A stretch of 64,000 bases of DNA from contig NC_013790.1 in assembly GCF_000024185.1 (NCBI RefSeq), positions 1,635,501-1,699,500 of the forward strand, in the 5' to 3' direction. Positions 1 to 64,000 of this stretch are shown here, piece by piece. Made by a program: the position numbers and the translations under genes. Numbering within the stretch: position 1 is the first letter of the stretch; each line of letters begins with the position of its first letter. The DNA is from Methanobrevibacter ruminantium M1 (lineage in GTDB: Archaea; Methanobacteriota; Methanobacteria; Methanobacteriales; Methanobacteriaceae). The notes beneath the pieces were generated by a model. That model saw only the letters and a program-made list of their open reading frames with translations. It was not told the DNA's origin and did not search any database.

Positions 1-85
1 TAGTTAAATTTAAAAAAAAGATAAAAATGAAAATTAAGTAATAAAAAATTACTTAATTTAAAAATAAATAAAAAGATTAATTTTT

Positions 86-943
86 TTAACTGAAATTAAA
101 AATACTTAATATAGCATTGAGAATACCATCAATGGAGAATCCTGATGTGGTATTGTTAACAGCATCATCCAATTGTTCCTTATAGCTGTTTGCATCATCT
201 TGAACCTCTTGGAGCTGTTGAATGGTATCTGCAAGGTTTTCAATGTCGCTATCGGAAATGTTGATATTATAGGTTGTGCTGTAGTCATTTATTATTGTCA
301 CAATTGTATCATGATCTGTAATATTCTTTTCCTGAACCTCTTCCTTTACATCATCCACCAATTTGGATAATTCTTCAGAGCTTACATCATCATTATTTTC
401 AACAATTGCAGCTTCTGTATAAATTTGATCGTTAGCTGCTTGCTTTACATTTTCTGGAATTTCAACATCTGTAACTTCCTCATAACAGTTCATGATTCCT
501 GCAAGGGCAGATTCCCCAGTAGCAGTTACAGGAGTGCTTACATAGACATGTCCGCTTGTAATTCCCGCTGACTTTAAGGCAGAGGCATACATTTGAGGAG
601 TGATTGTTGTAATGGAATTGTCCACTTCAACTGTGATCTCATTGTTTTGGGTCATATCCACCAAAGCGCATGACACTATCTGATTGGAATTGTATGTTTT
701 TCCGCTTATTCCAGAGGATATTGCATTTACGTCAGCTGCAGTAATCACTTCACCTTGAACGTTGGAACTTCCATATCCCTTGCTTGCAAAGTAATTATCC
801 ACAATAGACTTGTAATTTTGATTATTGTATGTAGTTTCGCCGTAAGTTATTACAATACCATTGTCAGTTGCTGAAAAGGCAGTTGGAATAACTGAGATTG
901 CTATAATAGCAATTACCAATATAGAAATTATTTCTTTTCTCAT
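86..943 (-). CDS. Secreted DUF1002 family protein
   Basis: The product has an N-terminal signal peptide (hydrophobic run IISILVIAIIAISVIP, then AFSA) and is probably exported. The body resembles the DUF1002 family (Firmicutes YpuA-like), with conserved segments such as VITYGETTYNNQ and a motif around STPVTATGESALAGI. The family's function is unknown. The last ~100 residues are helical and acidic (EELSKLVDDVKEEVQ), possibly a coiled coil. I chose the ATG that follows GAGGTG with 6-nt spacing; an in-frame GTG three codons upstream lies inside that ribosome site. A TATA box lies about 45 bp upstream. The family is best known from gut Firmicutes, so transfer is possible but untested. Confidence 0.75.
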   Translation of the reverse strand: MRKEIISILVIAIIAISVIPTAFSATDNGIVITYGETTYNNQNYKSIVDNYFASKGYGSSNVQGEVITAADVNAISSGISGKTYNSNQIVSCALVDMTQNNEITVEVDNSITTITPQMYASALKSAGITSGHVYVSTPVTATGESALAGIMNCYEEVTDVEIPENVKQAANDQIYTEAAIVENNDDVSSEELSKLVDDVKEEVQEKNITDHDTIVTIINDYSTTYNINISDSDIENLADTIQQLQEVQDDANSYKEQLDDAVNNTTSGFSIDGILNAILSIFNFS

Positions 944-986
944 ACTTATCACCTCTTTAATTTCTATAATCTTAATTAGTCAAACT

Positions 987-997
987 AGTATATAAAT
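987..997 (-). promoter_or_regulatory. TATA box of the DUF1002 gene
   Basis: Minus-strand ATTTATATACT lies about 45-55 bp before the DUF1002 start codon, the distance expected for an archaeal TATA box plus a short leader. It resembles the boxes before the ribbon-helix-helix, rubredoxin and first molbindin genes in this window. Confidence 0.5.
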
Positions 998-1217
998 GTA
1001 ATGTATTTTTTACAAAATAAAAAGATTTATAAAGGCACTCTTAAAATTGTTAAAAATTATAGTTCTAAGATTAGGTAAAAAAGCTTTAAAATTACTGGAA
1101 TCAACTAAATAAATAAATACTATTTAAATCAAAAAGATCTATAGCGAATAAACTTATAATGATTATAAGGATTATAACGAATTAATCATTTAATCAAAAA
1201 CAAGCATAGTGAATAAA

Positions 1218-1784
1218 ATGAAAAGCTCCATAACTAAAGAAGACTATTTAAGAATCTATGAAATGACAGATGATGTTTTCACACTTGATTTTGACTGTGG
1301 AAAGCTCTGCAACAATATCTGCTGCACCATCGAAAAGGAAGCCAAGGATGATGAGTATCTTGAGATGGTATTGTATCTCTTGCCTGGCGAAGAGGAACTC
1401 TTTTTTGAAAACCAATGGTTTGAGATGTATTATGAAACAACAGATGAATATGAATACCCTGATTCATGGAAAGGGAAGGTATATTATGTAAAGTGCTCCG
1501 ATCCACCATATTGCGATAGGAAAAGAAGGCCTATCCAATGCAGGTCATTTCCGGTAAGCCCACATCTTGATAAGGACAACAAGCTCCATCTTATCTATGA
1601 TGAGGATGACTTCAGCTATGACTGTCCAATAGTCAGCCAAAAGATGGAATTAAGCGACAATTTCAAGGAAAAGATATTAAAGATGTGGAGCATCTTAATA
1701 GAGGATGAACTGATCTTCGATTTAATAAAGATGGAGTCAGTACAACGAGAAAATAATGAAAAAGAGTATGATTTTGTTTTTTAA
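1218..1784 (+). CDS. YkgJ-like zinc/iron-chelating cysteine-cluster protein
   Basis: A 188-residue soluble protein. It starts with a CxxxCxxxCC cluster (CGKLCNNICC, about residues 29-38) and has more cysteines downstream (CSDPPYCDRK, RPIQCRSFP, YDCPI). This is the pattern of the YkgJ/UPF0153 family, assumed to bind zinc or an iron-sulfur centre; its biochemical role is unknown. The R-P-I-Q-C-R-S-F-P segment is typical of the family. I prefer the ATG preceded by GTGAATAAA; the GTG three codons earlier is the alternative. It is transcribed away from its neighbours and seems to be a single-gene unit. Confidence 0.7.
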   Translation: MKSSITKEDYLRIYEMTDDVFTLDFDCGKLCNNICCTIEKEAKDDEYLEMVLYLLPGEEELFFENQWFEMYYETTDEYEYPDSWKGKVYYVKCSDPPYCDRKRRPIQCRSFPVSPHLDKDNKLHLIYDEDDFSYDCPIVSQKMELSDNFKEKILKMWSILIEDELIFDLIKMESVQRENNEKEYDFVF

Positions 1785-1886
1785 AATAAATAACTAACCG
1801 TTTTAAAAAGAAAAAGGATATAAAAGACTACAAAATCTAGCCAATGAAAAATAATAAAAATAAAAATTATAATTTATTGAAGATTA

Positions 1887-2486
1887 CTACCAATCATAGC
1901 CATAATAAGCGCCATCATCAAAGGAATCATCAAAAGAGTCATCATAAACGTCTGATTCATAATAGGCATCATCATCAAAGTCATATTCACTATCATGATA
2001 AGGCTTATAATCCCTTTGATTGGTTGATGATAAGACATCTTTAAGCTTTGGCCCTTTTGCTGCAATATATACAAAATCATCCTCTGTTGCAAAGACAAAA
2101 TGCTTTACGCCATTCTTCTTTGCATAGAATCCAGTTACATGAGATATGGTTTTCTTATTCAGATTGATTCCATTTATTGTAAAGGAACTGAATCCATCCA
2201 AAAGGTTCTTGTTAAACTTTGTGGAATGCTTATCCAAGCTGATATTAAGGAAATTGTTTCCCTTTTTAAAATGAGCGTAGCTTAGCCTATTTACATCATC
2301 CCATCCCTCATCCACCAGTTTATATGAGTCAGGGACATTGAAGCAGACCCCACGAATATAGTAGTTGCTATATCCCTTTGGAGCATTGTCTGCTGCTGAG
2401 AGATTATCATTTAAAATAAAACAAGTGTTAATGAGTGCAAATGCTATAAAAATAGTTAATAATAATTTAAATCTTTTTTTATTCAT
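1887..2486 (-). CDS. Hypothetical secreted protein with acidic Tyr-rich tail
   Basis: I do not recognise a family. Residues 1-31 form a signal peptide (Lys/Arg start, hydrophobic core, cleavage probably near SAADNA). A central domain of about 110 residues contains GYSNYYIRGVCFNVPDSYK and FVFATEDDFVYIAA, suggesting a small beta-rich fold. The last 35 residues are almost only D, Y, S and E (DSEYDFDDDAYY...YGYDW), a low-complexity acidic tail that could bind cations or the cell surface. The start is supported by GGGGGTTAAA just before the ATG. Convergent with the YkgJ-like gene. Confidence 0.6.
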   Translation of the reverse strand: MNKKRFKLLLTIFIAFALINTCFILNDNLSAADNAPKGYSNYYIRGVCFNVPDSYKLVDEGWDDVNRLSYAHFKKGNNFLNISLDKHSTKFNKNLLDGFSSFTINGINLNKKTISHVTGFYAKKNGVKHFVFATEDDFVYIAAKGPKLKDVLSSTNQRDYKPYHDSEYDFDDDAYYESDVYDDSFDDSFDDGAYYGYDW

Positions 2487-2630
2487 TTTAACCCCCTTTA
2501 AAAATAATTTAAACCTTAAATAATTTAACCTTAAAAAAATAATTTAAACCTTAAAAAAAATAATAGATAATAGAATTTAAGAAATACCATTATTCATTCA
2601 ATAAGCTATTAAACCCAATAATTTATAAAC

Positions 2631-3314
2631 TTATTCTTTTTCTACCAATCTTGCCTCAATGACATTATATGTACCATTATCCAAATGCCAGTCTGTCTCG
2701 GCATCCACTATCTCAATTCTCTTTTTAAATATAGGCCCGTCAATCACAAGGGTTTCAGCCTCTCCCCCTTCAAATGCAAGATTAAGATATGTCTTTTCAC
2801 TGATTTTCTCAAGCTCTTGGAGGGCTTGAGCATCTATCAAACGGCCTAGCCACTTCTCATCAAGTCCTTCTGCAAAGACACCGCTTATGATTACCTTAAA
2901 GCCTGTTTCCAATACAAGTTCCATATATTCCTTTGGATCCTTATGCCAATATGGTGAAATGGCCTTTATTCCAGTTTCATCAGCTAAGTTTTCTATTCTT
3001 GACTTTTGATAGGTTGAAAAAAGTGCTCCAGTATAAATTGCTTCAATTCCCTCTTCCTTTAGTTGTATGAATCCTCTTCTTAAGTCTTTAAGCTCTTCTT
3101 CCTTTACTCCATCTGTCTCCACTTCCATAAGAGGAATTTCAACAGCCTGTGAGATCAAATCAGTCATATGAATGTTTGGAACATGAAACATATATGACTC
3201 ATCATTCTGGGATTTCATTGAAAGAAGATATCTAACATCATCTCCATTGTTTATGGCATAGTTTAAGGCCATTGCACTGTCTTTTCCACCTGAAAATAAA
3301 ACTGCTGATTTCAT
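2631..3314 (-). CDS. dph6: Diphthine--ammonia ligase (Dph6-type ATP-pyrophosphatase)
   Basis: The product matches the MJ0570/Dph6 family of N-type ATP pyrophosphatases. The PP-loop SGGKDSAMA is at residues 8-16, and the family block GGEAETLVIDGP lies near residue 185. The enzyme amidates diphthine on elongation factor 2 to diphthamide with ATP and ammonium in the cytoplasm. The 227-residue length is typical of the archaeal short form, which lacks the extra domains of the yeast protein. GGTG five bases before the ATG supports the start. It appears monocistronic. Confidence 0.8.
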   Translation of the reverse strand: MKSAVLFSGGKDSAMALNYAINNGDDVRYLLSMKSQNDESYMFHVPNIHMTDLISQAVEIPLMEVETDGVKEEELKDLRRGFIQLKEEGIEAIYTGALFSTYQKSRIENLADETGIKAISPYWHKDPKEYMELVLETGFKVIISGVFAEGLDEKWLGRLIDAQALQELEKISEKTYLNLAFEGGEAETLVIDGPIFKKRIEIVDAETDWHLDNGTYNVIEARLVEKE

Positions 3315-3430
3315 TTATACACCATCGTAAGAATTAAAGTTAAAATAAATAAAACTGTAAGAATAAAGTAAAATAAAAAAATTTATGATAAAATAGCTAA
3401 AATAAATAATCTAAACAAAATAAACCAATA

Positions 3431-3550
3431 ATAATTAAAAATTAAATAAATAAATAATTTAAACAAAATAAAACTTAATAAAAATTAAAAATTAAATAAA
3501 TAAATAATTTAAACAAAATAAAACTTAATAAAAATTAAAAATTTAAGAAA
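3431..3550. repeat. 50-bp AT-rich tandem repeat
   Basis: An ATTAAATAAATAAATAATTT-containing unit recurs exactly 50 bp apart, followed by a partial third copy. It lies in the gap between the dph6 gene and the membrane-protein gene. No gene is seen in the gap. Confidence 0.75.
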
Positions 3551-3586
3551 TGAATAAATTTAAATAAAAAATAGAAAGAAACGGGA

Positions 3587-4372
3587 TTATCCCCCTCTTC
3601 TAAAGGCTCTTACAAACTTGGTTAAAGGCTCTACATATATGCCTGCAATAGCAACCAATACACCAATTATGCCTGTAATGCACATTACAACATAATCTGG
3701 AGCCAGATGATCATAGAAATAATGAATGGTATCCTGAACAGGGCCTTCTACTGAGACTATAGTATAATGATTGTCCCTTAAATATTCCTTGATATCCAGA
3801 ACCTGATTTGCATTCACATTAACCTTAATGTGAACAAAGGCAAATTCCGAGCTCACTCCAACAGTATTGGAAAGCCAAGTAACAAGGGATCCCAATGTGG
3901 CTGTTGAGCTTGCATCGTTCTTTAGGTCAACGGAAATATTATTGGTTCCTATGCTATAGCGCTCTATCTGAGAATCATTCTTAAGATAGCTATCAATATA
4001 TGTTTTCGTTTCATTATTTATCGAGCTTGTTGTAAGCTCAAATCCATTAGTGCTTACTGAATTGACCCCATTTTGATTTAGAATCTTTTCAGTGACATCA
4101 CTGATATTGGATGTCGATGGAATGTTCAGGTTTATTATCTCACTTTCCATTGTAAACAATCCCTGGAGATTGCCCAATACATAGGGACTGTCCTGATACA
4201 TAGGATATATAAAGAAGTATCCGCCAATAGCACCGAGAACAAATCCTATTGCAATAATGGAAATTATTTCACGCCTTCCAACATAGGGTGAGAGAATACC
4301 CATTGAAAAGGCAAAGACCATTATTATAATGAATAGGATTAGATATATTATTCCAGAGATTAAATCCATCAT
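3587..4372 (-). CDS. Conserved membrane protein with extracytoplasmic domain
   Basis: I cannot name the family. Two hydrophobic segments at the N-terminus (around IIYLILFIIIMVFAFSMGIL and IISIIAIGFVLGAIGGYFF) flank a short loop. A domain of about 160 residues follows, probably outside the membrane. A last membrane helix (VVMCITGIIGVLVAIAGIYV) ends in a basic tail FVRAFRRGG. The domain repeats a strand-helix pattern (NGVNSVSTNGFELT; HYTIVSVEGPVQ). It lies beside the pilin-like and prepilin-peptidase genes on the same strand, so a part in that secretion or pilus apparatus is possible. The gap of about 250 bp does not prove one operon. The start is one of two adjacent ATGs and uncertain. Confidence 0.5.
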   Translation of the reverse strand: MMDLISGIIYLILFIIIMVFAFSMGILSPYVGRREIISIIAIGFVLGAIGGYFFIYPMYQDSPYVLGNLQGLFTMESEIINLNIPSTSNISDVTEKILNQNGVNSVSTNGFELTTSSINNETKTYIDSYLKNDSQIERYSIGTNNISVDLKNDASSTATLGSLVTWLSNTVGVSSEFAFVHIKVNVNANQVLDIKEYLRDNHYTIVSVEGPVQDTIHYFYDHLAPDYVVMCITGIIGVLVAIAGIYVEPLTKFVRAFRRGG

Positions 4373-4639
4373 AACCAGCTCTTTCAATTAATAAATTTAT
4401 AAAATATCGTTTAACAAACTAAATACAAAAAATAATTACCTAAATTAAGTTTAAAAATCGCAAAATAAAACATATCGAATATTAGAAACGAATGATAGAT
4501 TATTTTAGATTTCAGTAAGATAAACTTAAAAAGATAAATATTTACAATTTTTAATCTATTATTATATTTAATACAAATAATTAATAAACCTTATGAAAAT
4601 CTATTATTTTTATAAGATTTTGCATTTTAAAACGAAAAT

Positions 4640-5221
4640 TTAATTTAACTTAGAGAGCCTGATTAGTCCGGTATCCTCATCCCATTCAACTAAAATCTTA
4701 TTGAAACCCTTTGAAAACTGAATATTTGTATTTAGACCTATATAATCATATTCGCTAGATATCTCTTTGTGGTTATTATCTGACAATTCCAAATCAGCAT
4801 ATGCAATCCCCTTTTGGCCATTGTTGGTAAATCGAACAGAAAAATCTTGATTGAAATCAAGCAAGACCACCTTTTTAGAACCCTTTCCGCTATAGTAGCA
4901 GAAATCAATAGAATCAGTTATTTTTGACAGTTCATTCTTTGTGCTTATAGAGTTTATGACATCATTTGAATAATCAATTGTTAGTGAGAGGATAGGAACA
5001 GAAAGGAGTGTTATTAGTAGAATGACCATCATAGCGCTTAGTATGTATTCTAGTGAGAGTTGTCCTTTATTGTCTATTGATATAAACTTAAATAAACCTT
5101 TATTGTTGATTGATATAAACTTAAATAAACATTTATTAATTGATATAAACTTAAATAAACTGTTATTGTTTATTGATTTAAAAGGCAAAGAAGATTTTTT
5201 AGCTATTGATTTATCAAACAT
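4640..5221 (-). CDS. Class III signal peptide (type IV pilin-like) protein with repeated leader
   Basis: The diagnostic sequence is KG|QLSLEYIL followed by a hydrophobic stretch (MMVILLITLLSVPILSL), the class III signal peptide of archaeal euryarchaeal pilins, cleaved before Q by an EppA-type peptidase. A mature domain of about 140 residues follows, probably a minor pilin or surface subunit. Oddly, 53 residues precede the cleavage site, where the family usually has about 10-20. The extension is built from four related copies of LFKFISINNKG encoded by tandem DNA repeats. The ATG has a good ribosome site (GAGGT, 4 nt spacing), and no in-frame ATG occurs later in the leader. The likely processing enzyme is encoded next door. 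Confidence 0.75.
   Translation of the reverse strand: MFDKSIAKKSSLPFKSINNNSLFKFISINKCLFKFISINNKGLFKFISIDNKGQLSLEYILSAMMVILLITLLSVPILSLTIDYSNDVINSISTKNELSKITDSIDFCYYSGKGSKKVVLLDFNQDFSVRFTNNGQKGIAYADLELSDNNHKEISSEYDYIGLNTNIQFSKGFNKILVEWDEDTGLIRLSKLN
5065..5185. repeat. In-frame tandem repeat encoding the pilin leader
   Basis: Copies of a unit of about 33-36 bp containing TTGATATAAACTTAAATAAA on the plus strand run through the leader-coding part of the pilin-like gene. They stay in frame and create the repeated LFKFISI peptide. Confidence 0.75.
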
Positions 5222-5315
5222 AATTACCTCAGCACAATTAAGAAATTAGATTATAGTTGAAATTAATCATTAATAGAAATTAATTAAATCATTATAAAAA
5301 TTAATTTTATAAAAA

Positions 5316-6224
5316 TTAGATTATTGTTGAAATTAAAAACACCAAATCACCGAAAGCCAAGAATACCAAATATCCTACAGTCAAAGAGGGAACAAAAGGA
5401 ACTCCCATTTTGATTTTAAAATTGGGAAAGTTTATTAAAGTTTCCATATATGCAAAATTGATTAGTTTAATGTCATCCCTTGTCAGACCTGCCATTGAAG
5501 ATGACTTAAGGACATAAGAATTCTCTTTAAATTGACTTGCTTTTAGATTGTAGCACTCTTCATTTCCAGTCAGCTCTTCCATCAAGTTAAATAGCTCCAA
5601 GCTATTGAAATAATAATCCTCTACAATCATTCCCTCCTTCAGGTCATTTATAAATACTGTCTTTGTTGACAGTTCCTTTATGAGCAATTTCATATTGGAA
5701 AAAGCAAATAATATCAAGTTCAGCTTGTTTTCCCTAAGCAACTTATAAACAAGCAGTAATAGAATAACCGGAAATGACAATAAGATTGAATTTATCAGTA
5801 TTGAAAAGATCTTAGGATAAAGAATTATCTGGCTATTGAATGAAAAGCTATTTAAGATGCTGCCAGTATAGAAATGATTCAGAATATCTATAAAGGGAAG
5901 TGAAAACCCTATTGAACAGAATAGCTTCAGGTCTCCACCTCCCCAAAAGGATATTTTCCATAGGACAAATGAGATAATAAAAATTATAATTAAATAAGAT
6001 ACATAAAATATTGCGTACAATCGATTATTAAGGACAATTAAAATCAATACATTTATTAGAATCCCAAATGTCATAAGGAAAACACTTAACTTATTTGGAA
6101 TAATCCCATACTTCAGATCATAATAGTTAGCCAATAAGAGTGTAAAGAATACCATAATGAAGCCAGACATCAGATAAAAGTCAATGTTGTTAAAGATATT
6201 CCAAAATAAAATATAGATATTCAT
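5316..6224 (-). CDS. Prepilin/preflagellin-type A24 aspartic peptidase
   Basis: A polytopic membrane protease of the A24 family. The first catalytic Asp lies in ANYYDLKYGIIPNKLS (about residue 36). The second lies in the GxGD-type motif WGGGDLKLF (about residue 97). At least six hydrophobic segments surround them. A soluble C-terminal part (about residues 180-285, FINDLKEGMIVEDYYF...AGLTRDDIKLI) matches the extra domain of archaeal EppA/FlaK-like enzymes. It probably removes class III leader peptides, including that of the adjacent pilin-like protein. GGTGAT three bases before the ATG fixes the start. A 19-bp iteron-like array lies about 160 bp upstream. Confidence 0.82.
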   Translation of the reverse strand: MNIYILFWNIFNNIDFYLMSGFIMVFFTLLLANYYDLKYGIIPNKLSVFLMTFGILINVLILIVLNNRLYAIFYVSYLIIIFIISFVLWKISFWGGGDLKLFCSIGFSLPFIDILNHFYTGSILNSFSFNSQIILYPKIFSILINSILLSFPVILLLLVYKLLRENKLNLILFAFSNMKLLIKELSTKTVFINDLKEGMIVEDYYFNSLELFNLMEELTGNEECYNLKASQFKENSYVLKSSSMAGLTRDDIKLINFAYMETLINFPNFKIKMGVPFVPSLTVGYLVFLAFGDLVFLISTII

Positions 6225-6385
6225 GGAATCACCATCGCATGATTCAAATCTTTTAGATTCGAATTCTTTAAAATTTAAGGAGTTTGTCTTAGAAAGATTA
6301 ATTAACTAAATTGTCTTTATTTAATCCAAATAAGACAATAACTATTTTATTTCTTCAAATATTTAAATTTAATGCTTTTTTTCAA

Positions 6386-6671
6386 GTAAAAATTGATTTC
6401 ATTTCGTAAAATTGATTTTAGAATGTAAAATTGATGTCATCTCGTAAAATTGATGTCATTTCGTAAAATTTACTTGATTTCGTAAAATTTACTTCAAGAT
6501 AGTAAATTGATTTCATCGTGTGAAAGTTGTATGAAAATGTGAAATTGACCTGATTTCGTAAAATTGATGCCATCATATGAAAGTTGTATGAAAATGTGAA
6601 ATTGACCTGATTTCGTAAAATTGATGCCATCATATGAAAGTTGTATGAAAATGTGAAATTGACCTGAAGCT
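6386..6671. repeat. 19-bp tandem (iteron-like) array, ~15 units
   Basis: From 6406 the sequence splits without remainder into 14 units of exactly 19 bp, each beginning GTAAAATT, GTGAAATT, GTGAAAGT, ATGAAAGT or AGTAAATT. One 20-bp unit precedes them. Typical units are GTAAAATTGATGTCATTTC and GTGAAATTGACCTGATTTC. The last units repeat as a 57-bp (3 x 19) higher-order block. The 71-codon open frame seen across it on the minus strand follows from this periodicity and is not a credible gene. Flanks at 6225-6385 and 6672-6980 are AT-rich with no gene. Confidence 0.9.
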
Positions 6672-6980
6672 GGAATTTTTTGTTAGATGAGAGACAATAG
6701 GATTCTTTTAATTAGTTGGATTTAGAAATATGAAATAATATTTAAAAAGTTTTATTTTTTTAAAATAAAAATTTAAAACTAGAATCAGATTAAATAAGGT
6801 AAAATAAAATTAAGATAAAAAATTACAAAAGTCAATGAAATTATGAAAAAAGTAATACAAAAATTGTCAAAAATTTCTAAAAATAGCATGAAACATTTAA
6901 AATTAAGAAAATAGTCCAAAAAGATTGTAAAAAAAAATAAAAAATAAGAAAAAATAATTAAAAGAGATTCTAAAAAAGAA

Positions 6981-7580
6981 CTATTTTAAAAAGATATAGC
7001 ATTCGGATAGAATGACAGTCCCATTGTTTAAAACCATACCATGGCTTTTCAAGACAGACTTATTCTTTGGACTAGGCCTTAAGCTAATGAAATCAACGTC
7101 TTTGGAACTTGATTCAACAATTATGCGTTTTCCCTTGAACTTGATAAAGTTGTTTCCCTTATTGGAAAAATGTTGACTTTCATCAAGGTCGTTTTCCTCC
7201 AAATAATCCTTGAAGACCTGATCGGCTTTAGAGATCATCTTAATCCTTTCTTCCATAACAAGGTCGTTCAAGATTGTATTGACCAATTCAAATTCCAATT
7301 CTAAATTAATTGCTATCTCATCTAAAAAACAGACCTTATACTTTTTGAAGTAGCTTATTACCTCTCTTTTAGCGTCCTGATAATTAATTTTCCTCATGTC
7401 AGCAATTTTATAATTCTTCAATTGTTCACGAATCGCTTCCCTTAAGAAGTCTGAAATGCTTAAATAAGCACCACAGTCCACCAAATGAACTAATTCATCA
7501 TGAACATTCATCGGAACCTTTGTAGCAATGGTTTTACCAATGCCTTTAGCGTTTGCAAGATTATTATCTAAATCATTCAT
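6981..7580 (-). CDS. Ribbon-helix-helix transcriptional regulator with C-terminal helical domain
   Basis: The N-terminal 60 residues fit a CopG/NikR-type ribbon-helix-helix: strand TIATKVPMNV, helix VHDELVHLVDCG, turn AYLSIS, helix DFLREAIREQLKNYK. The next part (about residues 65-125, AKREVISYFKKYKVCFLDEIAINL...) looks like a winged-helix or other small helical domain. The last 70 residues are unknown. GAGGGG five bases before the ATG supports the start, and a strong TATA box precedes it. The target is unknown; the 19-bp array just downstream is an obvious candidate binding site, since such proteins often bind repeated sites. Confidence 0.7.
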   Translation of the reverse strand: MNDLDNNLANAKGIGKTIATKVPMNVHDELVHLVDCGAYLSISDFLREAIREQLKNYKIADMRKINYQDAKREVISYFKKYKVCFLDEIAINLELEFELVNTILNDLVMEERIKMISKADQVFKDYLEENDLDESQHFSNKGNNFIKFKGKRIIVESSSKDVDFISLRPSPKNKSVLKSHGMVLNNGTVILSECYIFLK

Positions 7581-7634
7581 ATTACCCCTCTAAATAATTT
7601 TTAATTAAATATAATTATAGATTGAACTTAATAT

Positions 7635-7645
7635 CATATAAAACA
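7635..7645 (-). promoter_or_regulatory. TATA box of the ribbon-helix-helix gene
   Basis: Minus-strand GTTTTATATGA, followed by TATTAAGTTCAAT, lies about 55-65 bp before the start codon. The whole block matches those before the second rubredoxin and the first molbindin gene. Confidence 0.5.
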
Positions 7646-7736
7646 ATTCCTAATGCGAAAAAAAGAAAAAAAGAAAAAGCACAATTGTGCAAAAGTGAAA
7701 AAACACAATATCACAAAAGATAAAAAATGAAAAAAC

Positions 7737-7806
7737 ACACTTGCACAAAAACACAAAAACACACTTGCACAAAAACACAAAAACACAAAAATGCAAAAAT
7801 GCAAAA
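7737..7806. repeat. 24-bp CA-rich tandem repeat
   Basis: The unit ACACTTGCACAAAAACACAA recurs 24 bp apart, then decays into CACAAAAA and TGCAAAAA runs. It sits in the 436-bp gap between pyrG and the ribbon-helix-helix gene; the rest of that gap is plain AT-rich DNA without a visible gene. Confidence 0.75.
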
Positions 7807-8016
7807 ATAAGAAAAATATTCCAAAAAATTAAGTAAATAACTTTAAATAATTAAAATAAGGCCAGAATAAATTAAAAAATTATAAAAATGATTAAAAAAA
7901 AGTTAAAAAAACCAAACAATTAAAATTCATTTAATAAGTAAAAATAGGAATAAAAATAATAATTAAAATAAGATAAAAAAAAAGTTAAAAAAAGTTAAAT
8001 TAGCAGCTAATAAAAA

Positions 8017-9639
8017 CTATTTATTATCAAAAGCTGCTTGTACAAAAGAAGCAAACAATGGATGTGCATTATTTGGTCTGGATTTAAATTCTGGATGGAA
8101 CTGACATCCAATAAACCATGGATGATCAGGCAACTCAACAATCTCTACCAAGAAATTATCTGGAGTTGTTCCTGCAATGACAAGACCATTCTCAGTAAGA
8201 ACATCCCTATATTCATTATTATATTCAAACCTATGCCTATGTCTTTCCTGAATGTTCTCTTCTCCATAAGCTTCCATAGTTCTGGTGCCATCAATCAATT
8301 TACAGTCATAAGCACCTAAACGCATGGTTCCGCCCATCTTCTTGATTTTCTTTTGCTCTTCCATCATATCAATAACAGGATATGGTGTTTCTGTGTTGAA
8401 TTCACTGCTGTTAGCACCTTCCATTCCAATTCTTCTTGCAAACTGAATAACCATACATTGCATACCTAAACAGATACCGAAGATAGGAACATCATTTTCA
8501 ATTGCATAATCAACAGCCTGGAACTTTCCTTCAACTCCACGGTCTCCAAATCCTCCAGGGATAAGGATTCCGTCAAGCTTTGAAAGCTCCTCCTTGAATG
8601 CCTTCAATTCATCAACATCTTCCACATCAACATCAGAACTTAAATATTCAATATTCATCTTAGCGCCGATTTTGGCAGCTGCATGATGGAGTGATTCTCT
8701 TATACTAATATAAGCGTCTTCCAATTCAACATATTTTCCAACGATTCCGATGGTAACAACCGGATCTTGTATTTTAAGGGAGTTTACGATTTCTTCCCAT
8801 TCGTTAAGAGTATTTTTATCATTTTCAAAATCGATTCCAAGATTTATTCTATCTGAAATGTATTGTCCGGCATTTTCCCTATCCAATACCAAAGGAACCT
8901 CATAGATTGATTGAGCATCAGGAGTGTTTACGACAGCTTTGACATCAACGTCACAGAAGTGAGCGATCTTTCTTTTCAAGTCATCGTCAATAGGTTCTTG
9001 GCTTCTTAAGACAATCATGTTAGGGTTGATACCCATGCTTCTAAGCTCTTTTGAAGAGTGTTGGGTAGGCTTTGTCTTGAATTCGCCAGCTGCATTCAAG
9101 TAAGGAACGAAAGTCACATGTACAAACATTACATTTTCAGAGCCTTCCTCATTTCTAAGCTGTCTTAAAGCCTCAAGGAATGGCTGGCTTTCAATGTCCC
9201 CTACAGTTCCGCCAAGCTCTACCAAAACAACATCATAATCGTCCTTGGCAGATATCTCACGAACCATTTCCTTAATCTCATTGGTGATATGAGGGATAAT
9301 CTGAACACAAGCGCCTAAGAAATCGCCGTTTCTCTCTTTAGTAATAACTGATTGATAGACTTTCCCTGTGGTAATGTTTGATATTCCAGGAAGCTCTACA
9401 TCCAGGAACCTTTCATAATGACCTAAGTCCAGGTCAGTCTCCATTCCATCATAAGTGACGAACACTTCCCCATGCTGATATGGGTTTAAAGTACCTGAAT
9501 CCCAATTCAAATATGGGTCAATCTTAATAGCTGCAACCTTTAAGCCATACGAACGTAAAATACGGCCAATAGATGCAGAAGTAATTCCTTTTCCAATAGA
9601 ACTAACTACTCCACCAGTTATTATAATATATTTTGTCAG
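8017..9639 (-). CDS. pyrG: CTP synthase, apparently starting at CTG
   Basis: The enzyme makes CTP from UTP, ATP and glutamine. The N-terminal synthetase domain starts [17 protein letters not shown] (P-loop). The C-terminal class I glutamine amidotransferase has GGFGDRG, the nucleophile in FGICLGMQ, and the His/Glu pair in QFHPEF. Homologues begin M(S/T)KYI, which places the start at codon CTG. AAGGAG lies nine bases before this CTG, and no ATG, GTG or TTG fits that site. The frame stays open upstream (ATG 18 codons and TTG 30 codons earlier), but those codons encode AT-rich, family-unlike sequence without a ribosome site. With the CTG start the product has 540 residues, close to the family norm. 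Confidence 0.9.
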
Positions 9640-9648
9640 ATAAATCCA

Positions 9649-9654
9649 CTCCTT
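9649..9654 (-). promoter_or_regulatory. Ribosome binding site that fixes the pyrG CTG start
   Basis: Minus-strand AAGGAG is followed by TGGATTTAT and then CTG ACA AAA, the codons that begin the conserved CTP synthase N-terminus. The in-frame ATT two codons earlier would leave only three bases of spacing. Confidence 0.7.
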
Positions 9655-9968
9655 AAAATTTTGAAAAAATCTTGAATCTTTGTAAAAATCCATGTGAATT
9701 TTTATAAAAATCCAATAGTAAATACTCAATAAAATATTAGTTTAATTTATTATATATAATTTGCTTATCGATTTTTAATATATGGAAAATTAGTTTTTAA
9801 ATAGTGGAATATTCGTAAAAATCATAATAAAATTTGAAAAAATTAGTATGAAATTAAAAAAAAGTAAATTGAATAAAAATAGAAAAAATCAGAGTTAAAA
9901 ATTAAAAAAAAGAATAAAATGATTTAAATAAGAAAAAATAAGGTCAAAATAAAAGAATTCAAATAAAA

Positions 9969-10349
9969 TTAGAATTTAAAGAAATCAGTTACCCAACTTA
10001 CTTGATGCTTAGCTCTTATAACCTTAATATCATAAGTCTCATCAAAACTTGCATATTCCTTTTCAATGATGTCTCTTTTTTGCTTGAAGTCCATAGGAGA
10101 ATCTACAATTTTTTTAAGAACATTCAATTCATCATCTATTGAAGACATTTCCTTAGATAAACTTTCTTTTTTATCATTTAGCTCAGCAAGCCTCTCTTCA
10201 AGATAATCATTAGCTTGAAGTTCAAACTCTTCCCTAAGATTGAAAATCAGATCTATGGCTTCACCTACACTCAAATTATTCTCTTGCATTATTTGATATT
10301 TCTTATATTGCTCCTCATTCAATTCTGCAGTAATAGTTTTTGTATCCAT
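9969..10349 (-). CDS. Small RHH-like coiled-coil protein, function unknown
   Basis: A 126-residue soluble protein. The first ~38 residues (TITAELNEEQYKKYQIM...LSVGEAIDLIF) look like a minimal ribbon-helix-helix fold: strand, helix, turn, helix. Residues 40-95 are strongly charged and heptad-like (EFELQANDYLEERLAELNDK...), a likely coiled coil. The C-terminus ends HQVSWVTDFFKF. GAGGTG four bases before the ATG supports the start. It sits between pyrG and the unknown 10.5-16.6 kb gene run on the same strand. A DNA-binding role is an inference from shape only. Confidence 0.5.
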   Translation of the reverse strand: MDTKTITAELNEEQYKKYQIMQENNLSVGEAIDLIFNLREEFELQANDYLEERLAELNDKKESLSKEMSSIDDELNVLKKIVDSPMDFKQKRDIIEKEYASFDETYDIKVIRAKHQVSWVTDFFKF

Positions 10350-10533
10350 AAAAACACCTCATCAATAATAAGTTTTTCTAACTTCATTAAATAAACTTTA
10401 AATATTTAATATAAGTTTATTTTTAATGATATATAAAAATATTCAATCAATCAAAGATTATAAAACACATAAAAATGCTCCAAACAATCCAACATTATAA
10501 AAGCCATTCACTATCAAAAAACGCTTCAAATAA

Positions 10534-10986
10534 TCAATCATTTCCAAAGTCATTATTTATTAAAAATGCTTCAATTATTTTAATGTTTGACTCATCTTCC
10601 ATTAAAATGCTTGAGCAGATATTTAATAATCCATCACCTGTATCTAAAACTTCTATATTATTTAATTCTAATCTATATGAGTCAATCAAAACATATAAAA
10701 ATTTCATCATTTTGAAGAATTCATCTTTTGAAATGGACATTTCCAAATAGATTTCATTGTCTTCGATGAGGTAATTTCTATATAAATCAGAGAATGAACT
10801 TGAACTGGACTCCAAATCAGAATTTAATCTTGATTCTATATCAGAATCCAAATCTGAAATCATATTAGAAACCAAATCCAAACTGGAATTTAATTTAGAT
10901 TCTGGCTTAAGTATTTTTTCAAGACTTGAATTTTCCTTTTCTAAATTAAGATTATTTTTATTTAATGAAGAATTATCTTTATTCAA
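10534..10986 (-). CDS. Hypothetical acidic Ser/Asn-rich protein
   Basis: Not recognised. The first 70 residues are low-complexity (NKDNSSLNKNNLNLEKENSS; SDLDSDIESRLNSDLESSSSS). The remaining 80 look globular, a strand plus helices (EIYLEMSISKDEFFKMMKFLYVLID). No ATG occurs before residue 42. The best start is TTG after AGAAGGA with about 10 nt spacing; the frame stays open into the end of the preceding gene, so a start there is also possible. Fifty-three bases separate it from the 247-residue gene upstream, which suggests one operon with that gene and the 1562-residue gene. Confidence 0.5.
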   Translation of the reverse strand: MNKDNSSLNKNNLNLEKENSSLEKILKPESKLNSSLDLVSNMISDLDSDIESRLNSDLESSSSSFSDLYRNYLIEDNEIYLEMSISKDEFFKMMKFLYVLIDSYRLELNNIEVLDTGDGLLNICSSILMEDESNIKIIEAFLINNDFGND

Positions 10987-11039
10987 TCCAGAATAGTCCT
11001 TCTCTAATGTAGAATTATCCTTAGAATCTGATAGATCAT

Positions 11040-11783
11040 TTAATTTATCTTCAGAATTCTTTTATTGGAATCATCATCTTCATTAGGATCAATGACCACC
11101 AGATCAGAATCCAGCTTATCAAAATTATAGAATCTGTCCTTTAGAACATCCGAATCAGGTTTTGAAAAACTATTGTTTATTGGAATAGATACATTTATTA
11201 TTTTTGCATAAAGGCCATTGTCATATTCAAAAGTCACATTGGAAATGAAGTTTCGGATGTTTTTCAATGTGGTGAAATCACCAATGGCTCCGAAATTGAT
11301 AAAGCCCTTTCCATCTTTAAGCTTGGTTATCTTATTCTTATTCTTTAAGACAGTCAATTCATCATTGTTTAGCTGACTGCAGTCTATTCTAAGCAGAATG
11401 ACATTGTTATATTCTTCGCTGTCTTCAGCAAATACAATAGTTGATTTAGAGGAATCCTCCAGATTCAATACTGCAACTAAGGTAGGTCTTATCTGAGCAC
11501 CCATATCCATATAAGAGGATGTGCAAACCACATTTTCACGGGCAAGGCCAAATAAGTAAGTGACTTCATCCCTTTCCTTAAAAAAGCTTGTATAATATAT
11601 GGACTCCTTATTTGGCTTTCTATGTCTGATTGTAACATATGATTCTGAATTGAAATAGTCCAGATTGATATGGTCACAGTCTACTGTGAATGTCTTTTTA
11701 TTGTTATGGAACCTTTCTAAAAACCTATCAAATTCCTTTTGATTTGCCTTTATCTTTTTGTTTTCAATTATTTTCAATAACAT
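11040..11783 (-). CDS. Hypothetical 247-residue protein in the HEPN-like cluster
   Basis: I do not recognise a family. The product is soluble, with no signal peptide or membrane segment. It alternates predicted strands (TFTVDCDHINLDYF, SYVTIRHRKPN, TYLFGLARENVVCTS, TLVAVLNLED) and ends in a short acidic stretch before KRILKIN. GGGGTG five bases before the ATG supports the start. It lies 104 bp after the 1562-residue gene and 53 bp before the 150-residue gene on the same strand, so all three are likely co-transcribed and may act together. Confidence 0.55.
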   Translation of the reverse strand: MLLKIIENKKIKANQKEFDRFLERFHNNKKTFTVDCDHINLDYFNSESYVTIRHRKPNKESIYYTSFFKERDEVTYLFGLARENVVCTSSYMDMGAQIRPTLVAVLNLEDSSKSTIVFAEDSEEYNNVILLRIDCSQLNNDELTVLKNKNKITKLKDGKGFINFGAIGDFTTLKNIRNFISNVTFEYDNGLYAKIINVSIPINNSFSKPDSDVLKDRFYNFDKLDSDLVVIDPNEDDDSNKRILKIN

Positions 11784-11887
11784 ATGAACACCCCTTGAAA
11801 AGAAAAAAGTTAAAAAATATTTAATTGCTTAAATTTATTATTGAAGAAATTGCTACGAAATTTAACTCATTTAATTATTTAAAGCAA

Positions 11888-14800
11888 TTAAAACTTATTT
11901 AATTCTTTTTTAACCTCCTTAAGACTTAAATTAGAAGAGTCATTCAAATCTTCATCTGATAAATCAGCAAATAAATCTTCTAAATTAGTGCTTTTAATTT
12001 CTTCTAAGAGATCTTCGGTAAATTCCTCTTCTGAGACATCAAACTTATCTAAAATCAAATCAACGAACATGGTTCTTTTTTTATGAGCCTCTTTTTCAGT
12101 TATTGAGTAACAGACAATAATATCATTTACTGAACTTGTCCATAAGCCCTCTTGTGTATTGAAGTCTATTCCTTCAAATTCGGAATATCTTCCATTCATA
12201 CCACGTTTAGGCCTTTTGACTTTTCTTCTTAATAGCTTCTTACGTTCAATGTAAGCTTCCTTTGGAGTGTTAAATGACCTGATTAAATCTCCTCCAAGGA
12301 ATGCAAGCCACTTATCGCTTTCCTCATCATATTCGATTTCAGTGGAATTTGCATACTTTTCATCAAATGCATCTGCTGGAACCTTTTTAGGCTTTTTAGC
12401 TTTCTTTACTTTAGGTTTAGATACCTTTGAAGCAGTGGAATCTGATTCTGATTCAGTCTGTTCTGCAGTTTCTTTAAGAGATCCTATTTCTTCCAAATTA
12501 GAATCTGAATCATTTGATTCGGTTGACAAATCTTCTTGATTTGAAGAACCTATATTGTCCAATTCATCTTCAAAACTAGTTTCAGATTCATCATCAAACA
12601 AATCGCTAGAGCTAGAATCATTATAGCCATCGAATAAGTCGTTAGCGCTTAAATCTGCAGATTCATCAAACAAGTTAGTTGAAGACAGATCAGATGAAAC
12701 CTTTTCTAAGAAGTCAACATCATCAGAATCCTCATCCAATAAGCCTTCAGAATCCAAATCATCTTCATCATTGAAAATGTCTTCAATGGAATTGGAATTT
12801 GAGTTATCTTCACCCAATACATCACCATAATCAAAACTGGAATCAGTTGAGTCTTCTAAGGAGTCTGAATAATCCAAACTATCAAAATCATCATTTAAAC
12901 TAGATTCAGAAACATAGTTATCTTCTTCAGGATTTAAAACATCTTCAACAGAACCTAAATCATCTTCTTCAGGATTTAAAACATCTTCAACAGAACCTAA
13001 ATCATCTTCTTCAGGATTTAAAACATCTTCAGCAGAATCCAAATCATCTTCTTCAGAATTTAAAACATCTTCAGCATAATCCAAATCATTTTCAGCAGAA
13101 TTTAAACCCTCTTTAATAAGATTTAATCCGTTTTCTAAAGTTTCCAGACCATTAGAATTTAAATCATCTTTAAATGTGTCAGAATTATCTTCAATAGACA
13201 AATCATCACCAATATCATCTGAAGTAGAGTTAAGTCTTTCTTCTTCCTTAATTCTATTTGCCTCTAAAAGACTATCTAAAGAAGTTGTTTTAAAGTCTTT
13301 AACCATTTCTGGCTTCTTATCAATGATCTTGGATTTTATTACCTTGTTTTCCTCAGCATTATCTATCTCATGGGCTTCCTCTAGACTGACTCTAACTCCG
13401 CCACGGATAATTGCCTTTTCTGATTTGGAATTAGATTTCTTATTTTTAGAGGATATTGATTCCTGCTTTGGATAGCTTTTTCTTTTGGAAATAGGATTTG
13501 CATCCAAATAGTCTTTTGACTTTAAAGATTTATCTTTAGCCTTTTGAGCATCTGAATCTTCTGCATCATTAGAGCTTAGTGAAAATTTATCATAAAGAGA
13601 TAAGTTTTCCTTAAATTTAGAGCTTCCTTTATTGGAATCAGATTCATTGGAAACTATAGAATCATTAATCTTAGACTTGGAGATTAATGAATCTTCATTA
13701 TGAGAACTTTTAATCAATTCATTTGAATGGGCTTTCCTTTTGTCTCTGATTTTTCCTATCTTGGATTGGACTAGTGAATTTAGATTTATATCATTGGAAA
13801 TGGCCAATTTATCCAATAAGTCAAATTCCCAACCTAAATCAGACAAAAGATTTATCAATGTTACTAAATCAATTGTGCTTAACTTATACTGCACATTGAT
13901 GAAGATGCTGAAATACTCTTCATCCACCTTGGAATAGTTCAATTTGACCATATTGTCCAAAATGTCTAAAAATATGATGTCCTTTAACTCATCCTTATTT
14001 ACCATGCCCTGAAGGGATACGCATAAATAGGAATCGTTATAGGAGAGAACCATTTCCCTTCTGAAGTTATTGGAGTCGTATGAGTTCAATTTTATTTCCT
14101 TTAGTTCCTTACGATTAGAGCTTTTGAAAAGGTTTTCAGATATGTTTAGGAATCCATTGTTCTCATCCAAATTAAGCTGCTCTAAATTGAGGTCTTCCAT
14201 ATATTCGTAATTATCCTCTGATTCCAAATATGGAATTGATAAATCATCTGAAAGCCTATCGTCCTGATTTTGATTGGCAATTCCATAAAAGGAACTTTTC
14301 TTATACTCATTTATATTCTTTGAATTGTCCTCTTGGATTATTGCACCCATATTGAATTGCTTGTCTCCATCTGCTAAAAACTCCTGATCGATAACTCCCC
14401 TTCCATTGTCGGTTTCAAAAGCGCTGTCATTAGCAATGCTTTCACTGTTGTTTTTAAAATCTTCATCAGCACTTTCTACAGGTTTATTTATGCTTTCTAC
14501 AGAATCACTTAAACTTTCTACAGAATCACTTAAACTTTCTTCAGAATCGCTTAAACTTTCTTCAGAATCGCTTAAAATATAATTGCCTGTATTTGTTCTA
14601 AATACATCATAAAAGCTTATTAATTTATCAGAGCCATCTTTTTGATTAGATGCTTCTGCTGAAGAATCTTCATTAGAAACAGAACCATCACTAAGATAAT
14701 CCTTAGTGGAATTGTCCTTTATTAGATAATCCTTGCTTGGATTGACTATATTAGACAAGTTACCGTCATTTTCATCATTGCTTTTAATGTCTGAATTGAT

Positions 14801-16576
14801 AAAGTGCATATCTCTTACATCAAAGCCTTCCTTAACAAGAGCTTCCTTCAATCCATAGAATGCATCTTCCTCGGAGTCAAAATGTCCGATCAGCTCCTCA
14901 CCATTCTTTGCCAACCATAAATGGCTGTTGATGTCATAATCTATTCCATCAATGAATGAATAATTACCATTGGACTTTCTTGGAGGATAAGGCATTTCCT
15001 TAAGATATGCCCTACGGAACTTTCTTGCCTCATCTTCAGAGGCTTTCCTTCCTATCTCGTTTCCCCTAAAGTAAATGACCCATTCGTCATTGTCCTTATC
15101 GTAATCTACGGCGTTTTCTTCGCTGTTAAGCCTTACCTTAAAGTCAAAGCTGTCATCAAATAATTCCTCTTGGTGGAATATAAGGTCGCTTACATCAAAT
15201 CCTTTGGATTTTAGGAATTCCTTCTTATAATTGAAGGCGTCCTCTTCACTGTCAAAGAATCCTAATGTCTCTCCCTTGATTGTCAATACCCAAATAAGGT
15301 TCTTATCGTCATAGTATATTCCCTTATGGATTGAATACTCCCCATCCTTGTTTCTCTTTGGTGGTGCAAAGCTGGAAATATGGCTTAATCGCTTTTTGAT
15401 GGCTTCTTCCTTAGTGTCGCAAGTGGTTACATACTTGTTCTTATAGAATATCTTCCATCTTGAATCGTTCTTGTCCTGGACTATGCCTAAGTCCTCTAAG
15501 TCTATATCGAGCCTATAGACATTTGAAAGGTTATGTATTGCCTCCCTTTCGCTATCATAATAGTCCAGTATCTTTCCTTCCTTCTTAATGTACCATAGCT
15601 TATGGTTCAAGTCAAATGAGATTTCCTTATAATCTGAATAGGAGCCGTTTTTGCTCTCAGGTAATGGCAAGGTGTCTATATATTCCTTTCTTGCGATTAT
15701 GGCTGAATTTTCAGATATGAAGTATCCCAAATCCTTATCGTCAAAGCTTGCTTTCCATAGCTTTTCTTCCATATCGAAATCTATTCCCTTGGAATCGGAA
15801 TAGCTTCCATCTTCCAACCTTTCAGGAAGCAGGCATCCGTTAAAGTATTGAAACATCCTAAAGTCCTCGTTTAGAACGAATCTATATCCCTTTCTCACTG
15901 CAACTTCCCTTGTCTTGAAATGGCCTATGGTTACTTTCTTGTCATCAAAAATGAAAAATGCAGTGTATGCATTTAATTCCGGATTGAATTCAACATTGTT
16001 TTGGTTGAAGTAGCTGTGTACGTTATAGTCAACATCATGCTGATATATGTGATCGTTGGCTGATTTGATTGCTGTGGTGGCCTTATTATTATCTATGGTT
16101 TTTACATTGTTGTTTATGTTTTCCTTAAGTTGATTTAAAAAGCTTTCATCATGGCGATAGGTGACTCCAGGATATTTGAGTTTGTAATATGCCTCATCAC
16201 CCTTATATGTCCCATAAAACCATGACAATATATTAAAAACGTCTTTATGAGTTTTCTTTGCTATGTTCATCTCATCCCTTAATTCATGATGAGTTGCAAT
16301 GTTTCTATATTGACGTATGGAATCCAATTTATTGTATTTATCTTCAGGTATGATTCCTTTAGAGTATAAGGTATTGAGTTTTTTATTTTGGTCCAATTCG
16401 TTTAAATCAATACCCACGAATTTTGTAATATAGTGTGTAACACGTTCTGCTATCTTTCCTGCCCAGATAACTGCATCTACGCCGTCGCCTTCAACTATAT
16501 TCTTTTCCATCCTCATGCAAAAATTAGAGATATCCTGAAAATCTGAGTCTAAAAACATAAAACTATGGTTTTTCAT
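11888..16576 (-). CDS. Giant HEPN-like / AP2-like repeat protein with acidic repeats
   Basis: A 1562-residue protein without a signal peptide or membrane helices. Residues ~1-130 resemble a HEPN/DUF4145 domain and carry RNIATH, which fits the HEPN RNase motif R-x4-H. Residues ~175-600 contain about seven repeats (GIDFDMEEKLWKASFDDKDL type, ending G-F/Y-FDSEEDA) that look like AP2-type three-stranded DNA-binding modules. Two more lie near the C-terminus (~1400-1510). Between them are a globular stretch (~830-960) and long Ser/Asp/Glu low-complexity blocks, including 14-residue repeats (NPEEDDLGSVEDVL) and 7-residue SLSDSEE repeats. Basic linkers (KVKKAKKPKK, RRKVKRPKRG) flank the C-terminal pair. 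GGGGTG eight bases before the ATG supports the start. Domain calls are by eye; function is unknown. Confidence 0.6.
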   Translation of the reverse strand: MKNHSFMFLDSDFQDISNFCMRMEKNIVEGDGVDAVIWAGKIAERVTHYITKFVGIDLNELDQNKKLNTLYSKGIIPEDKYNKLDSIRQYRNIATHHELRDEMNIAKKTHKDVFNILSWFYGTYKGDEAYYKLKYPGVTYRHDESFLNQLKENINNNVKTIDNNKATTAIKSANDHIYQHDVDYNVHSYFNQNNVEFNPELNAYTAFFIFDDKKVTIGHFKTREVAVRKGYRFVLNEDFRMFQYFNGCLLPERLEDGSYSDSKGIDFDMEEKLWKASFDDKDLGYFISENSAIIARKEYIDTLPLPESKNGSYSDYKEISFDLNHKLWYIKKEGKILDYYDSEREAIHNLSNVYRLDIDLEDLGIVQDKNDSRWKIFYKNKYVTTCDTKEEAIKKRLSHISSFAPPKRNKDGEYSIHKGIYYDDKNLIWVLTIKGETLGFFDSEEDAFNYKKEFLKSKGFDVSDLIFHQEELFDDSFDFKVRLNSEENAVDYDKDNDEWVIYFRGNEIGRKASEDEARKFRRAYLKEMPYPPRKSNGNYSFIDGIDYDINSHLWLAKNGEELIGHFDSEEDAFYGLKEALVKEGFDVRDMHFINSDIKSNDENDGNLSNIVNPSKDYLIKDNSTKDYLSDGSVSNEDSSAEASNQKDGSDKLISFYDVFRTNTGNYILSDSEESLSDSEESLSDSVESLSDSVESINKPVESADEDFKNNSESIANDSAFETDNGRGVIDQEFLADGDKQFNMGAIIQEDNSKNINEYKKSSFYGIANQNQDDRLSDDLSIPYLESEDNYEYMEDLNLEQLNLDENNGFLNISENLFKSSNRKELKEIKLNSYDSNNFRREMVLSYNDSYLCVSLQGMVNKDELKDIIFLDILDNMVKLNYSKVDEEYFSIFINVQYKLSTIDLVTLINLLSDLGWEFDLLDKLAISNDINLNSLVQSKIGKIRDKRKAHSNELIKSSHNEDSLISKSKINDSIVSNESDSNKGSSKFKENLSLYDKFSLSSNDAEDSDAQKAKDKSLKSKDYLDANPISKRKSYPKQESISSKNKKSNSKSEKAIIRGGVRVSLEEAHEIDNAEENKVIKSKIIDKKPEMVKDFKTTSLDSLLEANRIKEEERLNSTSDDIGDDLSIEDNSDTFKDDLNSNGLETLENGLNLIKEGLNSAENDLDYAEDVLNSEEDDLDSAEDVLNPEEDDLGSVEDVLNPEEDDLGSVEDVLNPEEDNYVSESSLNDDFDSLDYSDSLEDSTDSSFDYGDVLGEDNSNSNSIEDIFNDEDDLDSEGLLDEDSDDVDFLEKVSSDLSSTNLFDESADLSANDLFDGYNDSSSSDLFDDESETSFEDELDNIGSSNQEDLSTESNDSDSNLEEIGSLKETAEQTESESDSTASKVSKPKVKKAKKPKKVPADAFDEKYANSTEIEYDEESDKWLAFLGGDLIRSFNTPKEAYIERKKLLRRKVKRPKRGMNGRYSEFEGIDFNTQEGLWTSSVNDIIVCYSITEKEAHKKRTMFVDLILDKFDVSEEEFTEDLLEEIKSTNLEDLFADLSDEDLNDSSNLSLKEVKKELNKF
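12918..13135. repeat. 42-bp in-frame tandem repeat (acidic 14-mer)
   Basis: About five copies of a 42-bp unit containing ATCATCTTCTTCAGGATTTA encode the acidic EDDLGSVEDVLNPE repeat of the giant protein. Central copies are nearly identical and outer copies diverged, as expected for recent slippage inside a gene. Confidence 0.85.
14498..14576. repeat. 21-bp in-frame tandem repeat (SLSDSEE)
   Basis: Four copies of a 21-bp unit (TCTACAGAATCACTTAAACT and close variants with TCTTCAGAATCG) encode SLSDSVE/SLSDSEE heptads in the giant protein. Period and reading frame are preserved. Confidence 0.8.
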
Positions 16577-16764
16577 TACATATGCACCCCGTTTTAATTA
16601 TAAATAATATATTAAAATCAAGTTTTAATATATTTTTAAAAATAATTTTTTTAAATTATTTTCAATATAGTTTATAGACATGGTTTTATTTAAACTTATT
16701 TAAATTAAGATGTTAGTTAAAAATAGTAATATATGGTAAACTTGAATATGAATCTATTTAGTGA

Positions 16765-16926
16765 ATGATGAAATATAGTTTTGAGTCTTTAAACCATTAT
16801 TTAAGTTTAAATTACTTAATGAATGAAAAAATATAGTTTTGAGTCTTTAAACCATTATTTAAGTTTAAATTACTTAATTAATGAAAAAATATAGTTTTGA
16901 GTCTTTTAAACCATTATTAAGTTTAG
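16765..16926. repeat. 58-bp tandem repeat, three copies
   Basis: The block ATATAGTTTTGAGTCTTTAA occurs at 16773, 16831 and 16889, exactly 58 bp apart; the third copy is slightly altered and truncated. It fills half of the gap between the mazG-like gene and the giant protein gene. The rest of that gap is AT-rich without a gene. Confidence 0.9.
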
Positions 16927-16945
16927 ATTTAGGATATTCATAAAT

Positions 16946-17245
16946 CTACTTAAGATCATCTGAACTGACCTTAGGAGGATATTTTATGGCATTCTTTTTC
17001 ATCTTATTGAAGACTATTTCCTTAACGTCAACATCCAATGCATCCGCCATTAGAAAGCAGTAGTTAAAGACATCTGCCAATTCATCTACCACTTCATCCT
17101 TATCATATTCCTTTTGCCATTGAAAGTGCTCCAAGAGTTCAGCAGCTTCTATAGATATTGATTTGGCTAAATTCTCTGGAGTATGATACCTTTTCCAGTC
17201 TCTTTCCATTTGAAACTTGATTAGTTCCTTTCTTATTTCTTCCAT
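16946..17245 (-). CDS. MazG-like nucleotide pyrophosphohydrolase
   Basis: A 99-residue all-alpha NTP-PPase of the MazG/dCTPase superfamily. The metal-binding glutamates lie in SIEAAELLEHFQW (about residues 32-44), and a second acidic block is DEVVDELADVFNYC. KYHT-like substrate contacts precede them (KRYHTPENLAKS). It probably hydrolyses a non-canonical or surplus (d)NTP to the monophosphate. The start is the ATG preceded by AGGTGG with six-base spacing; the frame remains open seven codons further upstream, but that would skip the ribosome site. It follows the 257-residue unknown gene after about 110 bp. Confidence 0.8.
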   Translation of the reverse strand: MEEIRKELIKFQMERDWKRYHTPENLAKSISIEAAELLEHFQWQKEYDKDEVVDELADVFNYCFLMADALDVDVKEIVFNKMKKNAIKYPPKVSSDDLK

Positions 17246-17354
17246 AGTAAACCACCTGAGGACCAATTAAGTAAGTTCTATCTACAAATAACAATTAAAA
17301 TTGCATTAAAAGAATAAAGACATTCAATTAAAATTGCATTAAAAGAATAAATAC

Positions 17355-18128
17355 CTATTTTTGATGTGTCTCTAAAAAGCTAGAGGCTGCCAATACATTT
17401 TCCTTAAACTGAGGATTTATTTCGCTTAAAAATCCCATAAAGGAGTCTCCAATGTCATCATTATCATAATCAATTACATATTCCTTTTCTATGCCTAAAA
17501 AGTCATAAATCCACTCTTGAGGCACATTGATAAATGGAAATATGATTTTCTTGTCTTTGATATCTGAAGCATTAAAGCCATAAAGAGAAGACAAATCGAA
17601 TTTCCTATCCCATTCTATTCCCTTTCCATCAAATATGTCATTTAAGATATGATTTACTTCCTGATTTAGGTTTAATGGAGAGACAATGGCATTAAAGTCT
17701 TTTAAATTGATATTTTCATTTTCATCATATTCAATAAAGATTATGCCATATTTTCTTGAATAAGACTCTAAAACAATAAATAAAAGCTCGTTATATTCAT
17801 TGTCCATTTTTGGAATGATGACTCTATCCTTAGGGTCCAGGGAGTTTGACAAGGTCTTTGAAGCCCTTAAACATATCTTTTGAAAAAGGGAAGATCGGAC
17901 AACTTCAATATCTGGATATTCATTATTGAAAATAGATGTTCTCTTTCTGGAAAACCTTGAAAATCGAAGATTCTCTATATATATCCTTTTTTCATTGTCT
18001 TTTTCAAAGAAGCTTACAAAACGAGTGTCCACTCCGATTTGCTTTAGAAACTTTAATACATCCTTTTTGGAGTCTGAGAGACTTGTTTCTTCTTCCTTTA
18101 AAACAAAATTTGATAGAAAGTCATCCAT
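17355..18128 (-). CDS. Hypothetical 257-residue cytoplasmic protein
   Basis: I do not recognise the family. There is no signal peptide or membrane segment. The N-terminal third is charged, with an Arg-rich block (ENLRFSRFSRKRTSIF). The middle alternates strands and helices (RVIIPKMDNEYNELLFIVLES; YGIIFIEYDEN), suggesting an alpha/beta fold. The C-terminal part has IIFPFINVPQEWIYDFLGIE. The ATG follows GTGATATT, the same leader as the DUF2115 gene. It is the third gene of a same-strand run DUF2115, aroE, this gene, mazG-like, with gaps of 13, 123 and 109 bp. Confidence 0.5.
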   Translation of the reverse strand: MDDFLSNFVLKEEETSLSDSKKDVLKFLKQIGVDTRFVSFFEKDNEKRIYIENLRFSRFSRKRTSIFNNEYPDIEVVRSSLFQKICLRASKTLSNSLDPKDRVIIPKMDNEYNELLFIVLESYSRKYGIIFIEYDENENINLKDFNAIVSPLNLNQEVNHILNDIFDGKGIEWDRKFDLSSLYGFNASDIKDKKIIFPFINVPQEWIYDFLGIEKEYVIDYDNDDIGDSFMGFLSEINPQFKENVLAASSFLETHQK

Positions 18129-18251
18129 AATATCACATAAAAATAAAACTTAATAAAGATTATAAATTAATAAAATTAATAAAAATTTTAAACTAATAAA
18201 CTAATAAAATAAATAAAAATTAATAAATAGATTAAATATTAATTCAATCAC

Positions 18252-19148
18252 TTAAAAACCATTTAAATGCCTAAAAACTTTCAATAGAGCATTTTCCATT
18301 TCTTTTACAGGGGCTTCTTCTCCTAGCCATATTTCAAAGCTGCGAATGCCCTGATACAATAGCATCTTATAGCCATAAACCACTTCAGCATTGGCCTTTT
18401 TAGCCTCCTTAATCAAAGAGGTCTCCATAGGAGTGTAGACAATGTCATTTACAATCAAGTCATCATGCATCATATCTGCACTTGCTATTGGCTTGTCATT
18501 AATGTTCGGATACATTCCAATAGGAGTTGTGTCTATTAAAATCTCTGATTCCTGTATCTCTCTTTTTAGGCTGTCCATATCATAAGCATTGATATTTAAA
18601 TTGAAATTATCGTTTAATTGCTTTAAATTACTTTTTATATCATTTGCAAGGGATTCTGCCTTATTGAAATTACGATTCAATATGGATAATTCCCCAATGT
18701 CTGAACTTGCCATCTGAAAGGCAATTGCCCTTGAGGCTCCTCCAGCACCTACTATTGTTATTTTTTTATCTTTGACTGATGCTTTCTCTTCAATGGCCCT
18801 TAAGCAGCCATAGGCATCTGTATTGTATCCTTTGGTTGATATGCCCTCATTTTCATCATAATCAAATTTGATTGTATTTACAGCACCTATCATATTTGCA
18901 ATAGGATCCACTTCATCCAGACATGTTATAACTTCTCTCTTATGGGGAATTGTTACATTCAATCCCCTTATTCCAAGGGTTTTTGCCCCTTCTATGGCAC
19001 TATTTAAATTATCTGATTTGACATGAAATGGAAGATAAATGTAATTTAAATTTAAAGCTTCAAGTCCGGCATTCTGCATAGCCGGTGAGAATGTATGTTC
19101 TATAGGGTCTCCTATAACTCCTAATATCTTTGTTTTTCCATCTACCAT
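18252..19148 (-). CDS. aroE: Shikimate dehydrogenase
   Basis: The enzyme reduces 3-dehydroshikimate to shikimate with NADPH in aromatic amino acid synthesis. The substrate site is GDPIEHTFSPAMQN (Ser in SPAMQN), with the catalytic Lys in NVTIPHK. The NADP-binding Rossmann loop is GAGGASRA and the basic cofactor loop is NRNFNKA. The 298-residue length is somewhat above the usual 270-290. GGAAGTG precedes the ATG. It lies 13 bp after the DUF2115 gene and is almost certainly co-transcribed with it; no other shikimate-pathway gene is in the window. Confidence 0.92.
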   Translation of the reverse strand: MVDGKTKILGVIGDPIEHTFSPAMQNAGLEALNLNYIYLPFHVKSDNLNSAIEGAKTLGIRGLNVTIPHKREVITCLDEVDPIANMIGAVNTIKFDYDENEGISTKGYNTDAYGCLRAIEEKASVKDKKITIVGAGGASRAIAFQMASSDIGELSILNRNFNKAESLANDIKSNLKQLNDNFNLNINAYDMDSLKREIQESEILIDTTPIGMYPNINDKPIASADMMHDDLIVNDIVYTPMETSLIKEAKKANAEVVYGYKMLLYQGIRSFEIWLGEEAPVKEMENALLKVFRHLNGF

Positions 19149-19161
19149 ATAAACACTTCCT

Positions 19162-19709
19162 CTAAAACTCCAACTGTTCTGCTATGCACATCTTGCAGAC
19201 AGCATTTGGAGATTCAAGATTTGCTTCCTTAACCGGACAATAAAAGACTCCATTTTTCTGAGTGACCTTAAGTGAGCCTGGAAACGGAGTTCCAACAGGA
19301 TGAATAGGCTCTTCAAGAATATAAGTTGTGTATAAGGAGACTATTGCATATATTAAAGGAAACTTGGTCTTTGATGTTTTTGATTCACCTTCCTGATATG
19401 ACTTTAAGGTAGCAACTGATTCAATGAAGTCATCCTTGTCTATGCTGCCATCATACTGATTATTATCATCACGTATGTTCTTTATACGGCCTAAGAAGTA
19501 TTTTACATAGACAGCATTTGTCTCTTCCCTATATTTGTCCTGGACATATTTGGTATCTTCCCTAAGCTCAGCTGTAACGCTCATAAGGTCATATACAGAA
19601 ATGGTTCCTGAATGTTCCTTTAAGACCTCTAAAAAGAGCTTGCTTAGATGCTGTCTCTTCTCCGCTAATGACATTCTTAAAGTCGTCATACATAGATTCA
19701 TTGTCCATA
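19162..19709 (-). CDS. DUF2115 (UPF0305) protein, apparent N-terminal frameshift
   Basis: The C-terminal part fits the methanogen family UPF0305: FPLIYAIVSLYTTYI, EPIHPVGTPFPGSLKV and the cysteines YCPVKEAN...CKMCIAEQ, which may bind metal. Function is unknown. The main frame has only a GTG far upstream or an ATG (19674) without a ribosome site. A different frame begins with an ATG after GTGATATT, as in the neighbouring 257-residue gene, and reads MDNESMYDDFKNVISGEE before stopping. Joining this to the main frame near 19660-19675 would give a natural N-terminus, so a one-base shift, real or a sequencing error, is likely. First gene of the aroE operon. Confidence 0.65.
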
Positions 19710-19745
19710 ATATCACAATACCTAATAAATTAAACTACTAAAAAT

Positions 19746-19773
19746 TAACTAAATTAGTTAGTTAAATTAACTA
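19746..19773. promoter_or_regulatory. Two overlapping palindromes upstream of the DUF2115-aroE operon
   Basis: TAACTAA-a-TTAGTTA (19746-19760) and TAGTTAA-a-TTAACTA (19759-19773) are perfect 7-1-7 inverted repeats sharing two bases. They lie between a TATA-like region (near 19795-19806) and the start codon, where an operator would act. The rest of the gap to the adhesin gene is AT-rich and without a gene. Confidence 0.45.
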
Positions 19774-20002
19774 TTAAATTCTAATTTTTCTTATCATATA
19801 ATATTATAACTTAATAAATATTAAATTTAATTATTTTTAACTTAATTATTTTTAATTTAATTATTTTATAAAACCAGAACAAGCAATTTGAAAAAATACT
19901 TAAAATAGCTTTTATAAAAAAATAAGATAAAAAAAAGAGTTAAAAAGAATCAAAAGAATTATCTGGATTTTAGAGAAAATTAAAAATAAAAAAGAAGATT
20001 AA

Positions 20003-20018
20003 AGGGTTTGAAAACCCT
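20003..20018 (-). terminator. Hairpin after adhesin gene 1
   Basis: AGGGTTT and AAACCCT flank a two-base loop just after the stop codon of the 1539-residue adhesin gene. An equivalent hairpin follows the paralogous gene, which supports a real 3'-end element. Confidence 0.6.
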
Positions 20019-20023
20019 AAGAA

Positions 20024-23000
20024 CTATTTTATAGTAAGTTTTGAGCTTTTAGTAATCTTCTTATATGTGCTGTCTCCTCCAAACTGAACTGTAAAGCTAT
20101 AGGTTCCTTTCTTGCTTAGGCTGACCTTTACAGTAGCTATACCATCCTCATTAGTATTTGCAGAATATACCTTTCCATTAATAGTGAAAGTGACCTTTTT
20201 GCCTGGAAGGGCACTTTCCCTTGAGGATTTAAGTGTAGCAGTCAAGACCTTTGTCTTAGCGCTTGACTTATAGGTCTTAGGACTTGTAGTTAGAACAGGA
20301 GTCTGTTCAGTTACACTAATCAGCGCAACATTGAATGATCCGCTATAGCAGTCATCTCCAAGGAATGCTATTGCAAATGTGTAATGGTTGGCATACTTAA
20401 GGTTTATCTGAAGCTGTGCCTCACCTGTTTCGTTGGTTGTTCTATTGTATTTGACTCCATTGAAACCTATGAATACCTGTCTTCCGGCTATTGGCTTTCC
20501 ATTATTATCCAGCAATTTGAATTTAAAGTATTCTCCAACTCTTCCCTCTAATTTTGAATCGAATGCAACTGTATTCATATCTGTGTAGTTAAATGATGTC
20601 TTTGCCCTTTTAACTGTCACCATTGCACTTGTGCTGGATTCTGTATAGTTTTCATTTCCTCCAAATGCAATGCTTGCATTGTAGTTGTCTGGAATTAGAT
20701 TCTTAAGAGACACTTTGATTTGGCCATTGGAATCTGTAGTGTAATTTCTTTTTCCAGCCAAATCAACAAATACATTTGCTCCTGCAATAGGATTGTTCTG
20801 AGAGTTAGTTAAGCTTACAATAAGATAATCATCATCATTATAAGTGCTAATAATGTCTGTTGCATTTAATTTGCTTGAATCCTTGATAATAACTATCTTG
20901 CTTGAAGAGCTTGAACCGTTGTACTTGTAATTGCCTGCAAATGTGACATTCAAAACATGTGTATCTACAGCCAATCCTGTAGTTGAAAGCTTGATTTGTC
21001 CATTTGAATCTGTTATATAACTCTTTTTGCCATTTAAGTCAACAGTTATATTTGCATCTCCAATTGGGTTTCCGTTTATATCTTTTAAGCTGATTGTAAA
21101 ATTCTTATCCATATTATAGCTTGAAGTCACATTTGGAACTGTCAATACAGTTTCAATCATTAATCCTTCAATGGAGATTGAACAATTATTATTGGACTGA
21201 TTGGAATCGGCTTCATTGGCCTTGACAGTCACATCATTGCTTATTATTCCAGCTCTGTTGATTTTGGCAACTATTGTTAGGCTTGCACTTTCACCATTAT
21301 TCAAATTGCCAACCAACCATTTATTTCCATCATAGCTTCCCTTTGTTGAGGAATTGGAAATAAGATCAAGGATGGAGCTTAATGTCTCATCCACATAAAC
21401 TCCGCTAGCATTGGAAGGACCATCATTGACCACAGAGACTGTAAACTTAATCATGTTATCTACAAAAGCCTTAGATACATTTGCAGTTTTGTTTATTTTC
21501 AAATCAACCAAAGGATAAACGTTTATCTTTACAGTGGCATTGGAAGGAGAATAATCCTCATTTCCAGCATAACTAACAAATATAGTTGCATTTCCTTTTA
21601 AAATTCCAGTTATTCTTCCATCATTATCAATGACCGCCACAGTTTCATTATCACTTTGGTAATTCAATAAACCTGCTTCCTCTGGAGATAGTGTTGCATT
21701 TATTAGAGAGCTCTCTGTTTCGGCAATGGAAATAGAATCTGCCACATCGATGCTGGTTTTGATAAGAACATCAATTGAAACATCTATAGAGGAGCTGTTA
21801 TGATAATCGTCGACAATCAAGGTCAGATTAGCAATATAATGGCCTGCATCCAATCCTGTGATGATTATCTTATCATCATTTACTGTGAAATTATAGTCTG
21901 TTCCATTTTCTAAAAGAGATCCGTCCTTTTTAATGCTTTCTATAGTTACAGTGCCGTTTTGAGCCATATAATTCAATTCTATATCGCTTCCATTTACAGC
22001 AACTGCCCCCTCAGCTTCAAGGGCTGAAGCTGCCTTATAGACATTGAAGGATGTCCTGTTTTGAATATAGACAAGCTCAACATTCTCCTGATCGATTGCC
22101 CTCAATTGAACATAAGCCCCATAGCCATCCTTTATGTCAAAAAGATGTGGAATTACTATTAGCTTTTCTCCTTTTACTACATCCTCATCGGTGATTGTGA
22201 TATTATATCCCAATACCCTTCCCCTTTCAACATCCTGGTCTGTGAATGTGACATCATAGCTTGAATTTGCAATATAGACTGTGTAGTTACCTGTATAATT
22301 GGCGGTTATATTTACAACAGGATACTGGTCATAAGAGATATCCGCCACATCAATGCCAAGAATGTTTTCACAAAGATATGGGACATTGAATATGTCAGGC
22401 TTAAGCTTTTTGGCAGTGTAATAGCTGTTATCTGGAACGGAGACCTGATATGCATAAGTTCCGCTTGGCAAGGTCCTCATCTCATCAAATATAACCTCTC
22501 CCATGCTATTGGTCATCTTAGTGACATTTAAGCTATGTCCATTACCCCTGCAGTCAAGGATGATGTTTATTCCAGCTTCCAGATTTCTTTTTATAGGATA
22601 GTCGCCGGTGACAAATTCCCCATCCCAATAGGTGACATTGTGAAAATCGACAGTTTTCTCGGCATAGATGGCATTCATATAATTCTCATAGCCCCTTAAT
22701 GTGACTATAAGATTGGCATTATCATTATAAGCAGATAATGAAAAAATATCTGCCTTATTATACTTGAAGGTTGAATTTGCAATAAGATTTACATCTCCCT
22801 CAACATAGATGGCTCCTCCTCTAGAGGCATAGTTATACTCAAAAGTGGAATTTGCAACTATGATACATTTTAATTGATCATATAAATATATCGCTCCCCC
22901 CTTTGTATTAGATCCATCCTCTTTAGGATGATTATTTATAAAATCACAATCTGTGATTATAAATCCTGAATCCGCCTCTACATTTGAGCAATAAATTGCA

Positions 23001-24643
23001 GATCCATATCGAGCCTGATTTTCCTCAAAATAAGAGTTTGAAATCTTACCCTTATTGACATACCAATATATGGCCCCTCCTGAAGAATTGGCAGAGTTGT
23101 TTATGAAGCGGCAGTTGTCAATATTGCTGTTGTTGCCCCTATAAATATAGAAGGCCCCTCCCTTTTCTGCCTGATTGCTGTCGAAGATGCAATGGGAGAT
23201 GTTACAGTCATGGATTGAATAAATGGCGCCTTCGCTTTTGCCGATATTGCCTGAAAAATTACAGTTTTCTATAATGCTTCTACTTGAAACCATCATAATG
23301 GCACTGCCTGTAGTTGCATTATTTCCTATTAAAGTGGAGCCTTTAATAATAACTCCCACTGTGTTGGAATCAGTACAGATGGCTCCTCCATTCGCTTCGG
23401 CATAGTTATTTTCAAAATAACTATCTATGACATTACTATAGGAATGAAGGAATACAGCGCCAGCATGATGAGCTGAGTTATTTATGAATCGGCAGTCCGA
23501 AACATTATAGTTTGCAGTGCCTCTGATGGCACCTCCGGTATTAGCATAGTTATTATAGAATTGGCATAGGGAAACGTCAAATGGTTTTAAACTGCCATAG
23601 ATGGCGCCCCCAGAATTTTTGGCATAGTTATCTATGAACTTGCAATTATAGACGCTTTGGTAGTAGCCGTCAAAATTGATGGCCCCGCCTCCCCCTGTGG
23701 CATTGTTATTTATGAAAGTGGAATTTTCCAAGCGGAAGAAAGTCATATCCCCATTCTTCTGAGTGTCTGTCATTATTGCACCGGCGGTAACGGCGCTATT
23801 GTTTTCAAAGCTGCAATTTGAAACAAGGCAATTGAATCCGCATGTGGTAATTCCCGCCCCAATTTGGGCATTGTTCTCTACAAATTTGCAGCCACCCACA
23901 TAAAGGTCATTGGAATTGTTTGATTGGAAAATGGCTCCCCCCAGCCAAGCATGATTCCCCTTAAAGGAGCAATTTACAATTGCGCAGTTTGTTCCATCCA
24001 AATATATGGCCCCTCCATTGCCATTATTGTCAATATTTCCCCCATAGTCAAAGTGAATATTGATTAATGTGACATCGTCTGAATCTATATATAATATTCT
24101 GGACTTTAAGTATGCATCTAAATAATGGCTTTTGTTATTGGCTTCATAGCTACCTATGATTGTAAGGGGCTTATTGATGCTGATGGCGGTCCCATTCCCA
24201 TGGAATTTGTATGACTTGAGATAAAGGATGTCCCCATCATTTGCCCTATCTATAGCATCTTGAATATCTTGAAATGTGCTTCCTGTAACATTTATGACAT
24301 TTGAGTCCTTTAGGGCATTTGAATAAGAGCTCTTTGTATTGTATTTGAAATCATAATTCTCAAATCCCATTAGGTCTTGATTGGAATCTGCAGATATGTC
24401 TTTAGAATCATTAGATAATTCTTGATTAAAATTGGATTCTGGTGAATCCTTATTGATTTTATTTAATTGTTCTGATTCATCAAATTGGGAAATTTCATCA
24501 ATTGAGTCTTGAATGGATAAATCTCCATTATCTTGAATAGATGAATCATTTGTATTTATAGCTGAAACGCTTGATAAAGATATCAATACGCTTAAAATAA
24601 TTAGAATAGATAAAAATAATTTCTTTTTATTCGTTTTACTCAC
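20024..24643 (-). CDS. Adhesin-like surface protein 1 (beta-helix, Ig-like repeats)
   Basis: A 1539-residue exported protein. Residues 1-28 form a signal peptide (LFLSILIILSVLISLSSVSA). A Gln/Asp/Ser-rich linker follows. Residues ~110-650 are a right-handed beta-helix of Pmp-like repeats (NNSA...GGAIY motifs). Next come Ig-like parts, a Big_2-like segment (TLSPEEAGLLNYQSDN), a DUF11-type domain (VVNDGPSNASGVYV) and Ig-like repeats with DSNGQIK. The last ~95 residues are nearly identical to those of the next gene; no C-terminal membrane anchor is visible. The start is GTG, inside AAGGTGAG. The paralog has an ATG four codons earlier, but here that ATG is ATA and out of frame, so the start is uncertain. 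Probably a cell-surface adhesin. Confidence 0.82.
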   Translation of the reverse strand: MSKTNKKKLFLSILIILSVLISLSSVSAINTNDSSIQDNGDLSIQDSIDEISQFDESEQLNKINKDSPESNFNQELSNDSKDISADSNQDLMGFENYDFKYNTKSSYSNALKDSNVINVTGSTFQDIQDAIDRANDGDILYLKSYKFHGNGTAISINKPLTIIGSYEANNKSHYLDAYLKSRILYIDSDDVTLINIHFDYGGNIDNNGNGGAIYLDGTNCAIVNCSFKGNHAWLGGAIFQSNNSNDLYVGGCKFVENNAQIGAGITTCGFNCLVSNCSFENNSAVTAGAIMTDTQKNGDMTFFRLENSTFINNNATGGGGAINFDGYYQSVYNCKFIDNYAKNSGGAIYGSLKPFDVSLCQFYNNYANTGGAIRGTANYNVSDCRFINNSAHHAGAVFLHSYSNVIDSYFENNYAEANGGAICTDSNTVGVIIKGSTLIGNNATTGSAIMMVSSRSIIENCNFSGNIGKSEGAIYSIHDCNISHCIFDSNQAEKGGAFYIYRGNNSNIDNCRFINNSANSSGGAIYWYVNKGKISNSYFEENQARYGSAIYCSNVEADSGFIITDCDFINNHPKEDGSNTKGGAIYLYDQLKCIIVANSTFEYNYASRGGAIYVEGDVNLIANSTFKYNKADIFSLSAYNDNANLIVTLRGYENYMNAIYAEKTVDFHNVTYWDGEFVTGDYPIKRNLEAGINIILDCRGNGHSLNVTKMTNSMGEVIFDEMRTLPSGTYAYQVSVPDNSYYTAKKLKPDIFNVPYLCENILGIDVADISYDQYPVVNITANYTGNYTVYIANSSYDVTFTDQDVERGRVLGYNITITDEDVVKGEKLIVIPHLFDIKDGYGAYVQLRAIDQENVELVYIQNRTSFNVYKAASALEAEGAVAVNGSDIELNYMAQNGTVTIESIKKDGSLLENGTDYNFTVNDDKIIITGLDAGHYIANLTLIVDDYHNSSSIDVSIDVLIKTSIDVADSISIAETESSLINATLSPEEAGLLNYQSDNETVAVIDNDGRITGILKGNATIFVSYAGNEDYSPSNATVKINVYPLVDLKINKTANVSKAFVDNMIKFTVSVVNDGPSNASGVYVDETLSSILDLISNSSTKGSYDGNKWLVGNLNNGESASLTIVAKINRAGIISNDVTVKANEADSNQSNNNCSISIEGLMIETVLTVPNVTSSYNMDKNFTISLKDINGNPIGDANITVDLNGKKSYITDSNGQIKLSTTGLAVDTHVLNVTFAGNYKYNGSSSSSKIVIIKDSSKLNATDIISTYNDDDYLIVSLTNSQNNPIAGANVFVDLAGKRNYTTDSNGQIKVSLKNLIPDNYNASIAFGGNENYTESSTSAMVTVKRAKTSFNYTDMNTVAFDSKLEGRVGEYFKFKLLDNNGKPIAGRQVFIGFNGVKYNRTTNETGEAQLQINLKYANHYTFAIAFLGDDCYSGSFNVALISVTEQTPVLTTSPKTYKSSAKTKVLTATLKSSRESALPGKKVTFTINGKVYSANTNEDGIATVKVSLSKKGTYSFTVQFGGDSTYKKITKSSKLTIK

Positions 24644-24776
24644 CTTTTTAATCTATTATATTAAAATGTTATTTAATTAATTATTATTAATTATATTTTA
24701 ATTATTATATAATGATTTTCACTTTATTTAAATATTCAAGATAAACTATTAAAAACCATAAAATTTCTAGATTTTT

Positions 24777-24927
24777 AAAAAAAAAAGAATGAAAAAATAG
24801 GATTATTTAACTTAAAAAGAAATTAAAAAAAAGAATGAAAAAATAGGATTATTTAACTTAAAAAGAAATTAAAAAAAAGAATGAAAAAAATAGGATTATC
24901 TAACTTTAAAAGAAAATAAAAAAAAGA
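24777..24927. repeat. 46/47-bp tandem repeat between the adhesin genes
   Basis: Three copies of AGAATGAAAAAATAGGATTA-type units are spaced 46 and 47 bp apart. They lie in the gap between the two adhesin genes, which has no other visible content except the terminator hairpin of the second gene. Confidence 0.85.
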
Positions 24928-24967
24928 ATTTTTAACTTTTTAAGTAAATTAAAATAAAAAAAGATTA

Positions 24968-24986
24968 TTAGGGTTTAAAACCCTAA
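24968..24986 (-). terminator. Hairpin after adhesin gene 2
   Basis: TTAGGGTTT and AAACCCTAA flank a single base, immediately after the stop codon. It is the counterpart of the hairpin after adhesin gene 1. Confidence 0.6.
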
Positions 24987-24990
24987 AATA

Positions 24991-27900
24991 CTATTTTATT
25001 GTTAGTTTTGAACTTTTAGTCACCTTCTTATATGTGCTGTCTCCTCCATACTGGGCTGTAAAGCTATAGGTTCCTTTCTTGCTTAAGCTTACATTTACAG
25101 TTGCAATGCCATCAGAATTGGTATTTCCGCTATAAACCTTTCCATTAAGGGTGAAAGTGATTTTTTTGCCTGCAAGGGCTTGTCCTCTTGATGATTTAAG
25201 AGTGGCAGTCAAGGCCTTTGTCTTTGCAGTTGATTTATAGGTTTTAGGACTTGTAGTTAGAACAGGAGTCTGTTCAGTCACATTGATCAGTGCTACTTGG
25301 AAATCACCGCTATAGTTGTTATCTCCGAGGAATGCGATTGCAAAGGTGTAATGGTTGGCGTACTTTAGGTTGATCTGAAGCCTTGCCTCACCTGTTTGGT
25401 TGGTTGTTCTATTGTATTTTACTCCATTGAAACCTATGAATACCTGTTTTCCTGCTATTGGCTTTCCATCATTATCCAATAATTGGAATTGGAAATATTC
25501 TCCAACTCTTCCCTCTATATTTGAATCGAAGGCAACTGTATTCATATTTGTATAGTTTAATGATGTGCTTGCCCTTTTAACAACTATGATTGCACTTGCA
25601 TGAGAGGAGTAATATTTCTCATTTCCTTCGAATCTTATTGTTGCATTATAAGTGTCTGGAATTAAAGACTTAGTTGGAATCTTTATTTGACCATTTGAAT
25701 CAGTTGTATAATTCTTCTTGCCATTTAAGTCAACAGACACTATAAATCCACTTAATGGATTGCCTTTGCTGTCATTTAATCCAATTATCAAATCTTTATT
25801 AAGATTATAGCTTGTAGTTATATTATTTGCAGTCAATTGAGTATTTATTTTAACACAATTAATAGATAATGTGAAATTATTATTGGATTCATTTGAATCC
25901 TTTTCATTGGAATATGCAGTTACACTATTTTCAATTTTGCCTGCTCTTATTGCCTTAACAGTTAAATTTAAGCTAACTGGACTATTCGGATCTAATTGAT
26001 CAACAGACCATACAGAAGTGGAATTATCATAGTTTCCAATGCTTAGATTGACATTGACAAGCTCAATAAACTGACTTAATAATTCATCTACAATAATATT
26101 TGTAGCCTTTGAAGGACCTAAATTAATAAGATTAATTGTATAAGTGAATGTATCTCCCACATTAAGTGATTTTTTATTAGAAGTCACATTAATACTCAAA
26201 TCAACAATAGGGAGTGCTTTAATTGTGCTTATGCTTGCAATATTGTTTGTATAATTGGAATCCCTTTCTGTGGAATTTGCAATTACCTTATTATCAATGT
26301 TACCAACAGATTTTACATTTGCAATAATTGTTAGGTTAACTGTTTCTCCTTTATTTAGATTGCCAATAGTCCACTTGCTTCCATCATAATTGCCTTTTGT
26401 TGTAGAATTGGAAGCCAAAACAAGATTAGAGTTTAATGCTTCATTTACATATACTCCAGTTGCATTGGAAGGGCCATTGTTTGAAACAGTGATGACAAAT
26501 TTGATCTTATCACCAATATAGACTTCACCAGATACATTTGCACTTTTAGCAATTTTTAAATCCACTAACGGATAAACTGTAACCAAAGCTGTAGCATTGC
26601 TGGCTAAAAACTTCTCATTTCCACTGAAGCTAACAGTTATATTTGCTTTTCCTTGGCCAAGTCCAGTTATCTTTCCATAATTGTCAACCTTCACTATCTT
26701 TTCATTGCTGCTTTTATAAGTCAAGTTTCCTGCATTTGCCGGGTCTAGAACTGCACCCATATCAATGGATTCATCCATATACAATTCAAATGACTTATTG
26801 ACTTTGATTGATGTTGGCATGCTTCCTGAATAGACAGAGACCTTCACTGTAGCATTTGAAGGGGCATAAATATCGTTTCCATCAAATAGAACCATAATGG
26901 TTGTGTTTCCCTCAGATATTGCAGTGAGATTGCCTTTAGAGTCAACCTTCACTATGCTTTCATCATTGCTGATGTAACGTAGAGTCCCTGCATCTTCAGG
27001 AATTAGGGTTGGACTTAAAAGATAGCTCTTATCCTTTTCAATTGCCACTGACTCTTGAACGTCAATGGCTGTTCGACCTAGGATGCAAATAAAGACTTCT
27101 TTTGTTGAAGGGTTATAGTTGGAATCAACAATGGTTTTTAATTTTACAGTATAATTGCCCATATCCAATCCAGTGATTATTATCTTATCTGGAGTGACTG
27201 TAAAATTATAATCAGTGCCTTCCTCCAATATGGCAGAGCCCCTTCTAATGTTGTCTATGCTTGCAGTTCCGTTTTCAATTGTGTAGTTTACCTCAGCGCC
27301 ATCCCCCTCAATGGCAATTGTTTCATTTGCATCTATGCTGGATTCTGCCTTATAGACATTGAATGAAGTCCTATTATGAATATTTATGTAATTTTCGCCG
27401 TCTTCAAGGTCTGCAAACTGAATGTATGCTCCATATCCGTTCTTAACATTCAAAGAATTTTTTAGGATTGTCCATTTATTTCCCTTGAGCTCATTCTCAT
27501 TTACTGTAATATCATAGGCCAATACATTGCCCTTTGCGACATCGTCATCGGTGAATATTGCATCATAATTTGAATTTGCAATATAGATCCTGTATTCTCC
27601 AGAGACGTCAGTATTTACATTAACCTTTAGGTCTTCCCCATAGATTGAATCATCTAGAGAAATAGCAAGGGTGTTGTCAGTGGCTTTTTTAGGGACAGTG
27701 ATCATGCCGCTTAACTTCTCTGACTCTGAATAATAGCTGTCTTTAGGATGATATGCCTCATAATAATAGATTCCTGGAGAAAGACCATTATACTCATTAA
27801 AAACAACTTCCCCCTTGATATTAGTTATTTTTGTAATATTTAAAACAACAGGACCTGCCGAAACGCCTTGGCGAAGAACTATTCTGATTTTTATGCCTGC

Positions 27901-30051
27901 TTCACAGTCACTCTTTATAGGGCTGCCGCTGGTGACAAATGAACCGTCCCAATAGGTCACATTCTCAAAGTTCAAACTGTAATCTTCAGTATAGATAGCA
28001 TTAATATAATTTTCCTTGCCCTTAAAAGTAAATACTCTTCCATATGACTCTTTGGATTGGTTAATCTCTAAACTGTTTGCATAATTATTCTTAAAGGTGG
28101 AATTTGCAATAAGGCCTATACTCCTAAACACATGTATTGCACCTCCATAACTTGCTGAATTATCCTCAAAGCTTGAATTTGCAATAAGGTCTACACTCCC
28201 AAACACCTGTATTGCACCTCCATAACTTGCTGAATTATCCTCAAAACTTGAATTTGCAATAAGGCTTAAATTCCAATCCGCCTGAATTGCACCACCATTA
28301 CTTGCTGAATTATCCTCAAAACTTGAATTTATAATTGCAATCTTTTCCGAAGAGCCATAAGAAATGTATAGGGCTCCGCCCTTATAAAGAGCAGAGTTAT
28401 TTTTAAAGCTACAATCTAGAATGGAAGTATCCTCACCACTAATTTCCATAAAGACGGCACCACCGAAAGAGTAAAAATTGCTTACCCTATTGCCCTCAAA
28501 TAGGCAGCCATATATCTGACAATTCTTTCCGAGGAAATAGATGGCGCCACCTTCATTGCGAGCATGATTTTCAATAAATCTGGAATTTTCCACTTTGATA
28601 TTGTCATGGTCCCAAGAAAAAATGGCCGCGCCGTAATTATATGCATAATTTTTGTCAAATAAACAGTTGCGTATCGTAACATTATCAGTTATTATGTAAA
28701 TGGCACCTTCACTATCAGCCTGATTATCCGTGAAAGTACAATTGTCTATGTTTAAATAAGCGTTTAGATAAATGGCACTGCCTGTAGTTGCATAATTTCT
28801 TGTGAAAGTGGAATTTATAATATTGCCTCCATTGCGCCCTATTTTATAGATAGCACCACCATGGGGAATAGCGTCACCGCCGGTTGCATGATTATTCTCA
28901 AAAGTACAATTTAAAAATGTCCCTCCATCAGTTAACCAACATATTGCACCTCCAAAAGCTGCAGAATTATTTTTAAAGGAACAATTAAAGAAATAAGGTT
29001 CATACCCATGTTTATAGATATATACTGCACCACCCCATCCTTCTGGAGCATCATTATTTAAGAAAGTGGAATCAATTACATAAACATCTTTAGCACTAAA
29101 ACTGAGAGCTGCACCATTGGCCATGCCACCAGCATTATTCGAAATACCAAAATTACTGTCAAAAGTACATTTTGAGATTGTGGTATTTTGCGAACAGGTA
29201 TATAATGCTCCGCCATCATATGCAGAATTATATTTGAATAAACAATTTTCAATATATTGATTTTTGAATTTCAACCCAAAGTAAATTGCACCTCCTTCAA
29301 TATCCCATTCCATAGAGGAATTGGCGCAATTTAATGAGAAGTAAGAATTTATAATTTTCCCATTGTTTCCAAACCAGTAAATAGCTCCTCCGGGTTCACC
29401 TACTACGTAGCCATTGGTAAATTGAATATTGCTTATTGTAACATTATCTGCAGTGATATTGAAAATACGGGAACTATGTAGTGCATTTAAAATTATATAT
29501 TGGCTGCCGAATTGAGAACTGCCCATTATGGTAAGGGACTTATTAATATAAATTTGTTCTCCAAGGCCATAATAATTATCTCCCTTAAACATATTTTCGC
29601 TTAGAATAATAGTGTCTCCAGCTTCTGCACCATCAATCGCTGATTGAATGGATTGAAATGTATTTCCCTTAACGGTTATGGATTTTCCCAGTCTTGAGCT
29701 TTTTAAATTGGAATCCTTTATATTCTCCTTTGAAGAGTCTTGGAGACTTGATAAATCTTGATTAGTTAATGTGTCATCTATTGATTCTGTTTGATTTATA
29801 GTCTCTTTTAGATTGTCAATAGATGAATCTTGAGTTTTTAACTCTGTATTAGAAGAATCTTGAATTAAATCTTCATTAAAAGAGTCTTGAATGATTAAAT
29901 CATCATATGAATTTTGAATAGTTAAATCTTCATAGTCTTGAATTAAATCACTTGCAGCTGAAACGCTTGATAAAGATACCAATATGCTGAAAAGGATTAG
30001 AATAGATAATAATAATTTCTTTTTATTCGTTTTACTCACCTTTTTATCCAT
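24991..30051 (-). CDS. Adhesin-like surface protein 2 (paralog)
   Basis: A 1686-residue paralog of the preceding adhesin. It has a signal peptide (LLLSILILFSILVSLSSVSA), a linker rich in IQDS/LIQDSS repeats, and a beta-helix (~residues 120-720) with many GGAIY and SNGGAIQ motifs. Three nearly identical turns (NSSFEDNSASYGGAIQV) suggest recent duplication. Two Big_2-like segments, two DUF11-type domains (VSNNGPSNATGVYV; LINLGPSKATNIIV) and Ig-like repeats precede the shared C-terminal ~95 residues (EQTPVLTTSPKTYKS...). The ATG opens MDKKVSKTNKKK. It is an extracellular, probably cell-wall-associated protein; the ligand is unknown. Confidence 0.85.
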   Translation of the reverse strand: MDKKVSKTNKKKLLLSILILFSILVSLSSVSAASDLIQDYEDLTIQNSYDDLIIQDSFNEDLIQDSSNTELKTQDSSIDNLKETINQTESIDDTLTNQDLSSLQDSSKENIKDSNLKSSRLGKSITVKGNTFQSIQSAIDGAEAGDTIILSENMFKGDNYYGLGEQIYINKSLTIMGSSQFGSQYIILNALHSSRIFNITADNVTISNIQFTNGYVVGEPGGAIYWFGNNGKIINSYFSLNCANSSMEWDIEGGAIYFGLKFKNQYIENCLFKYNSAYDGGALYTCSQNTTISKCTFDSNFGISNNAGGMANGAALSFSAKDVYVIDSTFLNNDAPEGWGGAVYIYKHGYEPYFFNCSFKNNSAAFGGAICWLTDGGTFLNCTFENNHATGGDAIPHGGAIYKIGRNGGNIINSTFTRNYATTGSAIYLNAYLNIDNCTFTDNQADSEGAIYIITDNVTIRNCLFDKNYAYNYGAAIFSWDHDNIKVENSRFIENHARNEGGAIYFLGKNCQIYGCLFEGNRVSNFYSFGGAVFMEISGEDTSILDCSFKNNSALYKGGALYISYGSSEKIAIINSSFEDNSASNGGAIQADWNLSLIANSSFEDNSASYGGAIQVFGSVDLIANSSFEDNSASYGGAIHVFRSIGLIANSTFKNNYANSLEINQSKESYGRVFTFKGKENYINAIYTEDYSLNFENVTYWDGSFVTSGSPIKSDCEAGIKIRIVLRQGVSAGPVVLNITKITNIKGEVVFNEYNGLSPGIYYYEAYHPKDSYYSESEKLSGMITVPKKATDNTLAISLDDSIYGEDLKVNVNTDVSGEYRIYIANSNYDAIFTDDDVAKGNVLAYDITVNENELKGNKWTILKNSLNVKNGYGAYIQFADLEDGENYINIHNRTSFNVYKAESSIDANETIAIEGDGAEVNYTIENGTASIDNIRRGSAILEEGTDYNFTVTPDKIIITGLDMGNYTVKLKTIVDSNYNPSTKEVFICILGRTAIDVQESVAIEKDKSYLLSPTLIPEDAGTLRYISNDESIVKVDSKGNLTAISEGNTTIMVLFDGNDIYAPSNATVKVSVYSGSMPTSIKVNKSFELYMDESIDMGAVLDPANAGNLTYKSSNEKIVKVDNYGKITGLGQGKANITVSFSGNEKFLASNATALVTVYPLVDLKIAKSANVSGEVYIGDKIKFVITVSNNGPSNATGVYVNEALNSNLVLASNSTTKGNYDGSKWTIGNLNKGETVNLTIIANVKSVGNIDNKVIANSTERDSNYTNNIASISTIKALPIVDLSINVTSNKKSLNVGDTFTYTINLINLGPSKATNIIVDELLSQFIELVNVNLSIGNYDNSTSVWSVDQLDPNSPVSLNLTVKAIRAGKIENSVTAYSNEKDSNESNNNFTLSINCVKINTQLTANNITTSYNLNKDLIIGLNDSKGNPLSGFIVSVDLNGKKNYTTDSNGQIKIPTKSLIPDTYNATIRFEGNEKYYSSHASAIIVVKRASTSLNYTNMNTVAFDSNIEGRVGEYFQFQLLDNDGKPIAGKQVFIGFNGVKYNRTTNQTGEARLQINLKYANHYTFAIAFLGDNNYSGDFQVALINVTEQTPVLTTSPKTYKSTAKTKALTATLKSSRGQALAGKKITFTLNGKVYSGNTNSDGIATVNVSLSKKGTYSFTAQYGGDSTYKKVTKSSKLTIK

Positions 30052-30375
30052 TTTTAAGAAATATTTTTTTAATTAATAATAGTTTATTCCAATCATTATA
30101 TATTTATTTTCAATTAATTTTTTAGATATTTCAATATTAGTCCATTTCAATATTTTTAAGAGATATTGAAAAAAAATATTTGATTATTTGAATAATATTC
30201 ACAATTAAGTTCCTCAAGACAGTTTTACTTTTGCAGAATCTAAAAAAATATCAATATATTAACAACTATTATATAATAATAGTACTATATATAATAATGT
30301 TAAACGATTAACCATAATAAAAATTATAAAACAAATTAATCTGATTAAATCATTAAAAATATTGGAGAGTTCAAA
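30052..30375. promoter_or_regulatory. Divergent promoter region, adhesin 2 / hisS
   Basis: AT-rich region between divergent genes. A TATA-like TATATATT block near 30098-30110 faces the adhesin gene, and ACTATATATAATAA near 30284-30297 faces hisS about 80 bp upstream. No gene is seen. Confidence 0.4.
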
Positions 30376-31677
30376 ATGGAATTTGAAAGACCAAGAGGAA
30401 CAAGAGACTTCCTCTTTGAGGAAATGAGAGAAAGAAAGATGGCTGAAGACACTTTAAGAAATGTCTTTGAAAATTACGGATTCGGCGAAGTGCAGACACC
30501 TCTTTTTGAAGACTTAAAATTATTCACTACAAAATCCGGAGAGGAGATTGTAGATCAATTATACAACTTCAAGGACAAGGGAGATAGGGATTTGGCCCTT
30601 AGGCCAGAGATAACCGCCCCTATTGCAAGGCTATACTTAAATGAGCTTCAAAAGACCTCAAAGCCAATCAAGATTTACTATTATGGAAGCTGCTTCAGAT
30701 ATGAAAGGCCCCAAAAGGGCAGATTCAGACAATTCTGGCAATTCGGATGCGAATTGATTGGAGCAAAGACTCCTGAAGGTGAGGCTGAAGTCATTGCAAT
30801 GTGCAACAATGCAATCGAAGAGCTTGGAATAACTACAGCAGAATTCAATGTAAACCACCTCGGAATCATAAGAGGGCTCTTTGCCCACTTTGACATTGAC
30901 ACAGCCACCCAAAGGGAGATAATGGTTGTTATCGATAAGGGAGACAAGGACCTATTAAAGGACTCCCTTGTTGGAGAAAACCCAATCATAAAGGACAAGC
31001 CAGAGCTTAATGAAGTGCTGTTCAAACTTATGGACATGGTAGGGGATTCATCAATCATAAAAGACATAGAAGAGCTTGTCGCTCCATACGAAGAAACCCA
31101 AGAGGCATTGGAAGAGTTTAAAGAGCTTGTAAAAACCTTAGAAAGCTTCCAGGTATTCAACTACAAATTGAACCTTGGCGTCGCCAGAGGCCTTGACTAC
31201 TATACAGGAATCGTATTTGAGGTATATGTGGAAGGACTTGGCGCACAGAAGCAGGTCTGCGGCGGAGGAACCTACAATCTAGTCAAGCTATTCGGAGGAG
31301 AGGATGTTGTTTCCACAGGATTTGCATTAGGATTTGACAGACTGATGAATGCAATAGAAGAGCTTAATGGCAAAGTTGAATTGGAACCAATAGTTAACAC
31401 TTATGTTGCTGCAATCTCCGACTCAACAAGACACAATGCTTTCAGCATTGCACAAGACCTTAGAAAGGCCAACATTCCAACTGAAGTGGACCTATCCAGA
31501 AAGAAATTCAAGAAGATCTTGGCTTATGCAAATAAGATAGATGTAAAATACACAGTTCTTGTAGGAGAACGTGACCTAGAGGAAGGAAAGGTTACAATTA
31601 AGGACATGTTAACTGGAGAGCAGGAATTGGTAGCCATTGATGAAGTGGTTGACTACATTAAAGGCAAATTATATTAA
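30376..31677 (+). CDS. hisS: Histidyl-tRNA synthetase
   Basis: Class II aminoacyl-tRNA synthetase that charges tRNA-His. It opens with FERPRGTRDFLFEEM. Motif 2 is YYGSCFRYERPQKGRFRQFWQ, and the histidine-specific motifs are GVARGLDYYTGIVFE and motif 3 STGFALGFDRL. The C-terminal anticodon-binding domain spans about residues 335-430. Length (433) is normal. GGAGAG precedes the ATG. The stop codon and first bases downstream are copied again 58 bp further on. hisI follows on the same strand, though the two belong to different pathways. Confidence 0.95.
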   Translation: MEFERPRGTRDFLFEEMRERKMAEDTLRNVFENYGFGEVQTPLFEDLKLFTTKSGEEIVDQLYNFKDKGDRDLALRPEITAPIARLYLNELQKTSKPIKIYYYGSCFRYERPQKGRFRQFWQFGCELIGAKTPEGEAEVIAMCNNAIEELGITTAEFNVNHLGIIRGLFAHFDIDTATQREIMVVIDKGDKDLLKDSLVGENPIIKDKPELNEVLFKLMDMVGDSSIIKDIEELVAPYEETQEALEEFKELVKTLESFQVFNYKLNLGVARGLDYYTGIVFEVYVEGLGAQKQVCGGGTYNLVKLFGGEDVVSTGFALGFDRLMNAIEELNGKVELEPIVNTYVAAISDSTRHNAFSIAQDLRKANIPTEVDLSRKKFKKILAYANKIDVKYTVLVGERDLEEGKVTIKDMLTGEQELVAIDEVVDYIKGKLY

Positions 31678-31770
31678 ATTAAGACATTAAAGATAAGTTG
31701 CATTAGATTAAGGCAATAAAAACAATTTATATTAAATTAAGACATTAAAGATAAGTTTTATTAGATTAGG
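31671..31770. repeat. 58-bp duplication spanning the hisS stop codon
   Basis: ATATTAAATTAAGACATTAA begins at 31671, inside the last codons of hisS, and again at 31729. Similarity continues to the hisI ribosome site, so the intergenic DNA is two copies of the same unit. Confidence 0.85.
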
Positions 31771-31777
31771 TGAAAGA

Positions 31778-32191
31778 ATGGAATTAAACTTCAGACTTAA
31801 TATGGGTGGAGAAGACCTTGTAATTGCAGTTGCACAAGACTACGAAACAAATGATGTGCTCATGGTAGCTTTCATGAACAAGGAAGCTGTAGAACAAACA
31901 TTAAAGACCAAAAAGGCTCACTACTACTCCACATCAAGACAGAAACAATGGCTAAAAGGAGAAAGCTCTGGAAATGTTCAGACTGTTAAGGAAATGTATA
32001 TTGACTGCGATGCAGATGCAATCATTATGAAAGTCGACCAAATCGGTGCAGCATGCCATGAAGGATACAGGTCTTGCTTCTTTAGACAATTGGACATTGA
32101 TAAGGAGAATATTGACTTAGACAGTCTTACAGATGAGGATATAAGCATAATCTCAGAAAGACTCTTTGATCCAAAAGAGATGTATGGATAA
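31778..32191 (+). CDS. hisI: Phosphoribosyl-AMP cyclohydrolase
   Basis: Third step of histidine synthesis: hydrolytic opening of the adenine ring of PR-AMP. Family motifs are MVAFMNKEAV, YYSTSRQKQWLKGE.SGN and the metal ligands CDADA with downstream GAACHEGYRSCFFR. At 137 residues it is the stand-alone HisI type without a fused HisE. AGGTG precedes the ATG with five-base spacing. No other his biosynthesis gene is near. Confidence 0.93.
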   Translation: MELNFRLNMGGEDLVIAVAQDYETNDVLMVAFMNKEAVEQTLKTKKAHYYSTSRQKQWLKGESSGNVQTVKEMYIDCDADAIIMKVDQIGAACHEGYRSCFFRQLDIDKENIDLDSLTDEDISIISERLFDPKEMYG

Positions 32192-32275
32192 ATACTCATT
32201 TAAAACAAATATTTCTATTAAATTAATCTAGAGATGTACGGATAATTATTCATTTAAAACTAATATTTCTAATAA
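32177..32275. repeat. 54-bp duplication spanning the hisI stop codon
   Basis: GAGATGTATGGATAA (hisI codons EMYG and stop) recurs 54 bp later as GAGATGTACGGATAA, and CATTTAAAACAAATATTTCT follows both copies with one change. The second copy is untranslated. Confidence 0.85.
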
Positions 32276-32334
32276 TAATTATTCATAACTCTATTAAAAA
32301 TTAAATAATAAAAACCTCGAAGGGAGGTGAAAGA

Positions 32335-34497
32335 ATGGATTTTAACGATTATGACTATGATAGCGAATACAACAATGATGAAGAAGAATACAATGATGAA
32401 ATTAAAAGAATTGTGCCAGATACAAGCGCAATAATTGAAGGAAATGTAGAAAAGATAATAAAGGAAAAGGGATTGAACTACCCCGAAATAATAATTCCAG
32501 AAGCTGTCATTGCCGAACTTGAACATCAGGCCAACAACCAAAGGCCAACAGGACTAAGAGGTTTGGAAAACCTAAAGAAACTACAGGAAATGGCAGAGAT
32601 TGGAGAGCTGTCAATTAGAATAACCGGCAGAAGGCCAACAAAGTTTGAAAAGGACAATGCAAAGCTTGGAGAGATAGACGGACTTATAAGAGATGTTGCA
32701 AAGGACGAATTGGCACTACTCATTACAAGCGACAAGATCCAAGCCAAGACAGCAGAGGCACAGGGAATCCCAGTCATATATTATGCTCAAGAGTATAAAG
32801 GCTCAATCGACTTGAAGATAGCAAAATTCTTTGATGAAGAGACCATGAGCGTCCATTTAAAGGAAAACGTTCCACCTATGGCTAAAAAAGGTAAGCCTGG
32901 CCATATCAAGCTTGTAAAGCTTGCAGATGAAAAGTTCACCTTTAAGCAGCTTGAATTCATAGCTGAAGAGATATTGGAAAAGGAAAGGTATGACCCTAAG
33001 ACCTATCTTGAAGTGGACAGGCAGGGAGCGATTGTTGTTCAGTCAAGAGACCTTAGGATATCAATTGCAAGGCCTCCATTTGCAGAGGCACTTGAGATAA
33101 CTGCAGTAAGGCCAGTAGCAGAAGTGTCCCTTGATGAATATCACCTATCCAGCCAGCTTATAGACAGACTTACCAACAGCGCAAGAGGAATACTCATTTC
33201 AGGTTCTCCAGGAGCAGGTAAAAGTACATTTGCCCAGGCAATAGCCAAATTCTATGACGAGGACTTGAATAAGGTAGTAAAGACCATGGAATCTCCAAGA
33301 GACCTTCAGGTGGCAGATACAATCACCCAATATGCCCCTCTTGAGGGGGATATGGAAAAGACAGCAGACATACTTCTTCTTGTAAGGCCAGACTTTACTA
33401 TCTATGATGAGCTTAGGAAAAACCATGACTTCAGCATATTTGCAGACATGAGGCTTGCAGGAGTTGGAATGATCGGTGTAGTCCATGCGACAAAGCCTAT
33501 TGATGCAATATCAAGAATAGCAAACAGGGTTGACCTTGGTACAATTCCTTCAATTGTAGATACAACAATCTATATAGAAAACGGTGAGATATCTGCAATA
33601 TATGAAAACAAGCTTACAGTGAAGGTTCCAACTGGAATGGAAGAGCGAGACCTTGCAAGGCCTGTAATTGAGGTCAGGGACTTTGAGACAGGAACCCTTG
33701 TAAACGAGATCTACACCTACGGTGAGCAGACCATAGTTATGGACATAGGAATGGTTGAAGAGTCTAAAAAGGCAAAGGATAAGGAGGAAAAGACCCCTGT
33801 ACAAATAATAGCCGAGCGAGAAATCCTAAGGACCATGAAAAGAATAGTCCCTAAGGCTGCAATGGAAGTGAGCATGGAAAATGACAGAAGGGTAAATATC
33901 TATATGAGTGAAAAGTACATTCCTAAAGTCATTGGAAAGGGCGGAAAAAGAATTGCAGAGCTTGAAGAGGACATTGGTATAAGCATGAACATTGAACCTC
34001 TTGACAAGGCTCCAGACAGCTTCAGCGAAAGATTATCCAAAAGATCCAAGAAAAAGAAGTCTAAAAAGGAGAAAAAGAAAAAATCCAAAAAATCAGGATT
34101 GAAGGAATACAATGGAGTAGAGGATGGAGAATTGTCTGAAGATGGTTTGAAGGACTATAATAAGGATAATTATTTTGACTTCACCGATGATAATGAAGAT
34201 TATTATGAGGATTATGAAGATTATGATGATTCTGACATATTGGAAGATGATTATGAAGAGCTTTTCTATGACACCTTTGAAGTATTCCCAAAAGTTAGAA
34301 AGAGCCGTGTTGAATTGCCAATAGGCAAGAAGTATGTAGGAAAATCCTTTGACATATTCATTGAAGATGAGTTCCTGTTCAATGCAACCGTAAGCAAAAA
34401 GGGAAATGTCAAGGTACATAGGAAGTTAAAGTCCTATGGAAAGATAGTCTCTGCATTAGATGCGGGAGATAGAATCATTGCTAAGGTTAGAAAATAG
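32335..34497 (+). CDS. PIN domain / PilT-type ATPase / KH domain protein
   Basis: A 720-residue archaeal protein of the PINc-ATPase family. Residues ~25-150 are a PIN nuclease-like domain with acidic residues in VPDTSAII, AVIAELEHQ, GEIDGLIRD and ITSDK. The ATPase (~250-430) has Walker A GSPGAGKST and PilT/VirB11-like features. A KH domain (~515-560) has VIGKGGKRIAEL. Then come a lysine-rich linker (KRSKKKKSKKEKKKK), an acidic Tyr/Asp stretch and a C-terminal beta domain. Related proteins are thought to act on RNA; the substrate is unknown. GGGAGGTG precedes the ATG. The charged linker may be a lineage-specific insertion. Confidence 0.85.
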   Translation: MDFNDYDYDSEYNNDEEEYNDEIKRIVPDTSAIIEGNVEKIIKEKGLNYPEIIIPEAVIAELEHQANNQRPTGLRGLENLKKLQEMAEIGELSIRITGRRPTKFEKDNAKLGEIDGLIRDVAKDELALLITSDKIQAKTAEAQGIPVIYYAQEYKGSIDLKIAKFFDEETMSVHLKENVPPMAKKGKPGHIKLVKLADEKFTFKQLEFIAEEILEKERYDPKTYLEVDRQGAIVVQSRDLRISIARPPFAEALEITAVRPVAEVSLDEYHLSSQLIDRLTNSARGILISGSPGAGKSTFAQAIAKFYDEDLNKVVKTMESPRDLQVADTITQYAPLEGDMEKTADILLLVRPDFTIYDELRKNHDFSIFADMRLAGVGMIGVVHATKPIDAISRIANRVDLGTIPSIVDTTIYIENGEISAIYENKLTVKVPTGMEERDLARPVIEVRDFETGTLVNEIYTYGEQTIVMDIGMVEESKKAKDKEEKTPVQIIAEREILRTMKRIVPKAAMEVSMENDRRVNIYMSEKYIPKVIGKGGKRIAELEEDIGISMNIEPLDKAPDSFSERLSKRSKKKKSKKEKKKKSKKSGLKEYNGVEDGELSEDGLKDYNKDNYFDFTDDNEDYYEDYEDYDDSDILEDDYEELFYDTFEVFPKVRKSRVELPIGKKYVGKSFDIFIEDEFLFNATVSKKGNVKVHRKLKSYGKIVSALDAGDRIIAKVRK

Positions 34498-34683
34498 TTA
34501 TTAAAGAATAAAATTTAAAATAACTAAGAAAAAATAAGTAAAATTTATTATTTGCTTAAAATGAGTAAAATTTCTCCAATAATCAAAAAGAGCAAAATTC
34601 AACAAATAATTATTAAAACAATTAATTTACTGATAAATCGCAAAAAGAGCAAAATTCACTAAAAACATCATAAGAGGAAAAAA

Positions 34684-35451
34684 ATGAAATTAGGAGCTTC
34701 AATATTTCCTAGAAAGATAATTCCAATAGAAAAATCCTTAGATTATTTTGAATCAAACAGATACATCGAATATATGGAAATATTTCACGACTATCCAAAT
34801 AGGGACATTGATGTTGAAAAGGACTTGATTGACAAGTTTAACTCATATGATTTAAAGTACACAGTTCATGCCCCCTTTATAGAAGTGAATCCTGCTTCTG
34901 TAAACCCTGCTCTTGCAAAGGCATCTGTAGATGAGATAAAAAGATCTGTTGACCTTGCAAATCTTCTGGACTCTGACATTGTCGTAATCCATCCAGGAAG
35001 AGCCATATTTACAAATGATATGGAATATATGGCCTCTGTCTATAGAATAGCTGAAGAAAACCTAAAGGTTATAGGAGAATATGCCAAGGACAATGGAGTG
35101 ATGACATGCATCGAAAACCTTCCAAGACTAAGGGGATTCATGTATCAGGACATTAATCAATTGAATGAGACTCTAGAGAGAACAGGTCTTCCAATGACCC
35201 TTGACATCGGCCATGCATACACTGCAGGCTTTGATGTTGATGATGTCTCATTTGATTGCATAAGCCATATCCACATCCATGACAATGACGGCATCCGTGA
35301 CTCACATCTTCCTTTAGGGGAAGGAATCATTGACTTTAAAAGATTCTTTGAAATCTTTGACAAATATGATGGAATCTATAATTTTGAATTAGGCTCAAAG
35401 GAATATATAGAAAAGAGCATAGACTATTTGAAAGGCTTGAAATTGATTTAA
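34684..35451 (+). CDS. Xylose-isomerase-like TIM-barrel protein 1
   Basis: A 255-residue sugar phosphate isomerase/epimerase-like (AP endonuclease 2 fold) protein. Likely metal ligands are in CIENLPRLRG, TLDIGHAYTAG, HIHIHDND and FELGSKEY. The substrate is unknown; members include isomerases, endonuclease IV and hydratases. It is followed at 63 bp by a close paralog. AGAGGA precedes the ATG. The intergenic DNA before it repeats CGCAAAAAGAGCAAAATTCA-like segments. Confidence 0.75.
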   Translation: MKLGASIFPRKIIPIEKSLDYFESNRYIEYMEIFHDYPNRDIDVEKDLIDKFNSYDLKYTVHAPFIEVNPASVNPALAKASVDEIKRSVDLANLLDSDIVVIHPGRAIFTNDMEYMASVYRIAEENLKVIGEYAKDNGVMTCIENLPRLRGFMYQDINQLNETLERTGLPMTLDIGHAYTAGFDVDDVSFDCISHIHIHDNDGIRDSHLPLGEGIIDFKRFFEIFDKYDGIYNFELGSKEYIEKSIDYLKGLKLI

Positions 35452-35514
35452 TATAAGAAAAAATAAATCTGGGAATATTTATAATTATTAATTTACTTAA
35501 ATTGAGGTTAAAAC

Positions 35515-36288
35515 ATGAAAATAGGAGCTTCAATGTTAGCAACAGAAGATAAGACAATGAAAGAATCCTTAGACTACTTCGATAGCAACAAATACATCGA
35601 ATATGTAGAAATATTGCATGACTATCCATATAGAGAATTGAATGACGATAAGGAGCTTATTGATTTAATCAACTCATATGACTTAAAATATACAATTCAC
35701 TCTCCATTCATTGACTTGAATATCGCTTCCCTTAACTCAGCGCTTGCAAAGCTCTCTGTTGAAGAGATAAAAAGATCAATAGACCTTGCAAATATGATAG
35801 ACAGCGATATCGTTGTAGCCCATCCTGGCTTTGTATCATTTAATGGAAGAGGCAAGGAAGATATAATTTATGAAATAGGAAGAGAAGGGCTAGTGGAAAT
35901 TGGAGATTATGCCAAGGACAATGGCGTCAATGCCTGCATCGAAAACCTTCCAAAGATTGAAGGGTTCATGTATCAGGATGTGAACCAACTTAATGATACA
36001 CTTGTTGAACTTGAGCTTCCAATGACATTGGATATTGGTCATGCACACACTGCAGGCTTCAGTCCTGATGAGATTTACTTTGACTCTGTTAAACACATTC
36101 ATGTCCATGATAATCCTGGTGATGATGATACACACCTTGCATTAGGTGATGGGACTTTTGATGTAAATGGCTTCTTTGATGTTTTTACTAAGAATGGGTA
36201 TGACGGCATATATATGTTAGAGTTAAATCATATCGATTTCATTCAAAAAACTTTGGACTATATGAAAAATCTAGGATTGATAGACTAA
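35515..36288 (+). CDS. Xylose-isomerase-like TIM-barrel protein 2 (tandem paralog)
   Basis: A 257-residue paralog of the gene just upstream. Shared blocks are KIGAS, SLDYFDSNKYIEYVEI, NSYDLKYTIHSPFI, CIENLPKIEGFMYQD and TLDIGHAHTAG, with HIHVHDN and LELNH as likely metal ligands. The pair arose by tandem duplication and has since diverged, so related but distinct substrates are likely. AGGT precedes the ATG. Both are probably transcribed together. Confidence 0.75.
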   Translation: MKIGASMLATEDKTMKESLDYFDSNKYIEYVEILHDYPYRELNDDKELIDLINSYDLKYTIHSPFIDLNIASLNSALAKLSVEEIKRSIDLANMIDSDIVVAHPGFVSFNGRGKEDIIYEIGREGLVEIGDYAKDNGVNACIENLPKIEGFMYQDVNQLNDTLVELELPMTLDIGHAHTAGFSPDEIYFDSVKHIHVHDNPGDDDTHLALGDGTFDVNGFFDVFTKNGYDGIYMLELNHIDFIQKTLDYMKNLGLID

Positions 36289-36605
36289 AAAAAGTTTTAG
36301 GAGTATAAAACTGTTTTAAAAAAACAGAACAAAATTTAAACTTTAAATTAAAACTAAAATTCCGATGAAACAAATTGTTTTATAAAAACAGAAAAAAATT
36401 TAAACTTTAAACCTATTTATACAATTTAAGATAAAATAAAAAATAGAGATTTTAAAAATTCTAAAAAAAATGATATCACTAAAATCTTAATTGTCAAATT
36501 AATATAAAAAATTATTAAATTTATAAAAAAATTATAATTAGCAAATTTTAAAAAAAAAATTACAATTATCAAATTTAAAAAAAAAACAAAAAAAAGGTTA
36601 AGACT
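36289..36605. other. AT-rich gap with degenerate repeats
   Basis: No gene is seen. AAAATTTAAACTTTAAA recurs about 70 bp apart, and AATTATCAAATTT / AATTAGCAAATTTT motifs recur near 36535-36580, followed by A-runs before the paaK ribosome site. Confidence 0.5.
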
Positions 36606-37907
36606 ATGTGGAATGAAGAAATAGAAACCATGCCTAGAGAAGACATTTACGAACTTCAATTGAAGAAGCTGCAAAGCACTGTAAAAAGAGCATTTGACAA
36701 GATACCATATTACAATAAAAAGTATAGTGAAGCTAATGTTTTCCCTGAGGACATAGAGACTTTAGAGGATATTGAAAAGTTGCCATTCCTTACCAAAGAT
36801 GATTTAAGAGCATGTTATCCATTTGGAATGTTTGCAGTTGATAAAAAGGAAATCATAGAAGTACACTCCTCCTCTGGAACTACAGGAAAGCCTGTAGTAA
36901 GCGGATACACCCAAAATGACATAGACAACTGGGGAGAGATTGTAGCAAGAGGACTTACCATGATGGGCCTTGACAGTGACGACATCATCCAAAACACCCA
37001 CGGATACGGCTTGTTTACCGGAGGATTCGGCGTTCACTATGGAGCCCACAGATTAGGGGCAACCATCATTCCTATCTCAACCGGACAGACAAGAAGACAG
37101 GTTGAAATCATGGCAGATTTCGGCACCACTTGCCTTATTTTCACTCCATCCTATGGAATCTATCTTGGAGAGGTAGCAAAGGAGGAAGGAATAGACTTTG
37201 ACAAGCTAGGACTTAAGGCAATCGGATTTGGAGCTGAAATGTGGACTGCTGAGATGAGAGATAGAATCGAAGAGACATTCAAGACCAAGGCATATAACAT
37301 CTACGGGCTAACCGAACTTATGGGTCCGGGAGTAGGTATAGAATGTTCTGCTCAAAACGGATTGCACATTGCTGAAGATTTCTTCTATCCGGAAATCATC
37401 AATCCTAAAACCGGAGAGACCTTAGCTGAAGGCAAACATGGAGAATTGGTATTGACCAATCTTGAAAGGGAAAGCATGCCTATAATAAGATTTAGAACAA
37501 AGGACCTTACAGCACTTCACTATGACACCTGCAAATGCGGAAGGACACTTGCAAGAATGGAAAGAATCACCGGAAGGTCAGATGACATGATCAAGGTCAA
37601 AGGAGTTGCCATCTTCCCATCACAAATCGAAAAGGCCCTTCTTAAGGTCAGCAATATTGAGCCTCACTATCAAATCATAGTCACAAGGCCAGACATTATG
37701 GATGAAATTGAAATTAAGGTGGAAGCTTCTGCATCCCTATTTTCAGATGACATCAAAGAGATGATGGCTGTAAAACGAAAGATTGGAGAATATATTCAAA
37801 ATGAGACTGGAATTGCAGTTAATGTTAGTTTAGTAGCTCCTAAGAGCATTCCAAGAAGTACAAAAGGTAAAATACAAAGAGTTATTGACAAACGTAACTT
37901 ACACTAG
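36606..37907 (+). CDS. paaK: Phenylacetate--CoA ligase (aryl-CoA ligase)
   Basis: An AMP-forming acyl/aryl-CoA ligase of the PaaK family. The P-loop is SSSGTTGKP, and IYGLTELMGPG marks the adenylation core. A metal-binding-like CKCGRTLARMERITGR and a C-terminal lid with RSTKGKIQRV follow. In methanogens such enzymes activate phenylacetate and related aryl acids, probably for aromatic amino acid synthesis from gut-derived acids. The downstream ACT-domain gene is its usual partner. GGTTAAG precedes the ATG. Confidence 0.88.
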   Translation: MWNEEIETMPREDIYELQLKKLQSTVKRAFDKIPYYNKKYSEANVFPEDIETLEDIEKLPFLTKDDLRACYPFGMFAVDKKEIIEVHSSSGTTGKPVVSGYTQNDIDNWGEIVARGLTMMGLDSDDIIQNTHGYGLFTGGFGVHYGAHRLGATIIPISTGQTRRQVEIMADFGTTCLIFTPSYGIYLGEVAKEEGIDFDKLGLKAIGFGAEMWTAEMRDRIEETFKTKAYNIYGLTELMGPGVGIECSAQNGLHIAEDFFYPEIINPKTGETLAEGKHGELVLTNLERESMPIIRFRTKDLTALHYDTCKCGRTLARMERITGRSDDMIKVKGVAIFPSQIEKALLKVSNIEPHYQIIVTRPDIMDEIEIKVEASASLFSDDIKEMMAVKRKIGEYIQNETGIAVNVSLVAPKSIPRSTKGKIQRVIDKRNLH

Positions 37908-37985
37908 ACAGATTCTATTAAAAAGAGGCTTATTAAAAAACATAACCTACATTATAAGCTTATTGACAAAGTAATTACACTAATC
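37882..37985. repeat. Degenerate copies of the paaK 3' end
   Basis: TTATTGACAAACGTAACTTA with CACTAG (end of paaK) is followed by TTATTAAAAAACATAACCTA (37930) and TTATTGACAAAGTAATTACA (37960). These are three related copies, the latter two untranslated. Confidence 0.65.
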
Positions 37986-38013
37986 AATATAATTTAATCA
38001 GGAAGTTTTAAAA

Positions 38014-38448
38014 ATGTATAAAATAACACAATTATCCATATTTTTAGAAAACAGAAGAGGGAAACTTTACAATACATTGAATTTGCTTGCTAAAAATGAC
38101 ATCAACATCAGAGCATTGTTTTTAGCAGACACTACCGAATTCGGCATTTTAAGGCTTGTTGTTCAAGACCCTATAAAGGCTAAAGACATTCTTGAAGAAA
38201 ACGACCATATAGTTAAAATGACTCCAATCATTGGAGCAGAGCTTGATGACACTCCAGGTGGACTTTCAACTGTCTTGAAAATTATCAAGGACGAAGAGAT
38301 TGATCTTGAATATCTTTATGCTTTCACTCATGAGAAAACTGAAAAGGCCATTCTTCTTTTGCAAGCAGATGATTTAGACAATTTGATTGGTATTTTAACT
38401 GCTTATAAGGTGCCTTTAGTACCTGCAGAAGAAGTTTATAATTTATAA
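38014..38448 (+). CDS. Tandem ACT-domain regulatory protein
   Basis: A 144-residue protein of two ACT domains. The first is KITQLSIFLENRRGKLYNTL...INIRALFLADT; the second is GGLSTVLKIIKDEEIDLEYLYAF. ACT domains bind small molecules, often amino acids. This gene commonly follows phenylacetate-CoA ligase genes in methanogens and probably senses an aromatic amino acid or its precursor. It lies about 106 bp after paaK on the same strand. AGGAAG precedes the ATG. Confidence 0.85.
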   Translation: MYKITQLSIFLENRRGKLYNTLNLLAKNDINIRALFLADTTEFGILRLVVQDPIKAKDILEENDHIVKMTPIIGAELDDTPGGLSTVLKIIKDEEIDLEYLYAFTHEKTEKAILLLQADDLDNLIGILTAYKVPLVPAEEVYNL

Positions 38449-38649
38449 TTTGAATTAGACTTATTTAAATTTAAAAACAGCACAAAACCTTAAATTTATA
38501 AATAAATTCTAAAAACAGTTAAAAATTAAAAATTGAAATTTATAATTTTATCTATTATTATAAATTTCAAATTCTTCTTTTTTTATAAAAAATAGATTAA
38601 ATCTTTTTAAATTAAAAAATAATTAAAAATAATTAAAATAGTTAAACCA

Positions 38650-39600
38650 CTATTTTTCTAATCTTTCAAGAACTTCATTAGTAAGTTCCCTGACATGATT
38701 TGCAGCTATTTGAAACTTATTTACCTCATAGTCATTCATATGAATAGGAACAATCATGGCAGCTCCTTTTTTAGATAATACAACCGGAACACCTAAGCAG
38801 ACTCCTTCAACATCTGCTATCTCTCCTTCAAGATACATGCTTACAGTAAGTATCTTATGGATGTTTGTAATGATTGTGGTAATCAAGTTTGATATTGCAT
38901 AGGCAGGGCCATACTCGGTTGCCCCTTTCTTTGAAATGATAGTGTTTCCAGCATTTCTAAGGGTCTTCACAATATCTGGAAGGTCTAGTTTCACATCCTT
39001 GATAAAGTACTTTAGAGGAATACCCCCTATTGTTGTAGAGCTTAAAAGAGGAACCATCCTTTCACCATGTTCGCCAACAACCCTTGTATGAACCTCACTG
39101 CTGTTTATGTCCAGGCGTCTTGCAAAATATGTCTTTAATCTTAATGAATCCAAGTGGTTTCCAAGGCCGATGACTCTTTTCTTATTAAATCCAGAGGCTT
39201 CAAGAGCCACTGCAGTCATAACATCCACAGGATTTGTTGCAATTAGAATGATTGAATCTGGAGCATGGATTGCTATCTGCTTTGCATAGTTATAGACAAT
39301 CTGTGCATTTGTATGTGCCAAGTCGCTTCTTTCCATTCCCTCTTTTCTTGGAGCCCCTGCTGTTATAAGGATAATTTGAGAGCCAGCCATATCCTTATAA
39401 TCTGAAGTTGGAGTGAGCTTGCAGTCAATATCCTCTGCAGCCAATGCATCATACATGTCATATATCTCTCCTTTTGCTTTTGATAGGCTTTTTTCCCTTG
39501 TAAAGAACACTATTTCGTCTACAGTGTCTGCTCTTGCCAATTTAAAAGCTACATTTTTACCTATAACTCCTGTAACTCCAATAATACATACTTTTACCAT
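38650..39600 (-). CDS. mdh: Malate dehydrogenase (LDH/MDH family)
   Basis: NAD(P)-dependent oxidation of malate to oxaloacetate, or the reverse, in the incomplete TCA pathway of methanogens. The nucleotide loop is GVTGVIGKN. The substrate-binding Arg is in APRKEGMERSDL, the Asp in GNHLDSLRLK and the catalytic His in GEHGERMVP. The Arg pattern favours malate over lactate. The 316-residue length is typical. GGAGG precedes the ATG. Cofactor preference cannot be settled by eye. Confidence 0.88.
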   Translation of the reverse strand: MVKVCIIGVTGVIGKNVAFKLARADTVDEIVFFTREKSLSKAKGEIYDMYDALAAEDIDCKLTPTSDYKDMAGSQIILITAGAPRKEGMERSDLAHTNAQIVYNYAKQIAIHAPDSIILIATNPVDVMTAVALEASGFNKKRVIGLGNHLDSLRLKTYFARRLDINSSEVHTRVVGEHGERMVPLLSSTTIGGIPLKYFIKDVKLDLPDIVKTLRNAGNTIISKKGATEYGPAYAISNLITTIITNIHKILTVSMYLEGEIADVEGVCLGVPVVLSKKGAAMIVPIHMNDYEVNKFQIAANHVRELTNEVLERLEK

Positions 39601-39736
39601 GCTTAGCCTCCTCCTTTTCTTTTTTTAATAGATTAATATGATTAAAAAGTATAATAATTATAATTTTAATTTGTTTTTTATAATAAAAATAAATTTCTAA
39701 ATTTTGATTTTTAAATTTTAAATCAAATTATGAAAA

Positions 39737-39895
39737 CTTGTAACACCACTGCCAAAAAAAACACAAAAACACAAAAAACTTGTAACACCACTGCCAAAAA
39801 AAACACAAAAACACAAAAAACTTGTAACACCACTGCCAAAAAAAACACAAAAACACAAAAAACTTGTAACCCACTGCCAAAAAAAACACAAACTC
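39737..39895. repeat. 42-bp tandem repeat, four copies
   Basis: CTTGTAACACCACTGCCAAA begins at 39737, 39779, 39821 and 39863, exactly 42 bp apart; the last copy lacks two bases. The second half is A/C-rich (AACACAAAAACACAAAAA), as in the 24-bp array at 7737. A minus-strand open frame across it is a by-product of the repeat. Confidence 0.92.
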
Positions 39896-39924
39896 AATAA
39901 TAAATTCAAAATAGAAGAAAATAA

Positions 39925-42429
39925 CTATAAATTAATCTCATTTAAATAATTAGCAGTCAGACTATCCTTAGAATTAAGAATATCTTCTAAAGTTCCCTTT
40001 GCAAGTATCTCTCCACCCATATGCTTGTCATCTATTCCAATATCAATTATATAATCGGCATTTGCAATTATATCAAGGTCATGCTCTATTACTATGATTG
40101 TTGCTCCGTCATCTATTAATGTCTGGAATACATTAAGCAATACCTTCACATCCAATGGATGAAGACCTATGGAAGGCTCATCAAAGATGAATATTGAATT
40201 CCTTTGGGATTTGCCTATTTCAGATGCAAGCTTTAACCTTTGAGCTTCCCCACCTGAAAGACTTGGTGTTGACTCTCCGATTGTAAGGTATCCAAGGCCT
40301 AAATTGGACAGTTTAGCCAATTTATTTATCGCTCTTTTTAAAAGAGGATCTATACTCTCATCTTCAATATTGGACAGTTCATCAATGGCCTCATCTATTG
40401 TCAATGCCATTATATCTGAAATGGAAAGATGACCTAACATTATTTCACCAGCTTCATCTGAATATCTAAGGCCATTGCAGTCAGGGCAAGTTATCTCCAC
40501 ATCAGGGAGGAACTGGACATCCATAGAGATTGTTCCTGTGCCGTTGCAGGATGGACATCTCAGGCTGCCTGTATTATATGAAAAGTCAGATGCCTTCAGA
40601 TTCCTTTCAATAGAGGAGTCCAATTTGGCAAATATCTTTCTCAAGTCATCCAATACTCCACTATAGGTTGATACTGTGCTTCTCACATTCTTTCCTATTG
40701 GAACGCTATCGATAAGTTCTATTTTATTAATATTCTTTGCATCGATGGATTTTATATTGTTAGGGATATTTTCATCATTTATCAATGATTTAACTGCTGG
40801 ATACAATGATTCAAGGAGCAATGTGGTCTTGCCGCTTCCTGAAACTCCGCTTACTACAGTGAGCTTTCCTTTAGGAAAACTAATATCCATAGGCTTTACA
40901 TTGTGGATTTGGCAAGTTGAAATGTCAATGGATCCGTTTTTGAATATGGAGTTCTTATCTGACTTTTTCCTAATTATAATCTTTTCCTCATTTGAGAGGA
41001 ATCCTGAAATCAATGATTCTTTATTTTTATTTATTTCATCTATTGTGCCTTCAGCAATTATCTTTCCCCCATTTGAACCTGCTGAAGGACCTAACTCAAT
41101 CAGATAGTCTGCTATCCTTAATATCCTAACGTCATGATCTACAAGTATTATGCTATTTCCATCCTCTATCAGCCTGTTCATGACTTTTATCAGGCCTTCC
41201 ACATTTGCAGGGTGAAGACCTATTGAAGGCTCATCCAAAACATATAGAACCCCTGTTGTAGGGTTTCTAAGGGTTCTGGCAAGCTGCACCCTCTGAAGCT
41301 CTCCAGTGGAAAGGGTATTGCTTGGCCTATCAAGTGAGATATAGCTGAGCCCCAAGTCAAGCAATATCTTGGCATTGTCCATAAACTCCTCTGCAATGTT
41401 ATTTGCCATATCTTGCATTTCCTTTGGCAGATTGTTTATGACATTAGGAATCCATTTGACGATATCTTCTAGAGTCATCTGACAGGCTTGGCTAATGTTT
41501 ATTCCACCTAAAAGAGTTGAATTTGCTCTTTTATTAAGCCTTGTGCCATGGCACTGGCTGCACTCCCTTATCTTTAGATATTTGTTTATTCTAGTAAGCC
41601 CCTTTTCAGTCTTGGCATTCTTCAATGCCTCTTCAACTGCCCTATGGGCATTTCTGTATTCTGCATTCAACTCAAATAGCTTTCCGTTCTTAGATGGAAT
41701 GTTAATGTATCTCTTTACAGAGGGTCCCTTATAAACGATTTCCTTTTCCTTATCGCTTAAATCTTTAAAGGGAACATCCACCCTCACTCCAAGCTCTCCA
41801 GCCACATGATACATCCAGTTTATTCCAAACATGTTCCATGATTCAACTGCACCTTCCTCCAAGGTCTTGTTTTCATTTGGAACAAGTGTGGAATCGTCAA
41901 TGACACGTTCTATTCCAGTTCCGCTACAATTGGGACATGCCCCATCTGAATTGAAGGCATATTCCTCAGCTCCAAGACCATAGAATCTCTCGCCACAGAC
42001 ATCACATTCAAGCTCAATCTCCCTTGCAACATTCAATGAAGGCTTGAGGATATGTCCATTTGGACATATATAGCTGCCACAGCGAGAGTATAGCAGCCTT
42101 AAGGAATTTAAAAGCTCTGTTGAAGTCCCAAAGGTGCTTCTTATATTTGGAACATTAGGTCTCTGATGCAATGCAAGAGCTGCCGGAACATATTGGACAG
42201 ATTCCACATTGGCCTTTTCAGATTGGGTGATCCTTCGTCTTGTATATGTGGATAGGGCCTCAAGGTATCTTCTGGATCCTTCTGCATACAGAACTCCAAG
42301 GGCTAGGGAAGACTTTCCGCTTCCAGAGACTCCAGCTATAGCCACTATCTTTCCAAGAGGAATGTCCACATCTATGTTCTTTAGATTGTGTACTTTAGCT
42401 CCCCTGACTAAAATTGCATCTTTATACAT
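39925..42429 (-). CDS. UvrA-like ABC ATPase (class II UvrA)
   Basis: An 834-residue double ABC protein. Walker A sites are GVSGSGKSS and GVSGSGKTT. ABC signatures are LSTGELQR and LSGGEAQR, with Walker B in VLDEPSIGLHP and IFDEPSIGLHP. Zinc-finger cysteines are in CPNCSGTG, CSQCHGT, CPSCNGTG and CPDCNG. It is about 100 residues shorter than canonical UvrA (~940), as in UvrA2-type paralogs that lack or shorten the UvrB-binding region, so a role in nucleotide excision repair is not certain. AAGGT precedes the ATG. No uvrB or uvrC is in the window. Confidence 0.82.
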   Translation of the reverse strand: MYKDAILVRGAKVHNLKNIDVDIPLGKIVAIAGVSGSGKSSLALGVLYAEGSRRYLEALSTYTRRRITQSEKANVESVQYVPAALALHQRPNVPNIRSTFGTSTELLNSLRLLYSRCGSYICPNGHILKPSLNVAREIELECDVCGERFYGLGAEEYAFNSDGACPNCSGTGIERVIDDSTLVPNENKTLEEGAVESWNMFGINWMYHVAGELGVRVDVPFKDLSDKEKEIVYKGPSVKRYINIPSKNGKLFELNAEYRNAHRAVEEALKNAKTEKGLTRINKYLKIRECSQCHGTRLNKRANSTLLGGINISQACQMTLEDIVKWIPNVINNLPKEMQDMANNIAEEFMDNAKILLDLGLSYISLDRPSNTLSTGELQRVQLARTLRNPTTGVLYVLDEPSIGLHPANVEGLIKVMNRLIEDGNSIILVDHDVRILRIADYLIELGPSAGSNGGKIIAEGTIDEINKNKESLISGFLSNEEKIIIRKKSDKNSIFKNGSIDISTCQIHNVKPMDISFPKGKLTVVSGVSGSGKTTLLLESLYPAVKSLINDENIPNNIKSIDAKNINKIELIDSVPIGKNVRSTVSTYSGVLDDLRKIFAKLDSSIERNLKASDFSYNTGSLRCPSCNGTGTISMDVQFLPDVEITCPDCNGLRYSDEAGEIMLGHLSISDIMALTIDEAIDELSNIEDESIDPLLKRAINKLAKLSNLGLGYLTIGESTPSLSGGEAQRLKLASEIGKSQRNSIFIFDEPSIGLHPLDVKVLLNVFQTLIDDGATIIVIEHDLDIIANADYIIDIGIDDKHMGGEILAKGTLEDILNSKDSLTANYLNEINL

Positions 42430-42564
42430 GACAAGACCTTAAAATCAATATTTGGATAAAATAAGATAATTTGAATGAATGTGAGTTATAAAAGTATTTA
42501 TAGTTAGTATTAGAATAATTAAAAAATTAGAAAAGTATAAACTTCCCTAAAAAAGGAAAGTGGA

Positions 42565-42586
42565 ACTTCCTTTAGAAAAAGGAAGT
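42565..42586. promoter_or_regulatory. 9-bp perfect hairpin upstream of the UvrA-like gene
   Basis: ACTTCCTTT and AAAGGAAGT flank AGAA. Related ACTTCCC/GGAAAG and ACTTCTCTTTT pieces lie on either side. It lies between the ferritin 3' end and the UvrA-like start, so it could be a terminator or a leader element. Confidence 0.5.
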
Positions 42587-42642
42587 GTAAACTTCTCTTT
42601 TAAAAAAAAAGATGGTTTAAAAAACCGAAATAAAAATTTTGG

Positions 42643-42679
42643 TCCAGCTTTTGCGGCCCGAAGGGTCGGAAAAGGTGGA
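42643..42679 (-). terminator. Long GC-rich hairpin after the ferritin gene
   Basis: Reading the minus strand, TCCACCTTTTCCGACCC, a TTC loop and GGGCCGCAAAAGCTGGA pair over 17 positions with three mismatches. A cUUCGg tetraloop is possible with a shifted apex. It starts two bases after the ferritin stop codon and is followed by AAAATTTTTATTT. It is the most GC-rich intergenic piece in the window. Confidence 0.65.
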
Positions 42680-42680
42680 A

Positions 42681-43178
42681 CTATTCTGCAGCTCCACGAC
42701 CTGCAAACTCTTCATTGAGTTTGTATAATAAAGAGTTGTCGTCGCCAGCTAATTTGAGTTTAGCTAAGTTTTCCATAGCGTTTTCTTCTTCTTCAACTTG
42801 TTCTTCAACAAACCATTGTAAGAAGTTGTTGGTAGCATGGTCTTTTTCTTCAATAGCTAAGTCCACTAAATCGTTGATTAAACCAGTAACCATTTTTTCA
42901 TGTTCTAAAACATGTTCAAATGCTGCTAATGGAGATTCCCATTCGGTTTGTGGAGCGTCAATAGCAGTAAGGGTAACGCTTGCTCCTCTTCTAATGAGAT
43001 AGTCATAGAATTTCATTCCGTGTTCCAATTCTTCTGCTGCTTGAACTCTCATCCAGTTAGCAAATCCTGCTAAATCAACATCTTCAAAGTAAGCTGCCAT
43101 AGATAAATATAAGTATCCAGAGTAAACTTCTGCGTTTAATTGTGCATTTAATGCTGCTTCCATTTTTTCATTTACCAT
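42681..43178 (-). CDS. ftnA: Ferritin (non-heme)
   Basis: A 165-residue iron-storage protein that oxidises Fe(II) and stores ferric mineral in a 24-mer. The di-iron ferroxidase ligands are visible: Glu in [11 protein letters not shown], ExxH in EELEHGMKF, Glu in [10 protein letters not shown] and the QVEEEE block. The sequence is of bacterial FtnA type. GGTGAAACA precedes the ATG. It lies 67 bp downstream of a rubredoxin gene and probably shares its transcript, forming an iron/oxygen-stress pair. Confidence 0.93.
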
Positions 43179-43245
43179 TGTTTCACCTTTAAATTAAAAA
43201 ATAAATTTTAGAATTTTCAAAAATTTCATAGACTAATAAATTAGA

Positions 43246-43401
43246 TTATTCTTCTACGAAATCTGCTTTTTCTGCACCACATAATGGACAAGTCCAATCA
43301 TCTGGTAAGTCTGCAAATGCAGTTCCTGGTTCAATTCCATTATCTGGGTCGCCAGCTTCTGGATTGTATTCATATCCACAAATGTCACATACAAAAACCA
43401 T
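43246..43401 (-). CDS. Rubredoxin 1
   Basis: A 51-residue electron carrier with one Fe(Cys)4 centre: [10 protein letters not shown] near the start and [11 protein letters not shown] near the end, with the usual PGTAF and DDWTCP core. AAGGTGAAAAA precedes the ATG. It sits directly upstream of ferritin and may supply electrons for iron or peroxide/superoxide reduction. Confidence 0.93.
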
Positions 43402-43434
43402 TTTTTCACCTTCTCATATGAGAATTGTTAATAT

Positions 43435-43640
43435 AAATTTTAAATCATTATTATCTTAAAACAATCATTAAAATAAAAAAAAATTAATTAAATTTTAAAT
43501 CATGTTTAGCTTAAAAAAATCATTGAAATAAAAAAATTAATTAAATTTTAAATCATGTTTAGCTTAAAAAAATCATTGAAATAAAAAATTAATTAAATTT
43601 TAAATCATGTTTAGCTTAAAAAAATCATTAAAATTAAAAA
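43435..43640. repeat. 53/52-bp tandem repeat between rubredoxin genes
   Basis: ATCATGTTTAGCTTAAAAAA occurs at 43499, 43552 and 43604, with a diverged first copy (ATCATTATTATCTTAAAA) before them. Otherwise the gap between the two rubredoxin genes holds only AT-rich DNA. Confidence 0.88.
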
Positions 43641-43714
43641 TTAAAAAAATAATTGATTTGAATTGATTAAAAATAAAAATTTTTAAAATACTGTTTGAGA
43701 CTAGTTTAGAAAGT

Positions 43715-43873
43715 CTATTGAGCTCTGAACATGGTTTTGACTGCACCGCATAATGGGCAGGTGAAATCGTCAGGTACATCTTCCCATTCGGTTCCAGCAG
43801 CAAGATCTCTTCTTTCTTCACCAGTTTCACTGTCGTATACATATCCGCAAATAGTACATCTGTGTTGAGCCAT
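43715..43873 (-). CDS. Rubredoxin 2
   Basis: A 52-residue rubredoxin with CTICGYVYDSETG, AAGTEWEDVPDDF and CPLCGAVKTMF. It is clearly distinct from rubredoxin 1. GGGAGGT with six-base spacing selects the ATG; another ATG a few bases upstream is in a different frame. A strong TATA box precedes it. Probably a separately regulated electron carrier for the same stress enzymes. Confidence 0.93.
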   Translation of the reverse strand: MAQHRCTICGYVYDSETGEERRDLAAGTEWEDVPDDFTCPLCGAVKTMFRAQ

Positions 43874-43918
43874 GGCATTACCTCCCTAATTATTTATAAT
43901 TATAGTTTGAATTTAATA

Positions 43919-43930
43919 ATATATAAAATG
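43919..43930 (-). promoter_or_regulatory. TATA box of rubredoxin 2
   Basis: Minus-strand CATTTTATATAT, followed by TATTAAATTCAAACTATAA, lies about 50 bp before the ATG. The block matches those before the ribbon-helix-helix gene and the first molbindin gene. Confidence 0.55.
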
Positions 43931-43986
43931 TTTTATTAAATAACAAGAAAATAAATAAAAAAAGTATTAATGGATAATCCAGTTAA

Positions 43987-44604
43987 TTAATTGCTTAATT
44001 TAGCACCGATTTCATAGGTTTTTTCTAAATTGAGAGTGAAACATTCATCTTCCGAACTAATTTCGCCATCAAAGCTTGTGGAATAGGTTTTCTTGGAATC
44101 ATATTCTGCTGAGTAGATTTCCACTTCTCCATTGAGCATCTTTAAGATGTCCTCTGAATGCTTGAAATGAGGGCGGACAGACTCTTCAAAATAGCCCTTA
44201 TCATAATGGAATGTATAGATAAGGCCTACATTGACCTTTCCCTTGAAAAGATTTTCTCCCTTGTTTGAAACTATGCAGAATATCAATCGCTCCAAAAGGG
44301 CCATATAATGGCTTGAGGGATTTGAAAAGAAGATTGGGGCAGCTATCAAAAGGCAATCTGCATCCAATATCCGGTCAATCAAAGGTGAAAGATCATCCCT
44401 AAGGAAGCATTTGCAGCTTTCAAAATCATCTCTCATGCAAATGAGACAGCTCAAGCAGCCTGTAAACTTCAGACGATATAAGTCTATGAATTCCACTTCA
44501 GCACCAACAGATTGGGCGCCCCTTAAAGCAGACTTTGCCATCTCTGCATTGAAGCCTCTTTTTTTAGGACCTGCATTGATTACTATTGTCTTCAAAGAAA
44601 TCAT
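43987..44604 (-). CDS. Iron-sulfur flavoprotein / NADPH-dependent FMN reductase-like
   Basis: A 205-residue flavodoxin-fold protein. An FMN phosphate loop is near VINAGPKKRGFNAEM. CLSCLICMRDDFESC (C-x2-C-x2-C-x7-C) matches the compact 4Fe-4S motif of methanogen iron-sulfur flavoproteins, which pass electrons from ferredoxin to O2 or H2O2. The ATG used here lacks a clear ribosome site; a TTG three codons later, just after GGATGATT, would give the more usual MKTIVINAG start. It lies beside the rubredoxin/ferritin genes and a universal stress protein, consistent with oxidative stress. Confidence 0.78.
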   Translation of the reverse strand: MISLKTIVINAGPKKRGFNAEMAKSALRGAQSVGAEVEFIDLYRLKFTGCLSCLICMRDDFESCKCFLRDDLSPLIDRILDADCLLIAAPIFFSNPSSHYMALLERLIFCIVSNKGENLFKGKVNVGLIYTFHYDKGYFEESVRPHFKHSEDILKMLNGEVEIYSAEYDSKKTYSTSFDGEISSEDECFTLNLEKTYEIGAKLSN

Positions 44605-44621
44605 CCCATAAGAGTTAAATA

Positions 44622-45032
44622 TTATTTTACTAGAAGGACCGGAACTTTAGCCACCTTTAATGCATTCAAGGCAACTCTGCCTATCTTATCATATCTTATT
44701 TTGTCCTCTTTGTCTGTGGACTTGCCGAAAGCTCCAAAGATAGCTATATCAGGGTTTATCTTTCTTATCATGGTTTCCATATCTTGAATAGGATCTGCTG
44801 TTATAATGTGCTCAACCACAACAACATCCTTCTCTTTACCTTTTGCTGTGATATCATCCAATACAGCCCCTCCTGCATCATCCATATCATCATAGGACAA
44901 ATCAAGGCCAAAATCCATGATATAAAGGGCAGCTACCCTTGCATCATACTTTGAAGCCAAATCAATAGCTATATCAACTGCCTTGTCTCCACATTTTGAG
45001 CCATCACTAGCCACTAAAATATTTTTAAACAT
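44622..45032 (-). CDS. Universal stress protein (UspA family)
   Basis: A 136-residue alpha/beta protein of the UspA fold, opening FKNILVASDGSKCGDKAVDIA and ending VPVLLVK. The ATP-binding glycine motif G-2x-G-9x-G is poorly kept (FGAFGKSTDKEDKIRYDKIGRVA), so ATP binding is uncertain. AGAGGAT precedes the ATG. The flavoprotein gene follows after 17 bp and is probably co-transcribed. Confidence 0.88.
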   Translation of the reverse strand: MFKNILVASDGSKCGDKAVDIAIDLASKYDARVAALYIMDFGLDLSYDDMDDAGGAVLDDITAKGKEKDVVVVEHIITADPIQDMETMIRKINPDIAIFGAFGKSTDKEDKIRYDKIGRVALNALKVAKVPVLLVK

Positions 45033-45195
45033 AATATCCTCTAAAAATAAGTATTTAGATTAAAATAATTAATTTCCACTAAGACTATTTAAATTAAAAA
45101 AATAATTTCCTCTAATAACTATTTAGATTAATAATTAATTTTTGCTTAAAAAAAAGAAAAAATGTTTTGAGATTAAGATTCTCCAAAAAATCAAT

Positions 45196-46917
45196 TTACA
45201 TCAAGTAATCAGCCTTACAGAATCCAATGAAGTCATCTACAAGCTTATCAACATCTTCGCTATCGTCCTTTAGGTGACCTTGGTCAATGAACACTGCCCT
45301 ATTGCTTAGCTCCTTAATGAAGTCTGTATTATGTGAAACCATCACAAGGGTTGTTCCAAACTCTTTGCAGATTCTCTTAAGTGAGTTTGCAACTATTCTC
45401 AATGTCTTAGGGTCAAGGTCTCCAAACGGTTCGTCAAGCAAGAGAATATCTGGCTTTGAAACAAGAACCAATGCAAGCATGGCCCTTACCTTTTGACCGC
45501 CTGACAATTCATATGACCTTCTTGGAAGGATATCGAGCGGCAAGTCAAGGGCTTCAAACAAGTCCTTAACCTCTTCCTTGATTTGAGTTTCTGGGAATTT
45601 AGGGAATAATTCATCCAATATAGTTGGGTCAAGACCAATCTGTTCAAGACGTGCCTTAGCCTCCCTTTCCGGAAGGTCTGTCAATTGATACAATGCATCA
45701 AGCAAGATATCTGGAAGGCCATTTTCCTTAGCTCTCTTTTTGGCTTCCTCTACCATATCCCATCTTTTGTATCCTAGCTTGACAGCCAATTGACTTTGTA
45801 TTGTGGCGTAATACATCAATGCAAATTCCTGATGCATAAATCCAAGGTTTCTTCTGATTTCCATCCTGTCAAGGCTTGCATTTTCAATGTTTACCCATCT
45901 GATTTCTTCTTCTCCATCTTCCTTATTTACAAGCTTGAAGAGAACATCTCCACTATCAGGATAGTCAAGACCTCCTAGCATCCTAAGCAAAACAGTCTTA
46001 CCTGCACCGCTTGGGCCAACTAGAGATAGCACATTTCCCCTATTTACTTCAAGGTTGACGTCTTTCATATGGAGAACGTTTTTGCCCTTAAGCAAATAGA
46101 ACCTTTTGTCAATATCTATTGCTTTAATTATGGTTTCGTCAGTGGATTCGATGTCTATGTCAACAGGTTCCTCAATGTCCTTAAGGAACTCATCCACCAC
46201 TTCGTTGACATCTCCGTCTTTGACTATCTCACCGTCTTCCATAAGGACTACCCTGTCTGCTAGGAACTTATGGATTTCCGGAAGGTGTGATACGAGAATT
46301 ACGGTTATTCCAAGTTCATCATTGATTTTCTTGATTGCATCCAATATTTCCTGCTTTGTCTTTGGACATGCCATTGTGGCAGGTTCATCCAATAGCATTA
46401 CTGCAGGCTTTTTAGCCAATTGACGAGCCATGATAAGTCTTTGCTTTTCTCCTCCGCTTAAGACAGATGCCAAATGATCAGCCTTATGCTCAAGGCCTAC
46501 AAGCTCTATGATTTCCATAGCTTCCTTGTCAAATTGGTCATGAGCTATTTCAAAGTCAGTTCCAGACTCATCTCCGTATTTGGCACCGTATAATTTTCGA
46601 ACAACATTGTCCAGCACGCTTTCAGGCCAAATACCAAATGACCTTTGAAGGTGGATTGCAGTTTCCTTCTTGACTTGATTATAATAAAATTGGGAGGAAT
46701 CCGGCTTAATGGTGTATCTTCCTATGGTGAATTCACCTTCATCAAATTTTTCAACCCCTCTTAATATTCTTAAAAGTGTGGTCTTTCCAGATCCGCTGGT
46801 TCCTATGATTCCTAGGATTTCTCCATCCTCAACTTCCAGATTAATGTTTTTTAAGGCAGGAAGTTCTTCTCCATTTTCTAATTTATATGATTTAGAAAGG
46901 TTTTTAATACTTATCAT
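45196..46917 (-). CDS. atwA: Methyl-coenzyme M reductase activation factor A2 (double ABC ATPase)
   Basis: A 573-residue soluble protein with two ABC ATPase domains. The first has GTSGSGKTT, LSGGEKQR and VMLLDEPAT. The second has GPSGAGKTV, LSGGQKVR and ILLLDEPFGD. There are no membrane segments. Sequence and architecture fit methanogen AtwA (component A2), which drives ATP-dependent reductive activation of the F430 nickel in methyl-coenzyme M reductase. An insert of about 100 residues follows the second Walker A. I chose the ATG preceded by GTGATAAGC; the GTG nine bases earlier lies within that site. The mcr genes are not in the window. A generic ABC-F-like role is the alternative. Confidence 0.75.
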   Translation of the reverse strand: MISIKNLSKSYKLENGEELPALKNINLEVEDGEILGIIGTSGSGKTTLLRILRGVEKFDEGEFTIGRYTIKPDSSQFYYNQVKKETAIHLQRSFGIWPESVLDNVVRKLYGAKYGDESGTDFEIAHDQFDKEAMEIIELVGLEHKADHLASVLSGGEKQRLIMARQLAKKPAVMLLDEPATMACPKTKQEILDAIKKINDELGITVILVSHLPEIHKFLADRVVLMEDGEIVKDGDVNEVVDEFLKDIEEPVDIDIESTDETIIKAIDIDKRFYLLKGKNVLHMKDVNLEVNRGNVLSLVGPSGAGKTVLLRMLGGLDYPDSGDVLFKLVNKEDGEEEIRWVNIENASLDRMEIRRNLGFMHQEFALMYYATIQSQLAVKLGYKRWDMVEEAKKRAKENGLPDILLDALYQLTDLPEREAKARLEQIGLDPTILDELFPKFPETQIKEEVKDLFEALDLPLDILPRRSYELSGGQKVRAMLALVLVSKPDILLLDEPFGDLDPKTLRIVANSLKRICKEFGTTLVMVSHNTDFIKELSNRAVFIDQGHLKDDSEDVDKLVDDFIGFCKADYLM

Positions 46918-47370
46918 GCTTATCACAGTTTATTTTTATAAATAAGGTAAATATTAGTTTAGTTTTGTAAAATAGATTAATTAAACTTAATTAAATTTTT
47001 AGAATTTTTTTAATAAAAATCTATAAAAATTTTAGCCATCTTTTAATTAAAATTTATAAAATTCTTAAGGATTTTTTTAATTAATCTTTTATTAATTTAT
47101 ACTACATATAATTTATATTAGTTAATATTTAAAACCTTTTATTAAATTATAAAAATAATAATTATTCAAGTTAAAATATTATTTTAAAAACTAGTATTTG
47201 AATTAAAAAAATAGAAAAAAACAAGATTAAAATATAAATCCACAATAAAAAATTAAAAAAGATTAAAAATGGGATGAAAAATAGAAATTAAGAAAAATTA
47301 AAAAAAAAAGATTAAAACATGGTATGAAAAATAGAAATTAAGAAAAATTAAAAAATATAAATATAAAGGC
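46918..47370. other. AT-rich gap with a 50-bp repeat
   Basis: No gene is seen between adhesin 3 and atwA. ATGAAAAATAGAAATTAAGA occurs twice, 50 bp apart (47275 and 47325), next to the adhesin stop codon. The remainder is A/T runs and TATA-like sequence near 47095-47125. Confidence 0.6.
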
Positions 47371-49956
47371 TTATTTAGTCTTTATAGTACAACGTGCTGT
47401 TTTTCCCAATAGCTTGACCTTAACAACTGCAGTCTTAGAATTGGTCTTTTTAAACTTAACTGTGGCCTTTCCATTTTTTAAATTCACTTTCTTGCTAGAT
47501 AAAGTGCCTTCAGATACAGTCAAAGTAAGAGGATTGTTAAATGCAGTTGAAACAAGCTTATCGTTATTATTATATCTTAAGTCAATAGTCAATGTTGTGG
47601 TCTTTCCTTTAGCAAGCTTAGTGGTCTTAGCCCTTATTTTTAAATGAAGCCAAGTGCTCACTTTAACATTGGTCAATCCTAAAGTCTTAGGGGACTTGTC
47701 CTTAATTGACAATGTGTTTCCCCACCAGTTATTGTTTAATGTGATTGAAACTGTGCTGTAGACAGAATAGGATTTTGCAGTGTTTGAGACTATCATGCTT
47801 GATTTCATATTGACATTGCCTTCATTGATGAATAATGCTCCTCCAGTTTTTGTTGCTGAATTCTTATAGAATATGGAATTTCTTATTGTGCTTGTTTTTC
47901 CACCGCCATATAATGCCCCACCATTTGTTGCAGAATTGCTTGTGAAATTGCACTTATCAATGACCATCTTTCCATGATTGGTTATGGCCCCACCTGATGT
48001 GGCCTTATTGCTCTTGAAAAGGCTGTTTTTAATGGTGACTGTACTTCCATTCTTAACGAATACAGCCCCTCCTGAATGGGAGACAACCTTGCCTTGCTTG
48101 TTATATATTGTCTTTTTGGATACATTGTCTGCCTTATTGGATGAGAAGATGCAATTGCTAATGCTTACTGAAATGGATTCTATATAGAATGCACCTGCAA
48201 CGGTTGCCTTATTTGATGTGAAATTAGAGTTTACTATTGATTGGACAGTGTTTACTCCTAAATATATTGCACCTGCTGCCTTGAATGCAGTGTTTGAATT
48301 GAATAGGCAATTCTTAATCAATACATTTACCTTATAGCTTCCTAGACTGAATGTGTCAATAGCTCCTCCGTCCTCATTTGCAAAGTTATTCTTGAAAATG
48401 GAGTTTGAGATTGTGATGTTTGGGGTTGCTAAGGAAATTGCTCCCCCATCCTCATAGGATGCGTTGTTATTTGTGAAATTACATTTGTTCAATGTAAATT
48501 TCCCTACATTTTTGGCTATGCGCACAGCACCTCCGTCGTTTTCTACAGAGTTCTTATTAAAATTAGAGAAGCTTAAAGTATGATTTCCACCATAATAGAA
48601 TAAAGCTCCACCCATTGATTGAATTGACTTTTTCTGAGAACTGTTTGTAAGAGTTGTTTTACAATGGTTAGATGTGAAGTTTGAATATGCAATTTTAGAT
48701 CCATAATAGATAAATGCAGCCCCTCCATTGCTTGCTTTATCATAGGCTTCCACAAAGTTTGAAACGAAATTTGAATAGGAAATCACCGTACTGTTGGATG
48801 AGCTGTAGAGCGCACCTCCATTTAATGATGCAGAGTTATTATTAAATCGGGAATATTTTATATTTAATCCGCTGCCTTTTGAATAGAGAGCTCCTCCGCT
48901 TTCATTAGCGGAATTATTGCTAAAGACAGACTGGTTTAGGATTAGGTTTAAAGTGGAATAGATGGCTCCACCATTTTTGCCTGCATGATTTTTGTTGAAT
49001 GAGGAATTGTTTATAGTCAGGGTTCCTGTGCTATAGATGGCCCCTCCGCTGTTATTGACATAATTGTTATTAAACTTAGTCCCTTGAACGGTAAGCTTTT
49101 TGCTGTTATAGATAGCTGAGCCGTTTGTAAGATATGAAAATCCATTGAATTGGCAATTGAGGACAGTCAATTCTCCAGAGTTAAGTATTGCCCTTAAATT
49201 CTCTATTTCATGATAGTTTGTAAAGACAATGTTTTTAAGTGTGATCTTTGCAAAGGTCTTAAACATGTTTGTAACATCTAAGGAGCTTATGGAATGATTC
49301 CTACCATCTATTGTAATATTGTTATTAAGTGAGATAGTTTGATTAAGGACCAAATCGTTTTTTAGAACAATTGTGCCTTTAGTAGTTGTTTTGATTGCAT
49401 TTAAGAACTCATTAAGGGCACTTTCCTCTTGAGAGGATAATTTTATAGTTTGAGTTTTAGATGCATCTGAACTGGAGTTATTGGTGTTAGCATTAGAATT
49501 AGTAGAATTAGAACTTGCAGAACTATTAGAATTAGTAGAATTAGAACTTGCAGAACTATTAGAATTAGTAGAATTAGAACTTACAGAACTATTAGAATTA
49601 GCAGAATTAGAACTAGTAGAACTATTAGAATTAGCAGAATTAGAACTTGCAGAACTATTAGAACTAGAAGCAACGGAACTATTAGAATTAGAACTAGCAG
49701 AATTATTAGAATCAGAAGATGTAGATTCATCCTGACTATTTAAACTTTTTAAATTAGAAATTGCTTCTTTATTTATACTATCTGAATTCACATCTGAATT
49801 TATAAAATCATCATTATTTAAGTCATTTAATCCGTTATTATCATTATCCTCCAATACAGTGCCTAAATCATTAGCGCTGATTGAATTAAATGAGATCAAA
49901 CCGATTAGAACTAAAACCAAACATAAGAATGTGATTTTTTTTAAATTAATATTCAT
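47371..49956 (-). CDS. Adhesin-like surface protein 3
   Basis: An 861-residue exported protein. Its signal peptide is FLCLVLVLIGLISFNSISA. Residues ~75-165 are a Ser/Asn/Thr linker of repeated SSASSNSTNSN 11-mers, a likely glycosylation stalk. A right-handed beta-helix (~residues 170-770) follows with NNSA...GGAIY Pmp-like repeats. The last ~80 residues form an Ig-like domain (TTLTIDLRYNNND...VSEGTLSS) ending TIKTK, without a membrane anchor. It differs from adhesins 1 and 2 in linker and C-terminus. The product probably sits on the cell wall and binds host, bacterial or protozoal surfaces; no ligand can be inferred. Confidence 0.82.
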   Translation of the reverse strand: MNINLKKITFLCLVLVLIGLISFNSISANDLGTVLEDNDNNGLNDLNNDDFINSDVNSDSINKEAISNLKSLNSQDESTSSDSNNSASSNSNSSVASSSNSSASSNSANSNSSTSSNSANSNSSVSSNSTNSNSSASSNSTNSNSSASSNSTNSNANTNNSSSDASKTQTIKLSSQEESALNEFLNAIKTTTKGTIVLKNDLVLNQTISLNNNITIDGRNHSISSLDVTNMFKTFAKITLKNIVFTNYHEIENLRAILNSGELTVLNCQFNGFSYLTNGSAIYNSKKLTVQGTKFNNNYVNNSGGAIYSTGTLTINNSSFNKNHAGKNGGAIYSTLNLILNQSVFSNNSANESGGALYSKGSGLNIKYSRFNNNSASLNGGALYSSSNSTVISYSNFVSNFVEAYDKASNGGAAFIYYGSKIAYSNFTSNHCKTTLTNSSQKKSIQSMGGALFYYGGNHTLSFSNFNKNSVENDGGAVRIAKNVGKFTLNKCNFTNNNASYEDGGAISLATPNITISNSIFKNNFANEDGGAIDTFSLGSYKVNVLIKNCLFNSNTAFKAAGAIYLGVNTVQSIVNSNFTSNKATVAGAFYIESISVSISNCIFSSNKADNVSKKTIYNKQGKVVSHSGGAVFVKNGSTVTIKNSLFKSNKATSGGAITNHGKMVIDKCNFTSNSATNGGALYGGGKTSTIRNSIFYKNSATKTGGALFINEGNVNMKSSMIVSNTAKSYSVYSTVSITLNNNWWGNTLSIKDKSPKTLGLTNVKVSTWLHLKIRAKTTKLAKGKTTTLTIDLRYNNNDKLVSTAFNNPLTLTVSEGTLSSKKVNLKNGKATVKFKKTNSKTAVVKVKLLGKTARCTIKTK
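49487..49690. repeat. 33-bp in-frame repeat encoding the Ser/Asn stalk
   Basis: Units of 33 bp (ATTAGAATTAGTAGAATTAG + AACTTGCAGAACT and variants) encode SSASSNSTNSN. At least five copies are nearly identical, so length variation between strains is likely. Confidence 0.88.
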
Positions 49957-50406
49957 AATTTCAACCTGTTTTTCCTTTAACTCTAAATACCTAAAACTCC
50001 AAATATTTTCACAAAACTAAAAATCATTTCTCAAAAGACTACAGATAGACTCTTATTCGAGAATAATTTAATTAATAATTAATATAATTAATATAGTATA
50101 ATTATATTAAATTGTATTAATAATATATGACTTTTAAAATATATAAAAGTTTTTAAAATTTTCTTAAAAAATGAATTATTCGTTAAAAATTCTTATTTGT
50201 TAAAAAGAAAGAAAAATTTGGATTTTTTTATTTAGATTGATTTTAATGGATTTAATCATTTTAAAACCTATGAAAAATAATTAATAAGATTAAAAAGGGT
50301 TTATAAGAATTAATAACATTTAATAATAAACAAATCCAAATATTATATAGAACTAGAATAAATTTTATCTAATAAATCCCAAAATGTATTGTTAAGAGGT
50401 AGAAAC
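49957..50406. promoter_or_regulatory. Divergent promoter region, adhesin 3 / glycosyltransferase
   Basis: AT-rich, without a gene. Several TATA-like stretches (TTAATATAATTAATATAG near 50080-50095; AAAATATATAAAAG near 50136-50150) face both directions. Confidence 0.35.
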
Positions 50407-51462
50407 ATGGGAATGAAGAATCTAATTTTATCCAAGAGCGATCAATTCAATCATTACAAAGATAAGGCAAATCAATTGAAAAAGGAAAATAAGGAATTAA
50501 AGCTAAAAAATGAGGAATTGGAGTTTAAAAACAATGAGCTTAGTCCTGAACTTGAAGAGGGAATTAGCCTAATCATTCCTAGCTATAAGGGAGAAAATCA
50601 TATTCAGCCTCTTTTAGAGTCCTTGGAAAAGCAAACAATTTCAAAAGACCTTTTTGAAGTAATCTTCATCGTCAATGGAGAAATGGATTCCACAATAGAC
50701 ATATTAACTGATTTTGCAAAATCAAATCCTGACATGAACATAATAATTAGCTATACAAGCGAAGGGGGAGTGTCCAATGCAAGAAACATTGGAATTCGGA
50801 TTGCAAAAAGGGAATATATAGGATTTCTTGATGATGACGACTTCATCAGCGATAATTATCTAAAAGCCCTTTATGACCATATAGCTCCAAATAGGGTTGT
50901 GCTCTCTAATTTCATCGACATCGATGAGGAAACTGGAGAAGAGATAGGGTCTCGCCTTGTCCCATATTCCATGAACAGGGAAGGCATATTCAATGATGTT
51001 GTTGTAAAACTGACTAACCTTTCCATCATAACAACTGCAAAGATAATTCCAGCATTAGCCGTTAAGGGAACTGACTTCAATCCAAATCTCAACAATGGAG
51101 TTGACGTTTCCTATTATGCAAGGCTATATCCAAAGAATCATTTTGAATTTTATTTTGTAAGCAAGGAAGAAGGAGCTGTCTATTATAGAATAAGGCGAAG
51201 CGGTTCCATTTCAAGACAGGAAACTTCCTATCAATTCAATGTACTGGACCGATTGAAGGTCATCGATGACATTAATGAAAGCTATAAACAAGTTGATAAA
51301 AGCGATGAACTCTATGTCCACTTCCTAAAGATACTCTTTGATGCTCAAACATACTTCATTGGATTGTATTTGGATGAATATCCTCAAGATCGTGAAAAGG
51401 TCATTGAAGAAGTGAGAAAGCATAATTTTGAATACTTTTCATATGAAAAACTAGAAGGATAA
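50407..51462 (+). CDS. Family 2 glycosyltransferase with N-terminal coiled coil
   Basis: A 351-residue GT-A type glycosyltransferase. After about 45 residues of charged coiled coil (NQLKKENKELKLKNEELEF) comes the GT2 core: SLIIPSYKGENHIQPLLESL, GGVSNARNIGI and the metal-binding FLDDDDFIS. Donor and acceptor are unknown; a role in surface polysaccharide or glycoprotein synthesis is likely, given the divergent adhesin gene. The start is the ATG after AGAGGTAGAAAC; the TTG six codons earlier would include that site. Confidence 0.82.
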   Translation: MGMKNLILSKSDQFNHYKDKANQLKKENKELKLKNEELEFKNNELSPELEEGISLIIPSYKGENHIQPLLESLEKQTISKDLFEVIFIVNGEMDSTIDILTDFAKSNPDMNIIISYTSEGGVSNARNIGIRIAKREYIGFLDDDDFISDNYLKALYDHIAPNRVVLSNFIDIDEETGEEIGSRLVPYSMNREGIFNDVVVKLTNLSIITTAKIIPALAVKGTDFNPNLNNGVDVSYYARLYPKNHFEFYFVSKEEGAVYYRIRRSGSISRQETSYQFNVLDRLKVIDDINESYKQVDKSDELYVHFLKILFDAQTYFIGLYLDEYPQDREKVIEEVRKHNFEYFSYEKLEG

Positions 51463-51480
51463 AGATAAATGAAAAGATAA

Positions 51481-51560
51481 GCAATGGAAAATTGTCAAAT
51501 GACCAACAAGTGAATAAAATAGAGCAATGGAAAATTGTCAAATGACCAAAACAAGTAAAA
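51481..51560. repeat. 43-bp direct repeat
   Basis: GCAATGGAAAATTGTCAAAT followed by GACCA occurs at 51481 and 51524, just after the glycosyltransferase stop codon. Confidence 0.85.
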
Positions 51561-51617
51561 TAAAAAAATATAATATTTACATAAAAAAATGAAATAAAGT
51601 CTTAAAAGAGGTAAATC

Positions 51618-52259
51618 ATGTCATTTAGTTTAGAAAGCATTGGAATAAAGGCTGGAGGAAGATATGAGACCATCTACACCACCATGAACAAGGCAGGTGA
51701 AATGGACGCTGCTCCAATCGGATTGAAATACATTGGAGACTACGATGTTGCTGCAAGGATATTTGAAGGAAGCAAGACCTTAAAAAACATTCAAGAGACA
51801 GGAATCTTTGTAGTAAACATTACAAATGACCCTTCAGTCTTTGCAAGATCCCTTTATGACAATCTGAAGGAAGAGGAATTCGTTAAGGATGATGACATTG
51901 TTTATTTGAAAAATGCAGATGCTTACTTCATTGCCCTTGTAAAATCCATTGAAGAGATGAAGCCGGAACATGACCATGTAAATGAAGGGGCAAAGAATTA
52001 TATCATAAAGGCAGAGCCATTGAAGATAATCATCAATAGGCAAGGAGCCAAGGCACTAAACAGAGGACTATTTGCATTCCTTGAGTCATTAGTTGACTAT
52101 ACAAGAGTTGACATCATCGATGATGAGAAAAAGGAAGAATATAAAAAGAGATTTATTGAAAATGAAAGAGTCATCCAAAGAGTTGCAGAGGATGATGTAA
52201 AAGAGAATATGGCTATTTTAAAGGAAAAAATGATTGAAAAAGGATTGGATTTGGAATAA
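51618..52259 (+). CDS. DUF447 family flavin-reductase-like protein
   Basis: A 213-residue archaeal DUF447 protein with a split-barrel FMN-binding fold: YETIYTTMNKAGEMDAAPIGLKYIG and GIFVVNITNDPSVFARSLYDN. The C-terminal third is helical. Function is unknown, though flavin binding is probable. AGAGGT precedes the ATG. It is convergent with cofH, and the TAA stop codon sits in the loop of a hairpin. Confidence 0.8.
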   Translation: MSFSLESIGIKAGGRYETIYTTMNKAGEMDAAPIGLKYIGDYDVAARIFEGSKTLKNIQETGIFVVNITNDPSVFARSLYDNLKEEEFVKDDDIVYLKNADAYFIALVKSIEEMKPEHDHVNEGAKNYIIKAEPLKIIINRQGAKALNRGLFAFLESLVDYTRVDIIDDEKKEEYKKRFIENERVIQRVAEDDVKENMAILKEKMIEKGLDLE

Positions 52260-52268
52260 TCCAAATCC
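52247..52268. terminator. Perfect hairpin with the DUF447 stop codon in its loop
   Basis: GGATTTGGA and TCCAAATCC pair perfectly over nine bases around ATAA, which contains the TAA stop codon. It lies between the convergent DUF447 and cofH genes, so it could end transcription from either side. Confidence 0.55.
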
Positions 52269-52332
52269 TAAATAAAAATAAATGAGAATCAGGTTTTAAA
52301 CAACCAGATCCTAAAAAAATAGTTTAAAGTTT

Positions 52333-53451
52333 TTATAATTCAATAGGATAAAATTCAGTATATTCAGAGTTTCTTTCTAGAGGGACTCTGCCTAAGTCTC
52401 TTACAAGTCTACTTAGGTCTTTTATACTTGCATCAACACCATCTGGAGCACCAGATGCTTCAGACAATTCATCTCCACCTAAAGTTCCACCTAAATCATT
52501 TGCACCAGCCAAAAGAGACACCTGTGCAAATCTGAATCCCATCTTTACCCAAGAGACTTGAATGTTTGGAATAATGTCATGAAACATGAGTCTGCTAACT
52601 GCATAAAGCTTAAGGTCTTGAGTTCCAGTTGCTCCTAAGTTTTCCTGTCCTTCAAGGAATATGGGAGAGTATTCATGCATGAATGTCATTGGAATGAACT
52701 CATTGAAGCCGCCGGTTTCCAATTGGATATTTCTAAGAATGTCCAAATGCTCAACCCTTTCTTCCATTGTTTCAATATGGCCGTACATCATTGTAGCAGA
52801 GCCAGTTATCCCTGCATTATGGGCTGTCTTAATAATGTCTATCCATTCCTGTGTTGTGACCTTCTTAGGGCATATAATCTCTCTTGAACGGTCAGTCAAT
52901 ATTTCAGCTGCAGTTCCAGGCAATGTTCCAAGGCCTGCCTTTTTGAGTATCTTGAATGCTTCCTCTATAGGCATTTCACTTTTCAATGCAGCATCCTTAA
53001 TCATCATTGGGGAAAATCCATGAATCTCAATATCAGGATATTCAGACTTCAAGAGCTTGAGAAGATGCTCATAGTATTCAATGTCTGCATCCTCAAGGAC
53101 CCCTCCCATCAATGTGAATTCGCGAGCTCCAGTCCTCACTGCACCTTCAGCCTTCTTTAATATTTCCTCATCGCTTAGATGATAAGCGTCAGGATCATCT
53201 GCATCCTTTCCGAAAGCGCAGAATCCGCAGCGGACCTTGCAGATATTTGTAAAGTTGATATTGCAATTGTTGATAAATGTAACATTATCTCCAACCACCT
53301 TTTCACGTATCGCATCTGCAGTAGCCAAAAGCGGAAAAATCTCTGAACCCTTTAGATTCATTAGGTAATTCCCATCTTCAACTGAGATAGGCCCGTCAAG
53401 AGCGCTATCTAATATTTTCTTAGTCTTTGATGCCACATTTTCATTATACAT
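52333..53451 (-). CDS. cofH: FO synthase subunit 2 (CofH)
   Basis: A radical SAM enzyme that joins 4-hydroxyphenyl from tyrosine to 5-amino-6-ribitylamino-uracil; with CofG this forms FO, the chromophore of F420. The 4Fe-4S/SAM motif is CKVRCGFC, preceded by FINNCNINFTNI. The conserved HGFSPMM and GLGTLPGTAAEI blocks are present. The 372-residue length fits CofH of the two-subunit archaeal type. CofG is not in this window. A weak GGAAAG precedes the ATG. Confidence 0.92.
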   Translation of the reverse strand: MYNENVASKTKKILDSALDGPISVEDGNYLMNLKGSEIFPLLATADAIREKVVGDNVTFINNCNINFTNICKVRCGFCAFGKDADDPDAYHLSDEEILKKAEGAVRTGAREFTLMGGVLEDADIEYYEHLLKLLKSEYPDIEIHGFSPMMIKDAALKSEMPIEEAFKILKKAGLGTLPGTAAEILTDRSREIICPKKVTTQEWIDIIKTAHNAGITGSATMMYGHIETMEERVEHLDILRNIQLETGGFNEFIPMTFMHEYSPIFLEGQENLGATGTQDLKLYAVSRLMFHDIIPNIQVSWVKMGFRFAQVSLLAGANDLGGTLGGDELSEASGAPDGVDASIKDLSRLVRDLGRVPLERNSEYTEFYPIEL

Positions 53452-53655
53452 AGTCTTTCCACACTGGTTGATTAATTAAAAGCGTTAAAAAAATATCTAA
53501 TTTACAATCAATTGATTAAATATAGTTTTTATAATTAGACTTTGTAATTTCTAATAAAAAATACTTATAGGTTTATTTTAATTTTTATTGCTTATTTTTA
53601 TTAAAAAAATTATAAGGTTTTCTTAAATTTTAAATAAATATTATTGATTAAGTCT

Positions 53656-53673
53656 ATGTATAAAAGTATACAT
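53656..53673. promoter_or_regulatory. Palindrome in the cofH-nadM intergenic region
   Basis: ATGTATA-AAAG-TATACAT is a perfect inverted repeat with 7-bp arms. The arms contain TATA-like sequence in both directions, so it may be an operator or a bidirectional promoter core. Confidence 0.45.
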
Positions 53674-53801
53674 TTAATTAAATATAATTAAATTAGATTA
53701 AATTTTAACAATTATTTTAAAATATGGATTAAATGCAATGGACAATGGAACTTATTCAAAAGAGAGAATCTATAAGTTTGCATAAAAAATAAGCATTAAA
53801 T

Positions 53802-54363
<562 letters not shown>

Positions 54364-54571
54364 TTTCTTTTCATGCTTTTTTTTATTTTTTAAACGATTT
54401 AAGCTAAGCTTAAAAAATTTTGAATTTAAAAACTATCTGAATTTAAAAACTATTTGAATTTAGAAATTTATAACAATAGTTATATTTATAAGTGAAAAGA
54501 GTCAAAATATAAATAAATTATATTAGTCAATAAATACAAAATTAATTAAGAGAAAACTATAGGTTGATAAA

Positions 54572-55009
54572 ATGGTAATTAAGATTGTTGAAAAAGATGA
54601 CGAATACTTTACAATAGGCGATTTAATAGAAGAGATTAAAAAGTCCGACAGAGTGGACGAAGCAGGAGCCATCTACAGTTTTGAAGGAATTGTAAGAGGA
54701 GAAGAAGAGAATTTAACCGTTGATAAGCTTACTTTAACACTTCCAGACAAGGAAAAAGGACTTGAACAGATAGAATCTATCGTAGAAACCGCTAAAGTAA
54801 AGCATGGAGTATTTGAAATAAGCGTTATCCATTTCATTGGAGAGTTCTATACTGGAGATCAGTTATTCCTAGTTGTTGTTCTTGGACCTCACAGAGGAGA
54901 AACCTTGGAAGCCCTTACTGAAGTTGTGGAAAGAGTCAAGCATGAGATTGACTTTAAAAAAGAGGAGCTTTCCAATCAAGGAACTAAAATCATAATGGCA
55001 GGAGGATAA
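54572..55009 (+). CDS. moaE: Molybdopterin synthase catalytic subunit (MoaE-like)
   Basis: MoaE transfers sulfur from MoaD thiocarboxylate onto precursor Z to form molybdopterin. Visible family blocks are AGAIYSFEGIVRG, VIHFIGEFYTGDQLFLVVVLGPHR and VERVKHEIDFKKEE (lysine-rich active-site region). Length (145) is normal. GGTTGAT precedes the ATG. No moaD is adjacent. It lies just upstream of the convergent molbindin array, which fits a Mo/W cofactor role. Confidence 0.85.
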   Translation: MVIKIVEKDDEYFTIGDLIEEIKKSDRVDEAGAIYSFEGIVRGEEENLTVDKLTLTLPDKEKGLEQIESIVETAKVKHGVFEISVIHFIGEFYTGDQLFLVVVLGPHRGETLEALTEVVERVKHEIDFKKEELSNQGTKIIMAGG

Positions 55010-55213
55010 TCCTGTTATTATCTTTTTTTAAATAAATAAATAATTTAGAAAGTTTTAATAAAAAAAAGCTCATTTTAAATAGTTGTCAAATAAATTGACA
55101 ACTAGATTAAAACTTGATAAAAAGATTATATAATAAATATAAATTAAAAAAAGTGAAATTGAATAATAAATTTATTAAATGAGTTATTTTTAAAAATAAA
55201 TTTATTATTGAGT

Positions 55214-55322
55214 GTTTTTATGTGAATAAATTTATTAAAATTATTTATTAGAATAAATTTATTATAAATTGTTTTTATGTGAATAAATTTATTAAAATTA
55301 TTTATTAGAATAAATTTATTAA
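55214..55322. repeat. 57-bp tandem repeat
   Basis: GTTTTTATGTGAATAAATTT begins at 55214 and 55271. A diverged piece (AATAATAAATTTATTAAATG) precedes it. It fills the gap between moaE and the last molbindin gene. Confidence 0.82.
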
Positions 55323-55365
55323 ATAATATATTTTGTAAAATAAAATAAATAAAGTTTTATTAAAT

Positions 55366-55572
55366 CTATTTAGCTACCATAACTTGAGTAGATTTAATGA
55401 TAGCACTTACATCATCGCCAACAGCTAAGTCTAAGTCTTCTGCAGATTCTTTAGTAATGACTGCAGTAATTAAAGCAGGATCTTCCACTTTAATCTTGAT
55501 GCTTGCCATAACTTTACCTAATTTTACACTTTCTACAGTACCTTTAATACCATTTCTTGCACTAATTGCCAT
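55366..55572 (-). CDS. Molbindin (Mop/TOBE) type A, copy 2
   Basis: A 68-residue stand-alone TOBE (Mop) domain: SARNGIKGTVESVKLG, VMASIKIKVEDPALITAVIT, SAEDLDLAVGDDVSAIIKST. Molbindins form hexamers that hold molybdate or tungstate at subunit interfaces. The start is the ATG preceded by AAGGTGATTTAT; an ATA/TTG extension is unlikely. It is the last of five tandem paralogs and belongs to the GIKGTVES subtype with the 55987 gene. Confidence 0.9.
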   Translation of the reverse strand: MAISARNGIKGTVESVKLGKVMASIKIKVEDPALITAVITKESAEDLDLAVGDDVSAIIKSTQVMVAK

Positions 55573-55670
55573 ATAAATCACCTTAAATTTTTTTTTAAAA
55601 AAAAATAATTACCTAAATACCTTTTAAATAAATTACCTAACTAAATTGAATTTTCTTCTTAAATTCACAA

Positions 55671-55877
55671 TTATTTTTCTACCATGATTTCAGTAGATTT
55701 AATAACTGCACTTACTTCATCACCTTCAGCTAAAGATAATTCTTCAGCAGATTCACGAGTAATAACAGCAGTGATTACAGCAGGTTCATCCACTGCGATT
55801 TTGATGCTTGCCATTACTTCTCCTAATTTTACATCTTCAATTTTTCCTTTTAATCCGTTTCTTGCACTAATTGCCAT
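55671..55877 (-). CDS. Molbindin (Mop/TOBE) type B, copy 2
   Basis: A 68-residue Mop domain of the second subtype: NGLKGKIEDVKLG, SIKIAVDEPAVITAVITRES, LAEGDEVSAVIKSTEIM. It differs from the 56255 copy at only two visible positions (E/A after KLG; S/A after EEL). AAGGTGATTTGA precedes the ATG. It probably co-assembles with, or substitutes for, its paralogs in Mo/W buffering. Confidence 0.9.
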   Translation of the reverse strand: MAISARNGLKGKIEDVKLGEVMASIKIAVDEPAVITAVITRESAEELSLAEGDEVSAVIKSTEIMVEK

Positions 55878-55986
55878 TCAAATCACCTTTAATAAATATT
55901 GTTTTTTAAATTCCCCAAATTAAATTTAATCTGGACAAAGCATATATTTGCTTTTAAAATTCATCAATCGATTTAATTCAATCTAT

Positions 55987-56193
55987 CTATTTCGCTACCA
56001 TGATTTCAGTAGATTTAATGATAGCCTTTACTTCATCGCCAACAGCTAATTCTAATTCTTCAGCAGATTCAGCGGTAATTGCTGCAGTGATTAAAGCAGG
56101 GTCTTCAACTTTGATCTTGATGCTAGCCATTACTTCACCTAATTTTACACTTTCTACAGTACCTTTAATACCATTTCTTGCACTAATTGCCAT
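55987..56193 (-). CDS. Molbindin (Mop/TOBE) type A, copy 1
   Basis: A 68-residue Mop domain of the GIKGTVES subtype, with KVEDPALITAAITAES and LAVGDEVKAIIKS. The AITAES replacement distinguishes it from the 55366 copy. AAGGTGATTTGA precedes the ATG. It follows the 56255 gene at 61 bp, so a shared transcript is likely. Confidence 0.9.
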   Translation of the reverse strand: MAISARNGIKGTVESVKLGEVMASIKIKVEDPALITAAITAESAEELELAVGDEVKAIIKSTEIMVAK

Positions 56194-56254
56194 TCAAATC
56201 ACCTTTTAATTGTATATTTCTTTTTTTAAATTGATATTTCTTCTTCAATCACAA

Positions 56255-56461
56255 TTATTTTTCCACCATGATTTCAGTGGACTTAATAACTGCACTTACT
56301 TCGTCACCTTCAGCTAAAGCTAATTCTTCAGCAGATTCTCTAGTAATGACAGCTGTAATTACAGCAGGTTCGTCAACTGCAATTTTGATGCTAGCCATTA
56401 CTGCACCTAATTTCACATCTTCAATTTTTCCTTTTAATCCGTTTCTTGCACTGATCGCCAT
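56255..56461 (-). CDS. Molbindin (Mop/TOBE) type B, copy 1
   Basis: A 68-residue Mop domain of the GLKGKIED subtype with VDEPAVITAVITRES. GGTGATATT precedes the ATG. TATATATTTATTTATA-like DNA about 45-60 bp upstream suggests its own promoter in addition to that of the first gene. Confidence 0.9.
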   Translation of the reverse strand: MAISARNGLKGKIEDVKLGAVMASIKIAVDEPAVITAVITRESAEELALAEGDEVSAVIKSTEIMVEK

Positions 56462-56625
56462 AATATCACCAGTATATTATAATATAATTTTTCAAATATA
56501 TATTTATTTATAGTCTTATTTAAATTTTGTATAGTTTTTATTGCTTTTATTAAACAAATGAAAAATTATTATAAAATAAAATTTTCTTAATAAAAAGCAA
56601 ATAAAGAATAAAAATCGTTAAAAAC

Positions 56626-56832
56626 TTATTTTTCCACCATAATATTAGTGGATTTAATAATTGCTTTAACTTTGTCACCTTCTGCTAAACCTAAGTCTTC
56701 TGCAGATTCTTTAGTAATGATTGCAGTAATTATAGCAGGTTCATCTACTGCTATTTTGATACTTGCCATTACTTCTCCTAATTTTATACTATCGATTTTT
56801 CCTGTTAATCCGTTTCTTGCACTAATTACCAT
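56626..56832 (-). CDS. Molbindin (Mop/TOBE) type C, first of the array
   Basis: A 68-residue Mop domain, the most divergent of the five (ISARNGLTGKIDSIKLG, VDEPAIITAIITKES, KSTNIM). The ATG after TTGGTGATTAAC is the start; the frame is open twelve codons further, but those are not family-like. A strong TATA box lies about 75 bp upstream. Position and divergence suggest this is the oldest copy. Confidence 0.88.
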   Translation of the reverse strand: MVISARNGLTGKIDSIKLGEVMASIKIAVDEPAIITAIITKESAEDLGLAEGDKVKAIIKSTNIMVEK

Positions 56833-56904
56833 GTTAATCACCAAAATAATTTTGTACAATTTTTTCATTCAAATTTTGTACATAGTTAATAATTAAACTT
56901 AATA

Positions 56905-56914
56905 CTATATAAAT
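56905..56914 (-). promoter_or_regulatory. TATA box of the molbindin array
   Basis: Minus-strand CATTTATATAGTATTAAGTT contains the box. It matches the TATA regions of rubredoxin 2 and the ribbon-helix-helix gene. Confidence 0.5.
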
Positions 56915-57281
56915 GTATCTTTTTTTTAGAAAAAAATAAATTTCTATCGATTTCCTTATTTTATTCATATCGTAAAAAATAAAGTCAAAAATAAGTTCAA
57001 TATGAAAATGTAAAAACTATTGCATATTAATAAAATAAAAAAGCATGAAAAGATTGATTCGATAAAAATAGGTCCCCGAACTATAAAAAAGGACATAGCG
57101 AAAAATGAAAAAGCTAAGAAAATCAAACCAATATTCAAAAAAGATATAAAAATTGTTTAAAACTATAAAATTTTAATAATATTGTATAAAAATTAGATAT
57201 AAAAAGCAAATAATTACTAGAATTTAGTAAACTATATTAAATAAGTCTTTTATAAATATTATTAATTCTATTAGGCTTAAC
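56915..57281. other. Gene-free gap between the molbindin array and the HD gene
   Basis: AT-rich. A plus-strand open stretch at about 57015-57160 (basic residues, IKIGPRTIKKDIAKNEKAKK) has no ATG and no ribosome site, so it is not called as a gene; it could be a remnant. Confidence 0.4.
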
Positions 57282-57301
57282 ATATTATATATCATAAAAG
57301 A

Positions 57302-57358
57302 AATGAACAATTCATTCCTATACAACTTACAGCAAAAAAAAGAAATGAACAATTCATT
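57302..57358. promoter_or_regulatory. Pair of identical palindromes before the HD gene
   Basis: AATGAA-CAA-TTCATT occurs at 57302-57316 and 57344-57358, 42 bp apart, within a longer identical block AAAAGAAATGAACAATTCAT. The pair lies just downstream of a TATATAT box (about 57285-57293) and 44-100 bp before the ATG, as expected for operators. Confidence 0.5.
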
Positions 57359-57401
57359 ATTATAGAAACAACCGCCAAATAAACCTCCACTAGGTGATAA
57401 T

Positions 57402-58625
57402 ATGTCTGCAAATAAGAAATTCATCAGAGACAGTATTCATGGAAACCTCCCCTTAAATTCATTTGAACTTGAAATTTTAGACTATCCTCAATTACAGCGC
57501 CTTAGAAGAGTGAAGCAATTAGGATTCATCTATCTAATCTATCCAGGAGCAAATCACTCCAGATTTGAGCATTCAATCGGAACCATGCATCTTGCAAGCA
57601 AGCTGGCAGATCAGCTTGAGCTTAACGATGACGACAAGGACTTAGTTAGAATAGCCGGACTTCTCCATGATGCAGGACATGGACCATTCTCCCATGTATC
57701 CGAAGCAGTGTTTGATGTTCCCCATGAGGAGCTAACTGCATTTGTTGTCAAGAACACTTCCCTTGCAGATAAGCTCTCTGAAAAATTCAACACAAGTGAA
57801 ATAATCGACATCATCAATGGAAAAGGTAAATTGGGACCGATCATCTCTGGAGAGCTGGATATGGATAGAATGGACTATCTAATCAGAGATTCCCACTATA
57901 CAGGAGTGGCTTATGGAGTGATTGATACCGAAAGAATCATCAGCAATCTGAAGCTAGAAAGGGAACTGATTTTAGACATAAAAGGGGTTCAAGCTGCAGA
58001 AGCAGCACTTGTTGCAAGATATCTTATGTATCCAAGCGTATATCAGCACCACACCACAAGAATTGTCAATGCAATGTTTAGAAGATGCCTAAGGCATATG
58101 ATTCATCAGGACATTTTAAATCCTAAAGAGATGTACAAATATGACGATGCAGACATGATAAGCATGTGCAGAAACTCTGAAGGATTCTCAAGGGACATTA
58201 TGGAGCGCATTGACAACAGAAGGCTCTTGAAGGTTGCAAAGTCAATTCCAGTCAACAGATTTGAGAACCCAGACAAGATATTTAAAATAAGCAAGGAAGA
58301 GTTGCTTAAGGCCGAAGAGGAAATCAGCCAGGACTTCAATATAGACAGAAACTATCTCATTATCAACCTTCCGGAATATCCTAGATTTGATGAGATGAAA
58401 ACCTGGGTGTCCTTTGGAGATAAATTATATCATTTGAATGAGATTTCAAGCATTGTAGGTGCTTTAAGCAGCGCAAGATTCAATTCCCCAGACATTTGCC
58501 TTTATGTGCCTAAGGAAGACCTTGAAAAGACCAAAAGAATCAAGCTGGAAAACTATTTGGACTTGCCTGAAGAAGTGAGAAGGTATGATACAATTCACTT
58601 TAACCAGTCCAAATTGTTTGATTAA
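57402..58625 (+). CDS. HD-domain phosphohydrolase (dGTPase-like)
   Basis: A 407-residue HD-superfamily enzyme. Metal-binding motifs are the His in SRFEHSIGTMHLA, the HD in LLHDAGHGPFSH and the Asp in ELDMDRMDYLIRDSHYTG. It resembles COG1078 proteins (dNTP triphosphohydrolase-like) that cleave (d)NTPs or related nucleotides. The exact substrate is unknown. AGGTGAT precedes the ATG. Two palindromic repeats upstream suggest regulation. Confidence 0.88.
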   Translation: MSANKKFIRDSIHGNLPLNSFELEILDYPQLQRLRRVKQLGFIYLIYPGANHSRFEHSIGTMHLASKLADQLELNDDDKDLVRIAGLLHDAGHGPFSHVSEAVFDVPHEELTAFVVKNTSLADKLSEKFNTSEIIDIINGKGKLGPIISGELDMDRMDYLIRDSHYTGVAYGVIDTERIISNLKLERELILDIKGVQAAEAALVARYLMYPSVYQHHTTRIVNAMFRRCLRHMIHQDILNPKEMYKYDDADMISMCRNSEGFSRDIMERIDNRRLLKVAKSIPVNRFENPDKIFKISKEELLKAEEEISQDFNIDRNYLIINLPEYPRFDEMKTWVSFGDKLYHLNEISSIVGALSSARFNSPDICLYVPKEDLEKTKRIKLENYLDLPEEVRRYDTIHFNQSKLFD

Positions 58626-58704
58626 AAAGAAAAAACCATAAAAGAATTATTAAATCAAACTAAAAAAAAAAGCATAATTTTAAATTATAAATTGAGAGGA
58701 AATA

Positions 58705-59259
58705 ATGATTATTATAGCAATTACAGGTGCAAGCGGAGTAATCTATGGAGTGGAACTCTTAAAAGCACTTAAGCAACTTAAAATAGAAACAGGACTGCTT
58801 ATAAGCAATCCTGCCAAGATTGTAATCGAATATGAATTGGAAGAATCAGTAGAAGAAATCAAATCATTAGCAGACCACTATTTTGAATCTGAAGAGATAG
58901 ACTCCTCTGTAAACAGCGGATCTTTCAAGTTTGACTCTGCTGTAATCATACCATGTTCCATGAAGACAGTATCAGCAATAGCCAACGGCTATGCATCCAA
59001 TTCCATAACTCGCCTTGCAGATGTTGCCCTTAAGGAAAGACGCACCCTTGTTCTGGTTCCAAGGGAAACTCCATTAAGGGATGTCCACCTTGAAAACATG
59101 CTTAGGATATCTAAGGAAGGAGGCATAATCCTTCCTGCAATGCCTGCCTTCTATCATGACCCTAAAGACATAAGCGACATGACCAATTTCATAGTTGGAA
59201 AAGTCTTGGATGTCCTAAAGATAGATAATGATATGTTTAAAAGATGGGAGAAGGAATAA
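58705..59259 (+). CDS. ubiX: Flavin prenyltransferase UbiX
   Basis: Attaches a dimethylallyl group to FMN to make prenyl-FMN, the cofactor of UbiD-type decarboxylases. The FMN-binding loop TGASGVIYG is at residues 6-14, with conserved PCSMKTVSAIANGYASN and PRETPLRDVHLENML. The 184-residue length is normal. GAGAGGA precedes the ATG. No ubiD is in the window. Confidence 0.93.
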   Translation: MIIIAITGASGVIYGVELLKALKQLKIETGLLISNPAKIVIEYELEESVEEIKSLADHYFESEEIDSSVNSGSFKFDSAVIIPCSMKTVSAIANGYASNSITRLADVALKERRTLVLVPRETPLRDVHLENMLRISKEGGIILPAMPAFYHDPKDISDMTNFIVGKVLDVLKIDNDMFKRWEKE

Positions 59260-59360
59260 GATAAATCCATATATTAAATAAAACTAAATATTATATTTTT
59301 TAAAATACATTTTTATATTAACTTATTTTTTAATTATTTATTATATTATAATGTGATAAA

Positions 59361-59924
59361 ATGATAAAAGATTTTGACTTTATTAATACCTGCGATATCT
59401 CCGGATTCATTAAAGAGGAAATTAGAGCAATAGCCCTCTATAAATCAGATGTGAGTAAAGAGGACATTGTTTTAGACATTAACTGTGGAATTGGAGAAAT
59501 ATCTACAGAATTTTCCAAATTATCCAAGGAAGTCTATTGCATAGATGAAGACAATACAGCAATAGAGTTTTCCAAGACAAATATTGAAAAGCATGGAGAT
59601 ATTGATAAGGTCAAATTCATAAATCAGGACCCTCTTTCTGCTATAAGAAGCATCATCGACTTTGACATTGCCATAATAAAAGCAAATGATGACAATATTG
59701 GTGAGATTATAGAAGAGATTCACAATAGAATCAATTCAAAAGGCAGAATAATAATCTTGACAAACATTCTTGACTTTGCTTTAATGAGTGTAAATAAGTT
59801 AGATGAATTATTATACAATCCAACAATTAGTCAGATTGATGTATCTAAAGGACAGCAGTTAAATAAAGGGGTAAAATTAATTTCAGACAATCCTATGACT
59901 ATGATTTATGTTAAAAAGAGATAG
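59361..59924 (+). CDS. cbiT: CbiT-like SAM-dependent methyltransferase
   Basis: A 187-residue Rossmann methyltransferase resembling CbiT (cobalt-precorrin C15 methyltransferase, decarboxylating), needed for corrinoid synthesis. Supporting features are the N-terminal GFIKEEIRAIALYKSDV, the SAM loop VLDINCGIGEISTEF and the acidic YCIDEDNTA. Several family residues are changed (LDVGCGTG became LDINCGIG), so activity or specificity may have shifted. GTGAT precedes the ATG. It lies about 100 bp after ubiX on the same strand. Confidence 0.72.
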   Translation: MIKDFDFINTCDISGFIKEEIRAIALYKSDVSKEDIVLDINCGIGEISTEFSKLSKEVYCIDEDNTAIEFSKTNIEKHGDIDKVKFINQDPLSAIRSIIDFDIAIIKANDDNIGEIIEEIHNRINSKGRIIILTNILDFALMSVNKLDELLYNPTISQIDVSKGQQLNKGVKLISDNPMTMIYVKKR

Positions 59925-59931
59925 AAATAAT

Positions 59932-60062
59932 ACTGATTAAAAAATTAGTAAAGGCAATAAAACTAGAAAAATAAGACTGATTAAAAAATTAGTAAAGGCA
60001 ATAAAACTAGAAAAATAAGACTGATTAAAAAATTAGTAAAGGCAATAAAACTAGAAAAAAAT
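59932..60062. repeat. 44-bp tandem repeat, three copies
   Basis: ACTGATTAAAAAATTAGTAA starts at 59932, 59976 and 60020, 44 bp apart and almost identical. It lies between the convergent cbiT-like and mobA genes. Confidence 0.92.
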
Positions 60063-60084
60063 AAGATTAAAAATAAAGTAAAAA

Positions 60085-60816
60085 CTATTTTTTAAACTTT
60101 AAATTATCAATATCCTCTTGTTTATTTAGATTTTTAAAGTCATCATCAAATAAAACCTTATTATCCACTTCAATAAAAACAGGGCTTTTTAAAGACCTGA
60201 TAAAAGATTTCACATACAAGCTGTCATCATCTAAAAGAGATTTTATATTATTCAGATTGTCCTTTTTATAAATTGAATGCAAAGGCTCTGAATTCTGTAT
60301 CTTCATCTCTAAAGACATTTCATCTGCATTTTTAAAGTTAAACTCCTCATTGTCCTTGAACTTATCCTTATTTGACTTAATATGAAAAGGGATTATGGCA
60401 TCTGCTAAAGGATTTTCATCAAGAATCCCAAACATGCTTTCTATATATTCTCCACTTATAAATGGAGAGTCGCAAGGCAATACTAGTGCATAATCTGTTT
60501 TTATATTCTTTAATCCAGTCATGACCCCTGAAATAGGGCCTTTTGACTTGACCTCATCCTCAATGAAGCTCAATTCATAATCAAAATTTTCTTCTATATC
60601 ATTGTCTGCATATTGATTTAGAAGATTTCTATAAATTGAAATCCTTTCTGCATTATTTAAAACAATTACAGCATCATTTATCTTATGGTTTAGCCTTTCA
60701 AGTATGTGTAAAATCATAGGTTTATTGTAAATAATCATAGATCCCTTATCCTGACCCATTCTTCTGCTCATGCCTCCAGCTAAAACTATGCAAGAATACT
60801 TATTTTGATTATTCAT
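60085..60816 (-). CDS. mobA: Molybdenum cofactor guanylyltransferase (MobA-like)
   Basis: Adds GMP to molybdopterin or tungstopterin to give the dinucleotide cofactor used by formylmethanofuran and formate dehydrogenases. The nucleotide motif is LAGGMSRRMGQDKG, with LPCDSPFIS as the metal-binding Asp region and PLHSIYKK near the end. The 243-residue length is slightly long. AGGGAATA precedes the ATG. Confidence 0.85.
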   Translation of the reverse strand: MNNQNKYSCIVLAGGMSRRMGQDKGSMIIYNKPMILHILERLNHKINDAVIVLNNAERISIYRNLLNQYADNDIEENFDYELSFIEDEVKSKGPISGVMTGLKNIKTDYALVLPCDSPFISGEYIESMFGILDENPLADAIIPFHIKSNKDKFKDNEEFNFKNADEMSLEMKIQNSEPLHSIYKKDNLNNIKSLLDDDSLYVKSFIRSLKSPVFIEVDNKVLFDDDFKNLNKQEDIDNLKFKK

Positions 60817-60953
60817 AATATTATTCCCTATTGAAAAGTTCTGTTAATAAGCATTAAAATAATTTGAAAAGTTCATTATAATAAGCCTTTAAAAAAAAAA
60901 TTGAAAAGTTCCCTTTAAAAAGCTTAAAAAAAGTCTTTAAGAATTTGAAAGGA

Positions 60954-61652
60954 CTATTTATACAAACGCATATACGCAACATCCTGGCCATGATCCAATC
61001 TTAAAGTCTTAATTGCATTGCAGGCAGCGACTTGTTCAGCTTCCTTCTTGCTCTTTCCTACTCCATGGCCGAAATCAACGCCATCTATCAATATTTTCAT
61101 CACAAATGTCTTGTCATGGGGAGCGCCATGCTCTTCAATCAGCTCATAAGTGATTTCCTTATCTATGGCATCGCCATATTCTTTTATAGTTGACTTATAG
61201 TCATGGAAGAAAATCTGCTCATTTTCAATATAAGGAAATACTGTTATTGTCAGGAACTCCTTACACTTAGAAATGCCTTGGTCTAGATAGATGGCTCCTA
61301 AAAAGGATTCGAAGACATCAGCTGTGATTGAAATGACCTCATTATCAGTTAATGCATTGTCCTCAAGATTCAATTTCACGCATTTGTCCAATCCAAACTC
61401 ATGTGAATAAACAATCAATGCATTCTGACAGACATAATTAGCCCTAAGCTTAGTCAATTTGCCTTCACCGAAATCAGGATGCATGTTTTGAAGAAATTCA
61501 GAAGTGAGCATGTTTAAAACAGAGTCACCTAAAAATTCTAATCTTTCATAATCGTTCAAATGATGCTTGGAGGCATAGGATGAGTGTGTAAATGCTGTCT
61601 CATACAGTTCCATATCATTTGGCACTATGTCAAACTTATTTAATATATCCAT
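60954..61652 (-). CDS. rnc: Ribonuclease III
   Basis: Double-strand-specific endoribonuclease. The catalytic signature ERLEFLGDSVLN is at about residues 41-52. The second acidic block ADVFESFLGAIYLD follows. A C-terminal dsRNA-binding domain (~residues 155-222) has GVGKSKKEAEQVAACNA. AAGGGATATAA precedes the ATG. RNase III is rare in Archaea, so this is a probable acquisition from Bacteria in this lineage. All key acidic residues are kept, so it is likely active. Confidence 0.92.
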   Translation of the reverse strand: MDILNKFDIVPNDMELYETAFTHSSYASKHHLNDYERLEFLGDSVLNMLTSEFLQNMHPDFGEGKLTKLRANYVCQNALIVYSHEFGLDKCVKLNLEDNALTDNEVISITADVFESFLGAIYLDQGISKCKEFLTITVFPYIENEQIFFHDYKSTIKEYGDAIDKEITYELIEEHGAPHDKTFVMKILIDGVDFGHGVGKSKKEAEQVAACNAIKTLRLDHGQDVAYMRLYK

Positions 61653-62448
61653 TTATATCCCTTTTAAACTAATTAATTAATGGTATAAAAAGAGAAAATG
61701 ACTTTAAATCGGAATATAATAATTGGGTGATGATTTATTATTAATATTTCAAATTTATATCAATAATAATTTAATATTAGATTATTCGATAGTTTTTTAA
61801 AAAAAACCAGATTAGAGAGTCGATAATAATTTAATATTAAATTATTACTTTAAATACCATTATCACTGTAAACAATACATATATAATATTAGTTTATTGC
61901 TTATACTTATTAAATGTTTATAAAAGGTTATGGTGATTGTTTTCAAGGCCTTAAAATATATGTTTTTTAGTTTGAATATTAGGGGATTAGTTTTCAAATG
62001 CTCTCGGACAAGTCATTTATATATGGTAAGTTAAACTATTAATTGCATTTCAAAATAATTGGGCTTAGTTTTTTTTAGATTTTGGACTGATTGAAATCAA
62101 GGACTGAACTTTAATTATTAAAATAAAGACACTCCAACAGATTGAAATCAAAAGGACTGAACTTTAATTAATAAATAAAGACAATCCAACCGATTGAAAT
62201 CAAGAAGATATCTTTTAAGAATTAAATCTAATTTTTTTGAACATATGTTGAAAATTAGTGATTTTTAATCCCTTATTAGAGGAGTATTGATTTGATCTTT
62301 TTTAAAAAATATCAAGGATTTGCATTATATCTCGGATTGCAAAAAAATCCTATCAGATGTTTTTTTAATTTCATATTAGTATATTTTAATAAAATTAAAA
62401 TAACATTCAACTAAAACACAAGAAAAACAATGATTTGGAGAAAGAAAT
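61653..62448. other. Long gene-free region with repeats and a TATA box
   Basis: No protein gene is seen in about 800 bp. AATAATAATTTAATATTA with ATTATT occurs twice (about 61762 and 61823). CATTTATATATGG near 62015-62028 is a good plus-strand TATA box, and the repeat array at 62089 lies just after it. A short noncoding transcript is possible. Confidence 0.4.
62089..62205. repeat. 51/52-bp repeat with CRISPR-like GATTGAAAT ends
   Basis: GATTGAAATCAA occurs at 62089, 62140 and 62192. Between copies the sequence is also conserved (GGACTGAACTTTAATTA...AAAGACA.TCCAAC), so the whole 51-52 bp is the unit. Confidence 0.8.
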
Positions 62449-62907
62449 ATGCTATTGAATTGGTGTGAAGAGATAACAAATATAGACCCTTCAATTAACT
62501 TTAGAGCAACTGGAGGATGGCTTAAAACCGTTACTGGTTTAGATAAAAGTGTCTTGAATGGCTATTCATTAGTTGGAGAGTTTGTTAAATCAGGAGATTA
62601 TAAACATGAATATTCCGATGGATTGTATCTTGATTGCAACAAGGAAGGGAAAAAATCAAAGCCAAAACAGGACTTTAGACTCTTTAGACTTAAAAACGGC
62701 AAACTGACTCTTATCGATCAAGTTTATGACGGCAAAAAGAATTGGGCCTGTGAATTCTGGGAAAGCGTTAGCGAAGAGCTGAATCCCAATTTCAGAGAAA
62801 GCGAAGCTGATAAGATAATCAGCCTTATTTTAGATAAAACAGGTAAAGACAAAAAGCTTTTAAGAGAGGTTCAAAGCCAATTGGATTTAGTCATTTCTGA
62901 AATTTGA
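62449..62907 (+). CDS. Orphan hypothetical protein
   Basis: Not recognised. A 152-residue soluble protein with aromatic-rich motifs (FRATGGWLKTVTGLDKS; NWACEFWESVSEEL) and a charged C-terminal helix (LLREVQSQLDLVISEI). A lysine-rich loop (KEGKKSKPKQ) lies mid-protein. GGAG eight bases before the ATG supports the start. Long gene-free regions flank it on both sides, so it may be a recently acquired single gene. Confidence 0.5.
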   Translation: MLLNWCEEITNIDPSINFRATGGWLKTVTGLDKSVLNGYSLVGEFVKSGDYKHEYSDGLYLDCNKEGKKSKPKQDFRLFRLKNGKLTLIDQVYDGKKNWACEFWESVSEELNPNFRESEADKIISLILDKTGKDKKLLREVQSQLDLVISEI

Positions 62908-63221
62908 TTTATAATGTTTTAAATATTGCTTGTTATCAAATATAGCATAAGTTAATTGCTTTTTCTAAAAAAAAAGAAGTAAAAATTAGCAAATAATAAA
63001 ATTTACGGCTTTTTTATAATTTTTTATCGAATAAAAATATAACAGTGTTATATAATAAATTAAAAAAATATAATTAAAAAAGGAATTAGCCTTTTTTAAA
63101 AGATTAATTATATAAATCTTTTCTTTTAAAGATTTAGCCTTTTTTAAAAGATTAATTATATAGATTTTACCTTTTAAAAGATTTAAAAGATTAATTATAT
63201 AGATTTTACCTTTTTAAAGAT
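62908..63221. repeat. AT-rich gap with 48/39-bp repeat
   Basis: AAAAGATTAATTATATA occurs three times (63098, 63146, 63185), with TTAGCCTTTTTT or GATTTTACCTTTT between. It adjoins the flavodoxin stop codon. No gene is seen. Confidence 0.75.
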
Positions 63222-63734
63222 TTAACCTTTTTTAACCCAATGTTTTACCTTTTTCTTAGAATCTTCAACTGAACTGCCTCGGATGGATAATCCTTTAGCT
63301 AATTTAACTCCAGGACATAGGTTTTTAATATCCTTTTCAGATTTGCCGAATCCACTGCCTTCATGGGTGACAAATGGCTTTATGGTTTTTCCATCGAAAT
63401 CAAGCTTTTCCAATTGAGTCCAGACAGGCATAGGCATAGTGTTCCACCAATTAGGAAAACCAAGATAGATCATATCATATTCACTAATGTCTTCAATGTA
63501 TTCCTTCAGTTCAGGTCTTGCATCATCATTCAGCTCTTTTTGAGCCACTTCAGTACATTGCATATAATCTTCAGGATAGTCGTTTAAAGGCTCCATCTTA
63601 AACATATCCGCTTCTGTAAACTCTTTGATATAATTAGCAATGACCTCAGTATTTCCAATTTCAATGTTTTTTATTCCTTGGCTTGTATAGTTTTCTCCAG
63701 CCCTTGAAAAATATAGGATTAAGCTTTTTGTCAT
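63222..63734 (-). CDS. Flavodoxin
   Basis: A 170-residue FMN protein of the flavodoxin fold. The N-terminal phosphate region is LILYFSRAGENYTSQ, and FPNWWNTMPMPVWT is typical of the long-loop flavodoxins of anaerobes. THEGSGFGKSEKDIK is the third flavin contact. It is a low-potential electron carrier, or an NAD(P)H-linked flavodoxin-like reductase. GGAG seven bases before the ATG supports the start. Confidence 0.85.
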   Translation of the reverse strand: MTKSLILYFSRAGENYTSQGIKNIEIGNTEVIANYIKEFTEADMFKMEPLNDYPEDYMQCTEVAQKELNDDARPELKEYIEDISEYDMIYLGFPNWWNTMPMPVWTQLEKLDFDGKTIKPFVTHEGSGFGKSEKDIKNLCPGVKLAKGLSIRGSSVEDSKKKVKHWVKKG

Positions 63735-64000
63735 ATGAAAACTCCATTTAATTGTTTAGAAGTAAGTATTAATTAACCATATTGATTATTTAAATTTTAT
63801 TTGTATTTAATTTAATATAAATATTTTTATTTTGCATGAATTTTATAAAATTAACCAATTAAAGAACTAAAAAATGAACATATGAATAATATTAGAAAAT
63901 AGTTTAATAAGTGAGTATAAAAATAAGGATAATTAATCTAATAAAATAAAAAATAGAGTAAACTAAGACAGAATAGCCTAAATAAATAAAAGATAGAGTA
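63735..64000. other. AT-rich window end
   Basis: No gene is seen. AAATAAAAAATAGAGTAAACTAAG and a related AAATAAAAGATAGAGTA near the window end form a short direct repeat. Confidence 0.4.

Follow-up and report, generated by a model that had tools for sequence, protein, structure and literature searches.

A very long open reading frame on the minus strand of the Methanobrevibacter ruminantium M1 chromosome raises the question of whether this archaeon encodes an undescribed defence module. Rumen methanogens are of practical interest, and to our knowledge few of their antiviral systems have been characterised. The window referred to below is the whole 64,000-nucleotide stretch of DNA analysed, positions 1,635,501-1,699,500 on the single 2,937,203-base contig of M1. 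The original prediction had placed here a four-gene, nucleic-acid-targeting or defence system, made up of a 1562-residue protein with a HEPN-like N-terminus, AP2-like repeats and acidic repeats, together with three small partners. We found that the giant gene and three further ORFs on the minus strand were all real open frames, and the giant is indeed 1562 residues long; the four-gene system itself proved wrong: there are two genes, of which one is split in M1, and a further, unrelated gene linked to pyrG. The features are listed below in window coordinates.

11888-16576, minus strand: giant ORF, 1562 aa (open reading frame; orthologues in genomes G008 and G007 only)
16145-16576, minus strand: HEPN/DUF4145-like domain with R88-x3-N92-x3-H96 and RNIATH, giant residues 1-145 (Pfam, AlphaFold, Foldseek, conservation)
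14831-15994, minus strand: AP2-like units 0-6, residues 195-582 (repeat HMM, AlphaFold, PDB sequence match)
13820-14074, minus strand: tentative candidate for domain Y, giant residues 835-919 (pairwise shuffle)
12062-12340, minus strand: AP2-like units 7-8, residues 1413-1505 (repeat HMM)
11040-11783, minus strand: ORF2, 247 aa, carrying domain X; corresponds to the N-terminal part of the 375-aa gene of G008 (leave-out HMMs, E=7.7e-19 and 2.1e-17)
10534-10986, minus strand: ORF3, 150 aa, rest of the ORF2 gene, out of frame in M1 (alignment with G008/G007)
9969-10349, minus strand: ORF4, 126 aa, genus-wide pyrG-linked gene outside the unit (neighbour survey)
16946-17266, minus strand: MazG-like gene in the same clade-specific insertion (Pfam MazG-like, 3e-16)

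Extent and chromosomal setting of the unit

The giant was present in three of the 61 genomes searched (M1, G008, which is RUG748, and G007), and among named genomes a scan recovered orthologues from no more than two, both of them MAGs of uncultured Methanobrevibacter. Its net charge of -156 and acidic low-complexity linkers agree with the acidic repeats originally described. Comparison with G008 gave dN/dS values of 0.11 for the HEPN domain, 0.04-0.13 for the AP2-like units and 0.29-0.47 for the linkers; purifying selection acts on the folded parts of the protein, and the linkers are much less constrained. The viral contigs searched contained nothing related to the HEPN part or to ORF2/3, the plasmids searched gave none either, and a sigma-70-type promoter scan, whose consensus does not cover archaeal promoters, returned matches at chance level only.

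Two of the three supposed partners, ORF2 and ORF3, correspond to a single 375-aa gene in G008 and align with a G007 copy that is 91% identical and passes the ORF2/ORF3 junction without a stop. M1 carries a single-base frame change around an AAAA run near 11060, with ORF2 ending soon after, and a separate ORF3 was rejected as the less simple reading given the one gene in G008. The joined gene, ORF2/3, is adjacent to the giant and co-oriented with it in both genomes where the pair could be read on one contig, M1 (gap of 104 nt) and G008 (gap of 83 nt). The frame change might mean that the locus is decaying and the unit inactivated in M1, or might itself be a sequencing error: it falls within an A-run in a genome finished from a Sanger/pyrosequencing hybrid (PMC2812497), and dN/dS in the ORF3 part was 0.44 for M1-G008 vs 0.16 for G007-G008. 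Set against this, the giant is open from end to end in M1 and G008 (the G007 contig stops inside it) and is constrained in all three genomes, and we regard an account of the locus by decay or error as quite improbable.

The remaining partner, ORF4, was rejected. In most other genomes of the genus it lies beside pyrG, usually in the order aroE-g257-ORF4-pyrG with nothing between g257 and ORF4, it is present without the giant, and the RHH-like start ascribed to it had no Pfam support. By the refutation test set in the original prediction, ORF4 is unlinked to the giant in related genomes; the predicted linkage of the giant and ORF2/3 held in M1 and G008, the two genomes in which it could be read on one contig. 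Because g257 and ORF4 are contiguous in other genomes, the MazG-like gene, the giant and ORF2/3 form an insertion between them. The MazG-like gene occupies this place only in M1, G007 and G008 and lies elsewhere in other genomes, and a pyrG tree grouped the three insertion-carrying genomes as a single clade (support 99/97); a pyrG dN/dS value was disregarded as an alignment artefact, the G008 pyrG frame being broken in the contig. The giant and ORF2/3 occupy a fixed chromosomal place in one clade and do not constitute a mobile island. Between the MazG-like gene and the giant, at 16780-16920, we also noted about three tandem direct repeats ('aataatggtttaaagactcaaaactatatt').

The HEPN domain and AP2-like repeats of the giant

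The N-terminus of the giant matched DUF4145 (PF13643) with E=2.8e-4 and 21.3 bits, just below the Pfam gathering score of 23.1 bits. An AlphaFold model of the first 600 residues (13 sequences, mean pLDDT 72.7) contained a helical bundle at residues 14-125 (pLDDT about 80-92) that includes RNIATH, at residues 91-96. The best PDB match of this bundle in Foldseek was the HEPN protein AF_0298 (2hsb; TM 0.74 by target length, rmsd 2.7), and the top matches were mostly HEPN proteins (AF_0298, MntA-HepT partners, ST0689 and TM0613), with E-values of 0.08-0.5, probabilities mostly at least 0.9 and TM (by target length) reaching 0.74. Among aligned relatives N92 was kept in 43 of 44, H96 in 43 of 49 and R91 in 36 of 43. 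Since R-x4-H arose by chance in 22% of shuffled N-termini, the HEPN claim rests on fold and conservation and not on the motif; on the model, the predicted R-x4-H in a DUF4145/HEPN-like N-terminus is borne out as a HEPN bundle with a conserved R-N-x3-H, probably an RNA-cutting domain. A PDB search with the HEPN profile returned one designed protein (E=0.18), which was disregarded. The helical bundle, the R-x4-H and the position N-terminal to other domains are shared with the DUF4145-like HEPN family (PF13643; PMC3710099), from which the giant differs in its Pfam score just under the cut-off and in its fusion to AP2-like arrays. The HEPN superfamily survey of Anantharaman et al. 2013 describes DUF4145 members fused to restriction and helicase modules, and the term AP2 is absent from its text (PMC3710099). 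As for HEPN-MNT toxin-antitoxin pairs, the genes adjoining the giant gave no Pfam match to an MNT nucleotidyltransferase.

About nine AP2-type repeats had been predicted, and this number held. A repeat HMM found eight units (residues 264-300, 318-354, 364-400, 419-455, 490-525, 544-580, 1413-1449 and 1469-1505), and AlphaFold added a degenerate unit of the same beta-beta-beta-alpha fold at 195-235. Seven units fall within the modelled residues 1-600 and showed the AP2-like arrangement of a three-stranded sheet and a helix, in line with the predicted fold; the two near the C-terminus were identified from sequence. Foldseek listed the AP2 domains 7et4 and 3igm as weak matches, the first match of the repeat profile against all PDB sequences was an apicomplexan AP2 protein (E=0.0046), and the units share the pattern G-I/V-x-Y/F-D...W...LG.F.S.EEA. 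In these respects the repeats resemble the AP2 domain (PF00847); they differ from it in that Pfam AP2 did not match the giant even at E<1 and in their mostly acidic sheets. A further Pfam AP2 search gave no match in G000 (M1), whereas short relatives do match Pfam AP2, below the cut-off.

The charge of these sheets bears on whether the array reads DNA. With the sheet defined approximately, from repeat start to 13 residues beyond the tryptophan, the eight HMM-detected repeats of the giant had charges of -4, -1, +2, -2, -2, -4, -5 and -3 (mean -2.4, one of eight positive), whereas 12 repeats of short or defence-linked relatives had +5, +5, +6, +2, +4, +5, +5, +6, +6, +3, -2 and +3 (mean about +4). 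The basic DNA-facing sheet is thus absent from the giant, in which seven of eight repeats are negative, and the multi-site DNA-binding scaffold of the original prediction becomes doubtful. A HEPN RNase guided by such an array would fit the AP2-like topology, the AP2 protein at the head of the PDB sequence matches, and a G013 protein with the domain X described below, which has helix-turn-helix repeats in place of AP2 repeats; the sheet charges and the missing Pfam match speak against it, and we consider it very improbable. Judging from composition, the giant's units may have lost the usual mode of DNA reading and perhaps bind proteins.

Domain X and its occurrence in defence loci

AP2-repeat proteins of G015 (940 aa) and G032 (957 aa) begin with an ORF2-like domain, which we name X; by carrying X and AP2-like repeats in one polypeptide, they link ORF2 to the repeat protein through gene fusion. 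An X profile from which members at the window locus were left out, iterated to 13 sequences in sequence-only searches, recovered M1 ORF2 (E=2.1e-17) and its G008 counterpart (1.6e-13; best decoy 0.46), and a second leave-out HMM recovered ORF2 at 7.7e-19. These profile matches assign ORF2 to the X family, an unnamed domain family that had no clear Pfam, PADLOC or PDB match. A PDB search with domain X gave only calmodulin-like chance matches (E>0.05), and an AlphaFold model of ORF2/3 was unusable (pLDDT 38.6).

Thirteen other X proteins were found in Methanobacteriaceae, and 12 of them adjoin known defence genes. They lie beside PbeA/PbeC in G013, G015, G127 and G134 (PbeC of G134 typed by similarity, not PADLOC); beside BrxD/BrxHI in G013, G032, G112, G072 and G093 (BrxHI of the last two likewise typed by similarity); beside DISARM DrmA in G077 and G134, where X and Y genes are directly upstream of drmA; and beside HEPN-DndF/DndG in G129 and G007 (DndG of the former and DndF/DndG of the latter typed by similarity), so that a HEPN-protein gene next to an X gene recurs. 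For the thirteenth, a 1285-aa protein of G007, the contig is 6 kb long and shows no typed gene. The G134 locus, examined as a check once the pattern had been noticed, was a DISARM locus too. Since such core genes make up little of any genome, agreement by chance is unlikely, with the qualification that these are 13 loci of one family, related and not fully independent.

Domain Y ends most of the outside X members or is encoded by the next gene. Residues 835-919 of the giant resembled the Y domains at the C-termini of the G015 and G032 proteins in a pairwise shuffle (z about 5), but the profile match was not significant (E=0.074, ranking below one decoy). ORF3 failed every independent test as a domain Y; one match was discounted, its profile already containing ORF3.

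Relatives of the giant and possible functions

Nearly all genomes of the genus encode a paralogue of 540-620 aa that combines this HEPN domain with three AP2-like repeats; wherever its locus was read out, the gene sits downstream of MraY-like and Mur-ligase-like genes (named by sequence inspection) of a pseudomurein cluster. Residues 1-362 of the giant can be aligned with this paralogue (E about 1e-36). These observations, and the fixed locus in one clade, would be explained if the giant were a lineage-specific duplicate serving as a housekeeping or regulatory scaffold, in which HEPN dimerises and the AP2-like units bind proteins with no antiviral role. Such a cellular role is a serious rival because the window unit lies outside any recognised defence locus; we nevertheless judge it unlikely, given that the partner ORF2 belongs to a family whose other members are in defence loci and that no X gene adjoins the paralogue. 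At L036:7154-9007 the paralogue adjoins the Mur-ligase-like gene and a zinc-ribbon gene lies downstream; in G011 (L042:4791-5780) the same HEPN domain is joined to an Ada-type metal-binding domain at the C-terminus (Pfam E=1.1e-5).

Other relatives occur among defence genes. M1 also encodes a DndF fused to this HEPN domain, with DndG and DndH following, and the HEPN domain of the giant is about 40% identical to this DndF N-terminus. HEPN-DndF fusions of DndFGH phosphorothioate restriction have already been described (PMC10853773); the giant shares their HEPN subfamily and differs in having neither the AAA ATPase nor DndG/H neighbours. The M1 operon (L035:6362-14001; G000:C1:454361 onward) is just downstream of phage-like structural genes (L175). 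AP2-like repeats were also found in short proteins: the G155 example adjoins PbeA-PbeC, in G016 one lies with R-M genes on one side and PbeA on the other, G013 has one near R-M genes, and in M1 the neighbours are housekeeping genes. X and/or AP2-like proteins thus adjoin PbeA/PbeC of PbeABCD / CxC-DndE in G013, G015, G127, G134, G155 and G016; the published four-gene PbeABCD set lacks an X or AP2 protein (PMC6459918, PMC10853773). The window departs from all these settings: although 12 of the 13 other X members have such neighbours, no core gene of Dnd, Pbe (PbeA/PbeC), BREX or Shango-like BrxD/BrxHI systems or DISARM was present among the 14 window proteins scanned, in which PADLOC gave only a weak dGTPase-like match about 41 kb away.

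The defence inference of the original prediction is nonetheless better supported than before, through ORF2, which belongs to a family otherwise found in defence loci, and not through the giant; the DndF of M1 that carries this HEPN domain adds to it. A defence role is thus supported by association. The reading we prefer, to which we give an even chance, is a stand-alone two-gene unit of the giant and ORF2/3, put together from components found in the antiviral loci of Methanobacteriaceae. The X-domain protein would be an adaptor or sensor responding to invasion and the giant the effector, whose HEPN domain would dimerise and cleave RNA of the cell or of the invader; the AP2-like array, together with the acidic linkers, would hold or restrain it through protein contacts and not by classical DNA reading. 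The two products would interact, and the trigger, RNase activity and antiviral effect are likewise proposed. The HEPN fold and motif, low dN/dS, X membership, the X-AP2 fusion, HEPN-X neighbours and adjacency in two genomes favour this unit; the absence of core defence genes from the window, the fixed locus, the pseudomurein-cluster paralogue, the M1 frame split and the restriction to 13 loci of one family weigh against it.

More tentatively, and with somewhat less than even confidence, we suggest that domain X may be a general adaptor attached to Pbe, BrxD/BrxHI, DISARM and Dnd machines, its proteins carrying nucleic-acid-binding modules that can be exchanged, and that in the ruminantium clade it has been paired with the HEPN-AP2 giant to form an independent, undescribed antiviral system. 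A sensor or adaptor common to four defence machines that are otherwise distinct, all within one archaeal family, would be unexpected, if true, and the setting of X in four kinds of antiviral system suggests a testable, undescribed defence unit in a cow-rumen methanogen.

Other features recur around X and Y proteins. A 140-aa gene, 56-65% identical to its L251 copy and DUF1232-like by eye, had no match in the window and adjoins X or Y proteins in seven loci (L251:5286-5708, L252:10606-11025, L249:9602-10024, L152:4624-5043, L134:9976-10383, L246:4177-4587 and L253:4607-5023). The large X/Y proteins of L247, L248, L249, L250, L251 and L252 carry a mid-protein repeat of about 100 aa with the pattern 'TGIAWV...W.Y.R...WGVRDY'.
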